A DNA stretch of 54,028 nt from assembly GCA_003478935.1 (NCBI GenBank), contig QUFP01000033.1, positions 1 through 54,028 on the forward strand, read 5' to 3'. The stretch comes from Firmicutes bacterium AF25-13AC (lineage in GTDB: Bacteria > Bacillota > Clostridia > Lachnospirales > Lachnospiraceae). The notes beneath the pieces are model-generated. The model was given only the letters and a program-made list of their open reading frames with translations, was not told where the DNA came from and did no database searches. How positions within the stretch are numbered: the first letter of the stretch is position 1; every line of letters starts with the position of its first letter. Both the position numbers and the translations under genes were made by a program. Below are positions 1 through 54,028 of the stretch, in pieces.

Positions 1-31
1 GTATAGAGATAAAAGGATCAAACTATCATTA

Positions 32-109
32 GGGGGTTTGAGTCCGATGGAGTATAGACGCAGTCTTGGAATTGCTTAATTCAGGTCCAAGAAAGCGTCC
101 GCACCCCCC
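32..109. repeat. long nested imperfect palindrome
   Basis: The arms pair in steps: GGGGGT (32-37) with ACCCCC (103-108), GACGC (57-61) with GCGTC (95-99), TCTTGGA (64-70) with TCCAAGA (86-92), and a small inner palindrome around GAATT/AATTC. It overlaps the 3' end of the leftward ORF ending at 81, so the last residues of that ORF are encoded by one arm. There is no T-run after it, so it is not an ordinary terminator. Its function is unknown. Confidence 0.6.
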
Positions 110-386
110 TTGAAGAAAGCTCTACCAAATATTTTTCAACATTTCGATACTGAGTCCCCTCAATCGTCTGATCCTCGCCGCGATACAAAACTGTCTTCGC
201 TGTAATTAGACCGTATCGATGTTCTGTCAATGCACATTTTTTTTCATCAATTAAATGGCGAAAATGATCTTCATACTGATAGCATCTAAGCGAATACTGA
301 ATATTTTTAGCAATCTCAGTATCCACATATTCGTCCGTGCTCTCTACACTTTCAAACGTAGACGGAACCCGAAGGCAACTTTGCAA
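81..386 (-). CDS. hypothetical protein, probable gene remnant
   Basis: This is a 101-residue open frame that I do not recognise. It is charged and Tyr-rich, with no signal peptide or membrane segment. The start is a TTG without a convincing ribosome binding site, and a stop lies four codons upstream in frame, so the 5' part of a longer gene may be missing. The last residues fall inside the palindrome at 32-109, as if the original C-terminus had been replaced. The neighbour at 498-659 is also a broken gene, which fits a decayed accessory stretch. It may not be expressed. Confidence 0.3.
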   Translation of the reverse strand: MQSCLRVPSTFESVESTDEYVDTEIAKNIQYSLRCYQYEDHFRHLIDEKKCALTEHRYGLITAKTVLYRGEDQTIEGTQYRNVEKYLVELSSRGVRTLSWT

Positions 387-431
387 TTTGTTAATCTAAT
401 TCTATAATACGCGCTTGAATTTCTGATTGAC

Positions 432-495
432 TTATCTTTTATACCCTTATACCCCTTATACTCAAATTTAACAAGGGTATAAGGGGTATAAGATA
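432..495. repeat. inverted repeat of ACCC(C)TTAT units
   Basis: The left arm at 432-460 contains ATACCCTTATACCCCTTAT and the right arm at 473-495 contains AAGGGTATAAGGGGTATAAG, with a 12-base AT-rich centre. The arms pair with small offsets because each is made of two near-identical units. It lies between two gene remnants. It could be a terminator-like stem or the scar of an element. Confidence 0.5.
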
Positions 496-497
496 TT

Positions 498-659
498 CTA
501 TAATCCATTGGCATCACCTACCAACAGTTCATTGTGACCTGTGCCATATGTTTCAGCAGTATCAAATAACGTACAGCCTAGCTCATACGCCTTGCGGATC
601 AGGCATAGTACCGCGTCATGCTCTGGCACCGCACCGTAAGGGACTGCTACTCTAACAAT
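498..659 (-). pseudogene. aldo/keto reductase fragment
   Basis: Reading leftward from 659, a 53-codon frame ends at TAG (498-500). It carries the hallmark start of the aldo/keto reductase barrel: FDTAETYG followed by NELLVG, with the catalytic Asp and Tyr, preceded by an AYELGCTLF strand. A full enzyme is about 280-330 residues. Here both the N-terminal strand with a start codon and most of the C-terminal barrel are missing. The piece abuts the 3' end of the ABC exporter and is a dead remnant. Confidence 0.75.
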
Positions 660-668
660 AAAAAACAA

Positions 669-2354
669 TTATTTCACATTCGCATTATACAAGTCCATAA
701 AATAAGAATCTGTATGTAGTAGTTCTTCAAAAGTACCTTGTCCAACAATCCTCCCTTCTTTAAAGAGAATAATTCTATCAAAACCTGCGATGGAATTTAA
801 TCTATGTGCAATGGCAATGACAGTTTTATCTTTCATTTTTTGCATAACTGATTTCATTACATTTTCTTCTGTTAAATTATCCATTGCAGATGTTGCTTCA
901 TCCAAAATGACAAGTTCGGAGTCTTCAAACCACAAGCGAGCTAATGCAAGTCTTTGTTTTTCTCCACCCGATAAACAAGTACCTTTCTCACCAATTTCAG
1001 TATTTAAACCTTCCGCAAGATTTTCAACTAAATGAGATAGTTGCACTTCACTCAATGCCCCTAGCATTTGTTCCTCTGACACTTGTTTCTCAAATACCAG
1101 ATTTTCTTTTATTGTTCCGTCAAAAACAGGGGCATCCTGTGATAGATAACTAACTCTATCATACAGATTATTAAGACAAATTTCTTTTAACTCCATGTCT
1201 CCTAAGCGAACTTCTCCTTGATTATATTTTAGCAACCCTAATAATATCCTAATCAAGGTCGATTTTCCGGAACCACTTTCTCCTACAAAAGCTATTTTTT
1301 CTCCCTTTTGTATTGACAGGCTCAAGCCATCAATAATTTTTCGTTCCTCATATTGGAATGATAAATTTCTTATTGCAATTTTTCCAACATTTGTATTTAT
1401 TGCGTTACCGTTTCTTAATTGAACATCGTCTTTTAAGCCTAAAAATTCCTCAAATCTCTTATACGATGCCTTGTCCAATTTATATTGGACATAAAGTACA
1501 TTAAAAATGGCAATTGGCGTATAAGCATTTTCAATCAGTGCAATTAGTGCAACCACAGAACCTACTGTAAGGTTTTTCGTTCTCCATGCATAAAAAAGAA
1601 TACCAATATCTAACATTGCCACAAGTAGTGCAAATATTGTGAAGAATGCTTCATGAATCATATTCATTTTTACTTTTGATGAAACAATATCCTCTTTTGC
1701 ATTACAAGTCTTCTTTATTTCACTCGGGAACTGTTTACTCATACGAAATACCAACATTTCCATATAGCCTCTGACCAAATAGTGATTTAATAGTTCTTCA
1801 CTATTCAAAATCTTTTCTTTTATTTTGTAAAGAAACTTTAATAGAATGTTGGTTATTATAAAAATAGCTGTATAGCCTGCAAACAGTACATAAGTGATTT
1901 TTTCATCTATTTTCCAAATAAAGCATATACTAAAACCAATGGTAGGAAGTAAGTCACGAATCAAACACAACCAGAAATTGAATAATACATTTCTTCCTGC
2001 TACTGAACCATTCTCAATCCTTTGAATAAGTTTGCCCGTACCTATTTTCTGATATTCCGTATAATCGATTGTACTTATTTTTCTAAGTGACAAAAGCTTA
2101 AAATCCAGATAAATACCATGTTCCAACTTCTTTTCAGGGTAATTATCCAGATAATTCATACAATAATTTACCAGCAAAATAAAGCCATATGTTGCAACTC
2201 CTGCAAATGCAAGTGTTCTATCAGCTAATCCATCAATAACCTTTTGGAAATAGTCAACCTTGTAATTAGCCATAAATGAATTAAATATACCTAGTCCAAT
2301 GTAGACCAATACCCATATGCTGTTTTTCTTTAATATTTCTTTTATATAACGCAT
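669..2354 (-). CDS. ABC exporter, fused permease and ATPase
   Basis: A 561-residue half-exporter of the MsbA/BmrA type, expected to work as a dimer in the membrane and pump out a drug, peptide or lipid; the substrate is not predictable. The N-terminal ~300 residues hold about six membrane segments. The ATPase follows with Walker A GESGSGKS (near 360), signature LSGGEKQR (near 463) and Walker B LVILDEATSAMD (near 483), all intact. AAAGGAG lies seven bases before the ATG. The 5' leader contains a 13-codon ORF and competing stems (2356-2494), one of which can cover this ribosome binding site, suggesting translational attenuation. A gene fragment lies downstream. No partner half-exporter is adjacent. 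Confidence 0.9.
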   Translation of the reverse strand: MRYIKEILKKNSIWVLVYIGLGIFNSFMANYKVDYFQKVIDGLADRTLAFAGVATYGFILLVNYCMNYLDNYPEKKLEHGIYLDFKLLSLRKISTIDYTEYQKIGTGKLIQRIENGSVAGRNVLFNFWLCLIRDLLPTIGFSICFIWKIDEKITYVLFAGYTAIFIITNILLKFLYKIKEKILNSEELLNHYLVRGYMEMLVFRMSKQFPSEIKKTCNAKEDIVSSKVKMNMIHEAFFTIFALLVAMLDIGILFYAWRTKNLTVGSVVALIALIENAYTPIAIFNVLYVQYKLDKASYKRFEEFLGLKDDVQLRNGNAINTNVGKIAIRNLSFQYEERKIIDGLSLSIQKGEKIAFVGESGSGKSTLIRILLGLLKYNQGEVRLGDMELKEICLNNLYDRVSYLSQDAPVFDGTIKENLVFEKQVSEEQMLGALSEVQLSHLVENLAEGLNTEIGEKGTCLSGGEKQRLALARLWFEDSELVILDEATSAMDNLTEENVMKSVMQKMKDKTVIAIAHRLNSIAGFDRIILFKEGRIVGQGTFEELLHTDSYFMDLYNANVK

Positions 2355-2355
2355 A

Positions 2356-2469
2356 ACTGTACTCCTTTACATATTGTATTTCAAGCATCAGAGCAGTACA
2401 GTCAACGACTACTGGCAAGTTTCTTTTAACCTCAGCACAATCTGCCAACAGTTTACATCAACTGTACTG
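2356..2469 (-). promoter_or_regulatory. candidate attenuator with mutually exclusive stems
   Basis: On the plus strand the word ACTGTACT occurs at 2356-2363 (between ribosome binding site and ATG of the ABC exporter) and at 2461-2468 (end of the leader ORF). Its complement AGTACAGT occurs once between them at 2395-2402. The middle copy can therefore pair with either outer copy: with the distal one, forming a long hairpin that also has TGGCA/TGCCA (2413-2417/2443-2447), or with the proximal one, which would mask the exporter's translation start. This is the layout of translational attenuation. The sign of control is not certain. Confidence 0.55.
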
Positions 2470-2494
2470 AGCAGTTATCTCGGATAATTTTCAT
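2453..2494 (-). CDS. short leader peptide ORF upstream of ABC exporter
   Basis: A 13-codon ORF, MKIIRDNCSVQLM, starts at ATG 2492-2494 with GAGGTG (complement of 2503-2508) eight bases upstream, which is a better ribosome binding site than many real genes here have. It lies about 28 bases after an extended -10 promoter. Its last codons form one strand of the hairpin at 2394-2469. By analogy with leader peptides of inducible ABC transporters such as bmrB upstream of bmrCD, ribosome position on this ORF may set translation of the exporter. The peptide itself may have no other role. Confidence 0.5.
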   Translation of the reverse strand: MKIIRDNCSVQLM

Positions 2495-2527
2495 ATCGTT
2501 CTCACCTCTTCCTAAAAATTTTCTATT

Positions 2528-2533
2528 ATTATA
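2528..2533 (-). promoter_or_regulatory. extended -10 promoter of the ABC exporter leader
   Basis: Read on the minus strand there is TGATATAAT, a perfect TATAAT with the TGn extension. No good -35 stands 17 bases upstream. The likely transcript start near 2521 puts it about 27 bases before the leader ORF. Confidence 0.55.
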
Positions 2534-2772
2534 TCATGCTAAGTTCCAATATTCTATCGTAATTCCGTCAAAAGAATATAAAACAAAGGGCATATTATCT
2601 TATCCCTCTGTCCTTTGTCTGCCTGCTGATACTGTTCCAGTTTTCAGCGGCTTCCCTTTGTAGTCGTGCAAGTTTATCCGACAGTTTTTCATCCTTATGC
2701 GTAGGTGTATCACACCGCATCCTTGTTCATTCCTCATTTCCATGCATTTACACATTTTTAGGACACTTGCAA
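2534..2772. other. intergenic stretch without a convincing gene
   Basis: About 240 bases between the exporter promoter and the fru operon terminator. Leftward there is a short open frame around 2605-2715 rich in Lys, Glu and Arg with no start or ribosome binding site. It may be a remnant, but I cannot assign it. ACAAAGG and CCTTTGT form a weak stem near 2582-2618. Confidence 0.4.
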
Positions 2773-2804
2773 AATTGGGGGCAGGCAGTGAACTGCCCCC
2801 AAAA
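2773..2804 (-). terminator. terminator of the fructose PTS operon
   Basis: Perfect 10-bp stem TTGGGGGCAG / CTGCCCCCAA with an 8-base loop, lying about 30 bases after the stop of the DeoR gene. The minus-strand transcript continues into a short AT-rich run. Confidence 0.85.
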
Positions 2805-2835
2805 CCACTTAAAATTTATGAGTTATCGCACCTCT

Positions 2836-3579
2836 TTAAGCAACAGTGATATTCTTACTTCTTAAAAATGCCTCTGGCGGTTTGCGGTCTGTAATAATCT
2901 GTGCCTTTGCAAATTCCTCGAATGTCACTGAACTGATATTTCCAAACTTCGAATAATCGGCCAGTATGTAGGCCTTTTTTGCCTGCCCGATAGCAGTCTT
3001 TTTGACCATTGCTTCCTCGTAATCCGGCGTACTAAATCCAGCCTTTAGGCTGACACCATTTGTGCCGAAAAACGCCTTTGAAAAATGAAGTGTCTCTAGG
3101 CTAAGAATCGCCTGATTACCTACAACAGCCTCTGTAGTTGGCTTTAACTCACCGCCTATCAGATAAACACGAAAACCTGCTGCTGCCAGCTTTTGTGCAT
3201 GACTGACCGCATTTGTTACATATGTTGCACTTTTTTCTGTTATAAAATCAATCATGCAACCTGTTGTTGTTCCTGCATCTAGATAGACGAAGTCATCCTG
3301 TGTAATCAGCGCTGCCGCATAGCGTGCAATCAGCTGTTTTTCTTCTTTGTTGACACCTTTTTTCTGTGCAACAGAGGGCTCTGCTGTTGTAATTCCAGCT
3401 TCAATCGCCACTGCGCCTCCAAATACCTTATTTAACTTTCCAGCCCTGTCAAGCGCATTTAAATCACGGCGAATTGTAGACTCGGAAATCTTTAGTTTTT
3501 CCTTGATCTCCGCCACAGTAACGCTGTTTTGCTCATCAAGCAGTTTCAAAATTAGTTCATATCGTTTTTCCGTAAGCAT
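2836..3579 (-). CDS. fruR: DeoR-family repressor of the fructose operon
   Basis: A 247-residue DeoR-type regulator. The N-terminal winged helix-turn-helix (about 1-56) has the family signature ESTIRRDLNALDRAGK. The C-terminal two thirds is the DeoRC sugar-phosphate sensor, with DAGTTT near 100 and the GGE and FFGTNG segments. In this family fructose 1-phosphate usually releases the repressor. It is the last gene of fruK-fruA-ptsH-ptsI-fruR, three bases after ptsI, and is probably translationally coupled because the purine-rich AAGGA lies inside the ptsI end. Likely operators are the TCAATCA-like repeats before fruK. The family is certain; the effector is inferred from context. Confidence 0.88.
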   Translation of the reverse strand: MLTEKRYELILKLLDEQNSVTVAEIKEKLKISESTIRRDLNALDRAGKLNKVFGGAVAIEAGITTAEPSVAQKKGVNKEEKQLIARYAAALITQDDFVYLDAGTTTGCMIDFITEKSATYVTNAVSHAQKLAAAGFRVYLIGGELKPTTEAVVGNQAILSLETLHFSKAFFGTNGVSLKAGFSTPDYEEAMVKKTAIGQAKKAYILADYSKFGNISSVTFEEFAKAQIITDRKPPEAFLRSKNITVA

Positions 3580-3582
3580 TAT

Positions 3583-5229
3583 TTATTTTATGTCCTTCCC
3601 GTACTGGCTTAAATCTGTCTCAAGAATGATCTTTCTAATAGGTAAAATACTTCCTGCTGATACTGAAAGTTCATCTACACCCATTGCCAGAAACTCCTTT
3701 GTCAGACTAGTATCAGCACCTAGCTCACCACAGATGCCTGCCCAGATGCCTGCTTTATGCGCATTCTCTACTACCATACGGATCATTGCAAGGATTGCCG
3801 GATGATGCGGATCAAAGAAACGGTCAAGCTTTGGATTCTGTCTGTCAACAGCAAGCGTATACTGCGTCAGGTCGTTTGTTCCAATGCTAAAGAAATCAAC
3901 TTCCTTTGCAAGCTCACCACTTACCATAACAGCTGCTGGTGTCTCAATCATAATACCCTGCTTAGGCTCTCCATAAGCAATACCCTGCTCATCAAGTTCT
4001 GCCTTTACTTCTTCTACAATTTCCTTAATCTTTCTTACTTCCCAAAGGCTTGTAATCATCGGATACATAATCGACAGTTTTCCATATGCGCTTGCACGAA
4101 ACAGCGCACGAAGCTGTGTTTTAAATACATCTGTCTGTGTCAGGCAGATACGGATTGCACGATAGCCAAGTGCAGGATTTTCTTCATGCTCCATATTAAA
4201 ATAAGCACACTGCTTATCAGCACCAATATCAAGAGTTCTGATAATTACATTCTTTCCTGCCATTGTCTCAACGGCTGTCTTGTAAACCTTAAATTGCTCC
4301 TCCTCAGTTGGATAATCTTCCTTCTCCAGATATAAGAACTCACTTCTGAAAAGGCCGATTCCGCCTGCATCATTCTGAATGACTGCTGCAAGATCCTTGA
4401 TGTTTCCAATATTTGCATAAAGCATAATCTTCTTGCCGTCAATTGTCTTATTTTCTTTTCCCTTTAGCTGCTGCAAAAGCGCCTTTTTCTCCTCATCAGC
4501 GCGCTTCTTTTCCTGCATCAGTGCCATGGTTTCTTCGTCTGGATCAACATAAATTGTGCCATCACTTCCATCCACAACAGCCGTCACACCATCTGTCGTT
4601 TCATCAAGTGGAATATCAGTTCCAATCAATGCCGGGATTGCCATGGTTCTTGCTAAAATTGCAGTATGTGAATTTGTTGATCCATGTACAGTAACAAAAG
4701 AAAGCACCTTATTCTTGTCAAGCTGTACCGTCTCTGACGGTGCCAGATCATCTGCCAAAATGATAACAGGCTCATCTGTTGTCACGCCTGTCTTTCCTGC
4801 ACCAGAAAGATTATTTAATACTCGCTCTGAAATATCCTTTACGTCTGCTGCACGGCCTCTCATATAATCGTCATCCATAGCTGCAAACATCTGAGAGAAA
4901 TTGTCACCAGTTGCTGCTACTGCATACTCAGCATTTACCTGCTGGGTACGAATAATATTTTCAACTGACTCATTATAATCGTCATCTTCAAGCATCATCT
5001 GATGAATCTCGAAAATAGCTGCATTCGCCTCTCCGACTTCTCTGCATGCCTTATCATACAGCTCGCCAAGCTGCTCTATGGAAGCCTCTCTTGCTGCCTG
5101 ATAACGTGCCCACTCACCGTCAGAATCTTCTGTTTTCACGCGCTTTACCTGCTGCTCACTCTTTTTATATACGGCTGTTTTTCCGATCGCAATACCGCCA
5201 AATACACTTTTTCCGTGATAAACTTTCAT
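3583..5229 (-). CDS. ptsI: PTS enzyme I, phosphoenolpyruvate-protein phosphotransferase
   Basis: Cytoplasmic enzyme I takes phosphate from phosphoenolpyruvate and passes it to HPr. I start it at ATG 5229 (MKVYHGKSVFGG), because AAAGGTGG lies five bases before that ATG and overlaps the GTG that would give a three-residue extension. At about 549 residues it is near the usual 570. The active-site histidine is in SHTAILAR (near 188), the PEP-binding part has GLFRSEFLYL, and the C-terminal catalytic Cys is in AGICGELGAD (near 496). It sits between ptsH and the repressor gene, so the general PTS proteins here are under the fructose operon's control. A second ptsI elsewhere in the genome is possible. 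Confidence 0.95.
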   Translation of the reverse strand: MKVYHGKSVFGGIAIGKTAVYKKSEQQVKRVKTEDSDGEWARYQAAREASIEQLGELYDKACREVGEANAAIFEIHQMMLEDDDYNESVENIIRTQQVNAEYAVAATGDNFSQMFAAMDDDYMRGRAADVKDISERVLNNLSGAGKTGVTTDEPVIILADDLAPSETVQLDKNKVLSFVTVHGSTNSHTAILARTMAIPALIGTDIPLDETTDGVTAVVDGSDGTIYVDPDEETMALMQEKKRADEEKKALLQQLKGKENKTIDGKKIMLYANIGNIKDLAAVIQNDAGGIGLFRSEFLYLEKEDYPTEEEQFKVYKTAVETMAGKNVIIRTLDIGADKQCAYFNMEHEENPALGYRAIRICLTQTDVFKTQLRALFRASAYGKLSIMYPMITSLWEVRKIKEIVEEVKAELDEQGIAYGEPKQGIMIETPAAVMVSGELAKEVDFFSIGTNDLTQYTLAVDRQNPKLDRFFDPHHPAILAMIRMVVENAHKAGIWAGICGELGADTSLTKEFLAMGVDELSVSAGSILPIRKIILETDLSQYGKDIK

Positions 5230-5314
5230 AAAATCCACCTTTCTGTGATCATATGCACAGCAGGCGGACTGCCGAATTTCGGTGTCCGCCCTTTTATTTT
5301 CTTATTTGATAATG

Positions 5315-5572
5315 TTACAGAGTTGTCTTGAAGAAATTCTCCATTGCCTGTGCTGCTGCTTCCTCGTCGCTTCCCTCTACGGTAATGGTAACAGTCTGTC
5401 CCTGCTTTACAGCAAGTCCCATGATACCAAATACGCGCTTACAGTCTGCTGACTTTCCTTCCTTATTCAGCTTAATAGCACTCTCAAATGCCTTTGCTGC
5501 CTTTACCAGTTCTCCTGCCGGACGAGCATGGATTCCTTCTGGATCTGTAATAGTGTAAGTAAACTCTTTCAT
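5315..5572 (-). CDS. ptsH: HPr-like phosphocarrier lacking Ser46
   Basis: An 85-residue HPr that carries phosphate from enzyme I to the IIA domain. His15 is in place in GIHARPAG. Aligned without gaps to Bacillus HPr, the regulatory site KSIMG reads KRVFG, so residue 46 is Arg instead of Ser. It should relay sugar phosphate but could not be phosphorylated by HPr kinase or serve CcpA as co-repressor. It lies between fruA and ptsI, with a purine-rich ribosome binding site before the ATG. It is either a fructose-dedicated HPr beside a regular one elsewhere, or the host lacks Ser46 control. A diverged paralogue is the simplest reading. Confidence 0.93.
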   Translation of the reverse strand: MKEFTYTITDPEGIHARPAGELVKAAKAFESAIKLNKEGKSADCKRVFGIMGLAVKQGQTVTITVEGSDEEAAAQAMENFFKTTL

Positions 5573-5672
5573 TTTGTTCTCCTTTATCCTCTTTGATTTT
5601 ATTATAAAGGCAAGCTGCCCTTTTTTCTTTCCAGTTTTTTCAAAAAGTAATCATTTTCTGACTGGACGCATT

Positions 5673-7613
5673 TTACGCTTCTCTTGGCTTCTTCAACACA
5701 CCTAATAAAACAGTAGAAATAACCGTTCCAATCACAAGTGCCAGTAAATACATAATTGCATTTCCTACTACAGGAAATACGAAAATACCGCCGTGCGGTG
5801 CCATAAGTGTACATTTAAACAGCATACTAAGTGCACCTGCAACTCCAGAACCAATCACACATGCTGGAATTACATGAAGCGGATCAGCTGCTGCAAATGG
5901 AATTGCACCTTCTGTGATGAATGCCAGACCCATGATAAAGTTTGTCGGACCTGCATCTCTTTCTTCCTTTGTGAAGCGATTCTTAAACAAAATCGTTGAC
6001 AGTGCAATTGCACATGGAGGAACCATACCGCCGATCATAACAGCTGCCATAACATCATAATTTCCAGAAGCGATTGCTGCGGTTCCAAATACATATGCTG
6101 CTTTGTTGAATGGACCTCCCATATCGATTGCCATCATACCTGCAAGAACAAATCCTAATAATAGCTTACTCGAACCTCCCATACTTGTCAAGCCATTATT
6201 TAATGCAGTATTTACTGCACCCATAACAGGCTCTACTACAAAGTTCATAAGAAGTCCCATTGCTAAAATTCCAACTACTGGATAAATCAAAACTGGTGTG
6301 ATTTTTTCAAGTGCATCCGGCAGCTTATCACAAACTTTTTTTAGTCCAAGAATGATATAGCCAGCTGCAAAACCAGCAACAAGTGCACCTAAAAATCCTG
6401 ATTTTCCACTATATGCAATCATTCCTCCAACAAAACCAAGCGCTAATCCTGGGCGGTCTGCAATTGCCATTGCGATAAAGCCGGCCAATACTGGAAGCAT
6501 AAAGGAAAATGCTGTGCCACCGATACTTTTTAACATTGCTGCAACAGGTGTAATGCTTCCAAATGCAGAACGCTCCTCTGCTGACAATGATGCCATATCA
6601 ACACCAAAACCATCAATCAAAAATGCGAGTGCAATCAAAATTCCTCCGCCTACAACGAAAGGAAGCATATGAGAAACACCGTTCATCAGCTGCATATAAA
6701 TTCTATGGCCAACGCTTCCGCCGCTCTTTGCTGATGTGGCTGAAGAAGACTCGCCTGCACCAGATGCATGATACACCAAAACATCACCAGACATCGCACG
6801 ATTTAACAATTCCTCTGCCTTGCTGATTCCGTCAGATACCTGACACTCAATCACCTTTTTTCCATTGAAGCGCTCCATCGGAACCTTTGCATCAGCTGCC
6901 ACGATAATGCAGTCAGCTTCGTCAATCTCAGCCTGTGTCAGCACATTTTTTGCACCGCCTGAACCACGTGTTTCAATTTTGATTCGGCATCCAAGCTTCT
7001 TTGCTGCCTTCTCTAAACCTTCTGCTGCCATATAGGTATGAGCAATTCCTGTTGGACATGAGGTAACTGCCAAAATCTTCTTAACTGACTCAGCCTTATT
7101 TTCAGATGGCTCGTCTAAGATGCTTGTCTGCTCAAGACGCTCATCAATGCTTGCTTTTTCTTCATCAGCCTGATCAATAATTCTTAAAAATTCTTCAACA
7201 CTTGATGCATTTCTAAGATTTTCTGTAAACTCCTCATCCATCAGCATAACAGACAGCTTACTTAACACATCCAAATGCACATTGTCCTTTGTGTTTGGCG
7301 CTGCAATCAAAAACAGCAGTGTAACAGGCTCACCGTCAAGTGAATCAAAATCTACTCCATTTTTGATGACCATTGCTGCCAGACCTGGTCTGCTGACTGC
7401 ATCACACTTTCCATGTGGAATAGCAATTCCTTCTCCAATTCCTGTGGTGCTTTCTTCTTCTCTCGCATAAACTTGACTGCGATATGCTTCTTCGTCATTG
7501 ATTTTTCCGCTCTTTGTCATCAGTGCTACTGCCTGATCAAGTGCTTCACTCTTTGTCTTTGGTGATGACGTAAGCGATACGCTTCGTGCATCGAGCAAAT
7601 CTGTGATTCTCAT
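5673..7613 (-). CDS. fruA: fructose-specific PTS permease IIABC
   Basis: A 646-residue fused permease that imports fructose and phosphorylates it to fructose 1-phosphate. Domain order: IIA (about 1-145) with the phospho-histidine in GIAIPHGKCD (near 67); IIB (about 175-275) with the phospho-cysteine in TSCPTGIAHTYMAAE (near 184); a Ser/Gly linker near 285-300; and IIC (about 305-640) with many membrane helices. The A-B-C order and fusion with IIB and IIC are typical of Firmicute FruA. fruK is 24 bases upstream and ptsH about 100 bases downstream. The neighbouring 1-phosphofructokinase supports fructose over mannitol or mannose. Confidence 0.95.
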   Translation of the reverse strand: MRITDLLDARSVSLTSSPKTKSEALDQAVALMTKSGKINDEEAYRSQVYAREEESTTGIGEGIAIPHGKCDAVSRPGLAAMVIKNGVDFDSLDGEPVTLLFLIAAPNTKDNVHLDVLSKLSVMLMDEEFTENLRNASSVEEFLRIIDQADEEKASIDERLEQTSILDEPSENKAESVKKILAVTSCPTGIAHTYMAAEGLEKAAKKLGCRIKIETRGSGGAKNVLTQAEIDEADCIIVAADAKVPMERFNGKKVIECQVSDGISKAEELLNRAMSGDVLVYHASGAGESSSATSAKSGGSVGHRIYMQLMNGVSHMLPFVVGGGILIALAFLIDGFGVDMASLSAEERSAFGSITPVAAMLKSIGGTAFSFMLPVLAGFIAMAIADRPGLALGFVGGMIAYSGKSGFLGALVAGFAAGYIILGLKKVCDKLPDALEKITPVLIYPVVGILAMGLLMNFVVEPVMGAVNTALNNGLTSMGGSSKLLLGFVLAGMMAIDMGGPFNKAAYVFGTAAIASGNYDVMAAVMIGGMVPPCAIALSTILFKNRFTKEERDAGPTNFIMGLAFITEGAIPFAAADPLHVIPACVIGSGVAGALSMLFKCTLMAPHGGIFVFPVVGNAIMYLLALVIGTVISTVLLGVLKKPREA

Positions 7614-7637
7614 ATATCAAACCTTGCCTTTCCTTTT

Positions 7638-8558
7638 TTATTTGCACTCATTAACCTGAACCTGATTGTAAACCTTTTCAATCATTTCACTGTCTGCCAG
7701 ATATTCTGAAAATGCACTTGCACTTCCGCAGGCAACACCCATACGAAATGCTTCCTTATAATCATGTGATTTCATCCAGCCTGCCAAAAAGCCTGCAACC
7801 ATAGAATCACCTGCACCGACACCATTTATCAGTGTGCCCTTTGGTGCCTCTGCCATGAACACGCTTTTATCTTCGCTTACAAGAACAGCACCCTCTCCAG
7901 CCATTGAAATCAGTACATTTCTCGCACCTTTTTCCTGAAGCTTCTTTGCATAGGGAACTACAGATTCCTTCGTTGAAAGATTAACACCGAAAATCTCACC
8001 AAGCTCATGATTATTGGGCTTAATTACAAATGGATGATATTCCAGCACATTAACAAGCAAATCCTTTGTTGCATCTACTGCAAGCAAAATTTTCTTTCCT
8101 TCCATGCGTGCTGCAATATTTCTGTACATGTCATCTGGCATTGATGCAGGAATGCTTCCGGCAAGCACAAGTACGTCACCTTCCTTTAAGGCATCAAGAC
8201 GCTCAAGAAGCTCTTTTGTCTTCTCCTCGCTGATGGCAGGTCCCATACCGTTGATCTCAGTTCCTTCTACATTCTGAAGCTTCAAATTGATACGCGCACA
8301 TCCATTTTCCATCTGAATAAAATCTGTATGGATGCCCTGTACCTTAAGCTGACGCTTAATCTCTTCTCCAGTAAAGCCAGCACAAAAACCAAGCGCCGTA
8401 CTCTCAATACCAATATGGTTTAATAAGATTGAGACATTAATTCCCTTTCCGCCAGGAAGCAGCTGTTCTGACTCAGTACGATTTGTTTTGCCAAGCTCAA
8501 ATCCCGGTACAGAAACGATATAGTCCAATGACGGATTGAATGTTACTGTATAAATCAT
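7638..8558 (-). CDS. fruK: 1-phosphofructokinase
   Basis: PfkB/ribokinase-family kinase converting fructose 1-phosphate and ATP to fructose 1,6-bisphosphate. I start it at ATG 8558 (MIYTVTFNPSLDY), because AGGAGG is seven bases upstream; the longer frame starts without a site. It has 306 residues, as usual for the family. GGKGINVS (near 37) is the first PfkB signature, and NGVGAGDSMVAGF (near 245) the second, with the catalytic Asp. It is the first gene of the fru operon, about 40 bases after the predicted transcript start. The related tagatose-6-phosphate kinase is less likely because fruA follows directly. Confidence 0.94.
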   Translation of the reverse strand: MIYTVTFNPSLDYIVSVPGFELGKTNRTESEQLLPGGKGINVSILLNHIGIESTALGFCAGFTGEEIKRQLKVQGIHTDFIQMENGCARINLKLQNVEGTEINGMGPAISEEKTKELLERLDALKEGDVLVLAGSIPASMPDDMYRNIAARMEGKKILLAVDATKDLLVNVLEYHPFVIKPNNHELGEIFGVNLSTKESVVPYAKKLQEKGARNVLISMAGEGAVLVSEDKSVFMAEAPKGTLINGVGAGDSMVAGFLAGWMKSHDYKEAFRMGVACGSASAFSEYLADSEMIEKVYNQVQVNECK

Positions 8559-8606
8559 GACGTTTCCTCCTATTCCAAACGATTGCTTTACACTTCTTAT
8601 AGTGTG

Positions 8607-8635
8607 ATTATACAATCATTATCATTCAAAATCAA
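8607..8635 (-). promoter_or_regulatory. promoter of the fru operon
   Basis: On the minus strand TTGATT (8630-8635), a 17-base spacer and TATAAT (8607-8612), a near-consensus housekeeping promoter. Transcription would begin near 8600. The -35 lies inside one of the ATTGATTGATT-type repeats, a natural place for the DeoR repressor to compete with polymerase. Confidence 0.8.
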
Positions 8636-8730
8636 TCAATATTATGCACGAATATGACTGATTATTTTGGTATATCCTGCACAAGTTTGATTGATTTGCG
8701 ATTATTTGGTTGTTTTTGGTTGATTTTAGT
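8618..8730. promoter_or_regulatory. candidate FruR operator repeats
   Basis: The stretch holds several copies of a TGATTGA/TCAATCA-like word: AATCAATCAAT around 8630-8640, TTTGATTGATTT around 8687-8698, and two TTGGTTG words followed by ATTTT near 8707-8730. They flank and overlap the fru -35. Direct and inverted repeats of this sort are usual for DeoR-family repressors. Assignment is by position only. Confidence 0.45.
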
Positions 8731-8773
8731 CATTTTTTCTTCATTTTCCTTCGTAACTTTTGTTTTAAAATGC

Positions 8774-8832
8774 TCAAAAAAAATACTGATACAAAAAGCA
8801 ATACGCCTCACTGTATCAGTATCTTTTTCTTT
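8774..8832. terminator. bidirectional terminator-like hairpin
   Basis: ATACTGATAC (8783-8792) pairs perfectly with GTATCAGTAT (8813-8822). On the minus strand eight T follow, so it ends the long leftward unit whose last gene is the DUF6320 gene. On the plus strand it is followed by CTTTTTCTTTTTT, so it works both ways and also shields the fru promoter. Confidence 0.85.
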
Positions 8833-8865
8833 TTTATTTTTATTCTTTGTTTTCTTCTAACATAG

Positions 8866-9585
8866 TCAGACATGCAGTCGTCTTGATAACTCTGACAAAA
8901 ACGTCTTTCCCTGAAAAATGATTTTTGCAATAAGAAGCAGCACACCAATGCCTGTTGTCACTGTCACAAGCATTGTGTTATGCATAACTCCAACACAGAC
9001 AAGTATTACAACAAGAACTGTTGCTATAATAGTCAGCAAAAAATAAATTCCATAATCTGTCTGGTGCTTTCTGTCCACAAATCCAAGAATAAAATATAAT
9101 AAATTCATGCCAACTACTGTAAGCGGAAGAACAATCTGTACGCTCCAGCCCTTCCAGCCAGTATACCAGTCATACGCTATACATAAAATCATGCCTATGA
9201 TCACTTCATACATGACCATTTTGCGAATATTTTTCCACTTTCGCTGTCCGACAATCAAAAGTGCATAGCCGCCAGCCACACCTATTACAACAAGAAAAAA
9301 TATCGGCTGCCATGTGCGGTCTGATAATACCATAATTCTGTCGACCATACCTGCCACAATAACTGCTGCGAGTGCCGCAAACGTTACGATTTTCATAAAA
9401 ATGAAATCTGCCTGTTTTTTCTGTGTCACAGGAAATACATCAAAGTCTTCTTTTATAGAGGAATCTGCCGTACCTTCATCTATAATTCGCTTTTTACACA
9501 GCGGACAATATACACGCTCTCCAGAAAAGGTAAGACCGCATTTCTGACATCGAATTGTTTTTCGCTTTTTATCAGTATCCATCAT
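8866..9585 (-). CDS. zinc-ribbon membrane protein, DUF6320 type
   Basis: A 239-residue protein with an N-terminal zinc ribbon (CQKC at 13-16 and CPLC at 27-30) and then about six hydrophobic helices from residue 64 to near 225. The layout matches the family I know as DUF6320, which has no assigned biochemical role. Its start touches the stop of the acyltransferase gene (both at 9585), so translation is coupled. Together with the acyltransferase and esterase upstream it forms a three-gene block. The ribbon faces the cytoplasm if the loops follow the positive-inside rule. It might anchor or sense for the acyltransferase, which is inference. Confidence 0.75.
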   Translation of the reverse strand: MMDTDKKRKTIRCQKCGLTFSGERVYCPLCKKRIIDEGTADSSIKEDFDVFPVTQKKQADFIFMKIVTFAALAAVIVAGMVDRIMVLSDRTWQPIFFLVVIGVAGGYALLIVGQRKWKNIRKMVMYEVIIGMILCIAYDWYTGWKGWSVQIVLPLTVVGMNLLYFILGFVDRKHQTDYGIYFLLTIIATVLVVILVCVGVMHNTMLVTVTTGIGVLLLIAKIIFQGKTFLSELSRRLHV

Positions 9586-10871
9586 CAGTCTTCCTTTCCC
9601 GAATAATTCGTGTTGATAATCATATCTGGATCAAACTCAGCCAATCTGCGAAAGAATGCACGCTCTGTGTCCTTTGGACTTGAACTTCCTGCGCATGTTA
9701 CCATCATATGATCTTCATATGAACACATGCAAATTTGTCTTCCGGCACATCCAATAAAAAAGTCAAACTGACAGACATATGGTGCCAATGCCTTTGGCAT
9801 TGTAATTCGCCCGATATTTGAAAAATACATTGTCTGACGCGCTCCTGCAATCAGACCAGACAATTCCATTCCAATATCCTTAAAAATGAGTGGGATTGCT
9901 CTTGCTGCCATATGCTTTTCCAGACTAACCTGACCGGCAATCATTTTTTCAAGCTTTTCCTTTGTCAGTTCTCTTCTGAAATTTTCTGCAACTGCAGCTA
10001 TAACGTCTTCTAATGTTTCTCCCTGCTTTTTTCGATCATAAGTAACTGCAATCAGTCCAAAGAAATTTCGCACCGTCGCTGATGGAAAATAACTTCTAAG
10101 ATTAACAGGAACCATAATTCGCACTGCTTTCTTTCTATCTCTTGGTTCCATTGCATCATAGATGGACAAAATCAAAAGAGACACCAAAAAGACCGTCACT
10201 GTCGTATGATACTGTTTTGCTGCCGCAATGATCTGTCTTGTTGAAACCTCTGCCTCTGTTACCTGTTGGAAAAAGTCAGGTGTCGACGGCTCATGGAAAT
10301 GAAAAATCGGCACTGTCTTTTCACCTAAGAAGGACATACTTGAATTTTTCTCTTCCTTGTTATAATACTGACTGAAGCTGTCTGAATCCTTTTCTCGAAA
10401 TGTACTGTCTATACCAAGTGACAAATCTTCATGCGCAAGCACTGGATGAACAATCTTCAAATAATTGACTACCAGAGTTTTCAAAAACATCAGCGCGCCT
10501 GTCGCATCTGCCATAGCATGGAATACCTCAAAATTGATCCTGCACTTATAATAAGAAATATCGATCAGTAAATGATGCTCGTTCTTATCATAAAGACGGC
10601 TGCATACATTTTGATCTTCCTCATGAACAATCGGCATCTCTCCTGATTCCTCAAGATAATACCAAAACATTCCATGACGGATGATGTTTGTAAAAATAGG
10701 AAACTCCTCCAATGCCTGATCTGCTGCCTGCTGCAGCGCTTTCTTTTGAACAGGCTCTGTCAGCTGACAGGCAAAGCGAAATACACGGCTGTCTTTTTTA
10801 TTCGCCAATGCCGGAAATACCTTTGCCGCATTGTCCAGCCGGCTCCATCCCGGCCGTTTTGTATTCTTCAC
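9585..10871 (-). CDS. condensation-domain-like alcohol/acyl acyltransferase
   Basis: A 428-residue protein of the CoA-dependent acyltransferase superfamily (alcohol O-acetyltransferase, wax-ester synthase and NRPS condensation fold). The catalytic HxxxD motif is present as FHAMADATG (His near 118), in the usual half-way position of the N-terminal lobe. The later DFFIGCAG-like strand and NIGRI turn fit the second lobe. No transmembrane helix is seen. It lies between an HSL-type esterase (24 bases upstream) and a DUF6320 membrane protein (overlapping by a base). The acyl donor and acceptor are unknown; an O-acyl transfer onto a lipid or alcohol is the likely chemistry. Confidence 0.75.
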   Translation of the reverse strand: MKNTKRPGWSRLDNAAKVFPALANKKDSRVFRFACQLTEPVQKKALQQAADQALEEFPIFTNIIRHGMFWYYLEESGEMPIVHEEDQNVCSRLYDKNEHHLLIDISYYKCRINFEVFHAMADATGALMFLKTLVVNYLKIVHPVLAHEDLSLGIDSTFREKDSDSFSQYYNKEEKNSSMSFLGEKTVPIFHFHEPSTPDFFQQVTEAEVSTRQIIAAAKQYHTTVTVFLVSLLILSIYDAMEPRDRKKAVRIMVPVNLRSYFPSATVRNFFGLIAVTYDRKKQGETLEDVIAAVAENFRRELTKEKLEKMIAGQVSLEKHMAARAIPLIFKDIGMELSGLIAGARQTMYFSNIGRITMPKALAPYVCQFDFFIGCAGRQICMCSYEDHMMVTCAGSSSPKDTERAFFRRLAEFDPDMIINTNYSGKED

Positions 10872-10895
10872 TTATCCCTCGCCTCACTTTTCTCT

Positions 10896-11882
10896 TTACT
10901 TATTTTTGTCAGAAGACACTTCGTTTTCTGTCAAAGCATCTATTTTGACTGCTTCGTCTTCCGATTGTCCTCGTTTTCCAATGAAGCCTTCAATTGCCTC
11001 ATAAATTTCCTTTGCACCTGCAAAAATCGGTGGAAGAAGCATCATTCCATGAATGCCGTCTAGCACACGAACGCTCTTTACGCTGCAGCCGGCCTCGCGC
11101 ATCTTTTCACCTAATGCTTCACCTTCGTCACGAAGCGGATCATACTCCATCGTGATCAAAAGCGTATCAGGCAGATTTGAAAAGTCATGATGCTGAAGCG
11201 GTGCAAAGTATGGATTTTTCTCATCTTCCTCACTGCTTCTATAAAGCTCCATGTACTCGCACATCAATGCACGTGTAAGTAAATAGTCATATCCATTTTC
11301 TTCAACTGATGGATATGGATTATCGTCACCATATGAACCATAAGCTACAGGATAAATCAGTACCTGCCTTTTTGGCATCAGCCCTCCACGATCTCTTGCC
11401 ATCATACCAAGCTCCGCGCAGATCTCACCGCCGGCGCTGTCGCCCATGATAACAATATCTTCCTGCTTTGCCTGATACCAATCTTCGCAATGCGCAAGAA
11501 CTGCCTGCATCGCCTCGTAGCAATCCTCTAATCCCTGCGGAAAACGGTGCTCTGGCGCCAAACGATAATTAACAGAAACAACCTTATAGCCAGTGCGCTC
11601 AGACAGATTGGCACAGACATTTCCGTAGCTTTCAAAATCACCTGTCACAAAGCCGCCGCCATGAAAAAATAAAATAAGCGGTGCCACTTTTCCGTCATAG
11701 CTGTAGGTACGAAGCAAGATATCACGCCCTTCAAGATAGAGAATGCGATCCATTGTATTGCAGCTTCTTCCTTTGTAATACGGATACATTTTTTCTTTTT
11801 TACGGTTCTTCTCGTAGTCTTTTGTCATATCACCCTGATGACGTGACATTGTTCGAATTGCGGCTCTTAAAACTTTATTCAT
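10896..11882 (-). CDS. alpha/beta hydrolase, HSL-type esterase
   Basis: A 328-residue carboxylesterase of the hormone-sensitive lipase group. The oxyanion motif HGGGF is near 72 and the nucleophile Ser is in GDSAGG near 147. The catalytic Asp is likely in EYDPLRDEG near 246 and the His in GIHGMM near 278, so the triad is complete. There is no signal peptide, so it is cytoplasmic. It precedes the acyltransferase gene by 24 bases. Esterase and acyltransferase side by side suggest a pair that adds and removes the same acyl group, or one that handles the same ester. The substrate is unknown. Confidence 0.85.
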   Translation of the reverse strand: MNKVLRAAIRTMSRHQGDMTKDYEKNRKKEKMYPYYKGRSCNTMDRILYLEGRDILLRTYSYDGKVAPLILFFHGGGFVTGDFESYGNVCANLSERTGYKVVSVNYRLAPEHRFPQGLEDCYEAMQAVLAHCEDWYQAKQEDIVIMGDSAGGEICAELGMMARDRGGLMPKRQVLIYPVAYGSYGDDNPYPSVEENGYDYLLTRALMCEYMELYRSSEEDEKNPYFAPLQHHDFSNLPDTLLITMEYDPLRDEGEALGEKMREAGCSVKSVRVLDGIHGMMLLPPIFAGAKEIYEAIEGFIGKRGQSEDEAVKIDALTENEVSSDKNK

Positions 11883-11924
11883 AAATGGCTGTATTCCTTT
11901 CTGTGGTATGCAGTCACAAAACTT

Positions 11925-12410
11925 TTATAACTTGCACAATGTAAAGTGTGCCTCGCCTTCACGGTCAATTTCCATCAATATATATGTGTGGGCAAAACCA
12001 TCCTGACGCGGCAAAGTTAAACTTCCTGGATTTAAGATAGTGACATCCCTTCCCTGATTGATAATCGGCACGTGAGTGTGACCATACATTGCGATGTCTG
12101 CTCCACGAAGAAGTGCTGCCTCTTTGAGTGTCTGGATTCCGAAATTTACCTGATAACGATGTCCATGTGTCAAAAAGACGCGGTACTTTCCGATTTCTAT
12201 TAACTTATCCTGGGCAAGATCAGATGAATAATCACAGTTTCCGCGCACAATATCAACAGGGCAGCCTGCTAAGCGTGCAATCTCATCCTGCTGTCCCTCT
12301 GAGTCACCAAGATGAATCAATCTGTCTGGCTTTCCTGTTCTGGCTAACATTTCCTTAAAATAATTAAGTCTTCCATGTGTGTCACTGACAAGCAGAATGC
12401 GCTCACTCAT
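11925..12410 (-). CDS. YfcE/MJ0936-type metallophosphoesterase
   Basis: A 161-residue calcineurin-fold phosphodiesterase. All metal-binding motifs are visible: SDTHG (9-13), LGDSE (near 37), GNCDY (near 57), THGH (near 80) and GHTHVP (near 105). Members hydrolyse small phosphodiesters with Mn; the natural substrate is not settled. The ATG overlaps the end of rdgB by eight bases, a pairing common in Firmicutes and thus part of a housekeeping operon. Confidence 0.9.
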   Translation of the reverse strand: MSERILLVSDTHGRLNYFKEMLARTGKPDRLIHLGDSEGQQDEIARLAGCPVDIVRGNCDYSSDLAQDKLIEIGKYRVFLTHGHRYQVNFGIQTLKEAALLRGADIAMYGHTHVPIINQGRDVTILNPGSLTLPRQDGFAHTYILMEIDREGEAHFTLCKL

Positions 12411-13008
12411 TATTACTTTCCTCTTTTTGCAAAATTGCCTTCATGGCACGAAGTGCTTTTCCTCTATGGCTGATCTTGTTTTTCTCTTCTGCTGAAATCT
12501 CTGCCGTTGTCTTGCCGAGCTCTGGCACATACACAATCGGATCATAGCCAAAGCCACCACAGCCTGCCGGTGTCTTTGCGATTACACCCTCGATGGTGCC
12601 GCGTGTAACAGCAGTATGGCCATCTGGAAAGCTGGCTGCAATCACACAAACAAAGCGTGCACTGCGGTCATTCCCTTCCACTCCATCAAGACGGTCAATG
12701 ATAGACTGATTTTTGATATCATATGATGTGTCCTCACCCATATATCTGGCTGAATGTACACCTGGTTCTTTATTTAAATAATCAACCTCCAGACCAGAAT
12801 CATCAGCCAGAATGATGCCATCAGTATATGGACGAAGCGCATTTGCCTTAATCAGAGCATTTTCCTCAAATGTGCTGCCATTCTCGTCGATATCAACCTT
12901 GATGCCAGCATCCTTAAGAGACGTAATCTCATAGCCGCTTCCTTCCATAATCATGCGGATCTCTCGCATCTTTCCCTCATTTGTGGTTGCGAATAATATT
13001 TTTTTCAT
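12403..13008 (-). CDS. rdgB: RdgB/HAM1 non-canonical purine NTP pyrophosphatase
   Basis: A 201-residue house-cleaning enzyme that removes dITP, XTP and similar nucleotides by cutting them to the monophosphate. Signatures are the N-terminal ATTNEGKMREI, DDSGLEVDYL near 68 with the catalytic acidic residues, and the GCGGFGYDPIV loop followed by SHRGKAL near the C-terminus. It overlaps the phosphoesterase gene and follows the papain-like protease gene by 24 bases. Confidence 0.95.
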   Translation of the reverse strand: MKKILFATTNEGKMREIRMIMEGSGYEITSLKDAGIKVDIDENGSTFEENALIKANALRPYTDGIILADDSGLEVDYLNKEPGVHSARYMGEDTSYDIKNQSIIDRLDGVEGNDRSARFVCVIAASFPDGHTAVTRGTIEGVIAKTPAGCGGFGYDPIVYVPELGKTTAEISAEEKNKISHRGKALRAMKAILQKEESNNE

Positions 13009-13032
13009 GGTGTTTTTTTTCCTTATTCTTTC

Positions 13033-14736
13033 TTACTGTTCTTTTGTGTATGCCTTCAAACATATGTTGCACTTATATTTGTCCTGCGCAGACTGCCAGC
13101 TTGTACCTTTCATGCTGATGTAGCCCTCGTTTCCACTCAGGTTTGCAATGACAGCGCCATCCTTGCTGGTGTACTCGACTGCTACAGGTCGCTCACTGCC
13201 TGGCGTGCGCACGTAGACGATCACTGCATATCGATCACCATCTGATAAAAGCACTGGCTTGTCCAATTTGACTGTGTAATACCCGGCATTTGAAAAACTG
13301 CCAGATGCCGCCTTTTTCTGGAATGTCAGATCAGCCTCTCCTGTCACCTTATTTACCACATAAACTTCATAACTAGTGTCTGGTGCTGTGGCATAAAAAC
13401 CAACAGCTTCAAGCACCTCTTCGCCATTTGCAGTATAAAGATTTGCAAAGTAAGCTTCCTCGTTTCCATAACCAAGCTGTCCAACCCATCCGCACTTATC
13501 TGACTGGTAAATTCGATCATAATTATCTGTATTTTCAATTTTTGTGTAGGCTGCATTATAGATGCCGACGTTGGAATCATAATAAGACACCCAGAAATAT
13601 CCGCCGTCACCAAAGCCAGTTCCCCAGCTGTTCATGCAAAGCCATGCACCATTTCCCTCTGGCTGTGTACGAAAATTTGACGCGGCATAACCATCATCCC
13701 AGCCAACAATCAGCGTATCATGATTTATTTTGTTCGTTCCTATATAACAGTATGCGTTCTGTGCATTGTTATAATATGAAGATTCGCTGTTTTCACCGCT
13801 GACCTCACAGTAGATAGATGTCTGGACACTTCCATACAGATAAACAGCCCGCTTAATTGCAGATTGATCTTTTGACGGAATAATCTGAATTTCCTGAACA
13901 TGCTTGACTGCCCTTAATGATGTATCAGTTTTTCCATCACCGTATGGGTCATCTTCTTCACGCACAGGTCCTTTCCATGAGAGCAGATACGCCATCGCCA
14001 TAGTGTACTCACCGCCCGTATCCTGTCCCCAGGTATATCCATTATTCAGACTCATGTGATCAACTGAGAAATGCCAGCTTTCCTCCGGAAGAAGTGCTGC
14101 CTCTAGTGCACCGACTGATGCAAATGCCCAGCATGTACCAAGCTTTCCCTGATTCATAACTGGCGCATCAAGACCATACAGCCTTGGGTCAAATGCTGAA
14201 GGAAGCTTAGAGGCTTCTGGACGGATATCAGTAAATCGAATTGTATTGGCTGATGCATCCCACTCGACCTCATAGTCAAGTCCCTTCGCTACTACATCTG
14301 CACTTAAATAGTAAGATCCTCCCTGAAAAACAAGTGCATTCGTGATCTTTTCCTTTTCACCATTGATTACGATCTCTTCTTTATTTTCCTCTGCCTCTAT
14401 GCTTCGGTCATTGCGGTATGCCTTCAGTGTTTTGTGATCATAGATTCCTACATTGCAAAGAAAGACATCGCGAAGCGTATCCACTGGAATCATCAGTTGT
14501 CTGTCATCTGCCATATATGGCTGTATATCATTCTTTGCCAAGTGCTTTCCATCCACGCTCAGACTGATTTCCTTTTGGTTTGTCTTTGCTGCAATCAGCT
14601 CATTCCACTCATCACAAACGCCTGCCTGCGTATAGCCGCTTCGAACTGTGCTTGTTGTCTGCCTTTGGTACAGACAGACAACAGCCAACAATAACAGTGC
14701 AAGCGCTGCGGCAATATACCACTGTTTATATTTCAC
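13033..14736 (-). CDS. secreted papain-like (C1) protease with stalk and lectin-like domains
   Basis: A 567-residue exported cysteine protease. Residues 5-24 form a signal or anchor helix. Around 58-165 is a copper-amine-oxidase-N type stalk domain (MIPVDTLRDVF and YYLSADVVAKGLDYEVEWD). The C1 domain has NQGKLGTCWAF (Cys near 202), the His in INHDTLIVGWDDGY (near 340) and the Asn in MNSWGTGFGDGGYFWVSY (near 368), so it is complete. A beta-rich lectin-like domain follows from about 425. No sortase motif or C-terminal anchor is seen. It overlaps the THUMP methyltransferase gene by 11 bases. The target is probably an extracellular or wall protein. Confidence 0.88.
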   Translation of the reverse strand: MKYKQWYIAAALALLLLAVVCLYQRQTTSTVRSGYTQAGVCDEWNELIAAKTNQKEISLSVDGKHLAKNDIQPYMADDRQLMIPVDTLRDVFLCNVGIYDHKTLKAYRNDRSIEAEENKEEIVINGEKEKITNALVFQGGSYYLSADVVAKGLDYEVEWDASANTIRFTDIRPEASKLPSAFDPRLYGLDAPVMNQGKLGTCWAFASVGALEAALLPEESWHFSVDHMSLNNGYTWGQDTGGEYTMAMAYLLSWKGPVREEDDPYGDGKTDTSLRAVKHVQEIQIIPSKDQSAIKRAVYLYGSVQTSIYCEVSGENSESSYYNNAQNAYCYIGTNKINHDTLIVGWDDGYAASNFRTQPEGNGAWLCMNSWGTGFGDGGYFWVSYYDSNVGIYNAAYTKIENTDNYDRIYQSDKCGWVGQLGYGNEEAYFANLYTANGEEVLEAVGFYATAPDTSYEVYVVNKVTGEADLTFQKKAASGSFSNAGYYTVKLDKPVLLSDGDRYAVIVYVRTPGSERPVAVEYTSKDGAVIANLSGNEGYISMKGTSWQSAQDKYKCNICLKAYTKEQ

Positions 14737-15889
14737 TCGTTCTTTGTTCCCTTCTCGGCGGCTTCGGGCCGATGTACTGATAATAGTAGGTCTTAATCAT
14801 TCCATTATAAATTTTACGGTTCTTGTCCGCTTTCTTGCCAATTGCATTCTGTGCATCCTCATAGGATGTGATTAAATACATAGACCATGTGTCCAGCTTG
14901 GCAAAACGATCACCTATTGTACGGTACAGCTCCGGCAGATCTGCCTTCTCTTCAAGACGCTCGCCATATGGCGGATTCGTGATAATAAAGCCATACTTTC
15001 CAGGATGGGACAATGCGCTTACAGGACGCTGCTGCAAATGAATCATATGATCAACACCGGCACGCTGTGCATTCTCTCTTGCCATGCGCACAGCAGACGG
15101 ATCAATATCGTATCCCTGAATATCTGTCTTTACAGACAAATCTACAAGATCATTTGCCTCGTCCATCGCATCATACCAGGTTTTCTTTGGAATCAAATTT
15201 TTCCAGCTTTCAGATAGGAAGCTTCTGTTCATACCCGGTGCCATATTCGCTGCCATCATAGCTGCTTCGATTGCAAAGGTACCGCTTCCGCAGAATGGAT
15301 CAACAAGAATACGATCCTTCTTCCACGGTGTCAGCATAATCAATGCACTTGCAAGTGTCTCACTGATTGGTGCCTTTGTTGTACTCTGACGATATCCTCT
15401 CTTATGAAGACTCTCTCCTGTTGAATCAATGCCGACAGTAAACTCGTCCTTCATGGCAAATACTCGTACTGGATAAGATGCACCTGTCTCCGGAATCACC
15501 TCTGTATGGTACGCACTCTTTAAGCGCTCTACGATTGCTTTTTTCATGATGGACTGGATGTCTGATGATGAATAAAGCTTACTCTTTACGGTGGATGCCT
15601 TTGTTACCCATACCTTGCCATCCTTTGGAATCCACTCTTCCCATGGTAGTGCCTTTGTGCACTCAAACAGCTCGTCAAATGTGCGCGCTGTAAAGCTGCC
15701 TGCCTTTAATAGGATACGCTCTGCGCTGCGAAGAAATACATTAGCGCGGCAGAGCGCCTCCATATCTCCTATAAAGGTTACTCTTCCATCTTCTGTTTTG
15801 CTGATATCGTAGCCAAGATCATCGATCTCTCTTTTTAACACCGCCTCTAATCCAAAGTGACACGGTGCAATTAATTCGTATGTTTTCAT
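14726..15889 (-). CDS. THUMP-domain class I RNA methyltransferase (RlmL/Trm14 family)
   Basis: A 387-residue SAM-dependent methyltransferase of the YcbY/YpsC group, which methylates guanine N2 in 23S rRNA. The N-terminal half holds a ferredoxin-like part and the THUMP RNA-binding domain (about 45-155). The catalytic half has DPFCGSGTFAIEAA (near 200) for SAM and ITNPPYGERL (near 306) for the flipped base. Length fits the one-domain Firmicute form and not the double E. coli RlmKL. It heads the leftward unit and overlaps the protease gene. Confidence 0.9.
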   Translation of the reverse strand: MKTYELIAPCHFGLEAVLKREIDDLGYDISKTEDGRVTFIGDMEALCRANVFLRSAERILLKAGSFTARTFDELFECTKALPWEEWIPKDGKVWVTKASTVKSKLYSSSDIQSIMKKAIVERLKSAYHTEVIPETGASYPVRVFAMKDEFTVGIDSTGESLHKRGYRQSTTKAPISETLASALIMLTPWKKDRILVDPFCGSGTFAIEAAMMAANMAPGMNRSFLSESWKNLIPKKTWYDAMDEANDLVDLSVKTDIQGYDIDPSAVRMARENAQRAGVDHMIHLQQRPVSALSHPGKYGFIITNPPYGERLEEKADLPELYRTIGDRFAKLDTWSMYLITSYEDAQNAIGKKADKNRKIYNGMIKTYYYQYIGPKPPRREQRTSEI

Positions 15890-15968
15890 TTAGCCTCCAA
15901 TTTTGTGTTTTTATATTTGTAAGCCAGACGTTTTTCCTGCAGCATTTATCATACAATAGCTACATAAG

Positions 15969-16262
15969 CTACATATTGCTGAAACGACGGTATGCCTGCA
16001 GCCCTCCATTTACGGAGAGCACATCATAGCCGTACTGGCTTAACTTTCTGCCTGCGAGAATACTGGTTGTACCCCACTCACAGTATAACACTAGAAGGCG
16101 GTTTCGGGGAAGTCTTTTCTTATAATCTTCTAAAAAATCATAAGGAATATTTACGGCACCCTCGATATGACCCTTCTCATACTCTTCTTTTGTGCGAAGA
16201 TCGATCAGGTAGGCACCTGATCTTCTATAATCATCAAGTGTACTTGCTGCGATTAGTCTCAT
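15969..16262 (-). CDS. single-domain rhodanese-like sulfurtransferase
   Basis: A 97-residue rhodanese domain starting at ATG 16262 (MRLIAAST), chosen because GGAGG lies eight bases upstream; a GTG three codons earlier would put the site inside the gene. The active-site Cys is present in the loop CEWGTTS (near 60), preceded by LIDLRTKEEYEKGHI. It carries persulfide sulfur, but the partner is unknown. It is probably transcribed alone from the divergent spacer before the LytTR regulator. Confidence 0.88.
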   Translation of the reverse strand: MRLIAASTLDDYRRSGAYLIDLRTKEEYEKGHIEGAVNIPYDFLEDYKKRLPRNRLLVLYCEWGTTSILAGRKLSQYGYDVLSVNGGLQAYRRFSNM

Positions 16263-16324
16263 GAAAAGCACCTCCGAAAATTTCTCGTCTTTTCAGACTA
16301 TGCTATACTTTATTCTATGCGTAT

Positions 16325-16445
16325 GTTACTCGGAAGGTCTATGAAGGGCAGCATCATAAGTTGATGTTCACGGACATGGTTACGAAAAGCCCTTCGGTGA
16401 TGGTTTCGTCGGCGCCCCTTGTTCCCGCAACGCTGTTTCGGTAAC
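16325..16445. repeat. imperfect palindromic region
   Basis: Outer arms GTTAC (16325-16329) and GTAAC (16441-16445) enclose a hairpin with GAAGGGC (16343-16349) pairing GCCCTTC (16389-16395) and CATCA (16352-16356) pairing TGATG (16362-16366). It lies in the divergent spacer, just outside the consensus promoter of the LytTR operon. It is denser in G and C than its flanks. Its role is unknown. Confidence 0.45.
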
Positions 16446-16446
16446 G

Positions 16447-16475
16447 TTGACAACTCATTAATGTCTTGGTATAAT
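16447..16475 (+). promoter_or_regulatory. consensus promoter of the LytTR-GHKL-ABC operon
   Basis: TTGACA (16447-16452), a 17-base spacer and TATAAT (16470-16475), a perfect vegetative promoter. Start near 16482 gives a leader of about 26 bases before the regulator. The regulator genes are therefore probably made constitutively. Confidence 0.88.
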
Positions 16476-16507
16476 TTAACAAAATTATTGGAACGGCGGT
16501 GATGACC

Positions 16508-17206
16508 ATGAAATTTAAAATTGCAATCTGCGATGATGAGCAAAATCAAATTGACTATATGGCTTCGATTGTTGCATCGTGGAGTGCTCACGCAGGACAT
16601 AATTGCGAGATACGCACGTTTGCATCTGCCGAAGCTTTTCTATTTGAATATGAAGAAGATAAGGAATTTGACATTCTTCTGCTTGATATTGAAATGAAAA
16701 ATATGAACGGCATTGAACTTGCTAAGCGCATCCGCAAAGATCACAACCGTGCTGAAATCATTTTTATTACTTCGCATTTTGAGTTTGTCTGGGAAGGTTA
16801 TGAAGTGGATGCGCTTCATTATCTGACGAAACCGCTCTCTGCTGAAAAACTCACGCAGGTTCTGAGCAAAGCCGCAGACAAACTTTCTGTCGAACCGCCG
16901 TCGGTGGTAATCTCTTGCGATGGTGAAACGCTCAAATTATATGAATCAGATATCCTCTATGCAGAAGCCTTTCTGCATTACATTGTCATTCACACAAAAG
17001 ATAACGAGTACAAGATCAAGGAACCTATATCTGTGTTTGAAAATAAAGTAAGCGATGATTTCTATCGTATTCACCGTTCTTACCTAGTTTCGCTTAAATA
17101 TATAACTCGAATTTCTCGTACATCCGTTACTATCGGAAACGCAACCCTTCCTCTTTCCAGAGGAAAGTACGACGATATCAACCGAGCATTTATCGAGCAT
17201 AATTGA
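16508..17206 (+). CDS. LytTR-family response regulator (AgrA/LytR type)
   Basis: A 232-residue response regulator started at ATG 16508, with GGCGGTG six bases upstream; ATG/GTG codons just before it lack a site. The receiver domain (about 1-120) has the acidic pocket CDDE and the phospho-Asp in FDILLLDIEMKNMNGIE (near 60). The LytTR DNA-binding domain (about 135-230) has YILYAEAFLHY-like strands and the FYRIHRSYLVSLKYI segment. The gene for a GHKL kinase follows after 15 bases and two ABC exporters after that. Its sites are probably the GTGCACA repeats at 17881-17938. Confidence 0.92.
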   Translation: MKFKIAICDDEQNQIDYMASIVASWSAHAGHNCEIRTFASAEAFLFEYEEDKEFDILLLDIEMKNMNGIELAKRIRKDHNRAEIIFITSHFEFVWEGYEVDALHYLTKPLSAEKLTQVLSKAADKLSVEPPSVVISCDGETLKLYESDILYAEAFLHYIVIHTKDNEYKIKEPISVFENKVSDDFYRIHRSYLVSLKYITRISRTSVTIGNATLPLSRGKYDDINRAFIEHN

Positions 17207-17221
17207 GAATCGAGGAAACTT

Positions 17222-17872
17222 ATGAGAAAGAAAACATACTTAAAGCTGGTTGACTATCAGACGGAACAATCTGAAAAACACTTAAATGAAGTGCGAAGTA
17301 TCCACAAGGAAATGAGAGGTTACAAGCATGATTTTCACCATCATCTTCAAACATTAAAAGGTCAACTTGAAGCTGGAGAAATTGAGCGTGCGCTTGCTTA
17401 TATCGAGCAACTTGACACGCAACTAATGCTGGTGGATACTCTGTTGAAAACTGGTAATGTATCTCTTGATGCCATTTTATCTGCAAAGATCGCACAGGCA
17501 AAGGCAGAAGCTATTACGGTTACCGTGAAAGCCAATGTGCCAGATATCCTGACAATTTCAGATTTGGAATTGAGTATTGTCATTGGGAATCTGCTTGACA
17601 ATGCGATTGAATCCTGCCGTACCGTCACAGGAGAACGATTTATTCGTATTTTTATTTCGATGAAAGGAACAATGCTTTATTTTTCTATGCTCAACACAGC
17701 AGGTCCAAAGAAGAAAAAGACAGGTTCTTTGTTTGCAACCCACAAGGACGGTGTTCACGGGTTCGGTTTGCGCCGTGCCGAAGCAATCCTTGAAGAACAT
17801 GGCGGCTGGGTCAAGTACAACAGTGAAGACGGTGCTTTTACTTCGGAATTTTTGGTGCCAGCCATCGAGTAA
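17222..17872 (+). CDS. soluble GHKL histidine kinase without sensor domain
   Basis: A 216-residue AgrC-like kinase core. It starts directly with a helical dimerisation part containing GYKHDFHHHLQ (phospho-His near 37). An ATPase domain follows with N-box NLLDNAIESC (near 124) and G-box GFGLRRAEAILEEHGG (near 180). There is no membrane segment, although most AgrC-type kinases have five to seven, so the signal must come from the cytoplasm or from a partner protein such as the ABC exporters. The start is close behind the regulator. It could be a truncated gene, but the ORF begins with its own ATG and GAGGAAACTT site, which argues it is whole. Confidence 0.88.
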   Translation: MRKKTYLKLVDYQTEQSEKHLNEVRSIHKEMRGYKHDFHHHLQTLKGQLEAGEIERALAYIEQLDTQLMLVDTLLKTGNVSLDAILSAKIAQAKAEAITVTVKANVPDILTISDLELSIVIGNLLDNAIESCRTVTGERFIRIFISMKGTMLYFSMLNTAGPKKKKTGSLFATHKDGVHGFGLRRAEAILEEHGGWVKYNSEDGAFTSEFLVPAIE

Positions 17873-17880
17873 TTTGCAAT

Positions 17881-17940
17881 TCGTGCACAGACAAAAGCAT
17901 TTGGTGCACAAATTTATAATCGTGCAACTTCGTGTGTTAG
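17881..17940 (+). promoter_or_regulatory. GTGCACA repeats and -10 before the ABC exporter pair
   Basis: GTGCACA occurs at 17883-17889 and 17904-17910, exactly 21 bases apart, with weaker copies GTGCAAC at 17922 and GTGTGTT at 17932. A spacing of two helical turns is what LytTR regulators use. TATAAT (17915-17920) follows the second copy. The 98-base gap has no ORF for a peptide. It is a likely target of the regulator encoded upstream. Confidence 0.55.
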
Positions 17941-17970
17941 CATAGGTGTATAGATAGGAGGTACGCAAAT

Positions 17971-19824
17971 ATGAAAAAAACTAACAGAAGTTCGCACGAT
18001 GAATTAAATCTCACCAATTATTCGGCAATGAAAAACATCCTATATTGCCTGAATAATACAGTCAAATGTCATTTTCCGCTTTTGTGTTGGTGTTCTTTAA
18101 AAATACTGATTGGCACGTTAATTCCAATTTTAACAACCATTCTGCCCAAAATAGTAATCGAGATGATTACTGCAAAACAAAGCGTATATAAATTGGCATC
18201 TGCTATTCTCAGCTTTATGGGCAGCCTTGCCATTCTATCTTGTGCTGACAAATTTCTGACTAAGTTGATTTATCATCAGAAATTCAGAATGAACACATTT
18301 TATCTCAAACATGCGGCACTGAAAGGATTGACAACTGACTATATCAACCAAGAAAATGGAATTTTTCGGAAGCTTCAAGCAGAAAGTTTTGAGTGCTGTA
18401 ATGGAAATTACTCTCCGCTTTCCAATATATATGAAATTTTGATAAAACTCTGTACCAGTTTTTTGGGATTATCTGTTTTTGGTTCTATGCTCATTCAGGT
18501 TCACTTGGGAATCATTATTTTTCTAATTATAACAACTGTAATCAGCTATTATTTAAATCAAAAAATCATTGCATGGACAGCTGCAAATAATAAGGAGCGG
18601 ATTGGTTATCAGCAGCGACTCCACTATATTAACGATATTTCTGGTGATATTCGTTCTGCAAAAGATATTCGTCTATACAAAATAGCTGTATGGTTTTCCG
18701 ATATTTACAACACCAATATGAAAGGAATTGCCGACTGGTACAAACGATTTACACGCAAACTTTTTGGTATTGCAGTATATGACAGTAGCTTAGCTTTCCT
18801 TCGTGAAAGTATTGTTTATTTCTATCTACTCTATCTTATCTGGAATGGTCAAATAACGGTTGCAGAATTTGTCATGTATTTAAGTATTGTTACTAACTTC
18901 TCGTCATGGCTTGGCAATATTTTTTCAGATTTATCCTCGCTTAACCAGATAAATTTGAAAATCAATTATTTTCGTTCCTACCTTGAATACCCAGAAACAT
19001 TTAATCGAAACAATGGCGTAACAAATTCGGTGGACGATTGTCCAAAAGAAATTGAACTCAAAAATGTGAGTTACCGATACGAGGGTGCAAATCACAATAC
19101 ATTACAAAATATCAACCTGAAAATAAATCCCGGTGAACATATCGCAATCGTGGGATTAAATGGTGCAGGCAAAACGACACTTGTTAAGCTGCTATGCGGT
19201 TTGATTGATCCGACAGAAGGACAAATATTCTATGATGGCATTGATATCCGCAAATACAATCGCACCGCATTTTATAGACTCTTTTCTGCTGTATTTCAAC
19301 AATTCAGTATTCTGCCTGTAACCATTGCGGAAATTGTTTCCGAAACTACGCCAGAAAATATTGATTATAATAAAGTGAAACGCTGCTTGATTGTCGCAGG
19401 GTTATGGAATAAAATCGAGCAACTGACCAATGGTGTAAACAGTCAATTTGGAAAAACAATATACGACGATGGTGTTGAATTTTCCGGCGGCGAAATTCAG
19501 AAATTGTTGCTCGCGCGTGCGATGTACAAAAATGCTCCTGTTATGCTTCTTGATGAACCTACAGCTGCCCTTGATCCCATTGCAGAAAGCACATTATATG
19601 GAAATTACAATCAAATAAGTTTTCAAAAAACGACTGTATTTGTTTCGCACCGACTGGCAAGCACAAGCTTTTGTGACCGCATCATCCTGATTGAAAACGG
19701 AAAAATCTGTGAGGAAGGCAGTCATAATGAACTGCTTAAGCAGAACGGAACGTATCGTATGCTTTTTGAGACACAAGCAAAATATTACAAAAATAATCTC
19801 GATAAAACGGAGGTGGCAGAATGA
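17971..19824 (+). CDS. ABC exporter half, first of a pair
   Basis: A 617-residue fused membrane and ATPase protein. About six helices lie between 35 and 320. The ATPase has Walker A GLNGAGKT (near 395), signature FSGGEIQK (near 505), Walker B MLLDEPTAALD (near 527) and the switch His in VSHRLAS. AGGAGG is nine bases before the ATG. Its last four bases overlap the next ABC gene, so the two probably form a heterodimer. The cargo is unknown; with the AgrA/AgrC-type genes before it a peptide or peptide antibiotic is the best guess. There is no C39 peptidase domain. Confidence 0.9.
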   Translation: MKKTNRSSHDELNLTNYSAMKNILYCLNNTVKCHFPLLCWCSLKILIGTLIPILTTILPKIVIEMITAKQSVYKLASAILSFMGSLAILSCADKFLTKLIYHQKFRMNTFYLKHAALKGLTTDYINQENGIFRKLQAESFECCNGNYSPLSNIYEILIKLCTSFLGLSVFGSMLIQVHLGIIIFLIITTVISYYLNQKIIAWTAANNKERIGYQQRLHYINDISGDIRSAKDIRLYKIAVWFSDIYNTNMKGIADWYKRFTRKLFGIAVYDSSLAFLRESIVYFYLLYLIWNGQITVAEFVMYLSIVTNFSSWLGNIFSDLSSLNQINLKINYFRSYLEYPETFNRNNGVTNSVDDCPKEIELKNVSYRYEGANHNTLQNINLKINPGEHIAIVGLNGAGKTTLVKLLCGLIDPTEGQIFYDGIDIRKYNRTAFYRLFSAVFQQFSILPVTIAEIVSETTPENIDYNKVKRCLIVAGLWNKIEQLTNGVNSQFGKTIYDDGVEFSGGEIQKLLLARAMYKNAPVMLLDEPTAALDPIAESTLYGNYNQISFQKTTVFVSHRLASTSFCDRIILIENGKICEEGSHNELLKQNGTYRMLFETQAKYYKNNLDKTEVAE

Positions 19825-21659
19825 GCAAAATTGCGCTTACCAAAAGAGTTTCTATCACCATGCGCGGATTTTCAATCTTAAAGCAGTACTGTCCTGGGCT
19901 TGCACAGGGAAAGGCTGCGTATGAATTGATCAATTCCATCCAGCCCTTCATTTCCGTTTGGTTTACTGCTCAGATTGTAAACGAAATTTCATCACAAAGA
20001 AGATTCAATACAATTTTGCTTTTTATTCTAGGTGCAACGTTACTCAACTTTATCTGTTCTCTCCTTAAAAACATACTCAATCACGTCTGCAACGAAAAAG
20101 AGGCACAAATGTGGAACTGGTTTGAAAAAATATTCTCAGACAAGCAGATGTCTCTTGATTTCGTTGATCTGGAAAATGCCGCAATCCAGCATCAACGACA
20201 GGAAGCACAAGAAAACCTCTACATGTTCGGTAACGGTCTGGCACAGCTCTTTTGGGGAATATCCGCACTTGTACGAACACTCGTATATATCGTACTCTCT
20301 CTTGCAATGACAATCTCTTTGTTTCTTTCTTCATCTGGAAACCGATTTATTGATCATCCTATCTGGATACTCATTATCCTAGTTTGTATTGCGATTGGTG
20401 GTTTGAGCAAGTCCAAAGCTACTATCAGCGAAAACGATATCTTCATGGAGTATTGCAAAAACACAGTTTGGTTTAATCGCGTCTTTCTGTTTTTTGGCAA
20501 AGAACTGTATATGAATCCAGAAAAAGCCAAAGACGTTCGCATATACAGTCAAAACACGATTGCTGAAAAAATGCTGGATAAACTCATCTCGCACGAAAAA
20601 GAGAACCAATCTGATATCGTCAAAATGGCTCTCTATCCTGCTATTGCTCAAATCATCATTGTTTTTGCAAATGCAGTTTGTTATCTGTTTGTGGCATCAA
20701 AAGCCTTGTTTGGTGCTTTTGGCGTCGGCAATATTGTACAATATGTTGCTGTTTTATCAAGACTCGGAGAAGGCTTACAGGAATTGATGTATCTCTTATC
20801 CGATAATGAAGTATATTGTACCCACCTGCAAAACCTGTTTGCGTATCTGGATTTGCCAAATCATATGTATCAAGGTTCGTTAACTGTTGAAAAAAGAGAT
20901 GACAACGAATACTATGTGGAATTTAAAAATGTTTCGTTTCAGTATCCAAATGCAGATGCCTATGCGCTTAAGCATGTGAATTTAAAATTTAAAGTTGGTG
21001 AAAAATTGGCTGTTGTTGGAATGAATGGATCTGGCAAGACCACGTTTATTAAGCTGATGTGCCGCTTGTATGATCCAACCGAAGGAGAAATACTGCTCAA
21101 CGGTGTAAATATCAAGAAATATGACTACAACGAATACACTTCCATTTTTTCGGTCGTTTTTCAGGATTTTCGTCTTTTTTCCTTCTCTCTTGGGCAAAAT
21201 GTCTCTGCCAGTGCTTCTTATGATGAAGATAAAGTGATCAAATGTTTGAAGAAGGCCGGATTTGCCGAACGTATCAACTCATTACCAAATAAGTTAAATA
21301 CGTTTCTTTACAAAGATATTGATGCTGATGGCGTAGAGATATCCGGCGGAGAAGCACAAAAGCTTGCTCTTGCCCGTGCTCTCTACAAAAATGCACCGTT
21401 CATCATCCTTGACGAACCGACTGCTGCACTCGATCCAATTTCAGAATACGAAGTCTATAGTAAATTTAATGAAATCGCAGGAACCAAAACCGCTATCTAT
21501 ATCAGTCACCGTCTTGCATCATGCCGCTTCTGCGACAAAATTGCTGTATTTCATGAAGGAGAAATCATTCAACTCGGAAGTCATGAAGAACTCCTTGCCG
21601 ACAGCAACGGAAAATATTATGAACTGTGGAATGCACAGGCGCAGTATTATACAACGTAA
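19821..21659 (+). CDS. ABC exporter half, second of a pair
   Basis: A 612-residue partner of the preceding exporter, overlapping it by ATGA. The membrane part spans about 25-320, and its N-terminal helix is less hydrophobic than that of its partner. The ATPase has Walker A GMNGSGKT (near 402), signature ISGGEAQKLALARALY (near 508), Walker B IILDEPTAALD and the His in ISHRLAS. Both halves keep all catalytic motifs, unlike many heterodimers with one dead site. A bidirectional terminator follows directly. Confidence 0.9.
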   Translation: MSKIALTKRVSITMRGFSILKQYCPGLAQGKAAYELINSIQPFISVWFTAQIVNEISSQRRFNTILLFILGATLLNFICSLLKNILNHVCNEKEAQMWNWFEKIFSDKQMSLDFVDLENAAIQHQRQEAQENLYMFGNGLAQLFWGISALVRTLVYIVLSLAMTISLFLSSSGNRFIDHPIWILIILVCIAIGGLSKSKATISENDIFMEYCKNTVWFNRVFLFFGKELYMNPEKAKDVRIYSQNTIAEKMLDKLISHEKENQSDIVKMALYPAIAQIIIVFANAVCYLFVASKALFGAFGVGNIVQYVAVLSRLGEGLQELMYLLSDNEVYCTHLQNLFAYLDLPNHMYQGSLTVEKRDDNEYYVEFKNVSFQYPNADAYALKHVNLKFKVGEKLAVVGMNGSGKTTFIKLMCRLYDPTEGEILLNGVNIKKYDYNEYTSIFSVVFQDFRLFSFSLGQNVSASASYDEDKVIKCLKKAGFAERINSLPNKLNTFLYKDIDADGVEISGGEAQKLALARALYKNAPFIILDEPTAALDPISEYEVYSKFNEIAGTKTAIYISHRLASCRFCDKIAVFHEGEIIQLGSHEELLADSNGKYYELWNAQAQYYTT

Positions 21660-21667
21660 AATTTCAA

Positions 21668-21717
21668 AAATGCCGCTTGCACGGACTTTTATTGTCGGTA
21701 CAGGCGGCATTTCTTCT
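21668..21717. terminator. bidirectional terminator between convergent units
   Basis: AAATGCCGC (21668-21676) pairs with GCGGCATTT (21704-21712); T-rich tracts lie on both sides. It ends the rightward ABC operon and the leftward gene ending at 21722. Confidence 0.85.
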
Positions 21718-21721
21718 ACAT

Positions 21722-22219
21722 TTAATCAGAATTTTTTGACTCAACAAAAAATTCATACGCGATATAAAAATCATTTTCATCTGGTTCATTAGTCATCCAT
21801 TCATCTGGAGCTTCGTGAAAGCACATATGAAGCAAAATTCGGTACTCTCCTTCATCTAACTCCGGATAATATTGCTGTAGCCAAGCATCTTCCATTTGTT
21901 GAGTACCATCCGGTCCAATCATTTCAGACGATAAAATCCACGGATTTCCACCGAATTCATACCATTCACCGTCATTGCAAATTTCAAGTTTTCGCCAATA
22001 AGAACATTCCAAGTACTGATCTGTGTGATTGACAATATAATAGCTCATAAATTCGTTGCGGTTTGGCACTAACTCAATTCCCATCTCAGCTGCATCCTGA
22101 ACCACATACGGACTTCGATAGCTTTCTGAATGGTCCTTTGGAACAACTGAAATATCATATTTTGTCAGGAATATTTGTAGTAGACTGCATACGAAAACTA
22201 GTACATATTTTGCGCCTAT
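21722..22219 (-). CDS. exported Ig-like-domain protein with unusual start
   Basis: The firm part is 127 residues from GTG 22105, with a fold-like pattern (YYIVNHTDQYLECSYWRKLE, GEWYEFGG, then LDEGEYRILLHMCF) recalling bacterial Ig-like domains of small Firmicute lipoproteins. The frame stays open upstream to about 22219 and there encodes a hydrophobic signal-like stretch (KYVLVFVCSLLQIFL). AGGAGG lies nine bases before an ATA codon at 22219, where ATG would be expected. Either ATA is used, or the start has been lost by one base change and the gene is decaying. The product would have 165 residues. It stands alone between two terminator-bounded units. The function is unknown. Confidence 0.5.
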   Translation of the reverse strand: MGAKYVLVFVCSLLQIFLTKYDISVVPKDHSESYRSPYVVQDAAEMGIELVPNRNEFMSYYIVNHTDQYLECSYWRKLEICNDGEWYEFGGNPWILSSEMIGPDGTQQMEDAWLQQYYPELDEGEYRILLHMCFHEAPDEWMTNEPDENDFYIAYEFFVESKNSD

Positions 22220-22424
22220 AACGATACACCTCCTATCATGTATTATTTCTCCAAACTATCCGGCTCGTGAAATCCATTCACCTTCGAGCTTTGCCGCAAT
22301 GTTGGCTTATCCATGAACAGTAACCTACAATGTGAAATAACTTCTGATTAAAAATAGTAAGGTGCTCTGACTGCTTTTACATCAAATCATAAATCATACT
22401 TGTTTCAATTTTCTTTGCTGCATC
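22220..22424. other. intergenic region with a possible 23-codon ORF
   Basis: It holds AGGAGG for the gene at 21722-22219 and, on the minus strand at 22243-22314, a 23-codon ORF (MDKPTLRQSSKVNGF and on) with no ribosome binding site. The peptide is polar and not recognised; it may be a gene tail. No terminator for the ABC group was found. Confidence 0.3.
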
Positions 22425-23066
22425 TCATCCACGCACCTCATGCCCAATAATCTTCCCATGATCAAATCGAAAAATCTCATCACACAAAATATCAATATCC
22501 TCTTTGCTGTGACTGGCAATAATGATCAGCTTCCCCTGCTCTTTCTGTTTTAGCAGCACGTTTCGCATCTCCTCTACGCCCTCATTGTCAAGTCCGTTTA
22601 ACGGCTCATCCAAAAGCAATATCTGAGGATCTTCCATGATAGCCTGTGCAATGCCAAGGCGTTGACGCATTCCAAGTGAATATTTTCCAACATGCTTTTT
22701 GCTATCCGGATCCAATCCGACTAGCTTGATTGTCTCACGGATTCGTTCGCTCGTGATTTTCCCGCGAATCATTGCCATCAGCTTCAAGTTTTGAAATGCC
22801 GAATATTCTGGCAAAAAGCCCGGTGTCTCAATGATTGCGCCTATATCATCAGGAATGTCAATCTCTTTTCCAACCTGTTTTCCATTTACTTTTATCGTTC
22901 CCGACGTAGGCTTAATAAAACCAAGTATCATCTTCATCAGCACTGTTTTTCCAGAACCATTTCTTCCCACAAAGCCATATATTTTTCCGGGATAAAATAT
23001 GCCAGACACATCCGATATTACGGTCTGCGTGCCAAATGTTTTTGTCAAATTTTCGATTTCAATCAT
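22425..23066 (-). CDS. ABC transporter ATP-binding protein (BcrA/CcmA type)
   Basis: A 213-residue ATPase. Walker A is GRNGSGKT (near 38), the signature YSLGMRQRLGIAQA (near 128) and Walker B ILLLDEPLNGLD (near 150); all are intact. It is shorter at the C-terminus than drug-efflux BcrA (about 300), leaving only the catalytic core. GGAGG is upstream of the ATG. It is the last of four genes (permease, lipoprotein, permease, ATPase) read leftward from 26026. It would drive the membrane proteins encoded at 23130 and 25208. Confidence 0.9.
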   Translation of the reverse strand: MIEIENLTKTFGTQTVISDVSGIFYPGKIYGFVGRNGSGKTVLMKMILGFIKPTSGTIKVNGKQVGKEIDIPDDIGAIIETPGFLPEYSAFQNLKLMAMIRGKITSERIRETIKLVGLDPDSKKHVGKYSLGMRQRLGIAQAIMEDPQILLLDEPLNGLDNEGVEEMRNVLLKQKEQGKLIIIASHSKEDIDILCDEIFRFDHGKIIGHEVRG

Positions 23067-23129
23067 TGCCGTTTCCTCCGATTTTTGTTTTCCTCTTTTT
23101 ACACGATACTATCTTTTTTCTCGTTTCTG

Positions 23130-24017
23130 CTATACGGTAATATCCTTTCGTCTCGTTCCTATACCGGCTATGACGAATAAGACGATACAGATTATCACAT
23201 TTGCAGGAATAATAATGTTCTGATTTAATGGCCGTTCCATCCCCAGAATCTTCCAGTGTTCAATGCTGCTCCAACTGACTGGCGAAACATAATACATCCA
23301 ATAAGCTTGAAGTACAATCCAGCGCACCACTGGATCCAACAAAACGAAAAAGCTCGCCACAATACTTCCCAATCTATACTTTCCAGACAGCTGGTTCACC
23401 GCATATATCAAAAAGCCAATTCCCGTAAAAGACAGCCATGCAATCCCAAAGGTCATCCACTGGGCAGAATCTGGATATATAGTCTGAAGCACATCTTTTG
23501 AAAATGTCAGGCTTCCCATATACGAATTTAAAACATCTACATCTTCCACCAAGATACTTTGAACCACACTTCCCCAAAATGGTTTGAACGTGATCACTGG
23601 TATCGATATCACTGCGCAAATCAGACAAAAATAAAGCAAATACACCGCAGATGCCACCATGATATAAAAGCAATTTCCAAGCCACCATGCTTTCTTTTTG
23701 CTTCGCGCAATCACACTGTAAAGCGTTGCATCACAAAATGGTGCATTGCAAAACAACACAATCACGCCAAAATAGACCATCACCTTTAACAGCCCATTTG
23801 CAATGGAGGCATCAAAAAACAAAAATGGAAGCAAGAATGGAGTTACCGTCTTCTTCATAAAAAGTGCATATCGAATCAGTCCACTCATGGATTGACCTAC
23901 CAAAAAGCCCTCCATTAAAAATACAAACCATACACGATAATCATGTTTCCACTTCAAAAAGTTCGTCATCATAATCGAAACAGATCGTTTCAAAATGCCT
24001 CTTTCAGTATATACCAT
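23130..24017 (-). CDS. ABC-2-like membrane permease
   Basis: A 295-residue protein with about six hydrophobic helices (near 40-60, 95-115, 125-150, 185-215, 225-250 and 270-290). There is no recognisable motif beyond the general look of an ABC-2 permease. The start overlaps the lipoprotein gene by 14 bases. With the ATPase 60 bases downstream and a second permease upstream it is one of two membrane subunits of the same transporter. The cargo is not predictable. Confidence 0.65.
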   Translation of the reverse strand: MVYTERGILKRSVSIMMTNFLKWKHDYRVWFVFLMEGFLVGQSMSGLIRYALFMKKTVTPFLLPFLFFDASIANGLLKVMVYFGVIVLFCNAPFCDATLYSVIARSKKKAWWLGNCFYIMVASAVYLLYFCLICAVISIPVITFKPFWGSVVQSILVEDVDVLNSYMGSLTFSKDVLQTIYPDSAQWMTFGIAWLSFTGIGFLIYAVNQLSGKYRLGSIVASFFVLLDPVVRWIVLQAYWMYYVSPVSWSSIEHWKILGMERPLNQNIIIPANVIICIVLFVIAGIGTRRKDITV

Positions 24018-25149
24018 CTTGCACCTCCAATCCGGTTACCGCATCCAAATACAGATAGTCATTTACATTTGTCCCTGATACATTTGTGCCAAAGCAAATC
24101 TCCCAGCACGGAATGATAGAGGCAGAAGCACCTACTGCTTTCTCATTTTCCTCCTCCACACTTATATGCTTCTTATGACTGTAGCACAGCTTTACAGAGA
24201 AAATCTTCGATTGGTTCAATTTCTGTTTCTGCAAAATGGCTGCTCCCATCGAATATGCCTCCTGTGCCGAAATGATTTTCTGTTCTTCCTTTTTTGCCTG
24301 TGAAAGATCAAGCGCGGGCCTGCCACTATTTGCATAAAAAATCTGACCATCCGCATTGACAAACAACTCTATCCACGGATAAGTTGGCGAATAAAAACGT
24401 TTTTCATCCAGTTGCTGCTTATAGACAACATAGTAAGCTTCCTGCTCTTTTGTCCACTGCTTCACATTCCATGTGCCATTCCACGGATCCGACCCTTCGA
24501 TATATTCCGATCCCGGTGCACAATAAAAGCCCTCTCCATATTGTTTTGAGGCATCTTCCTGAAGCTTGCACAGCGTCTCATAATCCATCGCAAATGCATT
24601 TTCAAACACCGCAGGAATCTTTGCATCCGCAATCGCCTGATCACAAATTTTTATTGCTTCTTCTCTCGATAACTGAGCGAGATCTTTTTTCGGAAAACGC
24701 TCTGCCAGCTCTGACAACAAAAATCGCCGTTCATGATTTTCTGGTTGTGTGATATTCAAATATCTCAATGCATCTTCCGAGTCGATGGCATAAAAGTAAA
24801 AATAAATATCTCCAAAGCCCAGTTGTATCTTCGTATTTTCTTCTGGTACAGTAAGGGACTTTTGATCATATTCGTCACATACCTTATATTTTTCAATTTC
24901 TTCATCACTCAAATCGGTAAAGCCCCTCGCAATATTTTCTACTGTATATGGAATGACCGAAACATCACTGTATGCAAATGCAGTTAATTCTTCCACTGTT
25001 TCCAGTTCTACCTCTGCAACTGCCTCCTGATAATCGCCCTGTAAGCGATCCTCTGCACTCATATAAACTGAATGGCAGGATGAAAGCAGACATCCACCGC
25101 CAAGCAACATTCCTATCATCATTTTTTCAATCTGTTTTTTCGTTCTCAT
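24004..25149 (-). CDS. lipoprotein of the ABC transporter group
   Basis: A 381-residue lipoprotein: a lysine-rich start, a hydrophobic helix and the lipobox LLSSC with Cys near 25, then a large soluble domain rich in Glu and Tyr. I do not recognise the domain. The C-terminal part (IIPCWEICFGTN and then YLYLDAVTGLEVQ) has a PepSY- or regulatory-domain-like look of beta strands ending in a hydrophobic tail. It lies between two permease genes and is probably on the outer face of the membrane with them. It may bind cargo or sense the envelope. Confidence 0.7.
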   Translation of the reverse strand: MRTKKQIEKMMIGMLLGGGCLLSSCHSVYMSAEDRLQGDYQEAVAEVELETVEELTAFAYSDVSVIPYTVENIARGFTDLSDEEIEKYKVCDEYDQKSLTVPEENTKIQLGFGDIYFYFYAIDSEDALRYLNITQPENHERRFLLSELAERFPKKDLAQLSREEAIKICDQAIADAKIPAVFENAFAMDYETLCKLQEDASKQYGEGFYCAPGSEYIEGSDPWNGTWNVKQWTKEQEAYYVVYKQQLDEKRFYSPTYPWIELFVNADGQIFYANSGRPALDLSQAKKEEQKIISAQEAYSMGAAILQKQKLNQSKIFSVKLCYSHKKHISVEEENEKAVGASASIIPCWEICFGTNVSGTNVNDYLYLDAVTGLEVQDGIY

Positions 25150-25207
25150 ACATGCCTCCTTACTACAATTCCTACAATTTCACGTTCAATACAATCATAC
25201 AATGCTT

Positions 25208-26026
25208 CTAATCCATTCCATTTAAAAAACGCTTTTGCATCACAGCTTTCACACACTTTGCTGCCGCCAGCGAACAAATCGTAAAAAATACGACATGATA
25301 AATTACTTCGCCAACTGATGCTCTTCCCGGTTCGGATGTAAGTGAACTGTAAGAAAGAATCCATGGCAGTGAACCTGTAAAATAAAACAAAAGATAAAAT
25401 ACAAAAAATCCAGCTCCAACTGCTACATACTCATCTGGTTTCAAAATGGCGACTGCCGCTGCAAGATAACACACTGGAATAATAGACATTGCAAGATTAA
25501 AGCTCATGAGAACTAGGTAAATCCATGCGGCCTTGCTGTTCATAAGTGGCTGAAAAATTCCATATAATGAACTTCCACGCGTCTCAATCGTCATAAATGG
25601 ATTCAAGACTACACCAGCTAATAAAAATCCTCCGATCATGATAACAATTATATACGCTGCAATCGCAAACAATCTTGCATTCATCATGCTGTCAAAATCT
25701 GTTCGCTGCCGAATATAAGGTAAAACATGATTTTTAATGTCGGATGGAAAAGTTGTCACCGTACAAATACTTGCCGCAATTACATACAAAGACTTATACC
25801 GATCAAATACCAACGTGATCTGAAGCTGATCACAAATACTTTGCTTTAACTCTGCGGGCCAATTGATCGAATCAATTGAAATCAAATCCGATACAGAAAT
25901 GACTGCAATTATGGCAACAAGAAAGATTCCCGTCATCAACCGCCTCACCGTGAACAATCGATACAGCTCCGCCAGCAACATTCCTTTTTTCATTCTCTTT
26001 CGCTTCATTTTTTTCTTACTTTTCAA
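25208..26026 (-). CDS. membrane protein, putative ABC permease
   Basis: A 272-residue membrane protein beginning with a strikingly basic stretch (MKSKKKMKRKRMKKG), with about six helices from residue 33 on. The start is a TTG with GGGAGG nine bases upstream; the inner ATG codons at residues 7 and 12 are alternatives. It is the first gene of the four-gene group. It shows no motif of a named family and is called a permease by topology and by its ATPase neighbour. Its promoter region carries a GTGACA palindrome and a tandem repeat. Confidence 0.6.
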   Translation of the reverse strand: MKSKKKMKRKRMKKGMLLAELYRLFTVRRLMTGIFLVAIIAVISVSDLISIDSINWPAELKQSICDQLQITLVFDRYKSLYVIAASICTVTTFPSDIKNHVLPYIRQRTDFDSMMNARLFAIAAYIIVIMIGGFLLAGVVLNPFMTIETRGSSLYGIFQPLMNSKAAWIYLVLMSFNLAMSIIPVCYLAAAVAILKPDEYVAVGAGFFVFYLLFYFTGSLPWILSYSSLTSEPGRASVGEVIYHVVFFTICSLAAAKCVKAVMQKRFLNGMD

Positions 26027-26054
26027 TCGTTATCGCCTCCCGTTTGTTTGATTG

Positions 26055-26082
26055 TTTGTTGTTTGATCATTTGTTGTTTGAT
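26055..26082. repeat. tandem 15-bp repeat in the 5' leader
   Basis: TTTGTTGTTTGAT occurs at 26055-26067 and 26070-26082, 15 bases apart, with further GTTTGATT/ATTTGAT partial copies on each side (26042-26098). It lies between the operator palindrome and the TTG start of the membrane protein gene. It could be a regulator site or slippage-prone DNA. Confidence 0.5.
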
Positions 26083-26119
26083 AAATTTTTATTTGATATG
26101 TTTATCTTAAACTAGTAAC

Positions 26120-26157
26120 GTGACAATTCCCTTACTTTTCGGTGACAGTTTTGTCAC
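26120..26157 (-). promoter_or_regulatory. GTGACA-N4-TGTCAC operator with extra half-site
   Basis: GTGACAGTTTTGTCAC (26142-26157) is a perfect 6-bp inverted repeat with a 4-base centre, and a third GTGACA stands at 26120-26125. Read leftward, the third copy supplies TTGTCA, which can act as the -35 of the four-gene group. A regulator binding here would block or position polymerase. No regulator gene is adjacent. The region 26158-26336 shows nothing else. Confidence 0.5.
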
Positions 26158-26336
26158 TTTCAGTTTTTGTTTTTCTTCACAGAATCTTTTCTTCTTACAA
26201 CAATTCACATATTCCTATCTATTTCCATATACTACCAAACGGACCAATTTCAACGTTACGCTTAAAATCTGCGCTAACTTTACGTTCTTACATTTCGAGC
26301 CGATAAAGCTCATAATACCACCACATAAAAGAAAAA

Positions 26337-26371
26337 GATTCTGTAAGTTCCAAACAGATACTTACAGAATC
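26337..26371 (-). terminator. terminator of the small membrane protein gene
   Basis: GATTCTGTAAG (26337-26347) pairs perfectly with CTTACAGAATC (26361-26371). On the minus strand TTTTTCTTTT follows. It is placed 26 bases after the stop at 26397. Confidence 0.88.
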
Positions 26372-26396
26372 CAAAAATTCCCAAAATAAATCAAGC

Positions 26397-26678
26397 TTAT
26401 TTCCGTATTCTCCACGAAACCAGTTTGACATTCAAATATGTAAGCAATACAATTGCTAGCACAATACTTAATCCAATTGCAACATAATACATACTTTCCC
26501 CTAATGGATAATTGATTGCAAGATTCGACAGCATTTCTCTTTTTTCAAATGCACTTAATCCACTCAAATCCACTTGAATTGGGATCACATTTAATTTCAA
26601 AATAAAGCTAACACCATACAATCCCACATTAATGAACATAGCGAAAACGTATACTATCTTTAATATTCTTTTTATCAC
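26397..26678 (-). CDS. small two-helix membrane protein
   Basis: A 93-residue protein with helices near 8-28 and 65-85 and a polar loop (LSGLSAFEKREMLSN) between them; the C-terminus is basic. It starts at GTG with GGAGG eight bases upstream and has its own terminator, so it is probably real and transcribed alone. It is not recognised. The loop size and topology would suit a small accessory subunit or immunity-like protein, but nothing shows this. Confidence 0.6.
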   Translation of the reverse strand: MIKRILKIVYVFAMFINVGLYGVSFILKLNVIPIQVDLSGLSAFEKREMLSNLAINYPLGESMYYVAIGLSIVLAIVLLTYLNVKLVSWRIRK

Positions 26679-26751
26679 TTAATTTTCCCTCCATGACTTG
26701 TTTTTATTCTTTGTATAGACAATTCTTTCATCTATATTTTATATCAGCAGT

Positions 26752-26913
26752 ATGAGAAAATCAAGTAAAGAAGTCAATTACGAGAAAGTAATTCGAAATA
26801 TCGGATATTTATGCGGTGAAGAATTAGAGGAGCTGCCATACTGGGAAACGATCAACAATTATCTGAAGTGACTGAAACTGGATGAGTTACAGAAAGTAAT
26901 CATTATTGGTTGA
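26752..26913 (+). pseudogene. transposase N-terminal fragment
   Basis: The frame MRKSSKEVNYEKVIRNIGYL, then CGEELEELPYWETINNYLK, is interrupted by TGA (26869-26871), continues LKLDELQKVI and stops at 26911-26913. This opening is typical of transposases I have seen annotated in clostridia, in which the segment continues into a DDE domain that is absent here. No inverted ends are seen. It marks an old insertion. Confidence 0.6.
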
Positions 26914-26928
26914 AGGGAGGTGATTGAT

Positions 26929-27015
26929 ATGAATGTCAATCAAAATAGTAACAAAAAAAGTGACACTAGGAAAGTCTGTTCCTTAAAAAGAAAAAAACAG
27001 AATGAATGTTTTTGA
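26929..27015 (+). CDS. 28-codon ORF with strong ribosome binding site
   Basis: GGGAGGTGATTGAT precedes ATG 26929; GGAGGTGAT is a full match to the anti-Shine-Dalgarno sequence. The peptide MNVNQNSNKKSDTRKVC and on is basic, Asn/Lys-rich and ends at TGA 27015. I do not recognise it. It is either a true small protein or the N-terminus of a gene whose body was lost when the scar formed. Confidence 0.35.
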   Translation: MNVNQNSNKKSDTRKVCSLKRKKQNECF

Positions 27016-27173
27016 TTTCCTGACTGAAATTCAGAAAAGAAAAAAACGAGAAGTTTACTCGTCAGAGCTGGGTGCGGTTGCAACAGACTTGAAAAATCCT
27101 CAAAAAAAGTATACTATAATAAATATGATGTTGGGAGCAAAATACATTTTGACCCCTTTGAAATACAAGAGAC

Positions 27174-27440
27174 ATGGTCAAAAAGTGGATTGCTACTCAA
27201 AAAGGAACTTGGGAGACTCCCCCCCAAGTCACCCCTCAAGTCGCGCCTGTTACGGAAGAAAAGATATTGGAATTCTGTTCCGTGCCACGTTCTCGCGCCG
27301 AATTGCTTGAGTATCTTAAGTTATCGGACCGTAAAAATCTCAGAACAAAATATCTTAATCCTCTCTTAGCTTCTGGTAAACTGAAAATGGCAATTCCAGA
27401 CAAGCCTAACAGTCGGCTTCAAAAATACGTTAGGGCATAA
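27174..27440 (+). pseudogene. C-terminal fragment of an AAA_4 (Schlafen AlbA-like) ATP-binding protein
   Basis: The piece begins with PPQVTPQVAPVTEEKILEFC, the proline/valine-rich linker, followed by a winged helix ending in YLNPLLASGKLKMAIPD and KPNSRLQKY. This is the characteristic tail of divergent AAA_4 proteins, usually 400-600 residues long. Only 88 residues remain, with no start signal. An overlapping frame from 27002 does not give the missing part. It is a remnant of a mobile or defence-type gene. Confidence 0.65.
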
Positions 27441-27484
27441 AAAACCCCCGTGGCACACCACAACAGAGAAAATCGAAACACAAA

Positions 27485-27530
27485 GGAAACGGGCGCAGGA
27501 ATCCGCAAGGATTCTCGCGCCCGTTTTCTA
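27485..27530. terminator. strong GC-rich hairpin, bidirectional
   Basis: GAAACGGGCGC (27486-27496) pairs with GCGCCCGTTTTC (27517-27528), and GGAATCC with GGATTC inside, closed by a GCAA loop. The plus strand ends in TTTTC; the minus strand in TTTCCTTTG. It separates the scar from the leftward gene at 27559. Confidence 0.8.
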
Positions 27531-27558
27531 AAACTACTCTTCGCAATACTCTTACATA

Positions 27559-27795
27559 TTACTGTCTCTTGCAGTTATCGGCTGCATTTCGTGCCTGATA
27601 GGATTTTGCGGCATTTCTGGAATTACTGGCATTCTTCCACTCGTCTTTTGAATTTTTCTCTGATGTGTCTTTATCTCTGTGACAGTTAGTTGCAGAATTT
27701 TCTTCCTTTGTACTATGGCAGTTTACCGCCTGATTTCGATATGAATCCTGTTCCTTCTTGTTGTAACTGTTTTCTGAATCGCTATAATTTCTCAT
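27559..27795 (-). CDS. small Asn/Lys-rich protein with NCH repeats
   Basis: A 78-residue hydrophilic protein without membrane segments. It repeats a loose unit: YRNQAVNCHSTK, NSATNCHRDK and later ARNAADNCK, plus RNAAKSYQ. Cys and His in each unit could bind metal or form disulfides. AGGAGG is ten bases before the ATG and a GAAA-capped hairpin lies in the leader. I do not recognise a family; its look is that of small spore- or stress-related proteins, which I cannot support further. Confidence 0.55.
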   Translation of the reverse strand: MRNYSDSENSYNKKEQDSYRNQAVNCHSTKEENSATNCHRDKDTSEKNSKDEWKNASNSRNAAKSYQARNAADNCKRQ

Positions 27796-27819
27796 AATAA
27801 AAAACCTCCTGATGTGTAA

Positions 27820-27853
27820 CTAGATTGAAAAAGGCTTTCGCCTTCACATCTAG
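27820..27853 (-). promoter_or_regulatory. leader hairpin with GAAA tetraloop
   Basis: CTAGAT (27820-27825) pairs with ATCTAG (27848-27853), and GGC/GCC closes a GAAA loop on the minus-strand transcript. It sits about 25 bases upstream of the start of the gene at 27559-27795 and has TTTTT in its 3' arm. It may be an attenuator or a stabilising stem. The rest of the gap up to 27950 has ATGT-rich repeats only. Confidence 0.45.
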
Positions 27854-27950
27854 TATGGCACCAGAAGGTTTGTTTATGCATGACATTTTCCTCATGTTTT
27901 TTGCATGTTTTCTATCATGCTTTTACGTCACATTTTTTCTGTCACGTTTT

Positions 27951-28430
27951 TTATTTATTTGATGAATTTTTCACCAGATAATACACGGCTGCCACTGCCA
28001 GTACAACAACTGCCGGTTTGAATAGGATTGCTACGAGCTTAAAGATAATGCTTAATACAAGAAAAACAACTGCTACAATTGCTAAAATCGCAATGGTTTT
28101 TGTCACCCAGTTTTGGGATGCAGTCTCTTTCATCCAGCTAAAGCTCCAGCCATCACCGCCAGTTGAACTGTCGTCTGAACCTGTGCTGTAGTTGTAGCTT
28201 CCGGCACGACTGTTTCCCTGCGTGCTTGCCTCACCGGAGGTATCAATAATCGTCTTTGCAATAAGACGCGGACTTCCAAGTGAGGCAAAAATCTCTTCCT
28301 CAGACTTTCCTGCAGCTCTTTGCTCACTGATATAGTCATTATAGTATCTTACATTTTCCTGAATGATGCGCTCTTCCACATTTCCACGAAGCGCCTGCTC
28401 TAACTCTGTGACGAATTCAATTTGTGTCAT
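27951..28430 (-). CDS. DUF1700/HAAS-type membrane protein
   Basis: A 159-residue protein. The N-terminal ~70 residues (FVTELEQALRG, then YYNDYISEQRAAGKSEEEIF and LGSPRLIAKTII) match the HAAS/DUF1700 domain, a helical module common in Firmicutes, often next to PadR regulators. A Ser/Gly-rich linker (80-105) leads to two hydrophobic helices (about 115-150). No PadR gene is adjacent; it stands at the end of the glycan cluster, 21 bases after the GT-C gene, and may be co-transcribed. The function is unknown. Confidence 0.8.
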   Translation of the reverse strand: MTQIEFVTELEQALRGNVEERIIQENVRYYNDYISEQRAAGKSEEEIFASLGSPRLIAKTIIDTSGEASTQGNSRAGSYNYSTGSDDSSTGGDGWSFSWMKETASQNWVTKTIAILAIVAVVFLVLSIIFKLVAILFKPAVVVLAVAAVYYLVKNSSNK

Positions 28431-28451
28431 AAAACACCTACGCCTTTCTGC

Positions 28452-30299
28452 TTATTGATAGACGATCATCTCAAGCTGATAGCTTTGCTTCTTTCCATCA
28501 GCCTCTGCGATCTCCTTTTTGTCACCTGTTACATTGTCCTCTGAGCGATAGATGGATACGGCATAATCGCCATTTGCCTGTGTTACCTCAAATACAGCCG
28601 TATAATACTCACCCGGTGTAGTCGGCACCCCATTTAAGTTCGCCGTAATGATGCGATCCTCAAGCCAGCCTGATGTTTCCCAATCTTGCTCATAAAGAAT
28701 TTTATCATCACTGTCCTTTACTGTCAGCTTCACGTATCCTTTGTTGACACGATCATTGACACCAGCGACAAAGCGAATCTTATCAATTGAATTGCCTGTT
28801 GCACAGAACGTCTGGCTCACCTCATCACCAAGCTCACAAAGCTGTACCTGACTGTGCACATTTTCAACTTTATATCCCGCATATGGTGCTTTGAAATATG
28901 CCATCAGACATACAAATGCCGGAACGACAAAAATTGCAACACCTCCAATAAAGCGAGTGCGCATCCAACCCATGCAACTTACTTCCTGTGCAGGATTTTG
29001 TGCACAATACTTTGGATGCTTAAATACAGCATATACAAGCATCATCATTGTCAGAATCGACAGGCAAAGACTTTTATCAAGCTTTGCAATCAAATCCTCC
29101 ATCATGAGCTCAGTACCGATGTTTCCATTTACAAGAGATCGTAAGATGCCGTTATTAAACATCGCCTGATCTACATTGTTAGGAATCATCTGTACATTAA
29201 ATATGGTATAAACTAACATAAAAATCAAGTCCAAAATCATAAAAATTTTCGTATCTTTATGAAGGAATGAACTGATAACCCAAAATGGTACGGCAAACAG
29301 CAGCCACTGCGGATGCCACTTTGACAAACCAAACAGTACAAAGAAGGCAAGACAGCAGATATAAAATACCGTATTAACGAAATTTCTGTCATCTGTCGGC
29401 TTATTGAAATAACACCATGCGCACAATGTACCAAATGCCAAAACAGCAAAGCTTACCTCATAATGGAATGTTGATAATTCAAATCCTGTATAGTATCCTG
29501 CATTCATGATGTAGCCTGTCGGACTGCTGACTGCATTTCCGCCAAAACCAAACACATATGCCTGAAATACTGGGCTGTTTCTGTAAACCAAAAACTCCAA
29601 TACAAATGGCACCATAAGCAGCACACAAGAAACAAGAATTTTCCAGACATTCTTTTCGCGATACAAAAGAAGCGGTGCAAAGATCAGAAGTGCTGAATAT
29701 TTAAAGGTCATTGCAATTGCAAACCAGAAAATAAACCAAATATCCTTCTTCTTTAAATAATAGTAAACGCCAAGAAGTACACAGAATGTCATGATGATAT
29801 CGTACTGACCAAAGATAAACTGCGCATAAAAAGCAACTGGCATAGTAAGGCATGCATATGCACAAAGCTTTGATTTCTTGCTGCCCATTCCGGCAAGGAT
29901 GGCAATATGATAAATCAACACACCGCTTGCCACATAAATAAGACATGGTAAGAGCTTTGCCCATAAAATAGCAAGAACAGGCAGATTTTCCGTTGGAAAT
30001 GTCACGATGCCAAACAGGCGCATCGGAATATTCCAGATAGCAAAGATAAGATAAAAGCTTGGCATGTATGCCGGATGAATATCGAATGTTCCGCAGTAAT
30101 CATAAAAATCACGGAAATGACCATTTAAATAACCGTAGCTGCAGCCTGCCGTATGCAAAAGATCGGACTGCTGAAAAACTAAAAAGCAAAAGACTGCGAT
30201 TGCAGCAAATGCTACATAATCCCAGATAAGAAGCGGCTTTTCAGCAATTGCATTTACTGAAATACTACGTGCCTGACTCTTTTGATGTTTCTGACTCAT
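28452..30299 (-). CDS. polytopic GT-C type glycosyltransferase
   Basis: About 615 residues. I start it at ATG 30299 (MSQKHQKSQ), as AAAGGGTG stands six bases upstream and the longer frame would overlap the flippase gene. About a dozen helices lie between 25 and 475, with an early periplasmic-side loop DFYDYCGTFDIHPAYMPS containing acidic residues, as in polyprenyl-phosphate-sugar transferases. A beta-rich extracellular domain (about 490-610) follows. It probably takes the sugar from the lipid carrier on the outside and adds it to a wall polymer or glycan. It ends a chain of GT2, LicD and flippase genes. The acceptor is unknown. Confidence 0.72.
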   Translation of the reverse strand: MSQKHQKSQARSISVNAIAEKPLLIWDYVAFAAIAVFCFLVFQQSDLLHTAGCSYGYLNGHFRDFYDYCGTFDIHPAYMPSFYLIFAIWNIPMRLFGIVTFPTENLPVLAILWAKLLPCLIYVASGVLIYHIAILAGMGSKKSKLCAYACLTMPVAFYAQFIFGQYDIIMTFCVLLGVYYYLKKKDIWFIFWFAIAMTFKYSALLIFAPLLLYREKNVWKILVSCVLLMVPFVLEFLVYRNSPVFQAYVFGFGGNAVSSPTGYIMNAGYYTGFELSTFHYEVSFAVLAFGTLCAWCYFNKPTDDRNFVNTVFYICCLAFFVLFGLSKWHPQWLLFAVPFWVISSFLHKDTKIFMILDLIFMLVYTIFNVQMIPNNVDQAMFNNGILRSLVNGNIGTELMMEDLIAKLDKSLCLSILTMMMLVYAVFKHPKYCAQNPAQEVSCMGWMRTRFIGGVAIFVVPAFVCLMAYFKAPYAGYKVENVHSQVQLCELGDEVSQTFCATGNSIDKIRFVAGVNDRVNKGYVKLTVKDSDDKILYEQDWETSGWLEDRIITANLNGVPTTPGEYYTAVFEVTQANGDYAVSIYRSEDNVTGDKKEIAEADGKKQSYQLEMIVYQ

Positions 30300-30303
30300 T
30301 TTT

Positions 30304-31539
30304 TCACACCCTTTCTTTTCGCTCATTTTTTGACAATGCCAAAAAGCCAAGCATTGTAATTAATAAGAACTTAACGACATTGACTGCAAGAAGTCCCCAT
30401 ACAGCACCCCAGATTTTGTAAAGGTACATAGCAGGAACTACTGCTGCAAAGAACAATACTGCATAAATCACACCCATGATCAGCTGATAACGCTCTGGTG
30501 CAAATCTAAGCACGACTGTCATCATTGTATTACTCATAAAGAAAAATACCTGTCCGGCATTTGCCAGCAAAAACAGATTTTTTACTACATTGTAATCCTC
30601 TCTGTAAAAGAGATATACGTAAATATGAGAACCAAGTGTTGTTCCGGCAATCAATATAACTGCAAGCGCTGACAATGCAGCAAATACACCAGTTAACATC
30701 TTCTTTGTGATTTTTCCCTGATAGCGTGCTAGATGACCTGTGATAACACCATTTAACGGTGTTGAGATCAGAGAACTCATCTTTCCAACAGTACTTGCAA
30801 TAAAGAAGTAATAGGAAGCTGCATCTCCAGCTGTCATAGGAAGCACAACACGGTCTGTATATGTTACAAAATCTGACAGCAGATATGCCGATGACAGCGA
30901 CACACATGTCTTTGCATCTTCCCTGAAAAATTGACTCTTTTCAAAAAATGGCTTTTTAAAGATGCTTCCTGTGATTGTGACAAACAGCAGTCCAAACACC
31001 TCTCCTAAAATAAAGATGCTTACCCATGAATGACTAATTCCATACAGCGCCATGCCAATCGCATAACCTACTGCAATAAAAAGATAATAGAAGAAAAAGC
31101 CTCTGTAATTTAAGCTCAGTCTATATTCTACATCTGCATAATAGCGAACTGTTGTCACAAAAATAAGTACACCAATGGAAATAGGAATAGCACCTGCTGT
31201 ATCTTTTTTCACACAAATTGCCACTACAGTGACAATCGCACATAAAAGTGCTGTGAATACAAGAAAGCGATTGTAATCACCATTTTTTGTCTCATGACGT
31301 GTAGAAGCTTTCATGCGGCCATAATTGATTCCAGAACCAACTGCCGATGCCATCAGACCCATGATTGCTGTAAAGAACAACATTTTTCCGCTTCCTTCAG
31401 CACCCATACGGCTTCTTAAAAACGGATATACCCCAAAAGAAAGCGTCATATTCAAAATCATCAGCCCGGCAAGACTGTAAACCATATCCCCCGCAAATCG
31501 GCGTAAGCCTGATTTTGCTTTTGGCTGCTTTTCTGTCAT
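30304..31539 (-). CDS. polysaccharide flippase-like membrane protein (MOP superfamily)
   Basis: A 411-residue protein with about 12 hydrophobic helices, laid out like Wzx/MATE-type exporters of lipid-linked sugars, though a little short. It overlaps the LicD gene by ATGA and precedes the GT-C gene by four bases. It would flip an undecaprenyl-linked sugar made by the GT2 enzyme and hand it to the GT-C enzyme. The sequence class is clear from topology and context, less so from motifs. Confidence 0.75.
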   Translation of the reverse strand: MTEKQPKAKSGLRRFAGDMVYSLAGLMILNMTLSFGVYPFLRSRMGAEGSGKMLFFTAIMGLMASAVGSGINYGRMKASTRHETKNGDYNRFLVFTALLCAIVTVVAICVKKDTAGAIPISIGVLIFVTTVRYYADVEYRLSLNYRGFFFYYLFIAVGYAIGMALYGISHSWVSIFILGEVFGLLFVTITGSIFKKPFFEKSQFFREDAKTCVSLSSAYLLSDFVTYTDRVVLPMTAGDAASYYFFIASTVGKMSSLISTPLNGVITGHLARYQGKITKKMLTGVFAALSALAVILIAGTTLGSHIYVYLFYREDYNVVKNLFLLANAGQVFFFMSNTMMTVVLRFAPERYQLIMGVIYAVLFFAAVVPAMYLYKIWGAVWGLLAVNVVKFLLITMLGFLALSKNERKERV

Positions 31540-32420
31540 GAATTTTTCTCTCCCTTTTCGCTGTATGATAATGTGACAAATTTAGGATCACAATGAACAA
31601 GCTCTCTGTCTCCCGGAGGCGGCGGTGTCATGTAATCGCCATAAAGCATTGTAAGCGCTTCATGATACCCACATGGACCAGGAAATTTCTCTCCATCAAC
31701 CTCTAAATCAACTGCATGGTCAAACCACTTCGCCTGATAAATCTTTCCCAGATCTGGAAACAGGCAGTTACTGTAATAGCAGCGCTTATGCTTTTTATTT
31801 TGACCGCGCTCCATCTTACTGATTGCATCATACCAATGAACAAGTGTCTTTACAGGGAAGATGCGTCCGATTACAGAAAGAATAGCAACTACTGCCTTAG
31901 ATGCACCCTTATACTCTGAAAGATCAAGCTTATAACGGCGTCCCATGCACATGCCATACACAAGAATCAATAAAGCATGACAAAATTTGTGCTTTAACAT
32001 GTTGTCTGAAACATCATCCACTATAAAAATATCTGTTCGCATATGATTATGAATGCCATTTCCATAATATTTTTGCTCTGCATTATTTTCGCGCATAGTT
32101 GAATCAAGCATCACAACACGCGGCACAAAATCATAAAATGCACCATTTAATTCATCTGGCTCCACATAGACAAAGCCATCCTTTAGTTCGGTACGTGCTA
32201 CCTTGCGAAATACCTCAAAATCTTTTCTTGTCATAGCGATATCCGCGTCATCATCCCACGGAATATCAGATTTCTCACGCACAGCACCTATAAGATTTCC
32301 GCTGTCTAAAAAATAATTCAAATGATATTTCTCACAGACGCGCCCTACCTCACGGAAAATGATATGATTTCCCTCATGAATCAGTTTAAGCGCATCTTGT
32401 GTTGTCTTGTCAAATTCCAA
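31536..32420 (-). CDS. LicD-family phosphotransferase
   Basis: A 294-residue LicD protein, a nucleotidyltransferase-fold enzyme that adds phosphocholine or another phospho-group to surface glycans. The core YFLDSGNLIGAVREKSDI, followed by PWDDDADIAM, is present (near 35-65) with the metal-binding aspartates. The start is a TTG with GAGAGG seven bases upstream. No choline uptake or activation genes (licABC) are near, so the donor is open. It is translationally coupled to the flippase. Confidence 0.85.
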   Translation of the reverse strand: MEFDKTTQDALKLIHEGNHIIFREVGRVCEKYHLNYFLDSGNLIGAVREKSDIPWDDDADIAMTRKDFEVFRKVARTELKDGFVYVEPDELNGAFYDFVPRVVMLDSTMRENNAEQKYYGNGIHNHMRTDIFIVDDVSDNMLKHKFCHALLILVYGMCMGRRYKLDLSEYKGASKAVVAILSVIGRIFPVKTLVHWYDAISKMERGQNKKHKRCYYSNCLFPDLGKIYQAKWFDHAVDLEVDGEKFPGPCGYHEALTMLYGDYMTPPPPGDRELVHCDPKFVTLSYSEKGEKNS

Positions 32421-32432
32421 TTTTTATTCCTC

Positions 32433-33440
32433 TCATTTGGCTTTCTGATTTTTGCAGCCATCTTCTGCTTCTTTGTCATCTGCCTCATTTTCTTTTTCTT
32501 TCTCGTCTAAAAAATTCAGACGTTCATCTTCCACAACAAGCGGACGCTTCTTTACACGATCATTGATGCTCATAATATATTCACCAATTAATCCGATAAA
32601 GAACAGCTGTATAGAACCAAGCAGACAAGTGACAATTAAAAGCGGTGCCATACCTGCTGGGAAATTGTCCCAAAATAAAAGCTTTAAAATCAGATAAATA
32701 ATTGCAACTACCAGACTAATACAGCCAACTGTCATACCTATAAAGGTCGCCAGTCTAAGTCCTACTTTTGTATAAGAAGTAATGCTAAGCATTGCAGCAT
32801 CATATAAACGGTAGAAATTGTTGCTTGTTTTTCCTGCACGCCTCTTTGGCTGCTCGTAAGGGATTTCCTTTCGTTTAAAGCCAAGCTCTGCTACGATTCC
32901 TCTTAAAAATGGTGTTGGGTCGTTAAGCTCTCTCATGACATTGATAAACTTCTTATCATAAAGACCAAAACCTGTAAACTGCTCAATCTGCTCAACATCA
33001 GAAAGCTTCTTGATTAATTTATAGTAACAGCCGCGAAGCCAGTACATCAATTTATTTTCCTGGCTGGACTTTTTAATTCCAATTACAATTTTATATCCGT
33101 TTTCCCATTCTTTTACATACCTTGGGATCATCTCAACCGGATCCTGAAAATCGGCAGCCATCAGTACTGTGGCATCTCCTGTTGTCTGGAGCATAGCATA
33201 GTACGGTGAATTGAACTGTCCGAAATTTTTTGCATTAAAAATTCCCTTAATCCCCTTATCCTCTGCACAAAGCTTTCGGATAATTTCTCTTGTCCTGTCT
33301 TTTGAATCGTTATCTATAAAAAGGACCTCATAGCGATAGGCTGGAAGATCCTTTTTAAATGTCTCGCGAAGCGCATCAGCCATCGCCTGAACATTTTCCT
33401 CTTCATTATAACAGGGCACTACAATACTGATTGTTTTCAT
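32433..33440 (-). CDS. GtrB/DPM1-like polyprenyl-phosphate glycosyltransferase
   Basis: About 335 residues, started at ATG 33440 (MKTISIVVPCYNEE) with AAGG eight bases upstream. The GT-A domain has VPCYNEEENV, the LFIDNDSKDRT loop and the metal-binding ADFQDP (near 103). Two C-terminal helices (about 230-255 and 265-290) and a basic/acidic tail follow, the GtrB/ArnC pattern. It would transfer an activated sugar to undecaprenyl phosphate on the inner face. The 132-bp hairpin lies between it and the alcohol dehydrogenase gene upstream. The sugar is probably the CDP-linked product of this cluster. Confidence 0.85.
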   Translation of the reverse strand: MKTISIVVPCYNEEENVQAMADALRETFKKDLPAYRYEVLFIDNDSKDRTREIIRKLCAEDKGIKGIFNAKNFGQFNSPYYAMLQTTGDATVLMAADFQDPVEMIPRYVKEWENGYKIVIGIKKSSQENKLMYWLRGCYYKLIKKLSDVEQIEQFTGFGLYDKKFINVMRELNDPTPFLRGIVAELGFKRKEIPYEQPKRRAGKTSNNFYRLYDAAMLSITSYTKVGLRLATFIGMTVGCISLVVAIIYLILKLLFWDNFPAGMAPLLIVTCLLGSIQLFFIGLIGEYIMSINDRVKKRPLVVEDERLNFLDEKEKENEADDKEAEDGCKNQKAK

Positions 33441-33500
33441 GAATGTGCCTTCTAACTTTCTTTTTGTTTTCCTGTTCACGGGAATATATTTTCATGAACC

Positions 33501-33632
33501 GCCCACCCGGCGAAGTGACTTTGTCGACGGGCCCAACTCCGCGGGTCCCCACTACATATTTTCAACGTAAATGTATTTTGACAACGGGCCCGCTACAACG
33601 TCCCGTCTCGTAAAGCACATTCGCCTCTGGGC
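33501..33632. repeat. 132-bp nested hairpin between glycan genes
   Basis: Five stem blocks nest in order: GCCC (33501) with GGGC (33629); GGCGAAGTGACTTT (33509) with AAAGCACATTCGCC (33612); GACGGG (33526) with CCCGTC (33602); GCGGGTCC (33541) with GGGCCCGC (33586); TACAT with ATGTA at the tip. The GC content is well above that of the neighbours. It fills the gap between the alcohol dehydrogenase and GT2 genes, on the operon transcript. There is no T-run. It may slow polymerase, protect mRNA or be a mobile palindromic element. Confidence 0.7.
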
Positions 33633-33664
33633 TTTCCTAAATTTCAATGCCCCGTGAACAATAA

Positions 33665-34726
33665 TTACTCCATAGTAACCATCACTTTAATTAGGTCGGC
33701 AGGCTTGTCTTTCATTAAATACAGCGCCTCTTCTACCTGATCGAGTCCATTAAGATGATGAGTAACTAGCTTTTCTGGATGGATTCTTCCATACTTTACC
33801 ATGGATAACATGCGCTCGATACGTGCACGTCCTCCTTCTGCTAACTCAGTACGGATTGTTTTTCCTGCCATACCGCGTCCTCCGGAAAATTTTGGAAATG
33901 GAAGATTTCCTGTTCCGCCAAAATAATTGACATTGGAAACGGTTCCGATACCATAGCGCACCATATCAATTGCCTGCGCAAATACTTCATCGTTTCCTCC
34001 GCAGATTATGACACTATCTGCTCCTATTCCATCTGTGCGCGCCATTACCTGCTTGACTATATCGCCATCTTTATAGCTTAAGACTTCTGTTGCACCAAAC
34101 TCATAAGCAGTCTTTACACAAAGCGGACGGCTTCCTACAGCAAGGATCCTTGCCGCACCTAAATGAGCTGCACCTGCTACTGCCATAAGTCCAATAGGGC
34201 CAATTCCCATAACTACAACAGTATCACCAAATTTAATATCGGCATTTTGTGCTCCTGTAAATCCAGTTGTCACAACATCTACACACATAAGTGCCTGCTC
34301 TAAGCTAACACCCTCTGGAATTTTCGCCAGTGTCGTATCAGCATCTGGAATAAGAAAACGCTCTGAAAATACACCTGGCTGTGTGCGTCCAAGCTGATGA
34401 CCTGAAAATGGTGCTGATGCATGCTTAAAATTGTGCTCCTGAATGCTTTTTGCCCGCCAGTCTGGTGTGATTGCTGGTACTGCTACTAGCTCTCCCGGCA
34501 CAAAATCAGTCACATACTCACCAACTTCAAGCACTCGCGCCACACACTCATGACCAAGCACTAGATTTGGTGCCTTTCTTGAACCACCTCCAAAAACAGT
34601 ATGGACATCAGATGAGCACGGTGCGACAGCGACTGGCTTTAAGATGGCTCCATACGGAGTCAATACAGGCTCAGGAACCTGTTCATAGCCTACAACACCC
34701 GGCTCTTTTAATACAAATGCCTTCAT
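33665..34726 (-). CDS. NADP-dependent secondary alcohol dehydrogenase (isopropanol-dehydrogenase-like)
   Basis: A 353-residue zinc medium-chain dehydrogenase closely resembling TBADH and Clostridium isopropanol dehydrogenase: the catalytic zinc ligands Cys37, His59 and Glu60, a later Asp in MCVDVVTTG, the TPDWR segment, and GSRPLC, the phosphate-binding turn for NADP. The structural zinc Cys cluster is absent, as in that family. These enzymes reduce methyl ketones. In this cluster the expected acetyl (methyl ketone) branch on a CDP-sugar is a natural substrate, so it may replace the reductase YerF. It lies 41 bases after the methyltransferase gene. Confidence 0.88.
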   Translation of the reverse strand: MKAFVLKEPGVVGYEQVPEPVLTPYGAILKPVAVAPCSSDVHTVFGGGSRKAPNLVLGHECVARVLEVGEYVTDFVPGELVAVPAITPDWRAKSIQEHNFKHASAPFSGHQLGRTQPGVFSERFLIPDADTTLAKIPEGVSLEQALMCVDVVTTGFTGAQNADIKFGDTVVVMGIGPIGLMAVAGAAHLGAARILAVGSRPLCVKTAYEFGATEVLSYKDGDIVKQVMARTDGIGADSVIICGGNDEVFAQAIDMVRYGIGTVSNVNYFGGTGNLPFPKFSGGRGMAGKTIRTELAEGGRARIERMLSMVKYGRIHPEKLVTHHLNGLDQVEEALYLMKDKPADLIKVMVTME

Positions 34727-34767
34727 AGATCAATAACCATGCCTTTCTCTTAAAAAGCTTCTCAAAA

Positions 34768-35943
34768 TTACAAAATTTCTTCTATTTTATTGCTGCGGAT
34801 TGCGAATATACGCACCGTCTTAGGGAAGCGAACACGAATCACATTTGCAATCTCATCTGTGTAACCCGGTGCTGCGATTAAAATCGCATCTGGTACATTC
34901 TTAAGCGCCTCATCTGGCGACACAATTACAAGATGTGAAGCTGGTGCATATTTTCCATGCTTAAATGGCGCTGAGTCAATAATATACTCTGCTTTTTCAC
35001 CAAGACATGTTGTTGCTGCTAGTGTAAATCCCTGATGACTTGCCCCCCAAATGGCAAGATTCTTTCCTGTAAGACTTTCAGAAAGTGCCTTCATCTGTTC
35101 CCTGATACTTGCTAAACTATCGCCAAGCGCAGTGATTTCTTTTGTAAAATCCTTCCATGAGGATACCTGAGAAATTGGTGTCTTTGTCTTTTTTACCATC
35201 ACAGAAAGCGTATCGCGATTGATCATTTCTTTGCTTTCGACAATGAAACCATTCTGATTCAAAAGATATGTCAGAGAATCAAATGTATAATATGCCAAAT
35301 GATCGTGAATAAGCTCATAATAGGTATTGTGATCTGTAATATACTCAAAGCTTGGAACTGTGATAAGTCCCACACCATCATCTGTCAAATTGTTGTAAAG
35401 ACAAGTCAGCATCACATCAGGTGATGGCTGATGCTCTAAAAAATTAAAGGATAAAAACGCATCAAACGGTCCATTTGGAAGCTTTTGATCTATAGTTTCT
35501 GTAAAATCACATGAAACTAAAAGACCACTCTCCTTTGCAATCTCCGCCAAAGAAGGATCGTGCTCAATACCATATCCTTTAACTGGAAATTCCTTTAATA
35601 CGCGAAGAAACTCACCTCTTCCGCATCCTGCCTCGATGATTTTCTTTCCCTCAAGCTGATAACGTTTAATAAATTCCTTATATTGACGGCGGCGCAGCTC
35701 TACCATCGTGGTGGAATAGCCGCCTGCACGAATAACATCGCGGTAATATTCGACTGGCTCGCAGTCAAATTGAATCAGACCACATTTTTTACACTGGCAC
35801 AGCGGCAGATGGATTCCTCTGTCGTTTTTTACTTGTTCCTTATCCGGCATGTGCTGTGCCGCTGCCGGCATATTGTCAAATGCAATTATCTCTGTATTTG
35901 TAAGAGATTCTTTGCATGAAATGCAATTTCCCATAATTAACAT
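34768..35943 (-). CDS. sugar C-methyltransferase (TylC3/TcaB9-like)
   Basis: A 391-residue enzyme with three parts: a zinc-binding N-terminus (CISC at 7-10 and CQCKKC near 49-54), a SAM domain with IIEAGCGRGEF near 100, and a C-terminal Rossmann-like domain (LAIWGASHQGF onward, from about 300). This architecture belongs to C-methyltransferases acting on nucleotide-linked 4-keto-6-deoxy sugars, usually at C3. The 4-keto-hexose would come from rfbG/rfbH in this cluster. AGGA is five bases before the ATG. The reader should not assume the carbon position; only the family is shown. Confidence 0.82.
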   Translation of the reverse strand: MLIMGNCISCKESLTNTEIIAFDNMPAAAQHMPDKEQVKNDRGIHLPLCQCKKCGLIQFDCEPVEYYRDVIRAGGYSTTMVELRRRQYKEFIKRYQLEGKKIIEAGCGRGEFLRVLKEFPVKGYGIEHDPSLAEIAKESGLLVSCDFTETIDQKLPNGPFDAFLSFNFLEHQPSPDVMLTCLYNNLTDDGVGLITVPSFEYITDHNTYYELIHDHLAYYTFDSLTYLLNQNGFIVESKEMINRDTLSVMVKKTKTPISQVSSWKDFTKEITALGDSLASIREQMKALSESLTGKNLAIWGASHQGFTLAATTCLGEKAEYIIDSAPFKHGKYAPASHLVIVSPDEALKNVPDAILIAAPGYTDEIANVIRVRFPKTVRIFAIRSNKIEEIL

Positions 35944-35970
35944 GCCTTTCCTGTTTGTTTCAACCCACAG

Positions 35971-36045
35971 TCGGTATTTTCACGGAGTCTGACTTGTCGA
36001 AAATAGTTCTACTGTGACTTGCCTCATGTCAGTGAGGGATACCGA
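35971..36045. repeat. imperfect hairpin in intercistronic gap
   Basis: TCGGTAT (35971-35977) pairs with ATACCGA (36039-36045), and TCAC/GTGA, TCTGAC and GTCAG add inner pairing. It lies between the epimerase and methyltransferase genes. The flank to 36085 is GC-richer than the genes. No T-run follows. Confidence 0.45.
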
Positions 36046-36091
36046 TTTTTCTCCGCCCGCCACTGCCGAAGCAACTTCTTGTAACGTCTAC

Positions 36092-37039
36092 TCACATAAG
36101 CATCTTTTTAATTCCCTCTTCAAAGGAAATCATCTGATGAAATCCTGTTATTTCTTTTAACTTTGTGATGTCTGGCTCAAGTGACGTCACACCCTCCGCG
36201 TTCGGCGGCCGTTTGCCATAATGACAGGTACCCTGTCCGCCGCACAGCGCATGAATCGTCTCGATGTACTCGCGAAGAGGTCTCGTGTCCTCCCCGGCTA
36301 CGTTGTACACACCTGCTGGCGCATCACCTGTCAAAAGCAAAATGAGTGCGCGAATCGCATCGGTGATGTAGAGATAATTCCAAAGCTGTGTACATGCACC
36401 AAGCTCCATTATACCGCCTTCTTTGAAGGTGCGCATGCAGCTTTCCACAAGTGACCATGGATGATCGCCAGGACCATAAACAGAAAAGACGCGTGTGTGA
36501 ATATATGTTATGCCAAGCGCTTCTGCACGCATAACAGCCTCTCTTCCCACCTTAGCCTTAGCCTTTCCATACTCAGAAAGCGGATGTAGCTCGTCTGTCT
36601 CTCGCATTGTCGTATTTCGCACGCCATACTCTGCCTGTGAACCACAAAAAAGAAAACGCTTACAGTTGACGGCAGCTGCCGTCTCAAGCGCATCAAGCGC
36701 ATAGACGGCATTCATTGACTGAATATCAGCTAGTTTTCTGTTATCACTTCCAGAGCCATCCCAGCCTAAATGCAGCCAATAATCGGCTCTCCCCAGATCA
36801 TGAGACCATTTTTGTCCGATTTTGCTAAGTTTTTCAGCATTCACTGCCAGTTCTTTCAGCCCACTAAGCTCACACTCTATAATCTCAAGCAGTTCTTTTT
36901 TTATTATCATCTGCTCTAAATTTTTTTTGCCTGCTGAATTGGGACGAATCAGCGCACAAACTTCAAAGCCTTGGCTGACAAGCGCCTGTACGGCATGGCT
37001 TCCTATGAAACTTGTCGCTCCTGTTACTATTACACGCAT
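36092..37039 (-). CDS. NAD-dependent sugar epimerase/reductase (extended SDR)
   Basis: A 315-residue extended short-chain dehydrogenase. The nucleotide fold opens with VTGATSFIGSHAV (GxxxxxG at 7-13) and the catalytic pair is in SEYGKAK (YxxxK near 150). GGAG is eight bases before the ATG. Within a CDP-dideoxysugar cluster it could be the C4-keto reductase, as in CDP-abequose or CDP-tyvelose pathways, or a reductase of the branch carbonyl. The hairpin at 37069-37152 lies just upstream. Confidence 0.82.
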   Translation of the reverse strand: MRVIVTGATSFIGSHAVQALVSQGFEVCALIRPNSAGKKNLEQMIIKKELLEIIECELSGLKELAVNAEKLSKIGQKWSHDLGRADYWLHLGWDGSGSDNRKLADIQSMNAVYALDALETAAAVNCKRFLFCGSQAEYGVRNTTMRETDELHPLSEYGKAKAKVGREAVMRAEALGITYIHTRVFSVYGPGDHPWSLVESCMRTFKEGGIMELGACTQLWNYLYITDAIRALILLLTGDAPAGVYNVAGEDTRPLREYIETIHALCGGQGTCHYGKRPPNAEGVTSLEPDITKLKEITGFHQMISFEEGIKKMLM

Positions 37040-37068
37040 ATATTACTCCTAGCTGTTTCTTTCTGGCA

Positions 37069-37152
37069 GACTTCGAGAGCAGACATCTACAATGGCAACA
37101 CCGTAAAGCGAAGCGGTCAGGCTTGCCATGTAGACTGTCTGTCGAGAAGTCG
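37069..37152. repeat. 84-bp hairpin in intercistronic gap
   Basis: The two arms (37069-37103 and 37114-37152) are complementary over nearly their full length. Blocks are GACTTC/GAAGTC, CAGACA with TGTCTG, TCTAC with GTAGA, ATGGCAA with TTGCCAT, and ACCG with CGGT; the loop is TAAAGCGAAG. It fills the gap between the TPP-enzyme gene and the epimerase gene. It lacks a T-run, so read-through is expected. Confidence 0.65.
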
Positions 37153-37157
37153 TAAAA

Positions 37158-39011
37158 TTACTCTTCGGAAGACCAGCGCATAATACTCTTTAACTCTTCT
37201 TCCGGAAGAAATGGCGCTAAATCTTCAAGCGGTGCAGAAACCATACTGCCATCTGGCATTGGCTTTGATGCTGCCTTTGGCTCAAACTTCTGATCCATAT
37301 CAACCATTACCTCGCAGATAACAGGTCCGTTTACGGACAGTGCCTTCTCGATTCCCTCACCAAGAGCATCGTTGCTGTCAATGCGAATAAATGGGAAACC
37401 ATATGCCGGCGCTAATTTTGCCATATCTGGGAAACTAAGATCACCGCTGTCTTTTCCTATACCAATAAGCGGCTTTCCAAAATAGTTGTTCTGTGTCTGG
37501 CGAATGGAATGATATCCGCCATTATTGATCAGGAAAATCTTGATCGGATACTGGTGATGGATGATTGTCTGCAGCTCCTGAAGATTCATCTGAATACTTC
37601 CGTCTCCTGTTACGCAGATGATATCCTGCTCCTTCTCACCTGTCTCCTTGCAATAGCGCTTATTTGCAACACAAGCTCCAATTGCTGCCGGAAGATCATA
37701 GCCCATCGATGCAATAGCTGAATTTGAAATAAAGCGCTGACCTTTCTTTATAACATAGCCATGACCGCCTACAACACAGGCAGAACCATTTCCTACTACT
37801 GTAATCTGACCCTCATTTAAGCGGCGACTTTCTTCCTTAATAAATGCATACACATTTGCCGGACTCTTCTGCTCATAGTGCTTTGGCTGAACAACAGGAT
37901 AATCCTTCTTCCATTTTTCACAAACCTTTCTCCACTCATCACCCTTAAATAATACTTCACCATCTGCAAGCTTTTCATTTAAGCGGCTCTCAAGCTTTTC
38001 AAGAAGATCCTTTGCATCAGCCCACACCGGCATTTCTACATGAAGAGACGGCTTTTTCAATTCCTCTGCATCAATATCATTCATAATGACAAATGCATGC
38101 TTTGCCCAAGCCGGCCAATCATAATTAACCTGACGAATGCTTAATCGGCTTCCAACTGAAAATAGCAAATCACTGTTTTGTACAGCAAAATTTCCAGCGC
38201 GGTCACCCATATTTCCAGCACGTCCTGTGTACAGCGGATGCTCATCCTCCATCAAATCAATGCTGTTCCAGCCAGTCACAACTGGAATGCCAAGCTTATC
38301 TGCGACACGGCGAAATACATCAAATGCTCCTGCAATACGTATTCCATTTCCGGCATTTAATACCGGACGCTTTGCCTGACGAATTTTCTCGATAATAGCA
38401 TCTGCCTGCTCGTTAGTAACAGACGGAATCGCTGTCAGATTTTCTTTTGACGGATCAAAACCTTCAAGCTCATCTGTCTCAACTGTTGCACCCTGCACAT
38501 TTAACGGAATATCAAGCCAGCACGGACCTGGTCTTCCAGTCTGTGCCAGATAAAGTGCTTTCTCAACAGCATAGCGAATACGCTTTGGATCAATCACCAT
38601 CTCACAATATTTTGTCATAGGCTCTACGCTCTTGCAGATGTCATACTCCTGATCGCCAAATGCACGAATACCAAGACCTGTGCTTCTTGCCGTTACATCA
38701 TAGCGTACCTGACCTGAAATAACAAGCATCGGAATAGAGTCAAGCCATCCTCCGACTACACCTGTGATTGCGTTTGTTCCGCCAGGTCCTGTTGTGACAC
38801 AGACAGCTGCAATGCGGTTATGGATTCTGGCATAGCTTTCTGCTGCAATAGCACATGCCTGCTCATGATGATTATATACACAGTGAAGTCCCGGCTCATG
38901 ACCAAGTCCATCATCAAGATGCATTGCACCGCCTCCGGTGATCATAAATACATCTGTAATTCCATTTTGAACAAGCAGTTTTGCAATATAGTTAGATACC
39001 TTCATTCTCAT
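37158..39011 (-). CDS. TPP-dependent acetolactate-synthase-like enzyme (YerE-like)
   Basis: A 617-residue thiamine diphosphate enzyme. The catalytic Glu is at 50 in NHHEQACAIAAE, a central FAD/nucleotide-type domain spans about 200-345, and the diphosphate motif GDGSIQMNLQEL is near 468. GGAGG is eight bases before the ATG. Sitting directly after rfbH it is unlikely to serve valine synthesis. In Yersinia, YerE uses pyruvate to add an acetyl branch to C4 of CDP-4-keto-3,6-dideoxyglucose, and this gene order and substrate supply fit that reaction. Other TPP lyases of sugar clusters remain possible. Confidence 0.8.
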   Translation of the reverse strand: MRMKVSNYIAKLLVQNGITDVFMITGGGAMHLDDGLGHEPGLHCVYNHHEQACAIAAESYARIHNRIAAVCVTTGPGGTNAITGVVGGWLDSIPMLVISGQVRYDVTARSTGLGIRAFGDQEYDICKSVEPMTKYCEMVIDPKRIRYAVEKALYLAQTGRPGPCWLDIPLNVQGATVETDELEGFDPSKENLTAIPSVTNEQADAIIEKIRQAKRPVLNAGNGIRIAGAFDVFRRVADKLGIPVVTGWNSIDLMEDEHPLYTGRAGNMGDRAGNFAVQNSDLLFSVGSRLSIRQVNYDWPAWAKHAFVIMNDIDAEELKKPSLHVEMPVWADAKDLLEKLESRLNEKLADGEVLFKGDEWRKVCEKWKKDYPVVQPKHYEQKSPANVYAFIKEESRRLNEGQITVVGNGSACVVGGHGYVIKKGQRFISNSAIASMGYDLPAAIGACVANKRYCKETGEKEQDIICVTGDGSIQMNLQELQTIIHHQYPIKIFLINNGGYHSIRQTQNNYFGKPLIGIGKDSGDLSFPDMAKLAPAYGFPFIRIDSNDALGEGIEKALSVNGPVICEVMVDMDQKFEPKAASKPMPDGSMVSAPLEDLAPFLPEEELKSIMRWSSEE

Positions 39012-39014
39012 AAC

Positions 39015-40352
39015 TTAGCCCTCCAATGCTTCGTGAATTACCTTTGCCATATATTCAATCTTCTCATCTGTCATACCAGGATAAACACCAACCCAGAATG
39101 TAGATGTCATAATACGGTCAGTCTGCTCTAAACCACCGACAACACGATATGCCTCTGTTCCACGAATATCATCAAAACAAGGATGCTTTATCAGATTGCC
39201 TGAGAACAGCATACGTGTCTGAACGCCGTGTGACTCAATATAGTTCACTACCTTTGTACGATCCACGCCTTCCTTACATGTCATTAAAAAGCCAAACCAG
39301 CTCGGATTAGAATGCGCTGCTGCCTCAGGAAGAATCAGCTTATCTGCGCAGTCAGACAAAAGCTCTTTTAAATAAGCAAAGTTATGACGTCTCTTCTCCA
39401 CGAAAGATGGGAACTTCTTTAACTGCGCACAGCCTACTGCTGCCTGCATATCAGTTGCCTTTAAATTATAACCAAAATGGGAGTACACATATTTGTGGTC
39501 ATATCCTAATGGAAGCTGACCATACTGCTTATCAAAGCGATGACCGCAGAAATTATCACATCCCGGAGGACAAATGCAGTCACGTCCCCAGTCTCTAAAT
39601 GAACGCACAATTCGGTGAAGCAGTGGATTGTTTGTATATACAGCACCGCCCTCACCCATCGTCATATGGTGCGGCGGATAGAAGCTTGATGTTCCTATAT
39701 CACCAATTGTTCCTGTCAGCTTTTCCTTTCCGTCAATCTCATAGACAGAGCCAAGTGCATCACAATTGTCTTCAACAAGCCATAAATTATGACGGTCGCA
39801 AAATGCCTTTACTGCCTCCAAATCAAATGGGTTGCCAAGTGTATGCGCGATCATCACGGCCTTTGTCTTATCAGATAATGCTTCTTCAAGCTTTGTGACA
39901 TCAATATTGTACTGCGGAATTGTCACATCTACAAACACTGGAACTGCACCATACTGGATCACTGGTGTTACTGTTGTCGGAAAACCTGCAGCAACTGTGA
40001 TTACCTCATCGCCTCTTTTTACCTGTCGTTCTCCCAATAGCGGAGAAGTCAGCGCCATAAATGCGATCAAATTCGCTGATGAACCAGAATTGACAAGAGA
40101 GCAAAAACGAACACCTAAATATTTTGAAAACTCGCGCTCGAACTCATCTGTATAGCGTCCTGCTGTCAGCCAAAATTCCAGTGAGCTGTCCACAAGATTT
40201 ACCATCTCCTCGCTGTCATAAACACGTGACGCGTATGGAATACGGTCTCCCTCCTTAAATTCCTTCTTTGTATTATGATATTTATCGCAATAGGCAGCTA
40301 CTTGTTTTAGAATTTCTTCTCTTGCCTGTTGTTCATTCATATTTTCAAACAT
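39015..40352 (-). CDS. rfbH: CDP-4-keto-6-deoxyglucose 3-dehydrase
   Basis: A 445-residue PLP enzyme of the DdhC/RfbH type, removing the C3 hydroxyl of CDP-4-keto-6-deoxy-D-glucose. The usual aminotransferase Lys is replaced by His in FYPPHHMTMGEGG (near 228), the mark of this dehydrase. The cysteines DCICPPGCDNFCG (near 250-262) fit the iron-sulfur cluster. PLP contacts include EDNCDALGS. It needs a reductase partner (RfbI/DdhD), not encoded here. It lies four bases after rfbG. Confidence 0.95.
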   Translation of the reverse strand: MFENMNEQQAREEILKQVAAYCDKYHNTKKEFKEGDRIPYASRVYDSEEMVNLVDSSLEFWLTAGRYTDEFEREFSKYLGVRFCSLVNSGSSANLIAFMALTSPLLGERQVKRGDEVITVAAGFPTTVTPVIQYGAVPVFVDVTIPQYNIDVTKLEEALSDKTKAVMIAHTLGNPFDLEAVKAFCDRHNLWLVEDNCDALGSVYEIDGKEKLTGTIGDIGTSSFYPPHHMTMGEGGAVYTNNPLLHRIVRSFRDWGRDCICPPGCDNFCGHRFDKQYGQLPLGYDHKYVYSHFGYNLKATDMQAAVGCAQLKKFPSFVEKRRHNFAYLKELLSDCADKLILPEAAAHSNPSWFGFLMTCKEGVDRTKVVNYIESHGVQTRMLFSGNLIKHPCFDDIRGTEAYRVVGGLEQTDRIMTSTFWVGVYPGMTDEKIEYMAKVIHEALEG

Positions 40353-40355
40353 TTA

Positions 40356-41459
40356 TTACTGCTCCTCTCCATCTGTTAAAAAGCTTCTTATCTGCTCTCT
40401 CATGCAGGCATTCATTTTATCTGCAAGCTCCTTTGGCTCTGCCATATGAGTAATCAGCATATTATAAAGCTGATACCACTCTACACTCTTTGCCACAGCC
40501 TTTTCAATATGCCATGTCGGTTTCCAGCCAAAGACACGCTTTACTCTTGAGCAGTCCAGCTTCAAAAAGCCAGCCTCATGAGGACCGCCATCACTCTTAT
40601 TTTCCCACTGCATGCCTCTGCCCCAGCTCTTACAAAACAGCGTAGTTAATGTGCCAGTGTCCACACAATCGCAGTCATCTGGTCCTACATTGTAATAGCC
40701 ACGAATGGATGGATCCTCCCACTGTTTCTTTACAATTGTCAGATATAAAAACAAAGGCTCCAACACATGCTGATACGGGCGAATTGAATATGGATTTCTT
40801 ACTGTCACAGGCTGCTTAATCACTGCACTTCTGTAGCAGTCCGGTATAATACGGTCTGATGCAAAATCACCGCCTCCTATAACATTGCCTGCTCTTGCAG
40901 TAGATACTGCCGTATCACTGTCCGCAAAAAAAGAGCGGATGTAGCTGTGTGTAACCAGCTCCGAACAGGATTTGCTGTTTGAATATGGATCAAATCCGTC
41001 CAGCACATCCTCCTCACGGTAACCCCACTCCCACTCTTTGTTCTCATATACTTTATCAGTTGTAACATTTAAAAATGAACGGACACATGAAAATTGACGT
41101 GCACACTCTAATATATTGACTGTACCCATCACATTTGTCTCATATGTCTCACGCGGATTTTTGTAAGATTCGCGCACGATTGGCTGTGCTGCCAGATGAA
41201 TCACAATCTGTGGCTGCACACGCTCAAATACTTCCTTTAATAATTCAAAATCTCTAACATCACCAATAACACTGTCCATCTGATTTTCCAGACGGCAAAT
41301 TGAAAAAATGCTTGGACTTGTCGGAGGCGCTAAAGAAACACCTGTTACCTTTGCGCCTGCATCAATTAAAATTCTCGAAAGCCATGAACCTTTAAAACCG
41401 GTATGACCTGTGATCAGTATTCTCTTATCACGAAAAAATGACATTTCTGTTTTCTGCAT
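40356..41459 (-). CDS. rfbG: CDP-glucose 4,6-dehydratase
   Basis: A 367-residue extended SDR turning CDP-glucose into CDP-4-keto-6-deoxyglucose. The NAD fold starts GHTGFKGSWLS (near 18), the catalytic part has NVTTDKVYENKEW and YSNSKSCSE (YxxxK near 155), and substrate residues VIGGGDFASDRIIPD follow. It is four bases after rfbF and before rfbH. The long specific match to RfbG leaves little doubt. Confidence 0.95.
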   Translation of the reverse strand: MQKTEMSFFRDKRILITGHTGFKGSWLSRILIDAGAKVTGVSLAPPTSPSIFSICRLENQMDSVIGDVRDFELLKEVFERVQPQIVIHLAAQPIVRESYKNPRETYETNVMGTVNILECARQFSCVRSFLNVTTDKVYENKEWEWGYREEDVLDGFDPYSNSKSCSELVTHSYIRSFFADSDTAVSTARAGNVIGGGDFASDRIIPDCYRSAVIKQPVTVRNPYSIRPYQHVLEPLFLYLTIVKKQWEDPSIRGYYNVGPDDCDCVDTGTLTTLFCKSWGRGMQWENKSDGGPHEAGFLKLDCSRVKRVFGWKPTWHIEKAVAKSVEWYQLYNMLITHMAEPKELADKMNACMREQIRSFLTDGEEQ

Positions 41460-41462
41460 TAT

Positions 41463-42239
41463 TTAGTCCTTCCATGTTTTCCACGGCGCCTTGCCGCTCT
41501 CCCACAGTGCCTCCAGACGATTCTTATCACGAAGTGTATCCATACAGGACCAGAAGCCCTCGTGAATATAGCCCATCATCTGACCATCTGCTGCGAGACG
41601 CTCAAATGGTTCTCTCTCCAATGGCTGATCATCTCCGTCAATATAATCAAACACGCCCGGCTCCATAACCATATAGCCAATGTTGATCATACTGCCATCC
41701 TTATCTGATTTCTCACGGAATGCTGCAATCTGTCCCTTATCATCATAATCGATTACACCAAAACGCTGTCCTACATTTGTCATGGAAATTGTAGCAAGCT
41801 TTCCATGGGAGCGATGAAACTCGCACAGCTCCTTAATATTGATATTTGAAACACCATCTCCATACGTCAATAAAAATGGCTCATCTCCGACATATTTGCG
41901 GATGCGCTTTACACGTCCGCCTGTCATTGTATTTAATCCTGTATCAATAAGTGTTACCTTCCATGGCTCTGAATAATTGTCGTGAAGCTCCATAGAATTA
42001 TGTGCGAGATCAATCGTAATATCAGATGTATGAAGAAAATAATTTGCAAAATATTCCTTGATCACATATTGTTTATAACCAAGGCAGATAATAAAATCGT
42101 TGAATCCGTACTGCGAATACTCCTTCATAATATGCCACAAAATTGGCTGATCACCAATCTCGACCATCGGCTTTGGGCGGTTTACGCTCTCTTCGCTGAT
42201 TCTGGTACCGAATCCTCCTGCCAGTATTACAACCTTCAT
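41463..42239 (-). CDS. rfbF: glucose-1-phosphate cytidylyltransferase
   Basis: A 258-residue enzyme making CDP-glucose from CTP and glucose 1-phosphate, the committed step of the cluster. The N-terminal pyrophosphorylase motif LAGGFGTRISEES and RPKPMVEIG is complete (7-30), followed by TYGDGVSNINI with the metal Asp (near 132). It is the first gene of the leftward glycan operon, with a promoter at 42330-42358. Length fits RfbF (about 257). Confidence 0.96.
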   Translation of the reverse strand: MKVVILAGGFGTRISEESVNRPKPMVEIGDQPILWHIMKEYSQYGFNDFIICLGYKQYVIKEYFANYFLHTSDITIDLAHNSMELHDNYSEPWKVTLIDTGLNTMTGGRVKRIRKYVGDEPFLLTYGDGVSNINIKELCEFHRSHGKLATISMTNVGQRFGVIDYDDKGQIAAFREKSDKDGSMINIGYMVMEPGVFDYIDGDDQPLEREPFERLAADGQMMGYIHEGFWSCMDTLRDKNRLEALWESGKAPWKTWKD

Positions 42240-42329
42240 GCTATTACCGTGCCTTTCTTTTTGTTTGAATATCCTGATTCGGTCAAAATTGCCATTTGAC
42301 CCACTCTCAGTTGTACTAATAATGGACTC

Positions 42330-42358
42330 ATTTTACCATAGTTAAAGCAAAAAAGCAA
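42330..42358 (-). promoter_or_regulatory. promoter of the glycan operon, overlapping a terminator
   Basis: On the minus strand TTGCTT (42353-42358), a 17-base spacer and TAAAAT (42330-42335) preceded by TGG, giving an extended -10. The -35 is part of the 3' arm of the terminator stem at 42347-42383, so termination of ABC-F transcripts and initiation of rfbF transcripts share DNA. Confidence 0.65.
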
Positions 42359-42383
42359 CCGGATGATTCCGGTCGCTTTTTGC
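42347..42383. terminator. terminator after the ABC-F gene
   Basis: GCAAAAAAGCAACCGGAT pairs with ATTCCGGTCGCTTTTTGC, a long stem around a small loop. On the minus strand the stem ends in TTTTTTGC and closes the unit ending at 42421. It also has T5 on the plus strand. Confidence 0.9.
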
Positions 42384-42420
42384 CTTAAGAAAACGTTAAG
42401 TTTTTGGAAAATACAAATAA

Positions 42421-43968
42421 TTATCTGCAAAAACTGCTGCAGTCCCAGATCTGTGCACCGAGCGCCTCATAGAACTCACGCTCATGGCAGACCATAAGAA
42501 TACTTCCTTTGTATTCTTTAAGTGCTGTAAGCAAAGAATCCTTTGCGTCAACATCGAGGTGATTTGTCGGCTCATCGAGGATTAACACATTGCTCTGGCG
42601 GTTCATAAGCTTGCACAGACGTACCTTTGCCTGCTCACCACCAGAAAGGACACGCACCTGGCTCTCGATGTGTTTTGTAGTCAGGCCGCACTTTGCAAGT
42701 GCACTGCGCACTTCGTACTGATTCCATGACGGAAATTCCTGCCAAATTTCCTCGAGGCAGGTGCGACCAGTATCACCGCTTACTTCCTGTTCGAAATAGC
42801 CGATCTCAAGATAGTCACCCTGATTAACAGTTCCGCTGTATGGCTTTATAAGTCCTAGAAGACTCTTTAACAGAGTGGTCTTTCCGATACCGTTTGCACC
42901 TACCATGACTATGCGGTTTCCGCGCTCCATAACAAGGTCAAGTGGCTTTGTAAGCGGTCTGTCATATCCAATCTCAAGCTGCTCTGTAGTAAATAAGAAG
43001 CGGCCCGGTGCACGTCCATACAAAAAGCGAAACTCTGGCTTTGGCTTTTCGGCTGCTAATTCAATCACATCCATGCGGTCAAGCTTTTTCTGACGGGACA
43101 TTGCCATGTTTCTTGTTGCAACTCTTGCCTTATTTCTGGCAACGAAGTCCTTTAACTGAGCAATTTCCTGCTGCTGACGGTTGTATGCTGCCTCTATCTG
43201 TGCTTTCTGTACAGCATGAACCTCCTTGAAGTGGTCGTAATCTCCTACATAGCGGTCAAGCTTTTGGTTTTCCATGTTGTAGATTAAGTTTACAACACTA
43301 TTTAAGAACGGAATATCATGAGAAATTAGAACAAAAGCATTCTCATACTCCTGCAGATAACGGCGCAGCCATTCGATATGCTTTTCATCCAGATAGTTAG
43401 TCGGCTCGTCAAGAAGAAGGATATCTGGCTTTTCAAGAAGAAGCTTTGCAAGAAGGACTCTTGTTCTCTGACCTCCGGAAAGCTCGGTGACATCGCGTTC
43501 TAAGCCAAGTGCATCCAACTCAAATGCTCTTGCAACTTCCTCTACCTTTGCATCAATCATATAGAAATCGTGCATTGTCAGAAGATCCTGAATCGTACCC
43601 ATCTCTTCCATCATGACAATTAGATCTTCCTCAGAAGCATCTGCCATCTCTTCACAGATCTGATTCATACGCGCTTCCATGTCAAATAAAAAGCTGAATG
43701 CATTCTTAAGCACATCACGTATTGTCTGACCTGGTTCTAATACAGTGTGCTGATCAAGATAGCCAACACGCACATTTTTTGCCCACTCAATTTTTCCCTC
43801 ATCTGGCATCAATTTGTTTGTAATGATGCTCATGAATGTTGATTTTCCCTCTCCATTTGCACCAACAAGGCCAATATGCTCTCCTTTTAATAAACGAAAT
43901 GACACATCTGTAAAAATTGCTCTGTCTCCGAATCCGTGAGATAAGTGTTCTACATTTAAAATACTCAT
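42421..43968 (-). CDS. ABC-F family ATPase (ribosome-associated)
   Basis: A 515-residue protein with two ABC domains and no membrane part. Domain 1: Walker A GANGEGKS (near 37), signature LSGGQRTR (near 160), Walker B LLLDEPTNYLD. Domain 2: GANGIGKT (near 354), LSGGEQAK, LILDEPTNHLD. The interdomain linker (about 240-310) is the charged helical P-site tRNA interaction motif. It resembles housekeeping YkpA/YbiT-like proteins more than target-protection resistance types, which cannot be excluded. It is 31 bases after metH. Confidence 0.9.
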   Translation of the reverse strand: MSILNVEHLSHGFGDRAIFTDVSFRLLKGEHIGLVGANGEGKSTFMSIITNKLMPDEGKIEWAKNVRVGYLDQHTVLEPGQTIRDVLKNAFSFLFDMEARMNQICEEMADASEEDLIVMMEEMGTIQDLLTMHDFYMIDAKVEEVARAFELDALGLERDVTELSGGQRTRVLLAKLLLEKPDILLLDEPTNYLDEKHIEWLRRYLQEYENAFVLISHDIPFLNSVVNLIYNMENQKLDRYVGDYDHFKEVHAVQKAQIEAAYNRQQQEIAQLKDFVARNKARVATRNMAMSRQKKLDRMDVIELAAEKPKPEFRFLYGRAPGRFLFTTEQLEIGYDRPLTKPLDLVMERGNRIVMVGANGIGKTTLLKSLLGLIKPYSGTVNQGDYLEIGYFEQEVSGDTGRTCLEEIWQEFPSWNQYEVRSALAKCGLTTKHIESQVRVLSGGEQAKVRLCKLMNRQSNVLILDEPTNHLDVDAKDSLLTALKEYKGSILMVCHEREFYEALGAQIWDCSSFCR

Positions 43969-43999
43969 ATTATCTTTCTCTATATCCTTCTATATATTT

Positions 44000-46432
44000 T
44001 TATTTTGCGCCGCCACTATTTAGCAAACTCTCTGCGTAATATACTGTCTGCATCGCATCCTTGCCATAGTAATCTGCGCCGATCATATCTGCGTACTCCT
44101 TTGTCAGTACAGCACCGCCTACGACAATTTTGCACCATGGTGCTACTTTTCTTACCTGGCTAATAGTCTCTTCCATATTTACAACCGTGGTAGTCATAAG
44201 CGCACTTAAGCCAAGAAGCGGTGCATGTGTCTCTACTACCTTTTCTGCTACTGTCTCAGGCGGTACATCTTTTCCAAGATCGATCACATCATAGCCATAG
44301 TTTTCCAGAAGAACCTTAACAATATTCTTTCCGATATCGTGGATATCTCCCTTGACTGTTGCAATTACAACAGTGCCCTTCTTTTGCTGGTCGCTGCCCT
44401 TTGCCTCCATAAATTCCTTTACGGCAGCAAAACCAGCCTTTGCAGCCTCGGCACTCATCAAAAGCTGCGGCAAAAACATGGTTCCTTTCTCGAAGCCCTT
44501 TCCTACAATATCAAGTGCCGGTACAAGCTCTGTATTGATGATTTCAAGCGGCTCCTTTTCTTCAAGCATCTTCTTTGTCACCTTATAGGCTGGTTCCTTA
44601 AGACCTTTGATAATACATGTCTTTAAATCCATACCGCCAGATGTGCTTCCTGGGGCTTGCTTTTCAGATTTATCTGCGGCTTCGCCTGCCTTGACTGTAG
44701 TAGATACAACCTTCATAGCAGAATACTTTTCAACATATGACATACACTGCGCATCATAGCCGCCGAGTACGCGGAAGGTATCATATGCCTGCATCATAGC
44801 CTGTGAATTTGGATTTACTATTCCTGCTGAAAGACCTGCCTGCATCGCCATTGTAAAGAATGCTGATGTGATGATCTCACGCTGCGGCAGTCCAAAGGAA
44901 ATGTTTGACACGCCAAGCACAGTACGTCCGCCCTGTGCCTTTATGCGGCGCACAGTTTCAAGTGTAACATTTGCGGAATTACTGTCAGTACTCATAGTCA
45001 TCGTGAGCGCATCAATTACGATATCTTTTCTTGCAATACCATAGCTCTCACCAGTCTTATAAATCTTCTCTGCAATAGCCAGACGTCCCTCAACAGTATC
45101 AGGAATACCGTCCTCGTCGAGTGCTAATCCTACTACGACACCACCATATTTTTTTGCTAGTGGGAACACCTGCTTCATGATCTCCTGCTTTCCATTTACG
45201 GAGTTGATCATCGGTTTTCCGTTGTATATACGAAGTGCCTGCTCCATTGCCTCCATATTGGTGGTATCAATCTGAAGCGGTGCATCAAGAATACTTTGCA
45301 ATTGATAAACAGTTTCCTTCATCAATTCCGGCTCATTGATCTCCGGCAGTCCAACATTAACATCAAGAATCTGTGCACCTGCGTCTGACTGCTTTACACC
45401 CATCTCCAGAATATATTCCATGTTGCGGTCACGAAGTGCCTGCTTAAACTTTGATTTTCCGGTAGGATTTATACGCTCACCGATTAACATTGGCATCTTT
45501 CCAAGCTCAACTGCATGAGAATATGATGAAACAAGTGTCAGGTTCTTATCGGTAAGCGGCTTTGGCATAGCATCTTTGCAGGCTTCCACAAGTGCCTTAA
45601 TATGCGCCGGCGTTGTTCCGCAGCAGCCACCCATAAGCCATGCGCCTTCCTTGGCAAATATCTTCATATCCTCGGCAAACTCAGCCGGATCCACGTCAAA
45701 TACGGTCTTTCCATTTTCACTTCGTGGAAGACCGGCATTAGGATTTATAATTAATGGTATTGATGCGCTTTTTGCCAAGCGCTCAAAAATTGGCTTCATT
45801 TGCTTTGGTCCAAGGCCGCAGTTCATACCAAATGCGTCTGCACCAAGACCCTCTAGCAATGCTGTGACTGCCTCTGGTGTTGCTCCTGTCAGCATCTTGC
45901 CATTTTCACCAAAAATAACAGTTGCCATAACAGGAAGATCACTGTTTTCCTTTGCTGCAAGCATAGCTGCCTTTAATTCATATGTATCGCTCATCGTCTC
46001 GATAAGAATAAGATCAGCTCCTGCAGCTGCTCCTGCCTTTATAGTTCTTGCAAATATCGATACTGCATCTTCAAAATCAAGTGTGCCAAGTGGCTTTAAA
46101 AGCTTTCCTGTCGGACCCACATCAAGTGCAACGTAGCCATCCTTACCTGTTTCCTCGACTGCCTTTTTCGCATTCTGCACGCCTTTTGTTACAATTTCTT
46201 CAAGATTATCCGGAAACTTTAACTCATTCGCACCAAATGTGTTTGCCAAAATGATGTCTGCTCCAGCGTTTAGATAATCGCGGTGCAATTCTCTTATAAT
46301 ATCAGGATGCTTAAGATTCCAGTTTTCAGGCAGTTCACCAGCTTCAAGCCCGCGTTCCTGCAAAAGCGTACCCATACCGCCATCAAAAAAAACAATTCGC
46401 TTTCCCAGTTCATTTAATATATTTTTCTTCAT
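44000..46432 (-). CDS. metH: B12-dependent methionine synthase without activation domain
   Basis: About 810 residues, started at ATG 46432 (MKKNILNELGKRI) after AGGACAGGA. Domains: homocysteine-binding barrel (to about 290; zinc Cys in GMNCGLGP and GGCCGTT), folate/pterin barrel (about 315-575), and cobalamin cap plus B12 domain (about 600-810; GDIHDIGKNIV carries the cobalt-ligand His). The C-terminal SAM-dependent reactivation domain of E. coli MetH (1227 residues) is absent and is supplied by the separate gene upstream. The operon is metF, activation domain, metH. Confidence 0.93.
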   Translation of the reverse strand: MKKNILNELGKRIVFFDGGMGTLLQERGLEAGELPENWNLKHPDIIRELHRDYLNAGADIILANTFGANELKFPDNLEEIVTKGVQNAKKAVEETGKDGYVALDVGPTGKLLKPLGTLDFEDAVSIFARTIKAGAAAGADLILIETMSDTYELKAAMLAAKENSDLPVMATVIFGENGKMLTGATPEAVTALLEGLGADAFGMNCGLGPKQMKPIFERLAKSASIPLIINPNAGLPRSENGKTVFDVDPAEFAEDMKIFAKEGAWLMGGCCGTTPAHIKALVEACKDAMPKPLTDKNLTLVSSYSHAVELGKMPMLIGERINPTGKSKFKQALRDRNMEYILEMGVKQSDAGAQILDVNVGLPEINEPELMKETVYQLQSILDAPLQIDTTNMEAMEQALRIYNGKPMINSVNGKQEIMKQVFPLAKKYGGVVVGLALDEDGIPDTVEGRLAIAEKIYKTGESYGIARKDIVIDALTMTMSTDSNSANVTLETVRRIKAQGGRTVLGVSNISFGLPQREIITSAFFTMAMQAGLSAGIVNPNSQAMMQAYDTFRVLGGYDAQCMSYVEKYSAMKVVSTTVKAGEAADKSEKQAPGSTSGGMDLKTCIIKGLKEPAYKVTKKMLEEKEPLEIINTELVPALDIVGKGFEKGTMFLPQLLMSAEAAKAGFAAVKEFMEAKGSDQQKKGTVVIATVKGDIHDIGKNIVKVLLENYGYDVIDLGKDVPPETVAEKVVETHAPLLGLSALMTTTVVNMEETISQVRKVAPWCKIVVGGAVLTKEYADMIGADYYGKDAMQTVYYAESLLNSGGAK

Positions 46433-46495
46433 AAATTCCTGTCCTTTCAAAAGCACAAGGTTTTTCTAACTATCCCTGTTGTTTCTGTTTGCTGC

Positions 46496-47155
46496 TTATG
46501 CATCACGGCGAAAGCTGCAGTCTTTTTTGCTGCAGGCCTCGCATCCTTCTGTGACGCATCCTGTTCTGATATGGCTTAAGCCCATCAAAGCTGTAACAGA
46601 TTTTTCAGGCTGCATTACGCCGCCTTCCGAAAGAAATAGACCTATTGTTTTCTGTGCATTAAGTGCCTTCAAAAATGATGACTGTACATCCAAAGACAGA
46701 TCTCCGTAACCAGGACTATACCTTGGACGCACAAAAAGGCCGTCTTTCGCAGCCTCTTTTTCAATATTCTTTTGACACAAGTTGCAATAGCACTCTATGG
46801 CCTCTGCTGCCGTTGACTGAAGTACTGCTGCCTTTGTGATATTTAATCTCAGATAACGTTCCATCAAACGATCTATTTCGTGACCAAGCGTTGCCGCAAA
46901 GAAAATGACTTCGCTGCAATCTTTTAAGTTTCGTTCCAGACTATTGCTGACAAGCTCCACACCACCTGCCTGCATATGACCTGCAGACAGATGTGTAAGT
47001 GCAAAACGCCGATATATATGGCGCGGCTGAGCCGTCCGCGCAACATCTTCCATGCACTGATGAATTAACATCATAACCTGTTCGTCCGGCTGTATCTTTT
47101 TGTAGCCGAGATAGCGAATAATCTCGCGTTCTCTCATCTGATTTATATCAATCAT
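46496..47155 (-). CDS. methionine synthase activation-domain protein
   Basis: A 219-residue stand-alone version of the MetH reactivation domain, which uses SAM and an electron donor to rescue oxidised cobalamin. It contains RPRYSPGYGDLSLDVQ (near 150), the SAM-binding RxRxSPGY loop of this family, and a Cys-rich tail (CVTEGCEACSKKDCSFR) that could hold a metal or iron-sulfur cluster. Its start overlaps metF by four bases and it precedes metH by about 63 bases, so it is co-made with its target. Confidence 0.9.
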   Translation of the reverse strand: MIDINQMREREIIRYLGYKKIQPDEQVMMLIHQCMEDVARTAQPRHIYRRFALTHLSAGHMQAGGVELVSNSLERNLKDCSEVIFFAATLGHEIDRLMERYLRLNITKAAVLQSTAAEAIECYCNLCQKNIEKEAAKDGLFVRPRYSPGYGDLSLDVQSSFLKALNAQKTIGLFLSEGGVMQPEKSVTALMGLSHIRTGCVTEGCEACSKKDCSFRRDA

Positions 47156-48018
47156 TTTAAAATCTCCGAAAGATTCTTCTGAATAGCCTCTGCAATCTGC
47201 GGCTTATTCATAGAATATACGTGAATGTGGTTGATTCCGTTTGCAATCAGATCAATGATCTGATCAGTTGCATAGGCTATACCTGCCTGCTCCATTGCCT
47301 TAGGGTTAGAACCAAAACGATCAACCAGATTTAAAAAGCGCTGCGGCATACTGCATCCAGAAAGATCACGTGCAGTCTCCACCTGCTTTGCTCGTGTGAT
47401 TGGCATGATACCTGGAATCACAGGAACACTTATGCCCTGTTCTCTGACACGATACAAGAAGTTAAAGAAAATATTGTTGTCAAAAAACATCTGCGTTGTC
47501 AAAAACTCACATCCGGCATCAACCTTTTTCTTAAGGTTTATAATGTCCTCACTTTTATTTGCTGCCTCCACATGTCCCTCTGGATAGCAGGCTCCTCCTA
47601 CACAGAAATCGCCATAGGCTTTGATTTCAGATACAAGTTCTGACGCATAATGAAAATCAACAAATGGATCCCCCTCAAAATCTCTCGGACGATCACCGCG
47701 CAGAGCCAGCACATTTTCAATTCCTGCTGCCTTCATCTCATCTAATGTGTTATGAATATTTTCCTTTGTTGCGCCTACACATGTTAAATGGGCAATCGTC
47801 GTTACGCCAGTTGTATCCTGAATCCCTTTTGCAATTGCAACAGTATTCTTTCTTGTGTTTCCGCCTGCTCCATATGTAACGCTCATGTAGCTTGGCTTTA
47901 ATGCAGCAACGTCAATCGTTGCCTGACGAACTGACTCAAACTGTGCATCTGTCTTTGGCGGAAATACCTCAAAAGACAGTGTGATTTTTCCATTTGACAA
48001 TATTTCATTTACTTTCAT
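47152..48018 (-). CDS. metF: 5,10-methylenetetrahydrofolate reductase
   Basis: A 288-residue FAD enzyme making methyl-tetrahydrofolate for MetH. The family start SFEVFPPKTD is at 15-24 with the catalytic Glu, and the barrel contains ALRGDRP (near 105) and TQMFFDN (near 183). It is first in the methionine operon. The leader of about 200 bases has a long imperfect hairpin but no SAM riboswitch that I can recognise. Confidence 0.95.
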   Translation of the reverse strand: MKVNEILSNGKITLSFEVFPPKTDAQFESVRQATIDVAALKPSYMSVTYGAGGNTRKNTVAIAKGIQDTTGVTTIAHLTCVGATKENIHNTLDEMKAAGIENVLALRGDRPRDFEGDPFVDFHYASELVSEIKAYGDFCVGGACYPEGHVEAANKSEDIINLKKKVDAGCEFLTTQMFFDNNIFFNFLYRVREQGISVPVIPGIMPITRAKQVETARDLSGCSMPQRFLNLVDRFGSNPKAMEQAGIAYATDQIIDLIANGINHIHVYSMNKPQIAEAIQKNLSEILK

Positions 48019-48040
48019 TATTTCTTAATTCCTCTTTCCT

Positions 48041-48121
48041 CTATATGGTGTGTTCTGTCGCATCGCTGTTATACTGCAGATGTCTGTTTCCTAATGATGC
48101 TCTGTTCACTCCCCACTACAG
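48041..48121 (-). promoter_or_regulatory. imperfect hairpin in the metF leader
   Basis: CTATATGG (48041-48048) partly pairs with CCACTACAG (48113-48121), and GCATC (48060-48064) with GATGC (48096-48100). The stem lies on the metF transcript, ending shortly before its ribosome binding site. It does not match the S-box consensus. A TATACT -10 for metF may lie upstream near 48153. Confidence 0.4.
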
Positions 48122-48225
48122 CTTGTTTGTCGAGCTCATTTAACGTAAGTATAGCATGGATTTTACTCCATGAAAAGAAGATTTTCTCAATGGTTTGATA
48201 TTGATATAAACTATACCAAAAGTAC

Positions 48226-48254
48226 TTGCTGTTCTCTTTATTTTCCACTATGAT
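48226..48254 (+). promoter_or_regulatory. promoter of trpF
   Basis: TTGCTG (48226-48231), a 17-base spacer and TATGAT (48249-48254). The start near 48261 gives a 26-base leader with AAAGGA 13 bases before the ATG. Confidence 0.65.
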
Positions 48255-48286
48255 AAACAAAAAAAGAAAGGATCTGCATTATAACA

Positions 48287-48979
48287 ATGAAAAAACAGGC
48301 TACTAAAATCAAGATTTGCGGACTTACAAAAGAAAAAGAGGCTGATTATCTCAATCAAATTCATGCGGATTTTGCAGGCATGGTCGTTTTTTTTCCTAAA
48401 AGCAAAAGAAATATCTCACTTGATCAGGCAAAAAAAATAAAGTCAGCACTTCTGCCTGAAATAAAAACAGTCGCCGTGACAGTCTCTCCAACACTTGCAC
48501 AAATAAGCCAGATTGCAGAGGCTGGCTTTGACCTTATTCAAATTCATGATGATCCTGCCGATCTTGATATAAAAACTGCTAAGTCCATCTGCGAATATAC
48601 AAGTAAGTTTTCTCTTCCTATATTAAAAGCATTTAATGTCTCTGATATTGACAGCTATAACTACTGGCAGTCATGTCCGTCTGTCGCTGGCTTTGTATTT
48701 GATGCAGCTAAACCTGGAAGCGGCAAAACTTTTGACTGGACTTTGCTTAAGGATCTTCCGCGATCAAAAAAACTTTTCATGCTGGCCGGCGGGCTGGCAC
48801 CTGAAAATGTTTCAAATGCGATCTTTTTTTTGCATCCTGATGGTGTGGACGTATCATCTGGTGTGGAATTTTTAGAAAAAGACCGCCCCGGCAAAGATCC
48901 TTATCGCATACAGGCCTTTGCCGAAGCGGTACAATTTGCAGATAAATTTACCTCAAAAACACTTATCGATTTGAAGTAA
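48287..48979 (+). CDS. trpF: phosphoribosylanthranilate isomerase
   Basis: A 230-residue barrel enzyme of tryptophan synthesis (third step). The N-terminal KICGLTKEKEA has the catalytic Cys, and a second catalytic Asp lies near VFDAAKPGSGKTFDW (about 145). LAGGLAPENV and VDVSSGVE at the C-terminus bind phosphate. No other trp gene is near, so it is an orphan with its own promoter. Its 3' end overlaps the convergent SulP gene by 17 bases. Confidence 0.92.
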   Translation: MKKQATKIKICGLTKEKEADYLNQIHADFAGMVVFFPKSKRNISLDQAKKIKSALLPEIKTVAVTVSPTLAQISQIAEAGFDLIQIHDDPADLDIKTAKSICEYTSKFSLPILKAFNVSDIDSYNYWQSCPSVAGFVFDAAKPGSGKTFDWTLLKDLPRSKKLFMLAGGLAPENVSNAIFFLHPDGVDVSSGVEFLEKDRPGKDPYRIQAFAEAVQFADKFTSKTLIDLK

Positions 48980-50630
48980 TCTTTTCTGCCTTTTCAATTG
49001 CTATATCAATATTCGGGCTAAAATTTTCTTTTCCAATTAATGTGTCAAAGCCCGCCTTTCTAATAACACGCATTGGCTGATCGTTTACATGTGAAAGAAT
49101 GAGCGTTATCTTCTTTTTCTGGCATTTCTCATAAAGAGACGTTAATGAGTTCATTGCTGTACTGTCAAGTGCCGGAACACCTCTCATTCTAAGAATCAGA
49201 CATTTTGTCTTTTCTGTTACTGAAATTAGACCAATCTGATCTGCTGCACCAAAAAACAATGGACCTGTAATCTCACATACACTGATTGATGATGGAATAT
49301 TGCGCATACGCGCACGCTCTGCATCGCGAACCTCATCAGAAATCTCATCTATATGACTCCAGTTACGCACACCAGTCTCATCACTCATGCGCTTCATAAA
49401 CAAAAGACAAGCTAGTACCATGCCGACTTCAATCGCAACAACAAGATCAAATACAACTGTCAGCATAAAGGTAATGACAAGCACTGCAATATCACTTTTT
49501 GGCGCTGTCTTTACAAGACGCACAAATGGACGCCACTGACACATGTTGTAAGCAACAATAAATAAAATTGCAGCAATCGTCGGCATAGGAATCCAGCCAG
49601 CATATGGCATCAGCACAAGAAGCACTAAAAATAATACAACAGCGTGTACCATTCCAGCTACAGGTGTGCGGCCTCCATTTTTAATGTTTGCTGCAGTACG
49701 TGCAATCGCACCTGTTGCCGGGATTCCTCCAAACAGCGCAGATGCAACATTTCCTGCTCCCTGTGCAGCAAGCTCCATGTTAGAACGGTGATTTCCATTA
49801 ATCATGCCGTCTGCCACCACACATGAAAGAAGTGACTCGATTGCTGCCAAAATTGCAATTGTGAATGCATTTGGAAGTGCCTTCTGAATCACCTCAAGAC
49901 TAAGCTTTGGCAAATGGAATGATGGAAGGCTGCTGCTTATTGTATACAGATCGCCAATTGTATTTACCTGAATCGGCATCAGCTTCACCATTAAAATACC
50001 AACAGCAACAGCTGCTAATGACGGTGGAATCTTCGCAAGCATCTTTACCTTTGGCATAAAAATAAGAATTGCCAGACATACTGCTCCCACAAAAACAGCA
50101 TGCCAGTTTAGTGTGCCTATTCCCGCCAAAAATCCTTCCAGCTTTTCCATTGTCTCAATTGTAGGCATTCCTGCCGGAATTGTAACACCACAAAAATCCT
50201 TAAGCTGTCCAATCGCAATTGTCACAGCAATACCTGCCGTAAAACCAGTCGTAATAGTATAAGGAATAAACTTAATCAGTGAACCAAGGCGGCAAAATCC
50301 CATTAAAATTAAAATGATTCCTGCCAGGATGGTTGCCACAGCTAAGCCATCCATTCCCTGATCTGCTACGATTCCTGCAACAATAGTTGCAAACGCAGCT
50401 GTCGGTCCTGCAATTTGTACCTGACTTCCTCCCAAAAAAGAAATCACAAATCCAGCTATAACTGCCGTATAAATTCCGCGCTCTGGGCCTACGCCAGATG
50501 CAAGCGCTAACGCAATTGACAGCGGCAGCGCAATGATTGCCACAATGATTCCGGCAATCAGATCCTTGATGAACTGTTCCTTCGAATATTTCTTCAGACA
50601 GGTAAACAGCATCGGTTTCAGATCTTCCAT
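48963..50630 (-). CDS. SulP-family anion transporter with STAS domain
   Basis: About 555 residues, started at ATG 50630 (MEDLKPMLFTCLKKY), with GAGGGGG nine bases upstream. About 12-14 membrane helices cover 25-420, including GIYTAVIAGFVISFLGGS and QIAGPTAAF (near 90-105), the SulP signature. The cytoplasmic STAS domain (about 435-550) has LILRMRGVPALDSTAMNSL, with the usual D-S-T. Substrates of the family are sulfate, bicarbonate or dicarboxylates; nothing here decides. Its leader has a stem GTGCGCT/AGCGCAC. Confidence 0.92.
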   Translation of the reverse strand: MEDLKPMLFTCLKKYSKEQFIKDLIAGIIVAIIALPLSIALALASGVGPERGIYTAVIAGFVISFLGGSQVQIAGPTAAFATIVAGIVADQGMDGLAVATILAGIILILMGFCRLGSLIKFIPYTITTGFTAGIAVTIAIGQLKDFCGVTIPAGMPTIETMEKLEGFLAGIGTLNWHAVFVGAVCLAILIFMPKVKMLAKIPPSLAAVAVGILMVKLMPIQVNTIGDLYTISSSLPSFHLPKLSLEVIQKALPNAFTIAILAAIESLLSCVVADGMINGNHRSNMELAAQGAGNVASALFGGIPATGAIARTAANIKNGGRTPVAGMVHAVVLFLVLLVLMPYAGWIPMPTIAAILFIVAYNMCQWRPFVRLVKTAPKSDIAVLVITFMLTVVFDLVVAIEVGMVLACLLFMKRMSDETGVRNWSHIDEISDEVRDAERARMRNIPSSISVCEITGPLFFGAADQIGLISVTEKTKCLILRMRGVPALDSTAMNSLTSLYEKCQKKKITLILSHVNDQPMRVIRKAGFDTLIGKENFSPNIDIAIEKAEKITSNR

Positions 50631-50688
50631 GAAACTATCCCCCTCATTTTGTGCGCTTTTTCTCGCTTTTACAGCGCACACGGTGGCT

Positions 50689-50764
50689 ATTGTATCATGT
50701 ATGATTATGAACTGTCTACCCGTTTTTACTCACAATTACGCGATTATTCGCTATGTACGCGATT
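50689..50764 (-). promoter_or_regulatory. SulP promoter with ACGCGATT repeats
   Basis: Leftward promoter: TAGACA (50713-50718), an 18-base spacer and TACAAT (50689-50694) with TGA before it. Upstream, ACGCGATT occurs at 50738-50745 and 50757-50764, 19 bases apart. These may be sites for an activator, perhaps the regulator encoded just upstream, which is inference. Confidence 0.5.
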
Positions 50765-50778
50765 TTGTACAAAAATCC

Positions 50779-51453
50779 TTACTGTACTGCCATACATGTT
50801 CCAATTAGTCTGCAGCTGTCCATTCTTCTAAACTTAAGCGCAGTCCCTCTTCCATTGATGGCACTTAATGCATATCCCTTTTCTGAAATATGAAATTGAC
50901 GAAAATACAGACGGTGATTATATAAAAACAATGCATTTTCTCCCTCAGTTGGAAATTTATCTGATAGCAATAAAACATCATTTTTACAATATCTCGGTGA
51001 AAAATGATCGTTTGGAAGACGCACCGCCATATATACGTTTTCACAGGCTGTCTTTACATGTTCTACGTCAAAGCTTGAAAAAGCTGCTCCATCTGATGTT
51101 TCCACTGCCGGAATCAGACATGGAATCTCACGTTCCTCGTTTGCATCTACTCCTGCCTGCCACTGCGCTTCAATTTCTGCGATTGCGCGTATAAATTTCT
51201 TTCCATGCTCTCCACTTTCACGATACGCAAATAAAAGCTGTTCTTCCTCCTCTCGCGGACTTTCCCCCATCAGACTTTCCATCGATACATCTAATGTACG
51301 GCTAAGTGCTAAAAGTGTGTCTACTCTTGGATTTCTCGCTCTCCTGTAAATGATATTACGAATCGTTTCGATTGGGACATTCGACAGCATAGACAGTTTC
51401 TCTAGTGTCAATCCCTTTTTGTCCATCATTGCCTTTAGCTGTTTGTCAATCAT
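50779..51453 (-). CDS. XRE-type regulator with inactive S24-like domain
   Basis: A 224-residue regulator. The N-terminal helix-turn-helix is KGLTLEKLSMLSNVPIETIR (12-31) and on. The C-terminal half (about 130-220) resembles the LexA/CI peptidase fold, but the Ser of the usual SM.P motif is His (DHFSPRY) and the Lys position reads Arg (LYFRQF), so self-cleavage is unlikely. GGGAGG precedes the ATG. It is divergent from a second regulator of the same build (51610-52389), suggesting a pair. It may act on the SulP promoter next to it. Confidence 0.78.
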   Translation of the reverse strand: MIDKQLKAMMDKKGLTLEKLSMLSNVPIETIRNIIYRRARNPRVDTLLALSRTLDVSMESLMGESPREEEEQLLFAYRESGEHGKKFIRAIAEIEAQWQAGVDANEEREIPCLIPAVETSDGAAFSSFDVEHVKTACENVYMAVRLPNDHFSPRYCKNDVLLLSDKFPTEGENALFLYNHRLYFRQFHISEKGYALSAINGRGTALKFRRMDSCRLIGTCMAVQ

Positions 51454-51545
51454 TTTACAATTCCTCCCATTTCGCTCTTGTTATTTTTTCCCATTTGAAG
51501 TATTCTATTACCAGAAGACTAAAAAATACAACGTCTTGGAATGAA

Positions 51546-51649
51546 ACTATCGTATCACATGTAATTTGTAGTATGGTAGCTAAGATTACACTTTTAGTCA
51601 TTTCTACACATGTACAAAGTACCGAAAACTATACGAAAGAGACTATACA
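51546..51649 (+). promoter_or_regulatory. ACTATAC/ACTATCG repeats between divergent regulators
   Basis: ACTATCG (51546-51552), ACTATACG (51628-51635) and ACTATACA (51642-51649) lie upstream of the rightward regulator; the last two are 14 bases apart. They may be autoregulatory sites. The promoter cannot be fixed; TATACA at 51644-51649 could be a -10 if the gene starts at 51655. Confidence 0.3.
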
Positions 51650-52389
51650 ATTTTATGACACAGCAAAAAATTCTATTAAATTTTATTGATAACATTGAAA
51701 AGGAACGTGTCAGGCTCAATCTGACACAGGCGCAGATGGCTCAGAAACTTGATATGTCTGTGTCCAATTATAAAAAACTAATTGCCGGTCAGTATAGACG
51801 TCCGAACCTTTTTTTGGCTCAGCGCCTGTATGAACTGACCGGCAAGCTGCTATTTGAATTTTTCGATTTTGATTCGCCTAAGCTAAATGCAATTTCAAAG
51901 TTTATGAAGCTGTCTGATACTCAACGCTCATTCATAGAGGGCATAATAGATTTTGAGCTTGCATTTTCAATGACAGAAGAAGAAAATACTGACGATTACC
52001 TGACTGTTTTGATTCCAACAGGCAATTGCGAGGATGGCATGATATGGGATTCTGCAAACGTCCGTAAAGTAAACATTGCACCTTATCGAAAACGCTATGG
52101 TTCACAAATCAATGCCGGAGTTGAAGTCACTTCTAATCATTTAACTCCCGTTTACCATATGGGAGATATTCTGCTCATCTCACGCCGTCCTCCGCGCGAT
52201 GGCGATACTGCCATCTTTTTAAACACTGAAACTGGCCGTGTCTACCTGCGCCGTTTTATTCAGCAGGTTCCCCGTATTCTTCAGCCAATCAACGGATATG
52301 GCGAAGCATTCTATATTGATCCATATAATGAAGATGAAGTAAAAAAATGGGTCAAGTATGGCGTTGTTATCACAAAAATGCGTGAATAA
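51610..52389 (+). CDS. XRE-type regulator with inactive S24-like domain, second copy
   Basis: A 259-residue regulator from ATG 51610, or 244 residues from ATG 51655 (MTQQKILLNFI); neither has a strong ribosome binding site. The helix-turn-helix is LTQAQMAQKLDMSVSNYKKL (near 39-58). The C-terminal domain repeats the substitutions of its neighbour: HLTPVY where Ser is expected, and VYLRRF where Lys is expected. The two proteins are distant paralogues with different DNA-binding helices. It converges with the NlpC/P60 gene with one base between the stops. Confidence 0.75.
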   Translation: MYKVPKTIRKRLYNFMTQQKILLNFIDNIEKERVRLNLTQAQMAQKLDMSVSNYKKLIAGQYRRPNLFLAQRLYELTGKLLFEFFDFDSPKLNAISKFMKLSDTQRSFIEGIIDFELAFSMTEEENTDDYLTVLIPTGNCEDGMIWDSANVRKVNIAPYRKRYGSQINAGVEVTSNHLTPVYHMGDILLISRRPPRDGDTAIFLNTETGRVYLRRFIQQVPRILQPINGYGEAFYIDPYNEDEVKKWVKYGVVITKMRE

Positions 52390-52390
52390 A

Positions 52391-53863
52391 TCAGTCTTCT
52401 GGAAAACAAATTGCTGTTGCATAGGCATCAAGATATTGTGTGCCGGCTGCTGTTACAAGATTTAGCTGTGTAATCTGACACTGGTAGACCTCTTTTGTGC
52501 TGACACCATCCTCGGCCATACATGTTGTAAAGTTATGAAGAATCAAATCTTCTCCATTTTCTTGTCCGATATACATAACCACATGATTTTTCATTACAAG
52601 CAGCGTTCCTGGCTTCATAGACTGAATTTTTTCCAGCTTTTCTTCCTGTGTCATGCCTTCAAGTGATACAATTTGTGTTCCTGTCTGTGCCATGCTACCT
52701 GTATTTCTTGGCAAAATGATTCCAAAACATCTGTAAATGGCATTCATTGTTGAAGAGCAATCCATATCTCCATTGGAATCTCCCCAGCCATAAGCCATTC
52801 CAACTAACTTTTTAGCCTGATCAAGAATATTTTCCTGAGTCATATCAAGATAACCAAAATGAATGCCATCCTGAGCAGTCTCAACATTTGTTATCACAAG
52901 TTGGCCTTTGTCATCTTTCTGTGGGATGGATACCATAAGTATGCCCTCAGATTCCTCCTTTGCCGGAAGTGCTGTTCCCATGCGAAGTGTTACATTGGTA
53001 CCTGCGAGTGTCAGTCTGGCATCTGTCACAACAGCTCTTTTAGTCTCCTGCCATTTTTTTAATTCGTCAAGTGTGCAGCATGCGATTTTATCTGTTTCTA
53101 CCCAGCCTCTATAATTTTGTGCCTGTACAAAACTCCAGATTCCGTCTGCAGTCTGATGAACGATCACTGCTGCTTCTCCTGTCATAAGCATACTTTCTTG
53201 AAAATAATCAAATGAATGTGCATCTAATGAAGTGGATGCTTTTTTCCATGTTGGAAAAGCTCGAACTGCCGCATTTTGTGTGATAACACCATACTTAAGT
53301 GTAATAGGATCCAAGATTCCCTCTAAATTTCTTCTTGCAAGAATCTCATCCTGTGCTTCTTTAGTCACCGGCTCTCCCTCTAGGTACGGCCAGTTTCCAT
53401 ACGTATATGCTTCAATCCAAAGACGCACATCATCTGCTGCGACATCTGTAAGCTGTGTCACATCTGCGACACCTGATTTTGAGTTTGCCATAGTAGCCTC
53501 GTTAATCTGCTGATAAGCTAAAGCTTTTGTTGATTCCTCTTCAAGCGTCTGTTCAGCCTTTTGATCTTCTGTTTCATTAATTTCTTCAGCATCTGTTTCA
53601 TTCGCTGTAAGTGTCTGGCTTTCCGATGATGCTGCCGATGGCTTTGCTGCCAGTTCCTGTGTCTTTTTTTGAAGTCCCATAGTATTAACAGCATCTACAA
53701 TACCTAATCCATGTCCGCTCTCTGGCTCTAGTCGAACACTTCCTAATACTGCCCATAACAGCACTCCTCCAAGCAGTACCACACAGGCAGACATTCCTAT
53801 AATAAGTGGCTTTAGGCTAAGACCTTTTCTTTTATTTTCATGCGGTTCTTTTTTTCTTCTCAA
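52391..53863 (-). CDS. membrane-anchored SH3/NlpC-P60 cell-wall hydrolase
   Basis: A 490-residue protein. A basic start and a helix at about 18-42 anchor it, followed by a low-complexity Glu/Thr-rich spacer (70-125). SH3-like domains follow (about 195-345; AVRAFPTWKK and WSFVQAQNYRGWV). The NlpC/P60 catalytic domain is last (about 350-485): Cys in DMDCSSTMNAIYRCFG, His in NHVVMYIGQ, and HNF. It probably cuts peptidoglycan stem peptides. The start is TTG after GGAGG and GGAG. The build resembles SH3-containing C40 peptidases of Lachnospiraceae. Confidence 0.9.
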   Translation of the reverse strand: MRRKKEPHENKRKGLSLKPLIIGMSACVVLLGGVLLWAVLGSVRLEPESGHGLGIVDAVNTMGLQKKTQELAAKPSAASSESQTLTANETDAEEINETEDQKAEQTLEEESTKALAYQQINEATMANSKSGVADVTQLTDVAADDVRLWIEAYTYGNWPYLEGEPVTKEAQDEILARRNLEGILDPITLKYGVITQNAAVRAFPTWKKASTSLDAHSFDYFQESMLMTGEAAVIVHQTADGIWSFVQAQNYRGWVETDKIACCTLDELKKWQETKRAVVTDARLTLAGTNVTLRMGTALPAKEESEGILMVSIPQKDDKGQLVITNVETAQDGIHFGYLDMTQENILDQAKKLVGMAYGWGDSNGDMDCSSTMNAIYRCFGIILPRNTGSMAQTGTQIVSLEGMTQEEKLEKIQSMKPGTLLVMKNHVVMYIGQENGEDLILHNFTTCMAEDGVSTKEVYQCQITQLNLVTAAGTQYLDAYATAICFPED

Positions 53864-54028
53864 TATTCTCCGCCTCCTGTCTAAAACAAAAACAATATAT
53901 CAGTTATCCTGTTCTTTAATTTATCATACCATTTTTCTCTTTTATTATGTTTTAAAGATTTCTTACAATTCATGTAAAAAATAATTAATGTATCTTATCA
54001 CGCGTCAACGGAATTTTGAAATTTATAG
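53864..54028. other. window end, no gene recognised
   Basis: AT-rich, containing the ribosome binding site of the NlpC/P60 gene and nothing else that I can support. A promoter for that gene probably lies here. Confidence 0.4.

Follow-up and report, generated by a model that had tools for sequence, protein, structure and literature searches.

The window, that is, the whole stretch of 54,028 nucleotides analysed here, carries on its minus strand a gene for an ABC exporter and, just upstream of it, a predicted leader ORF accompanied by several short segments that can pair with one another (Table 1). The exporter is ABCB-like: it contains a PF00005 ATPase domain and has full-length sequence matches in the PDB to ABCB1 and its relatives, while none of the best 25 of its 187 NCBIfam matches attains its cut-off. 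A blastn search of plasmid and phage records with the leader region returned zero matches, and a tblastn search of at most 5000 plasmid records with the exporter gave 40% as the best among the matches listed.

Table 1. Positions of the leader elements, pairing strands and exporter gene in the window.
Feature	Position	Strand	Basis
Extended -10 promoter element, TGATATAAT	2528..2536	-	sequence
Ribosome binding site of the leader ORF, AAGAGGTGA	2502..2510	-	sequence
Predicted leader ORF, MKIIRDNCSVQLM, 13 codons plus stop	2453..2494	-	sequence, relatives
CGA, leader codon 5, predicted decision codon	2480..2482	-	65/77 leaders and optimum of the ribosome walks
Strand 1, 5' side of P1 (pairs with 2431-2439)	2463..2471	-	A5: P1 98.6% paired, both-sided change in 4/9 pairs
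Strand 1, 5' side of P4 (pairs with 2394-2404)	2459..2469	-	A5: P4 92.8% paired, both-sided change in 5/10 pairs
P2, 5' side	2442..2451	-	A5: P2 88.1% paired, both-sided change in 7/10 pairs
Strand 2, 3' side of P1	2431..2439	-	
P2, 3' side	2409..2418	-	
Strand 3 (middle strand), 3' side of P4; its 2395-2403 form the 5' side of P3	2394..2404	-	
Exporter ribosome binding site, AAAGGAG	2362..2368	-	sequence
Strand 4, AGTACAGTT, between ribosome binding site and ATG, 3' side of P3	2355..2363	-	
ABC exporter, 561 aa, ABCB-like half-transporter, ATG at 2354	669..2354	-	PF00005, PDB matches

The leader region of the window

The preliminary description of this locus had singled out a leader ORF with a strong ribosome binding site and three copies of one pairing word, and all of these are present where it placed them. 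The word AGTACAGT occurs four times in the 54 kb, both strands counted, against a mean of 0.82 in shuffled sequences, 2 of 100 of which reach four, and three of the four copies lie within 113 bp (2356-2363, 2395-2402 and 2461-2468). The middle copy can pair either with the end of the leader or with the bases at the exporter start; these two pairings, already recognised at that stage, correspond to our helices P4 and P3. The promoter call is less sure than the other leader parts: the TGATATAAT motif of the extended -10 element is in place, but a generic scan did not report it, and the pattern is found upstream of 14 of 70 leaders, a count uncorrected for chance. The 182-nt leader RNA has a computed fold of -41.9 kcal/mol, with a z score of -1.86 and 6 of 200 shuffled sequences equally stable, so that the window taken alone is merely suggestive. 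Conservation is decisive instead and, by comparison of sequences, confirms the competing-word leader in front of the exporter as a real observation. At gathering score, Rfam 15 gives no match in the window; at E values up to 10, the region 2300-2700 has three matches (E 4.4-7.9), far under gathering.

The arrangement of a leader ORF ahead of an ABC exporter recalls bmrB-bmrCD of Bacillus subtilis (PMC4191407), a likeness drawn in the preliminary description, and it would suit a transcription attenuator of that type, as would the run of five T residues found within a few bases after strand 3 in L020 and L023-L025. However, the bmrB leader is longer (162 nt in the constructs), contains an internal terminator and acts on transcription, whereas a scan of the minus strand of window 2250-2850 detected no terminator-like site. 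Since bmrB is a terminator-bearing transcriptional attenuator and no terminator was found here, the comparison is valid in outline alone. The five-T run is not general and is therefore not read as a terminator, and the last conserved pairing partner is the start site of the downstream gene. As far as tested, the leader is not a transcription attenuator of the bmrB type, and we regard this explanation as very improbable. The patAB attenuator of Streptococcus pneumoniae likewise controls an ABC exporter, but is transcriptional according to the title of its report (PMC4319486). The cplR leader of Clostridioides difficile shares a short uORF, a clostridial host and translational attenuation, but adds transcription termination and controls an ABCF factor, a distinction drawn from the published description (PMC10201436). 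No description of the present leader was found in the literature, which was searched by means other than sequence, so one may exist.

Distribution of the leader and the genes behind it

A scan of genome contigs gave 27 loci with relatives of the exporter, at 55-98% identity. All 26 that include upstream DNA carry a ribosome binding site, a start codon, a peptide that includes some form of RxNYSVQL and the pairing words, and homologous leaders devoid of the ORF and the words, named in the preliminary description as evidence against it, did not appear among them. L022, which begins inside the gene without upstream DNA, was left out of this count; L006 and L008 have a shorter word, AGTACA, at the exporter start. 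L011, with a leader identical to that of L010, was omitted from A1 and A2, and L029, L031, L036 and L037 were omitted as repeats.

In L001-L004, the block of leader and exporter (window 659-2711) is found over 1.85-2.05 kb at 84-98% identity. When the four closest relatives are compared by blastn with the first 9 kb of the window, the matches extend from 659-666, next to the exporter stop at 669, to 2510-2711, with one additional 30-bp match in L002. As the flanks outside leader and exporter are unmatched in these four relatives, the pair seems to travel as a unit, suggesting horizontal movement.

Three covariance models were built in the analysis, R1 and then the broader R2 and R3. Of 79 copies of the leader, 77 are distinct; the next gene, classed by blastp with Pfam support, encodes a methyltransferase in 38, an ABC exporter in 33, a radical-SAM protein in four (three of the SPASM type and one of another type) and an MFS pump in one, and is unassigned in one. 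The MFS pump and the second radical-SAM type are thus represented by a single copy each, and the use of the exporter in the first search inflates the share of exporter-linked copies. L079, whose leader resembles that of L077, and L102, an R3 match, stand outside the 77. This spread to methyltransferase, radical-SAM and MFS genes had not been part of the preliminary description. With R1, 397 genomes from the family to which G012 belongs (G012 being the source of the Lachnospiraceae locus L015) yielded leaders in 28, the filter being strict and missing at least G027, the genome of L102. With R2 and R3, a leader was found in 5 of 299 genomes at phylum level and in 8 of 391 at class level; around G631, in 7 of 299 genomes of the class and 11 of 149 of the order; and in three further families, in 3 of 29, 1 of 1 and 3 of 22 genomes. 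These genome samples overlap, and some genomes were drawn repeatedly.

Many of the leaders found with R1 form a second clade; they precede a class I SAM methyltransferase and mostly have strand 1 as CTCGGTGCAGT, a strand 2 ending in ATCGAG or ACCGAG and strand 3 as CTGCACC. Plasmids of Lactobacillaceae (Lactiplantibacillus plantarum, L. pentosus and Levilactobacillus brevis) carry the leader at 33-35 bits, ahead of a methyltransferase with 43-45% identity to that of L058. The link between leader and methyltransferase is not obligatory: among nine Lachnospiraceae methyltransferase loci obtained by a protein search of 150 genomes, the leader is present in five and absent in four. R3 gave no leader match at distant methyltransferase relatives (Streptomyces, Pseudomonas and Mycobacterium plasmids) nor at the Fusobacterium and Priestia loci, and the gene context of these distant plasmid relatives held no hint of a substrate. 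One of them, L087, in a Pseudomonas aeruginosa plasmid record and without an R3 leader, is a 35% methyltransferase relative about 0.9 kb from an annotated non-ribosomal peptide synthetase. A pattern search of viral contigs returned nine stretches, of which L067 matches R2 well (59 bits), five score weakly (20-23 bits) and three give no match at E 0.1. Irregular downstream frames were seen at a few loci. The gene behind the L070 leader has an in-frame TGA at the conserved Trp of FKGWDFS, and the exporter relative of L086/L096 has one near its start, with the frame in pieces; either a broken gene or another code would account for each. In L049, the methyltransferase frame passes, by eye, into unrelated symporter-like sequence after about 190 residues, owing to a rearrangement or an assembly join.

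Pairing strands and their covariation

Besides P3 and P4, the leader contains two helices absent from the preliminary description: P1, a rival of P4 for the same leader bases, and P2. Given no structure, RNAalifold returns P4 enclosing P2. The alignment of the window with 25 exporter relatives has 64 invariant columns. Within the exporter clade, P1 and P4 lack both-sided change and are little informative; such change amounts in P2 to three cells in two pairs (a score reached by 11 of 500 shuffles) and in P3 to one. Both clades are covered by A4 and A5, hand-picked diverse subsets of 33 and 32 rows restricted to rows found by the models. In the 33 sequences, 100% of P1, 91.8% of P2 and 96.3% of P4 are paired, with three, five and three pairs changed on both sides, respectively; the values for the 32 more diverse sequences are those of Table 1. 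In all six counts, both the covariation score and the percentage paired exceed those of every one of 500 shuffles. The number of both-sided pairs is matched, in the 33- and the 32-sequence set, respectively, by 92 and 3 shuffles for P1, 3 and 1 for P2 and 2 and 40 for P4; for the number of pair types, between 12 and 500 of the 500 shuffles do so. Helices slid out of register leave at most 58.5% of cells paired and reach a best score of 0.247 (P4, +3) versus 0.326 for the real one.

The majority of the both-sided changes divide the two clades, so that independent events are fewer than the counts. Further separate both-sided changes occur in L051, L059, L060, L070 and L080/L081, and in both L080 and L081 all four words are altered together; L058 has a change in strand 1 without a match in either P1 or P4. 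The alignments show that the predicted helices P1, P4 and P2 are kept through compensating changes. The chief argument for two alternative folds is that P1 and P4 draw on the same bases of the leader and that both persist through change. With strand 1 common to P1 and P4, and strand 3 to P3 and P4, the combinations P1 with P3 (OFF) and P4 with P2 (ON) would be mutually exclusive. The competition between stems that the preliminary description expected of a folding check was seen both here and in the ribosome-blocked ensembles described below, and a leader with two states, real and widespread, is very probably what these loci have in common.

The pairing of strand 3 with the downstream start site was evaluated separately. 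The script picked no start in 7 of 70 loci (L039, L072, L067, L077, L086, L051 and L070), and the other 63 were merged to 55. The mean duplex energy of strand 3 is -11.19 kcal/mol with its own site, -7.67 with swapped sites from loci with another word and -4.98 with shuffled sites. The own site exceeds the swapped mean in 48 of the 55 loci and fails to do so in seven (L006, L040, L056, L059, L071, L076 and L082); in L060, L084 and L085, 34-47% of shuffled sites pair equally well. Where the words have changed (L055, L073, L074, L080 and L081), the own site is bound better than at least 98% of other sites. In most loci, then, the predicted P3, strand 3 with strand 4 over the start, is shown by these comparisons to be matched. 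At L105, a methyltransferase locus for which no leader match was obtained, the start site retains the word GGAGTAGTTAT, possibly as a remnant.

P1 and P2 are both conserved and would make a pseudoknot if formed together, and several bases outside the helices are invariant. Such features could belong to a riboswitch or a protein-binding RNA in which P1 and P2 fold round a ligand and the ORF is incidental. Against this, Rfam gave no match, and 67 of 68 leaders, in a count without chance control, keep an in-frame start and its ribosome binding site despite a distance to codon 5 that varies from 2 to 8 codons. We consider this explanation improbable.

Leader translation and the proposed switch

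The start codon found in 67 of the 68 distinct leaders is preceded by at least four bases matching AAGGAGGTGA in 66 and by three in L086, the script having chosen the best start for each in this uncontrolled count. The startless leader among the 68 is L077; the L. pentosus copy has no ATG, GTG or TTG start. Relative to codon 5, the distance is 2-8 codons back to the start and 6-21 codons on to the stop. Codon 5, whose identity was another point missing from the preliminary description, is CGA in 65 of 77 distinct leaders and differs in the remaining 12; among arginine codons in general, counted over long open frames in the window and in the first 27 loci, the share of CGA is about 10%. In leaders that have it, this CGA precedes P1 by 8 bases. 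CGA is decoded by an inosine-bearing arginine tRNA. Two other roles for this codon were rejected: a conserved helix containing it, as by eye no partner is kept in both clades, and a macrolide stall motif K/R-x-K/R at codons 3-5, as the residues preceding the Arg vary. Over the 68 leaders, codon 7 is Asn in 49, codon 9 Ser in 64, codon 10 Val in 62 and codon 11 Gln (CAG) in 62; Asn, Ser and Val are kept partly via synonymous codons (AAC/AAT, TCA/TCG and GTA/GTG), and a stop takes the place of the Gln codon in L080, L081 and L086. Base pairing is kept more strictly than the end of the predicted peptide.

We blocked a ribosome footprint at each leader codon and computed the resulting RNA ensemble, counting the leading edge from the first P-site base. 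With the edge at 15, in 51 loci, placing codon 5 in the A site brings P4 to its mean peak of 0.86, with P1 at 0.12 and start-site accessibility at its maximum of 0.49. Once the P site has reached codon +1 or beyond, P3 averages 0.95-1 and P4 no more than 0.12, or no more than 0.18 in the 45 of 63 loci left after removal of near-identical cores. In these 45 loci, the maximum of P4 minus P1 falls at the position with codon 5 in the A site in 24, 31 and 34 cases for edges 14, 15 and 16, respectively, and edges of 12 or 18 shift the optimum by one codon. The change in accessibility is modest: in the 45 loci its mean is 0.50 at the optimum, 0.38 without a ribosome and about 0.32 later. It is small in the window itself, 0.38 versus about 0.22, where the start region is 0.98 paired with an upstream stretch even at the optimum. 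As long as strand 3 has not been made (computed for 51 of 70 cores), P1 has a mean of 0.84 on ribosome-free RNA, which falls to 0.52 when codon 5 occupies the A site and to 0.03 when it occupies the P site. In the ribosome-free equilibrium, P4 (0.57) is somewhat favoured over P1 (0.40), so that a default OFF state hinges on the order of folding.

We propose, with a probability of about 0.6, that the leader is a cis-acting translational attenuator which senses where along a very short leader ORF a ribosome stands and switches the downstream gene on if that ribosome is held early. During normal growth, the ribosome would move fast over the leader; for as long as strand 1 is beneath it, strand 3 would pair with strand 4 (P3) and mask the start, and once it has left strand 1, P1 would re-form and lock that strand, leaving P1 with P3 and the gene off. 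If a ribosome is held early, when codon 5 (mostly CGA) occupies the A site or has just left it, its leading edge would strip the first bases of P1 and spare most of the strand of P4, whereupon strand 1 could capture strand 3 (P4 with P2) and set the start site free. The preliminary description had suggested that the middle strand is freed by a ribosome on the leader and then masks the exporter start, an idea that gains support from the words changing together in relatives, so that its interpretation as a whole is partly supported. Control through translation of the leader is quite probable; the sign, OFF on read-through and ON when the ribosome is held early, depends on the computed ensembles and is favoured by a smaller margin of confidence.

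In its proposed working, the leader is like an erm/cat-type translational attenuator but with a different strand exchange. Both have a leader ORF and alternative helices, and the start site of a protective gene, masked by default in erm/cat attenuators, would be so here as well. In erm/cat attenuators, strand 2 becomes free to pair with strand 3 when a ribosome sits on strand 1 (1:2 with 3:4 versus 2:3), whereas the conserved alternative here is 1:3 (P4) enclosing P2, and the 2:3 exchange was not found. Because strand 1 itself pairs with strand 3, the deciding ribosome must halt upstream of strand 1. The methyltransferase behind many copies is a further difference, since it is above no NCBIfam cut-off. 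In the toiL-topAI system of E. coli, the uORF RNA also masks a downstream ribosome binding site and ribosomes at the start or early codons relieve repression, but toiL pairs with its target directly, whereas here a third strand mediates and P1 competes (PMC12121999). According to the same study, in which ermCL serves as a reporter, tetracycline and retapamulin act on toiL at the start codon, and cplR, vmlR and vga(A) are given as likely start-codon cases (PMC12121999).

The common residues Asn 7, Ser 9, Val 10 and Gln 11, kept partly via synonymous codons, raise the alternative of nascent-peptide arrest near the leader end (xNYSVQL), in which regulation would be exerted by a ribosome stalled over strand 1. 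ErmCL is an example of such arrest in a leader. MsrDL is another (PMC10314930). The stop, however, lies 6 to 21 codons past codon 5, L080, L081 and L086 have a stop in place of the Gln codon, and the replacements S9L (L070) and V10M (L051) are accompanied by matching changes in the pairing strands. Moreover, P3 is the computed outcome when strand 1 is covered, so that a stall there would repress rather than induce. Peptide arrest thus appears unlikely, and we retain the early-held ribosome as the state that would open the start site.

The enzymes encoded behind the leader were compared with known folds and families. The predicted fold of the methyltransferase is class I, with a putative methyltransferase, HvrF, BioC and RlmA(I) as best matches at TM 0.5-0.65, which assigned it no function; as modelled, it would be closest to small-molecule methyltransferases and RlmA(I). 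The methyltransferase of L050 has no NCBIfam match, Methyltransf_23 being under cut-off, and that of L046 matches the generic Methyltransf_11. The radical-SAM proteins of L055 and L040 carry PF04055 plus SPASM and have no NCBIfam model above cut-off. The NCBIfam library holds Erm and Cfr models; for the four methyltransferase and radical-SAM proteins tested (L050, L046, L055 and L040), no curated model of these resistance enzymes was above cut-off, and no resistance family was above cut-off among the matches listed for the downstream genes.

Exporters, methyltransferases and radical-SAM proteins are types that occur in peptide maturation, and the leader might encode a tiny modified, RiPP-like peptide handled by the protein downstream. 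The radical-SAM protein of L055 weakly resembles the epimerase YydG, and three of seven loci inspected by eye have other methyltransferase-like (L090, L095) or ABC-like (L091) ORFs within about 5 kb. It is nonetheless the base pairing, including that of the downstream start site, which is most conserved, and the end of the peptide is variable; a RiPP-like product therefore seems highly unlikely.

The same set of exporters, methyltransferases and radical-SAM proteins would fit protection against a compound. As the controlled genes resemble exporters and small-molecule enzymes, our guess for the signal of the proposed attenuator is a translation inhibitor or some other slowing of early decoding, and we give a drug in this role an even chance. 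A broader reading, in our view less probable than not, is that of a portable cassette placed on at least four unrelated superfamilies (ABC exporter, class I methyltransferase, radical-SAM proteins of two types and MFS pump) in at least two Gram-positive classes and forming a regulon against one inhibitor; the leader would then be a positional sensor, in which a ribosome waiting at codon 5, usually CGA, flips 1:2/3:4 to 1:3. The trigger could in that case be an attack on arginine decoding or early elongation and not a known peptide-arrest drug. If right, the proposed switch would give a handle on a hidden stress regulon of Gram-positive bacteria, make every gene behind the leader a candidate protector against the same inhibitor and allow the uncharacterised methyltransferases, radical-SAM proteins and exporters to be tested as one group. 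It would also add to the known translational attenuators a strand-exchange topology in which the leading edge of an upstream ribosome picks between two helices that share a strand.

Two leaders per genome were observed twice: G005 has one before an exporter and one before a methyltransferase (L005/L028), and G249 has both before methyltransferases (L048/L057).
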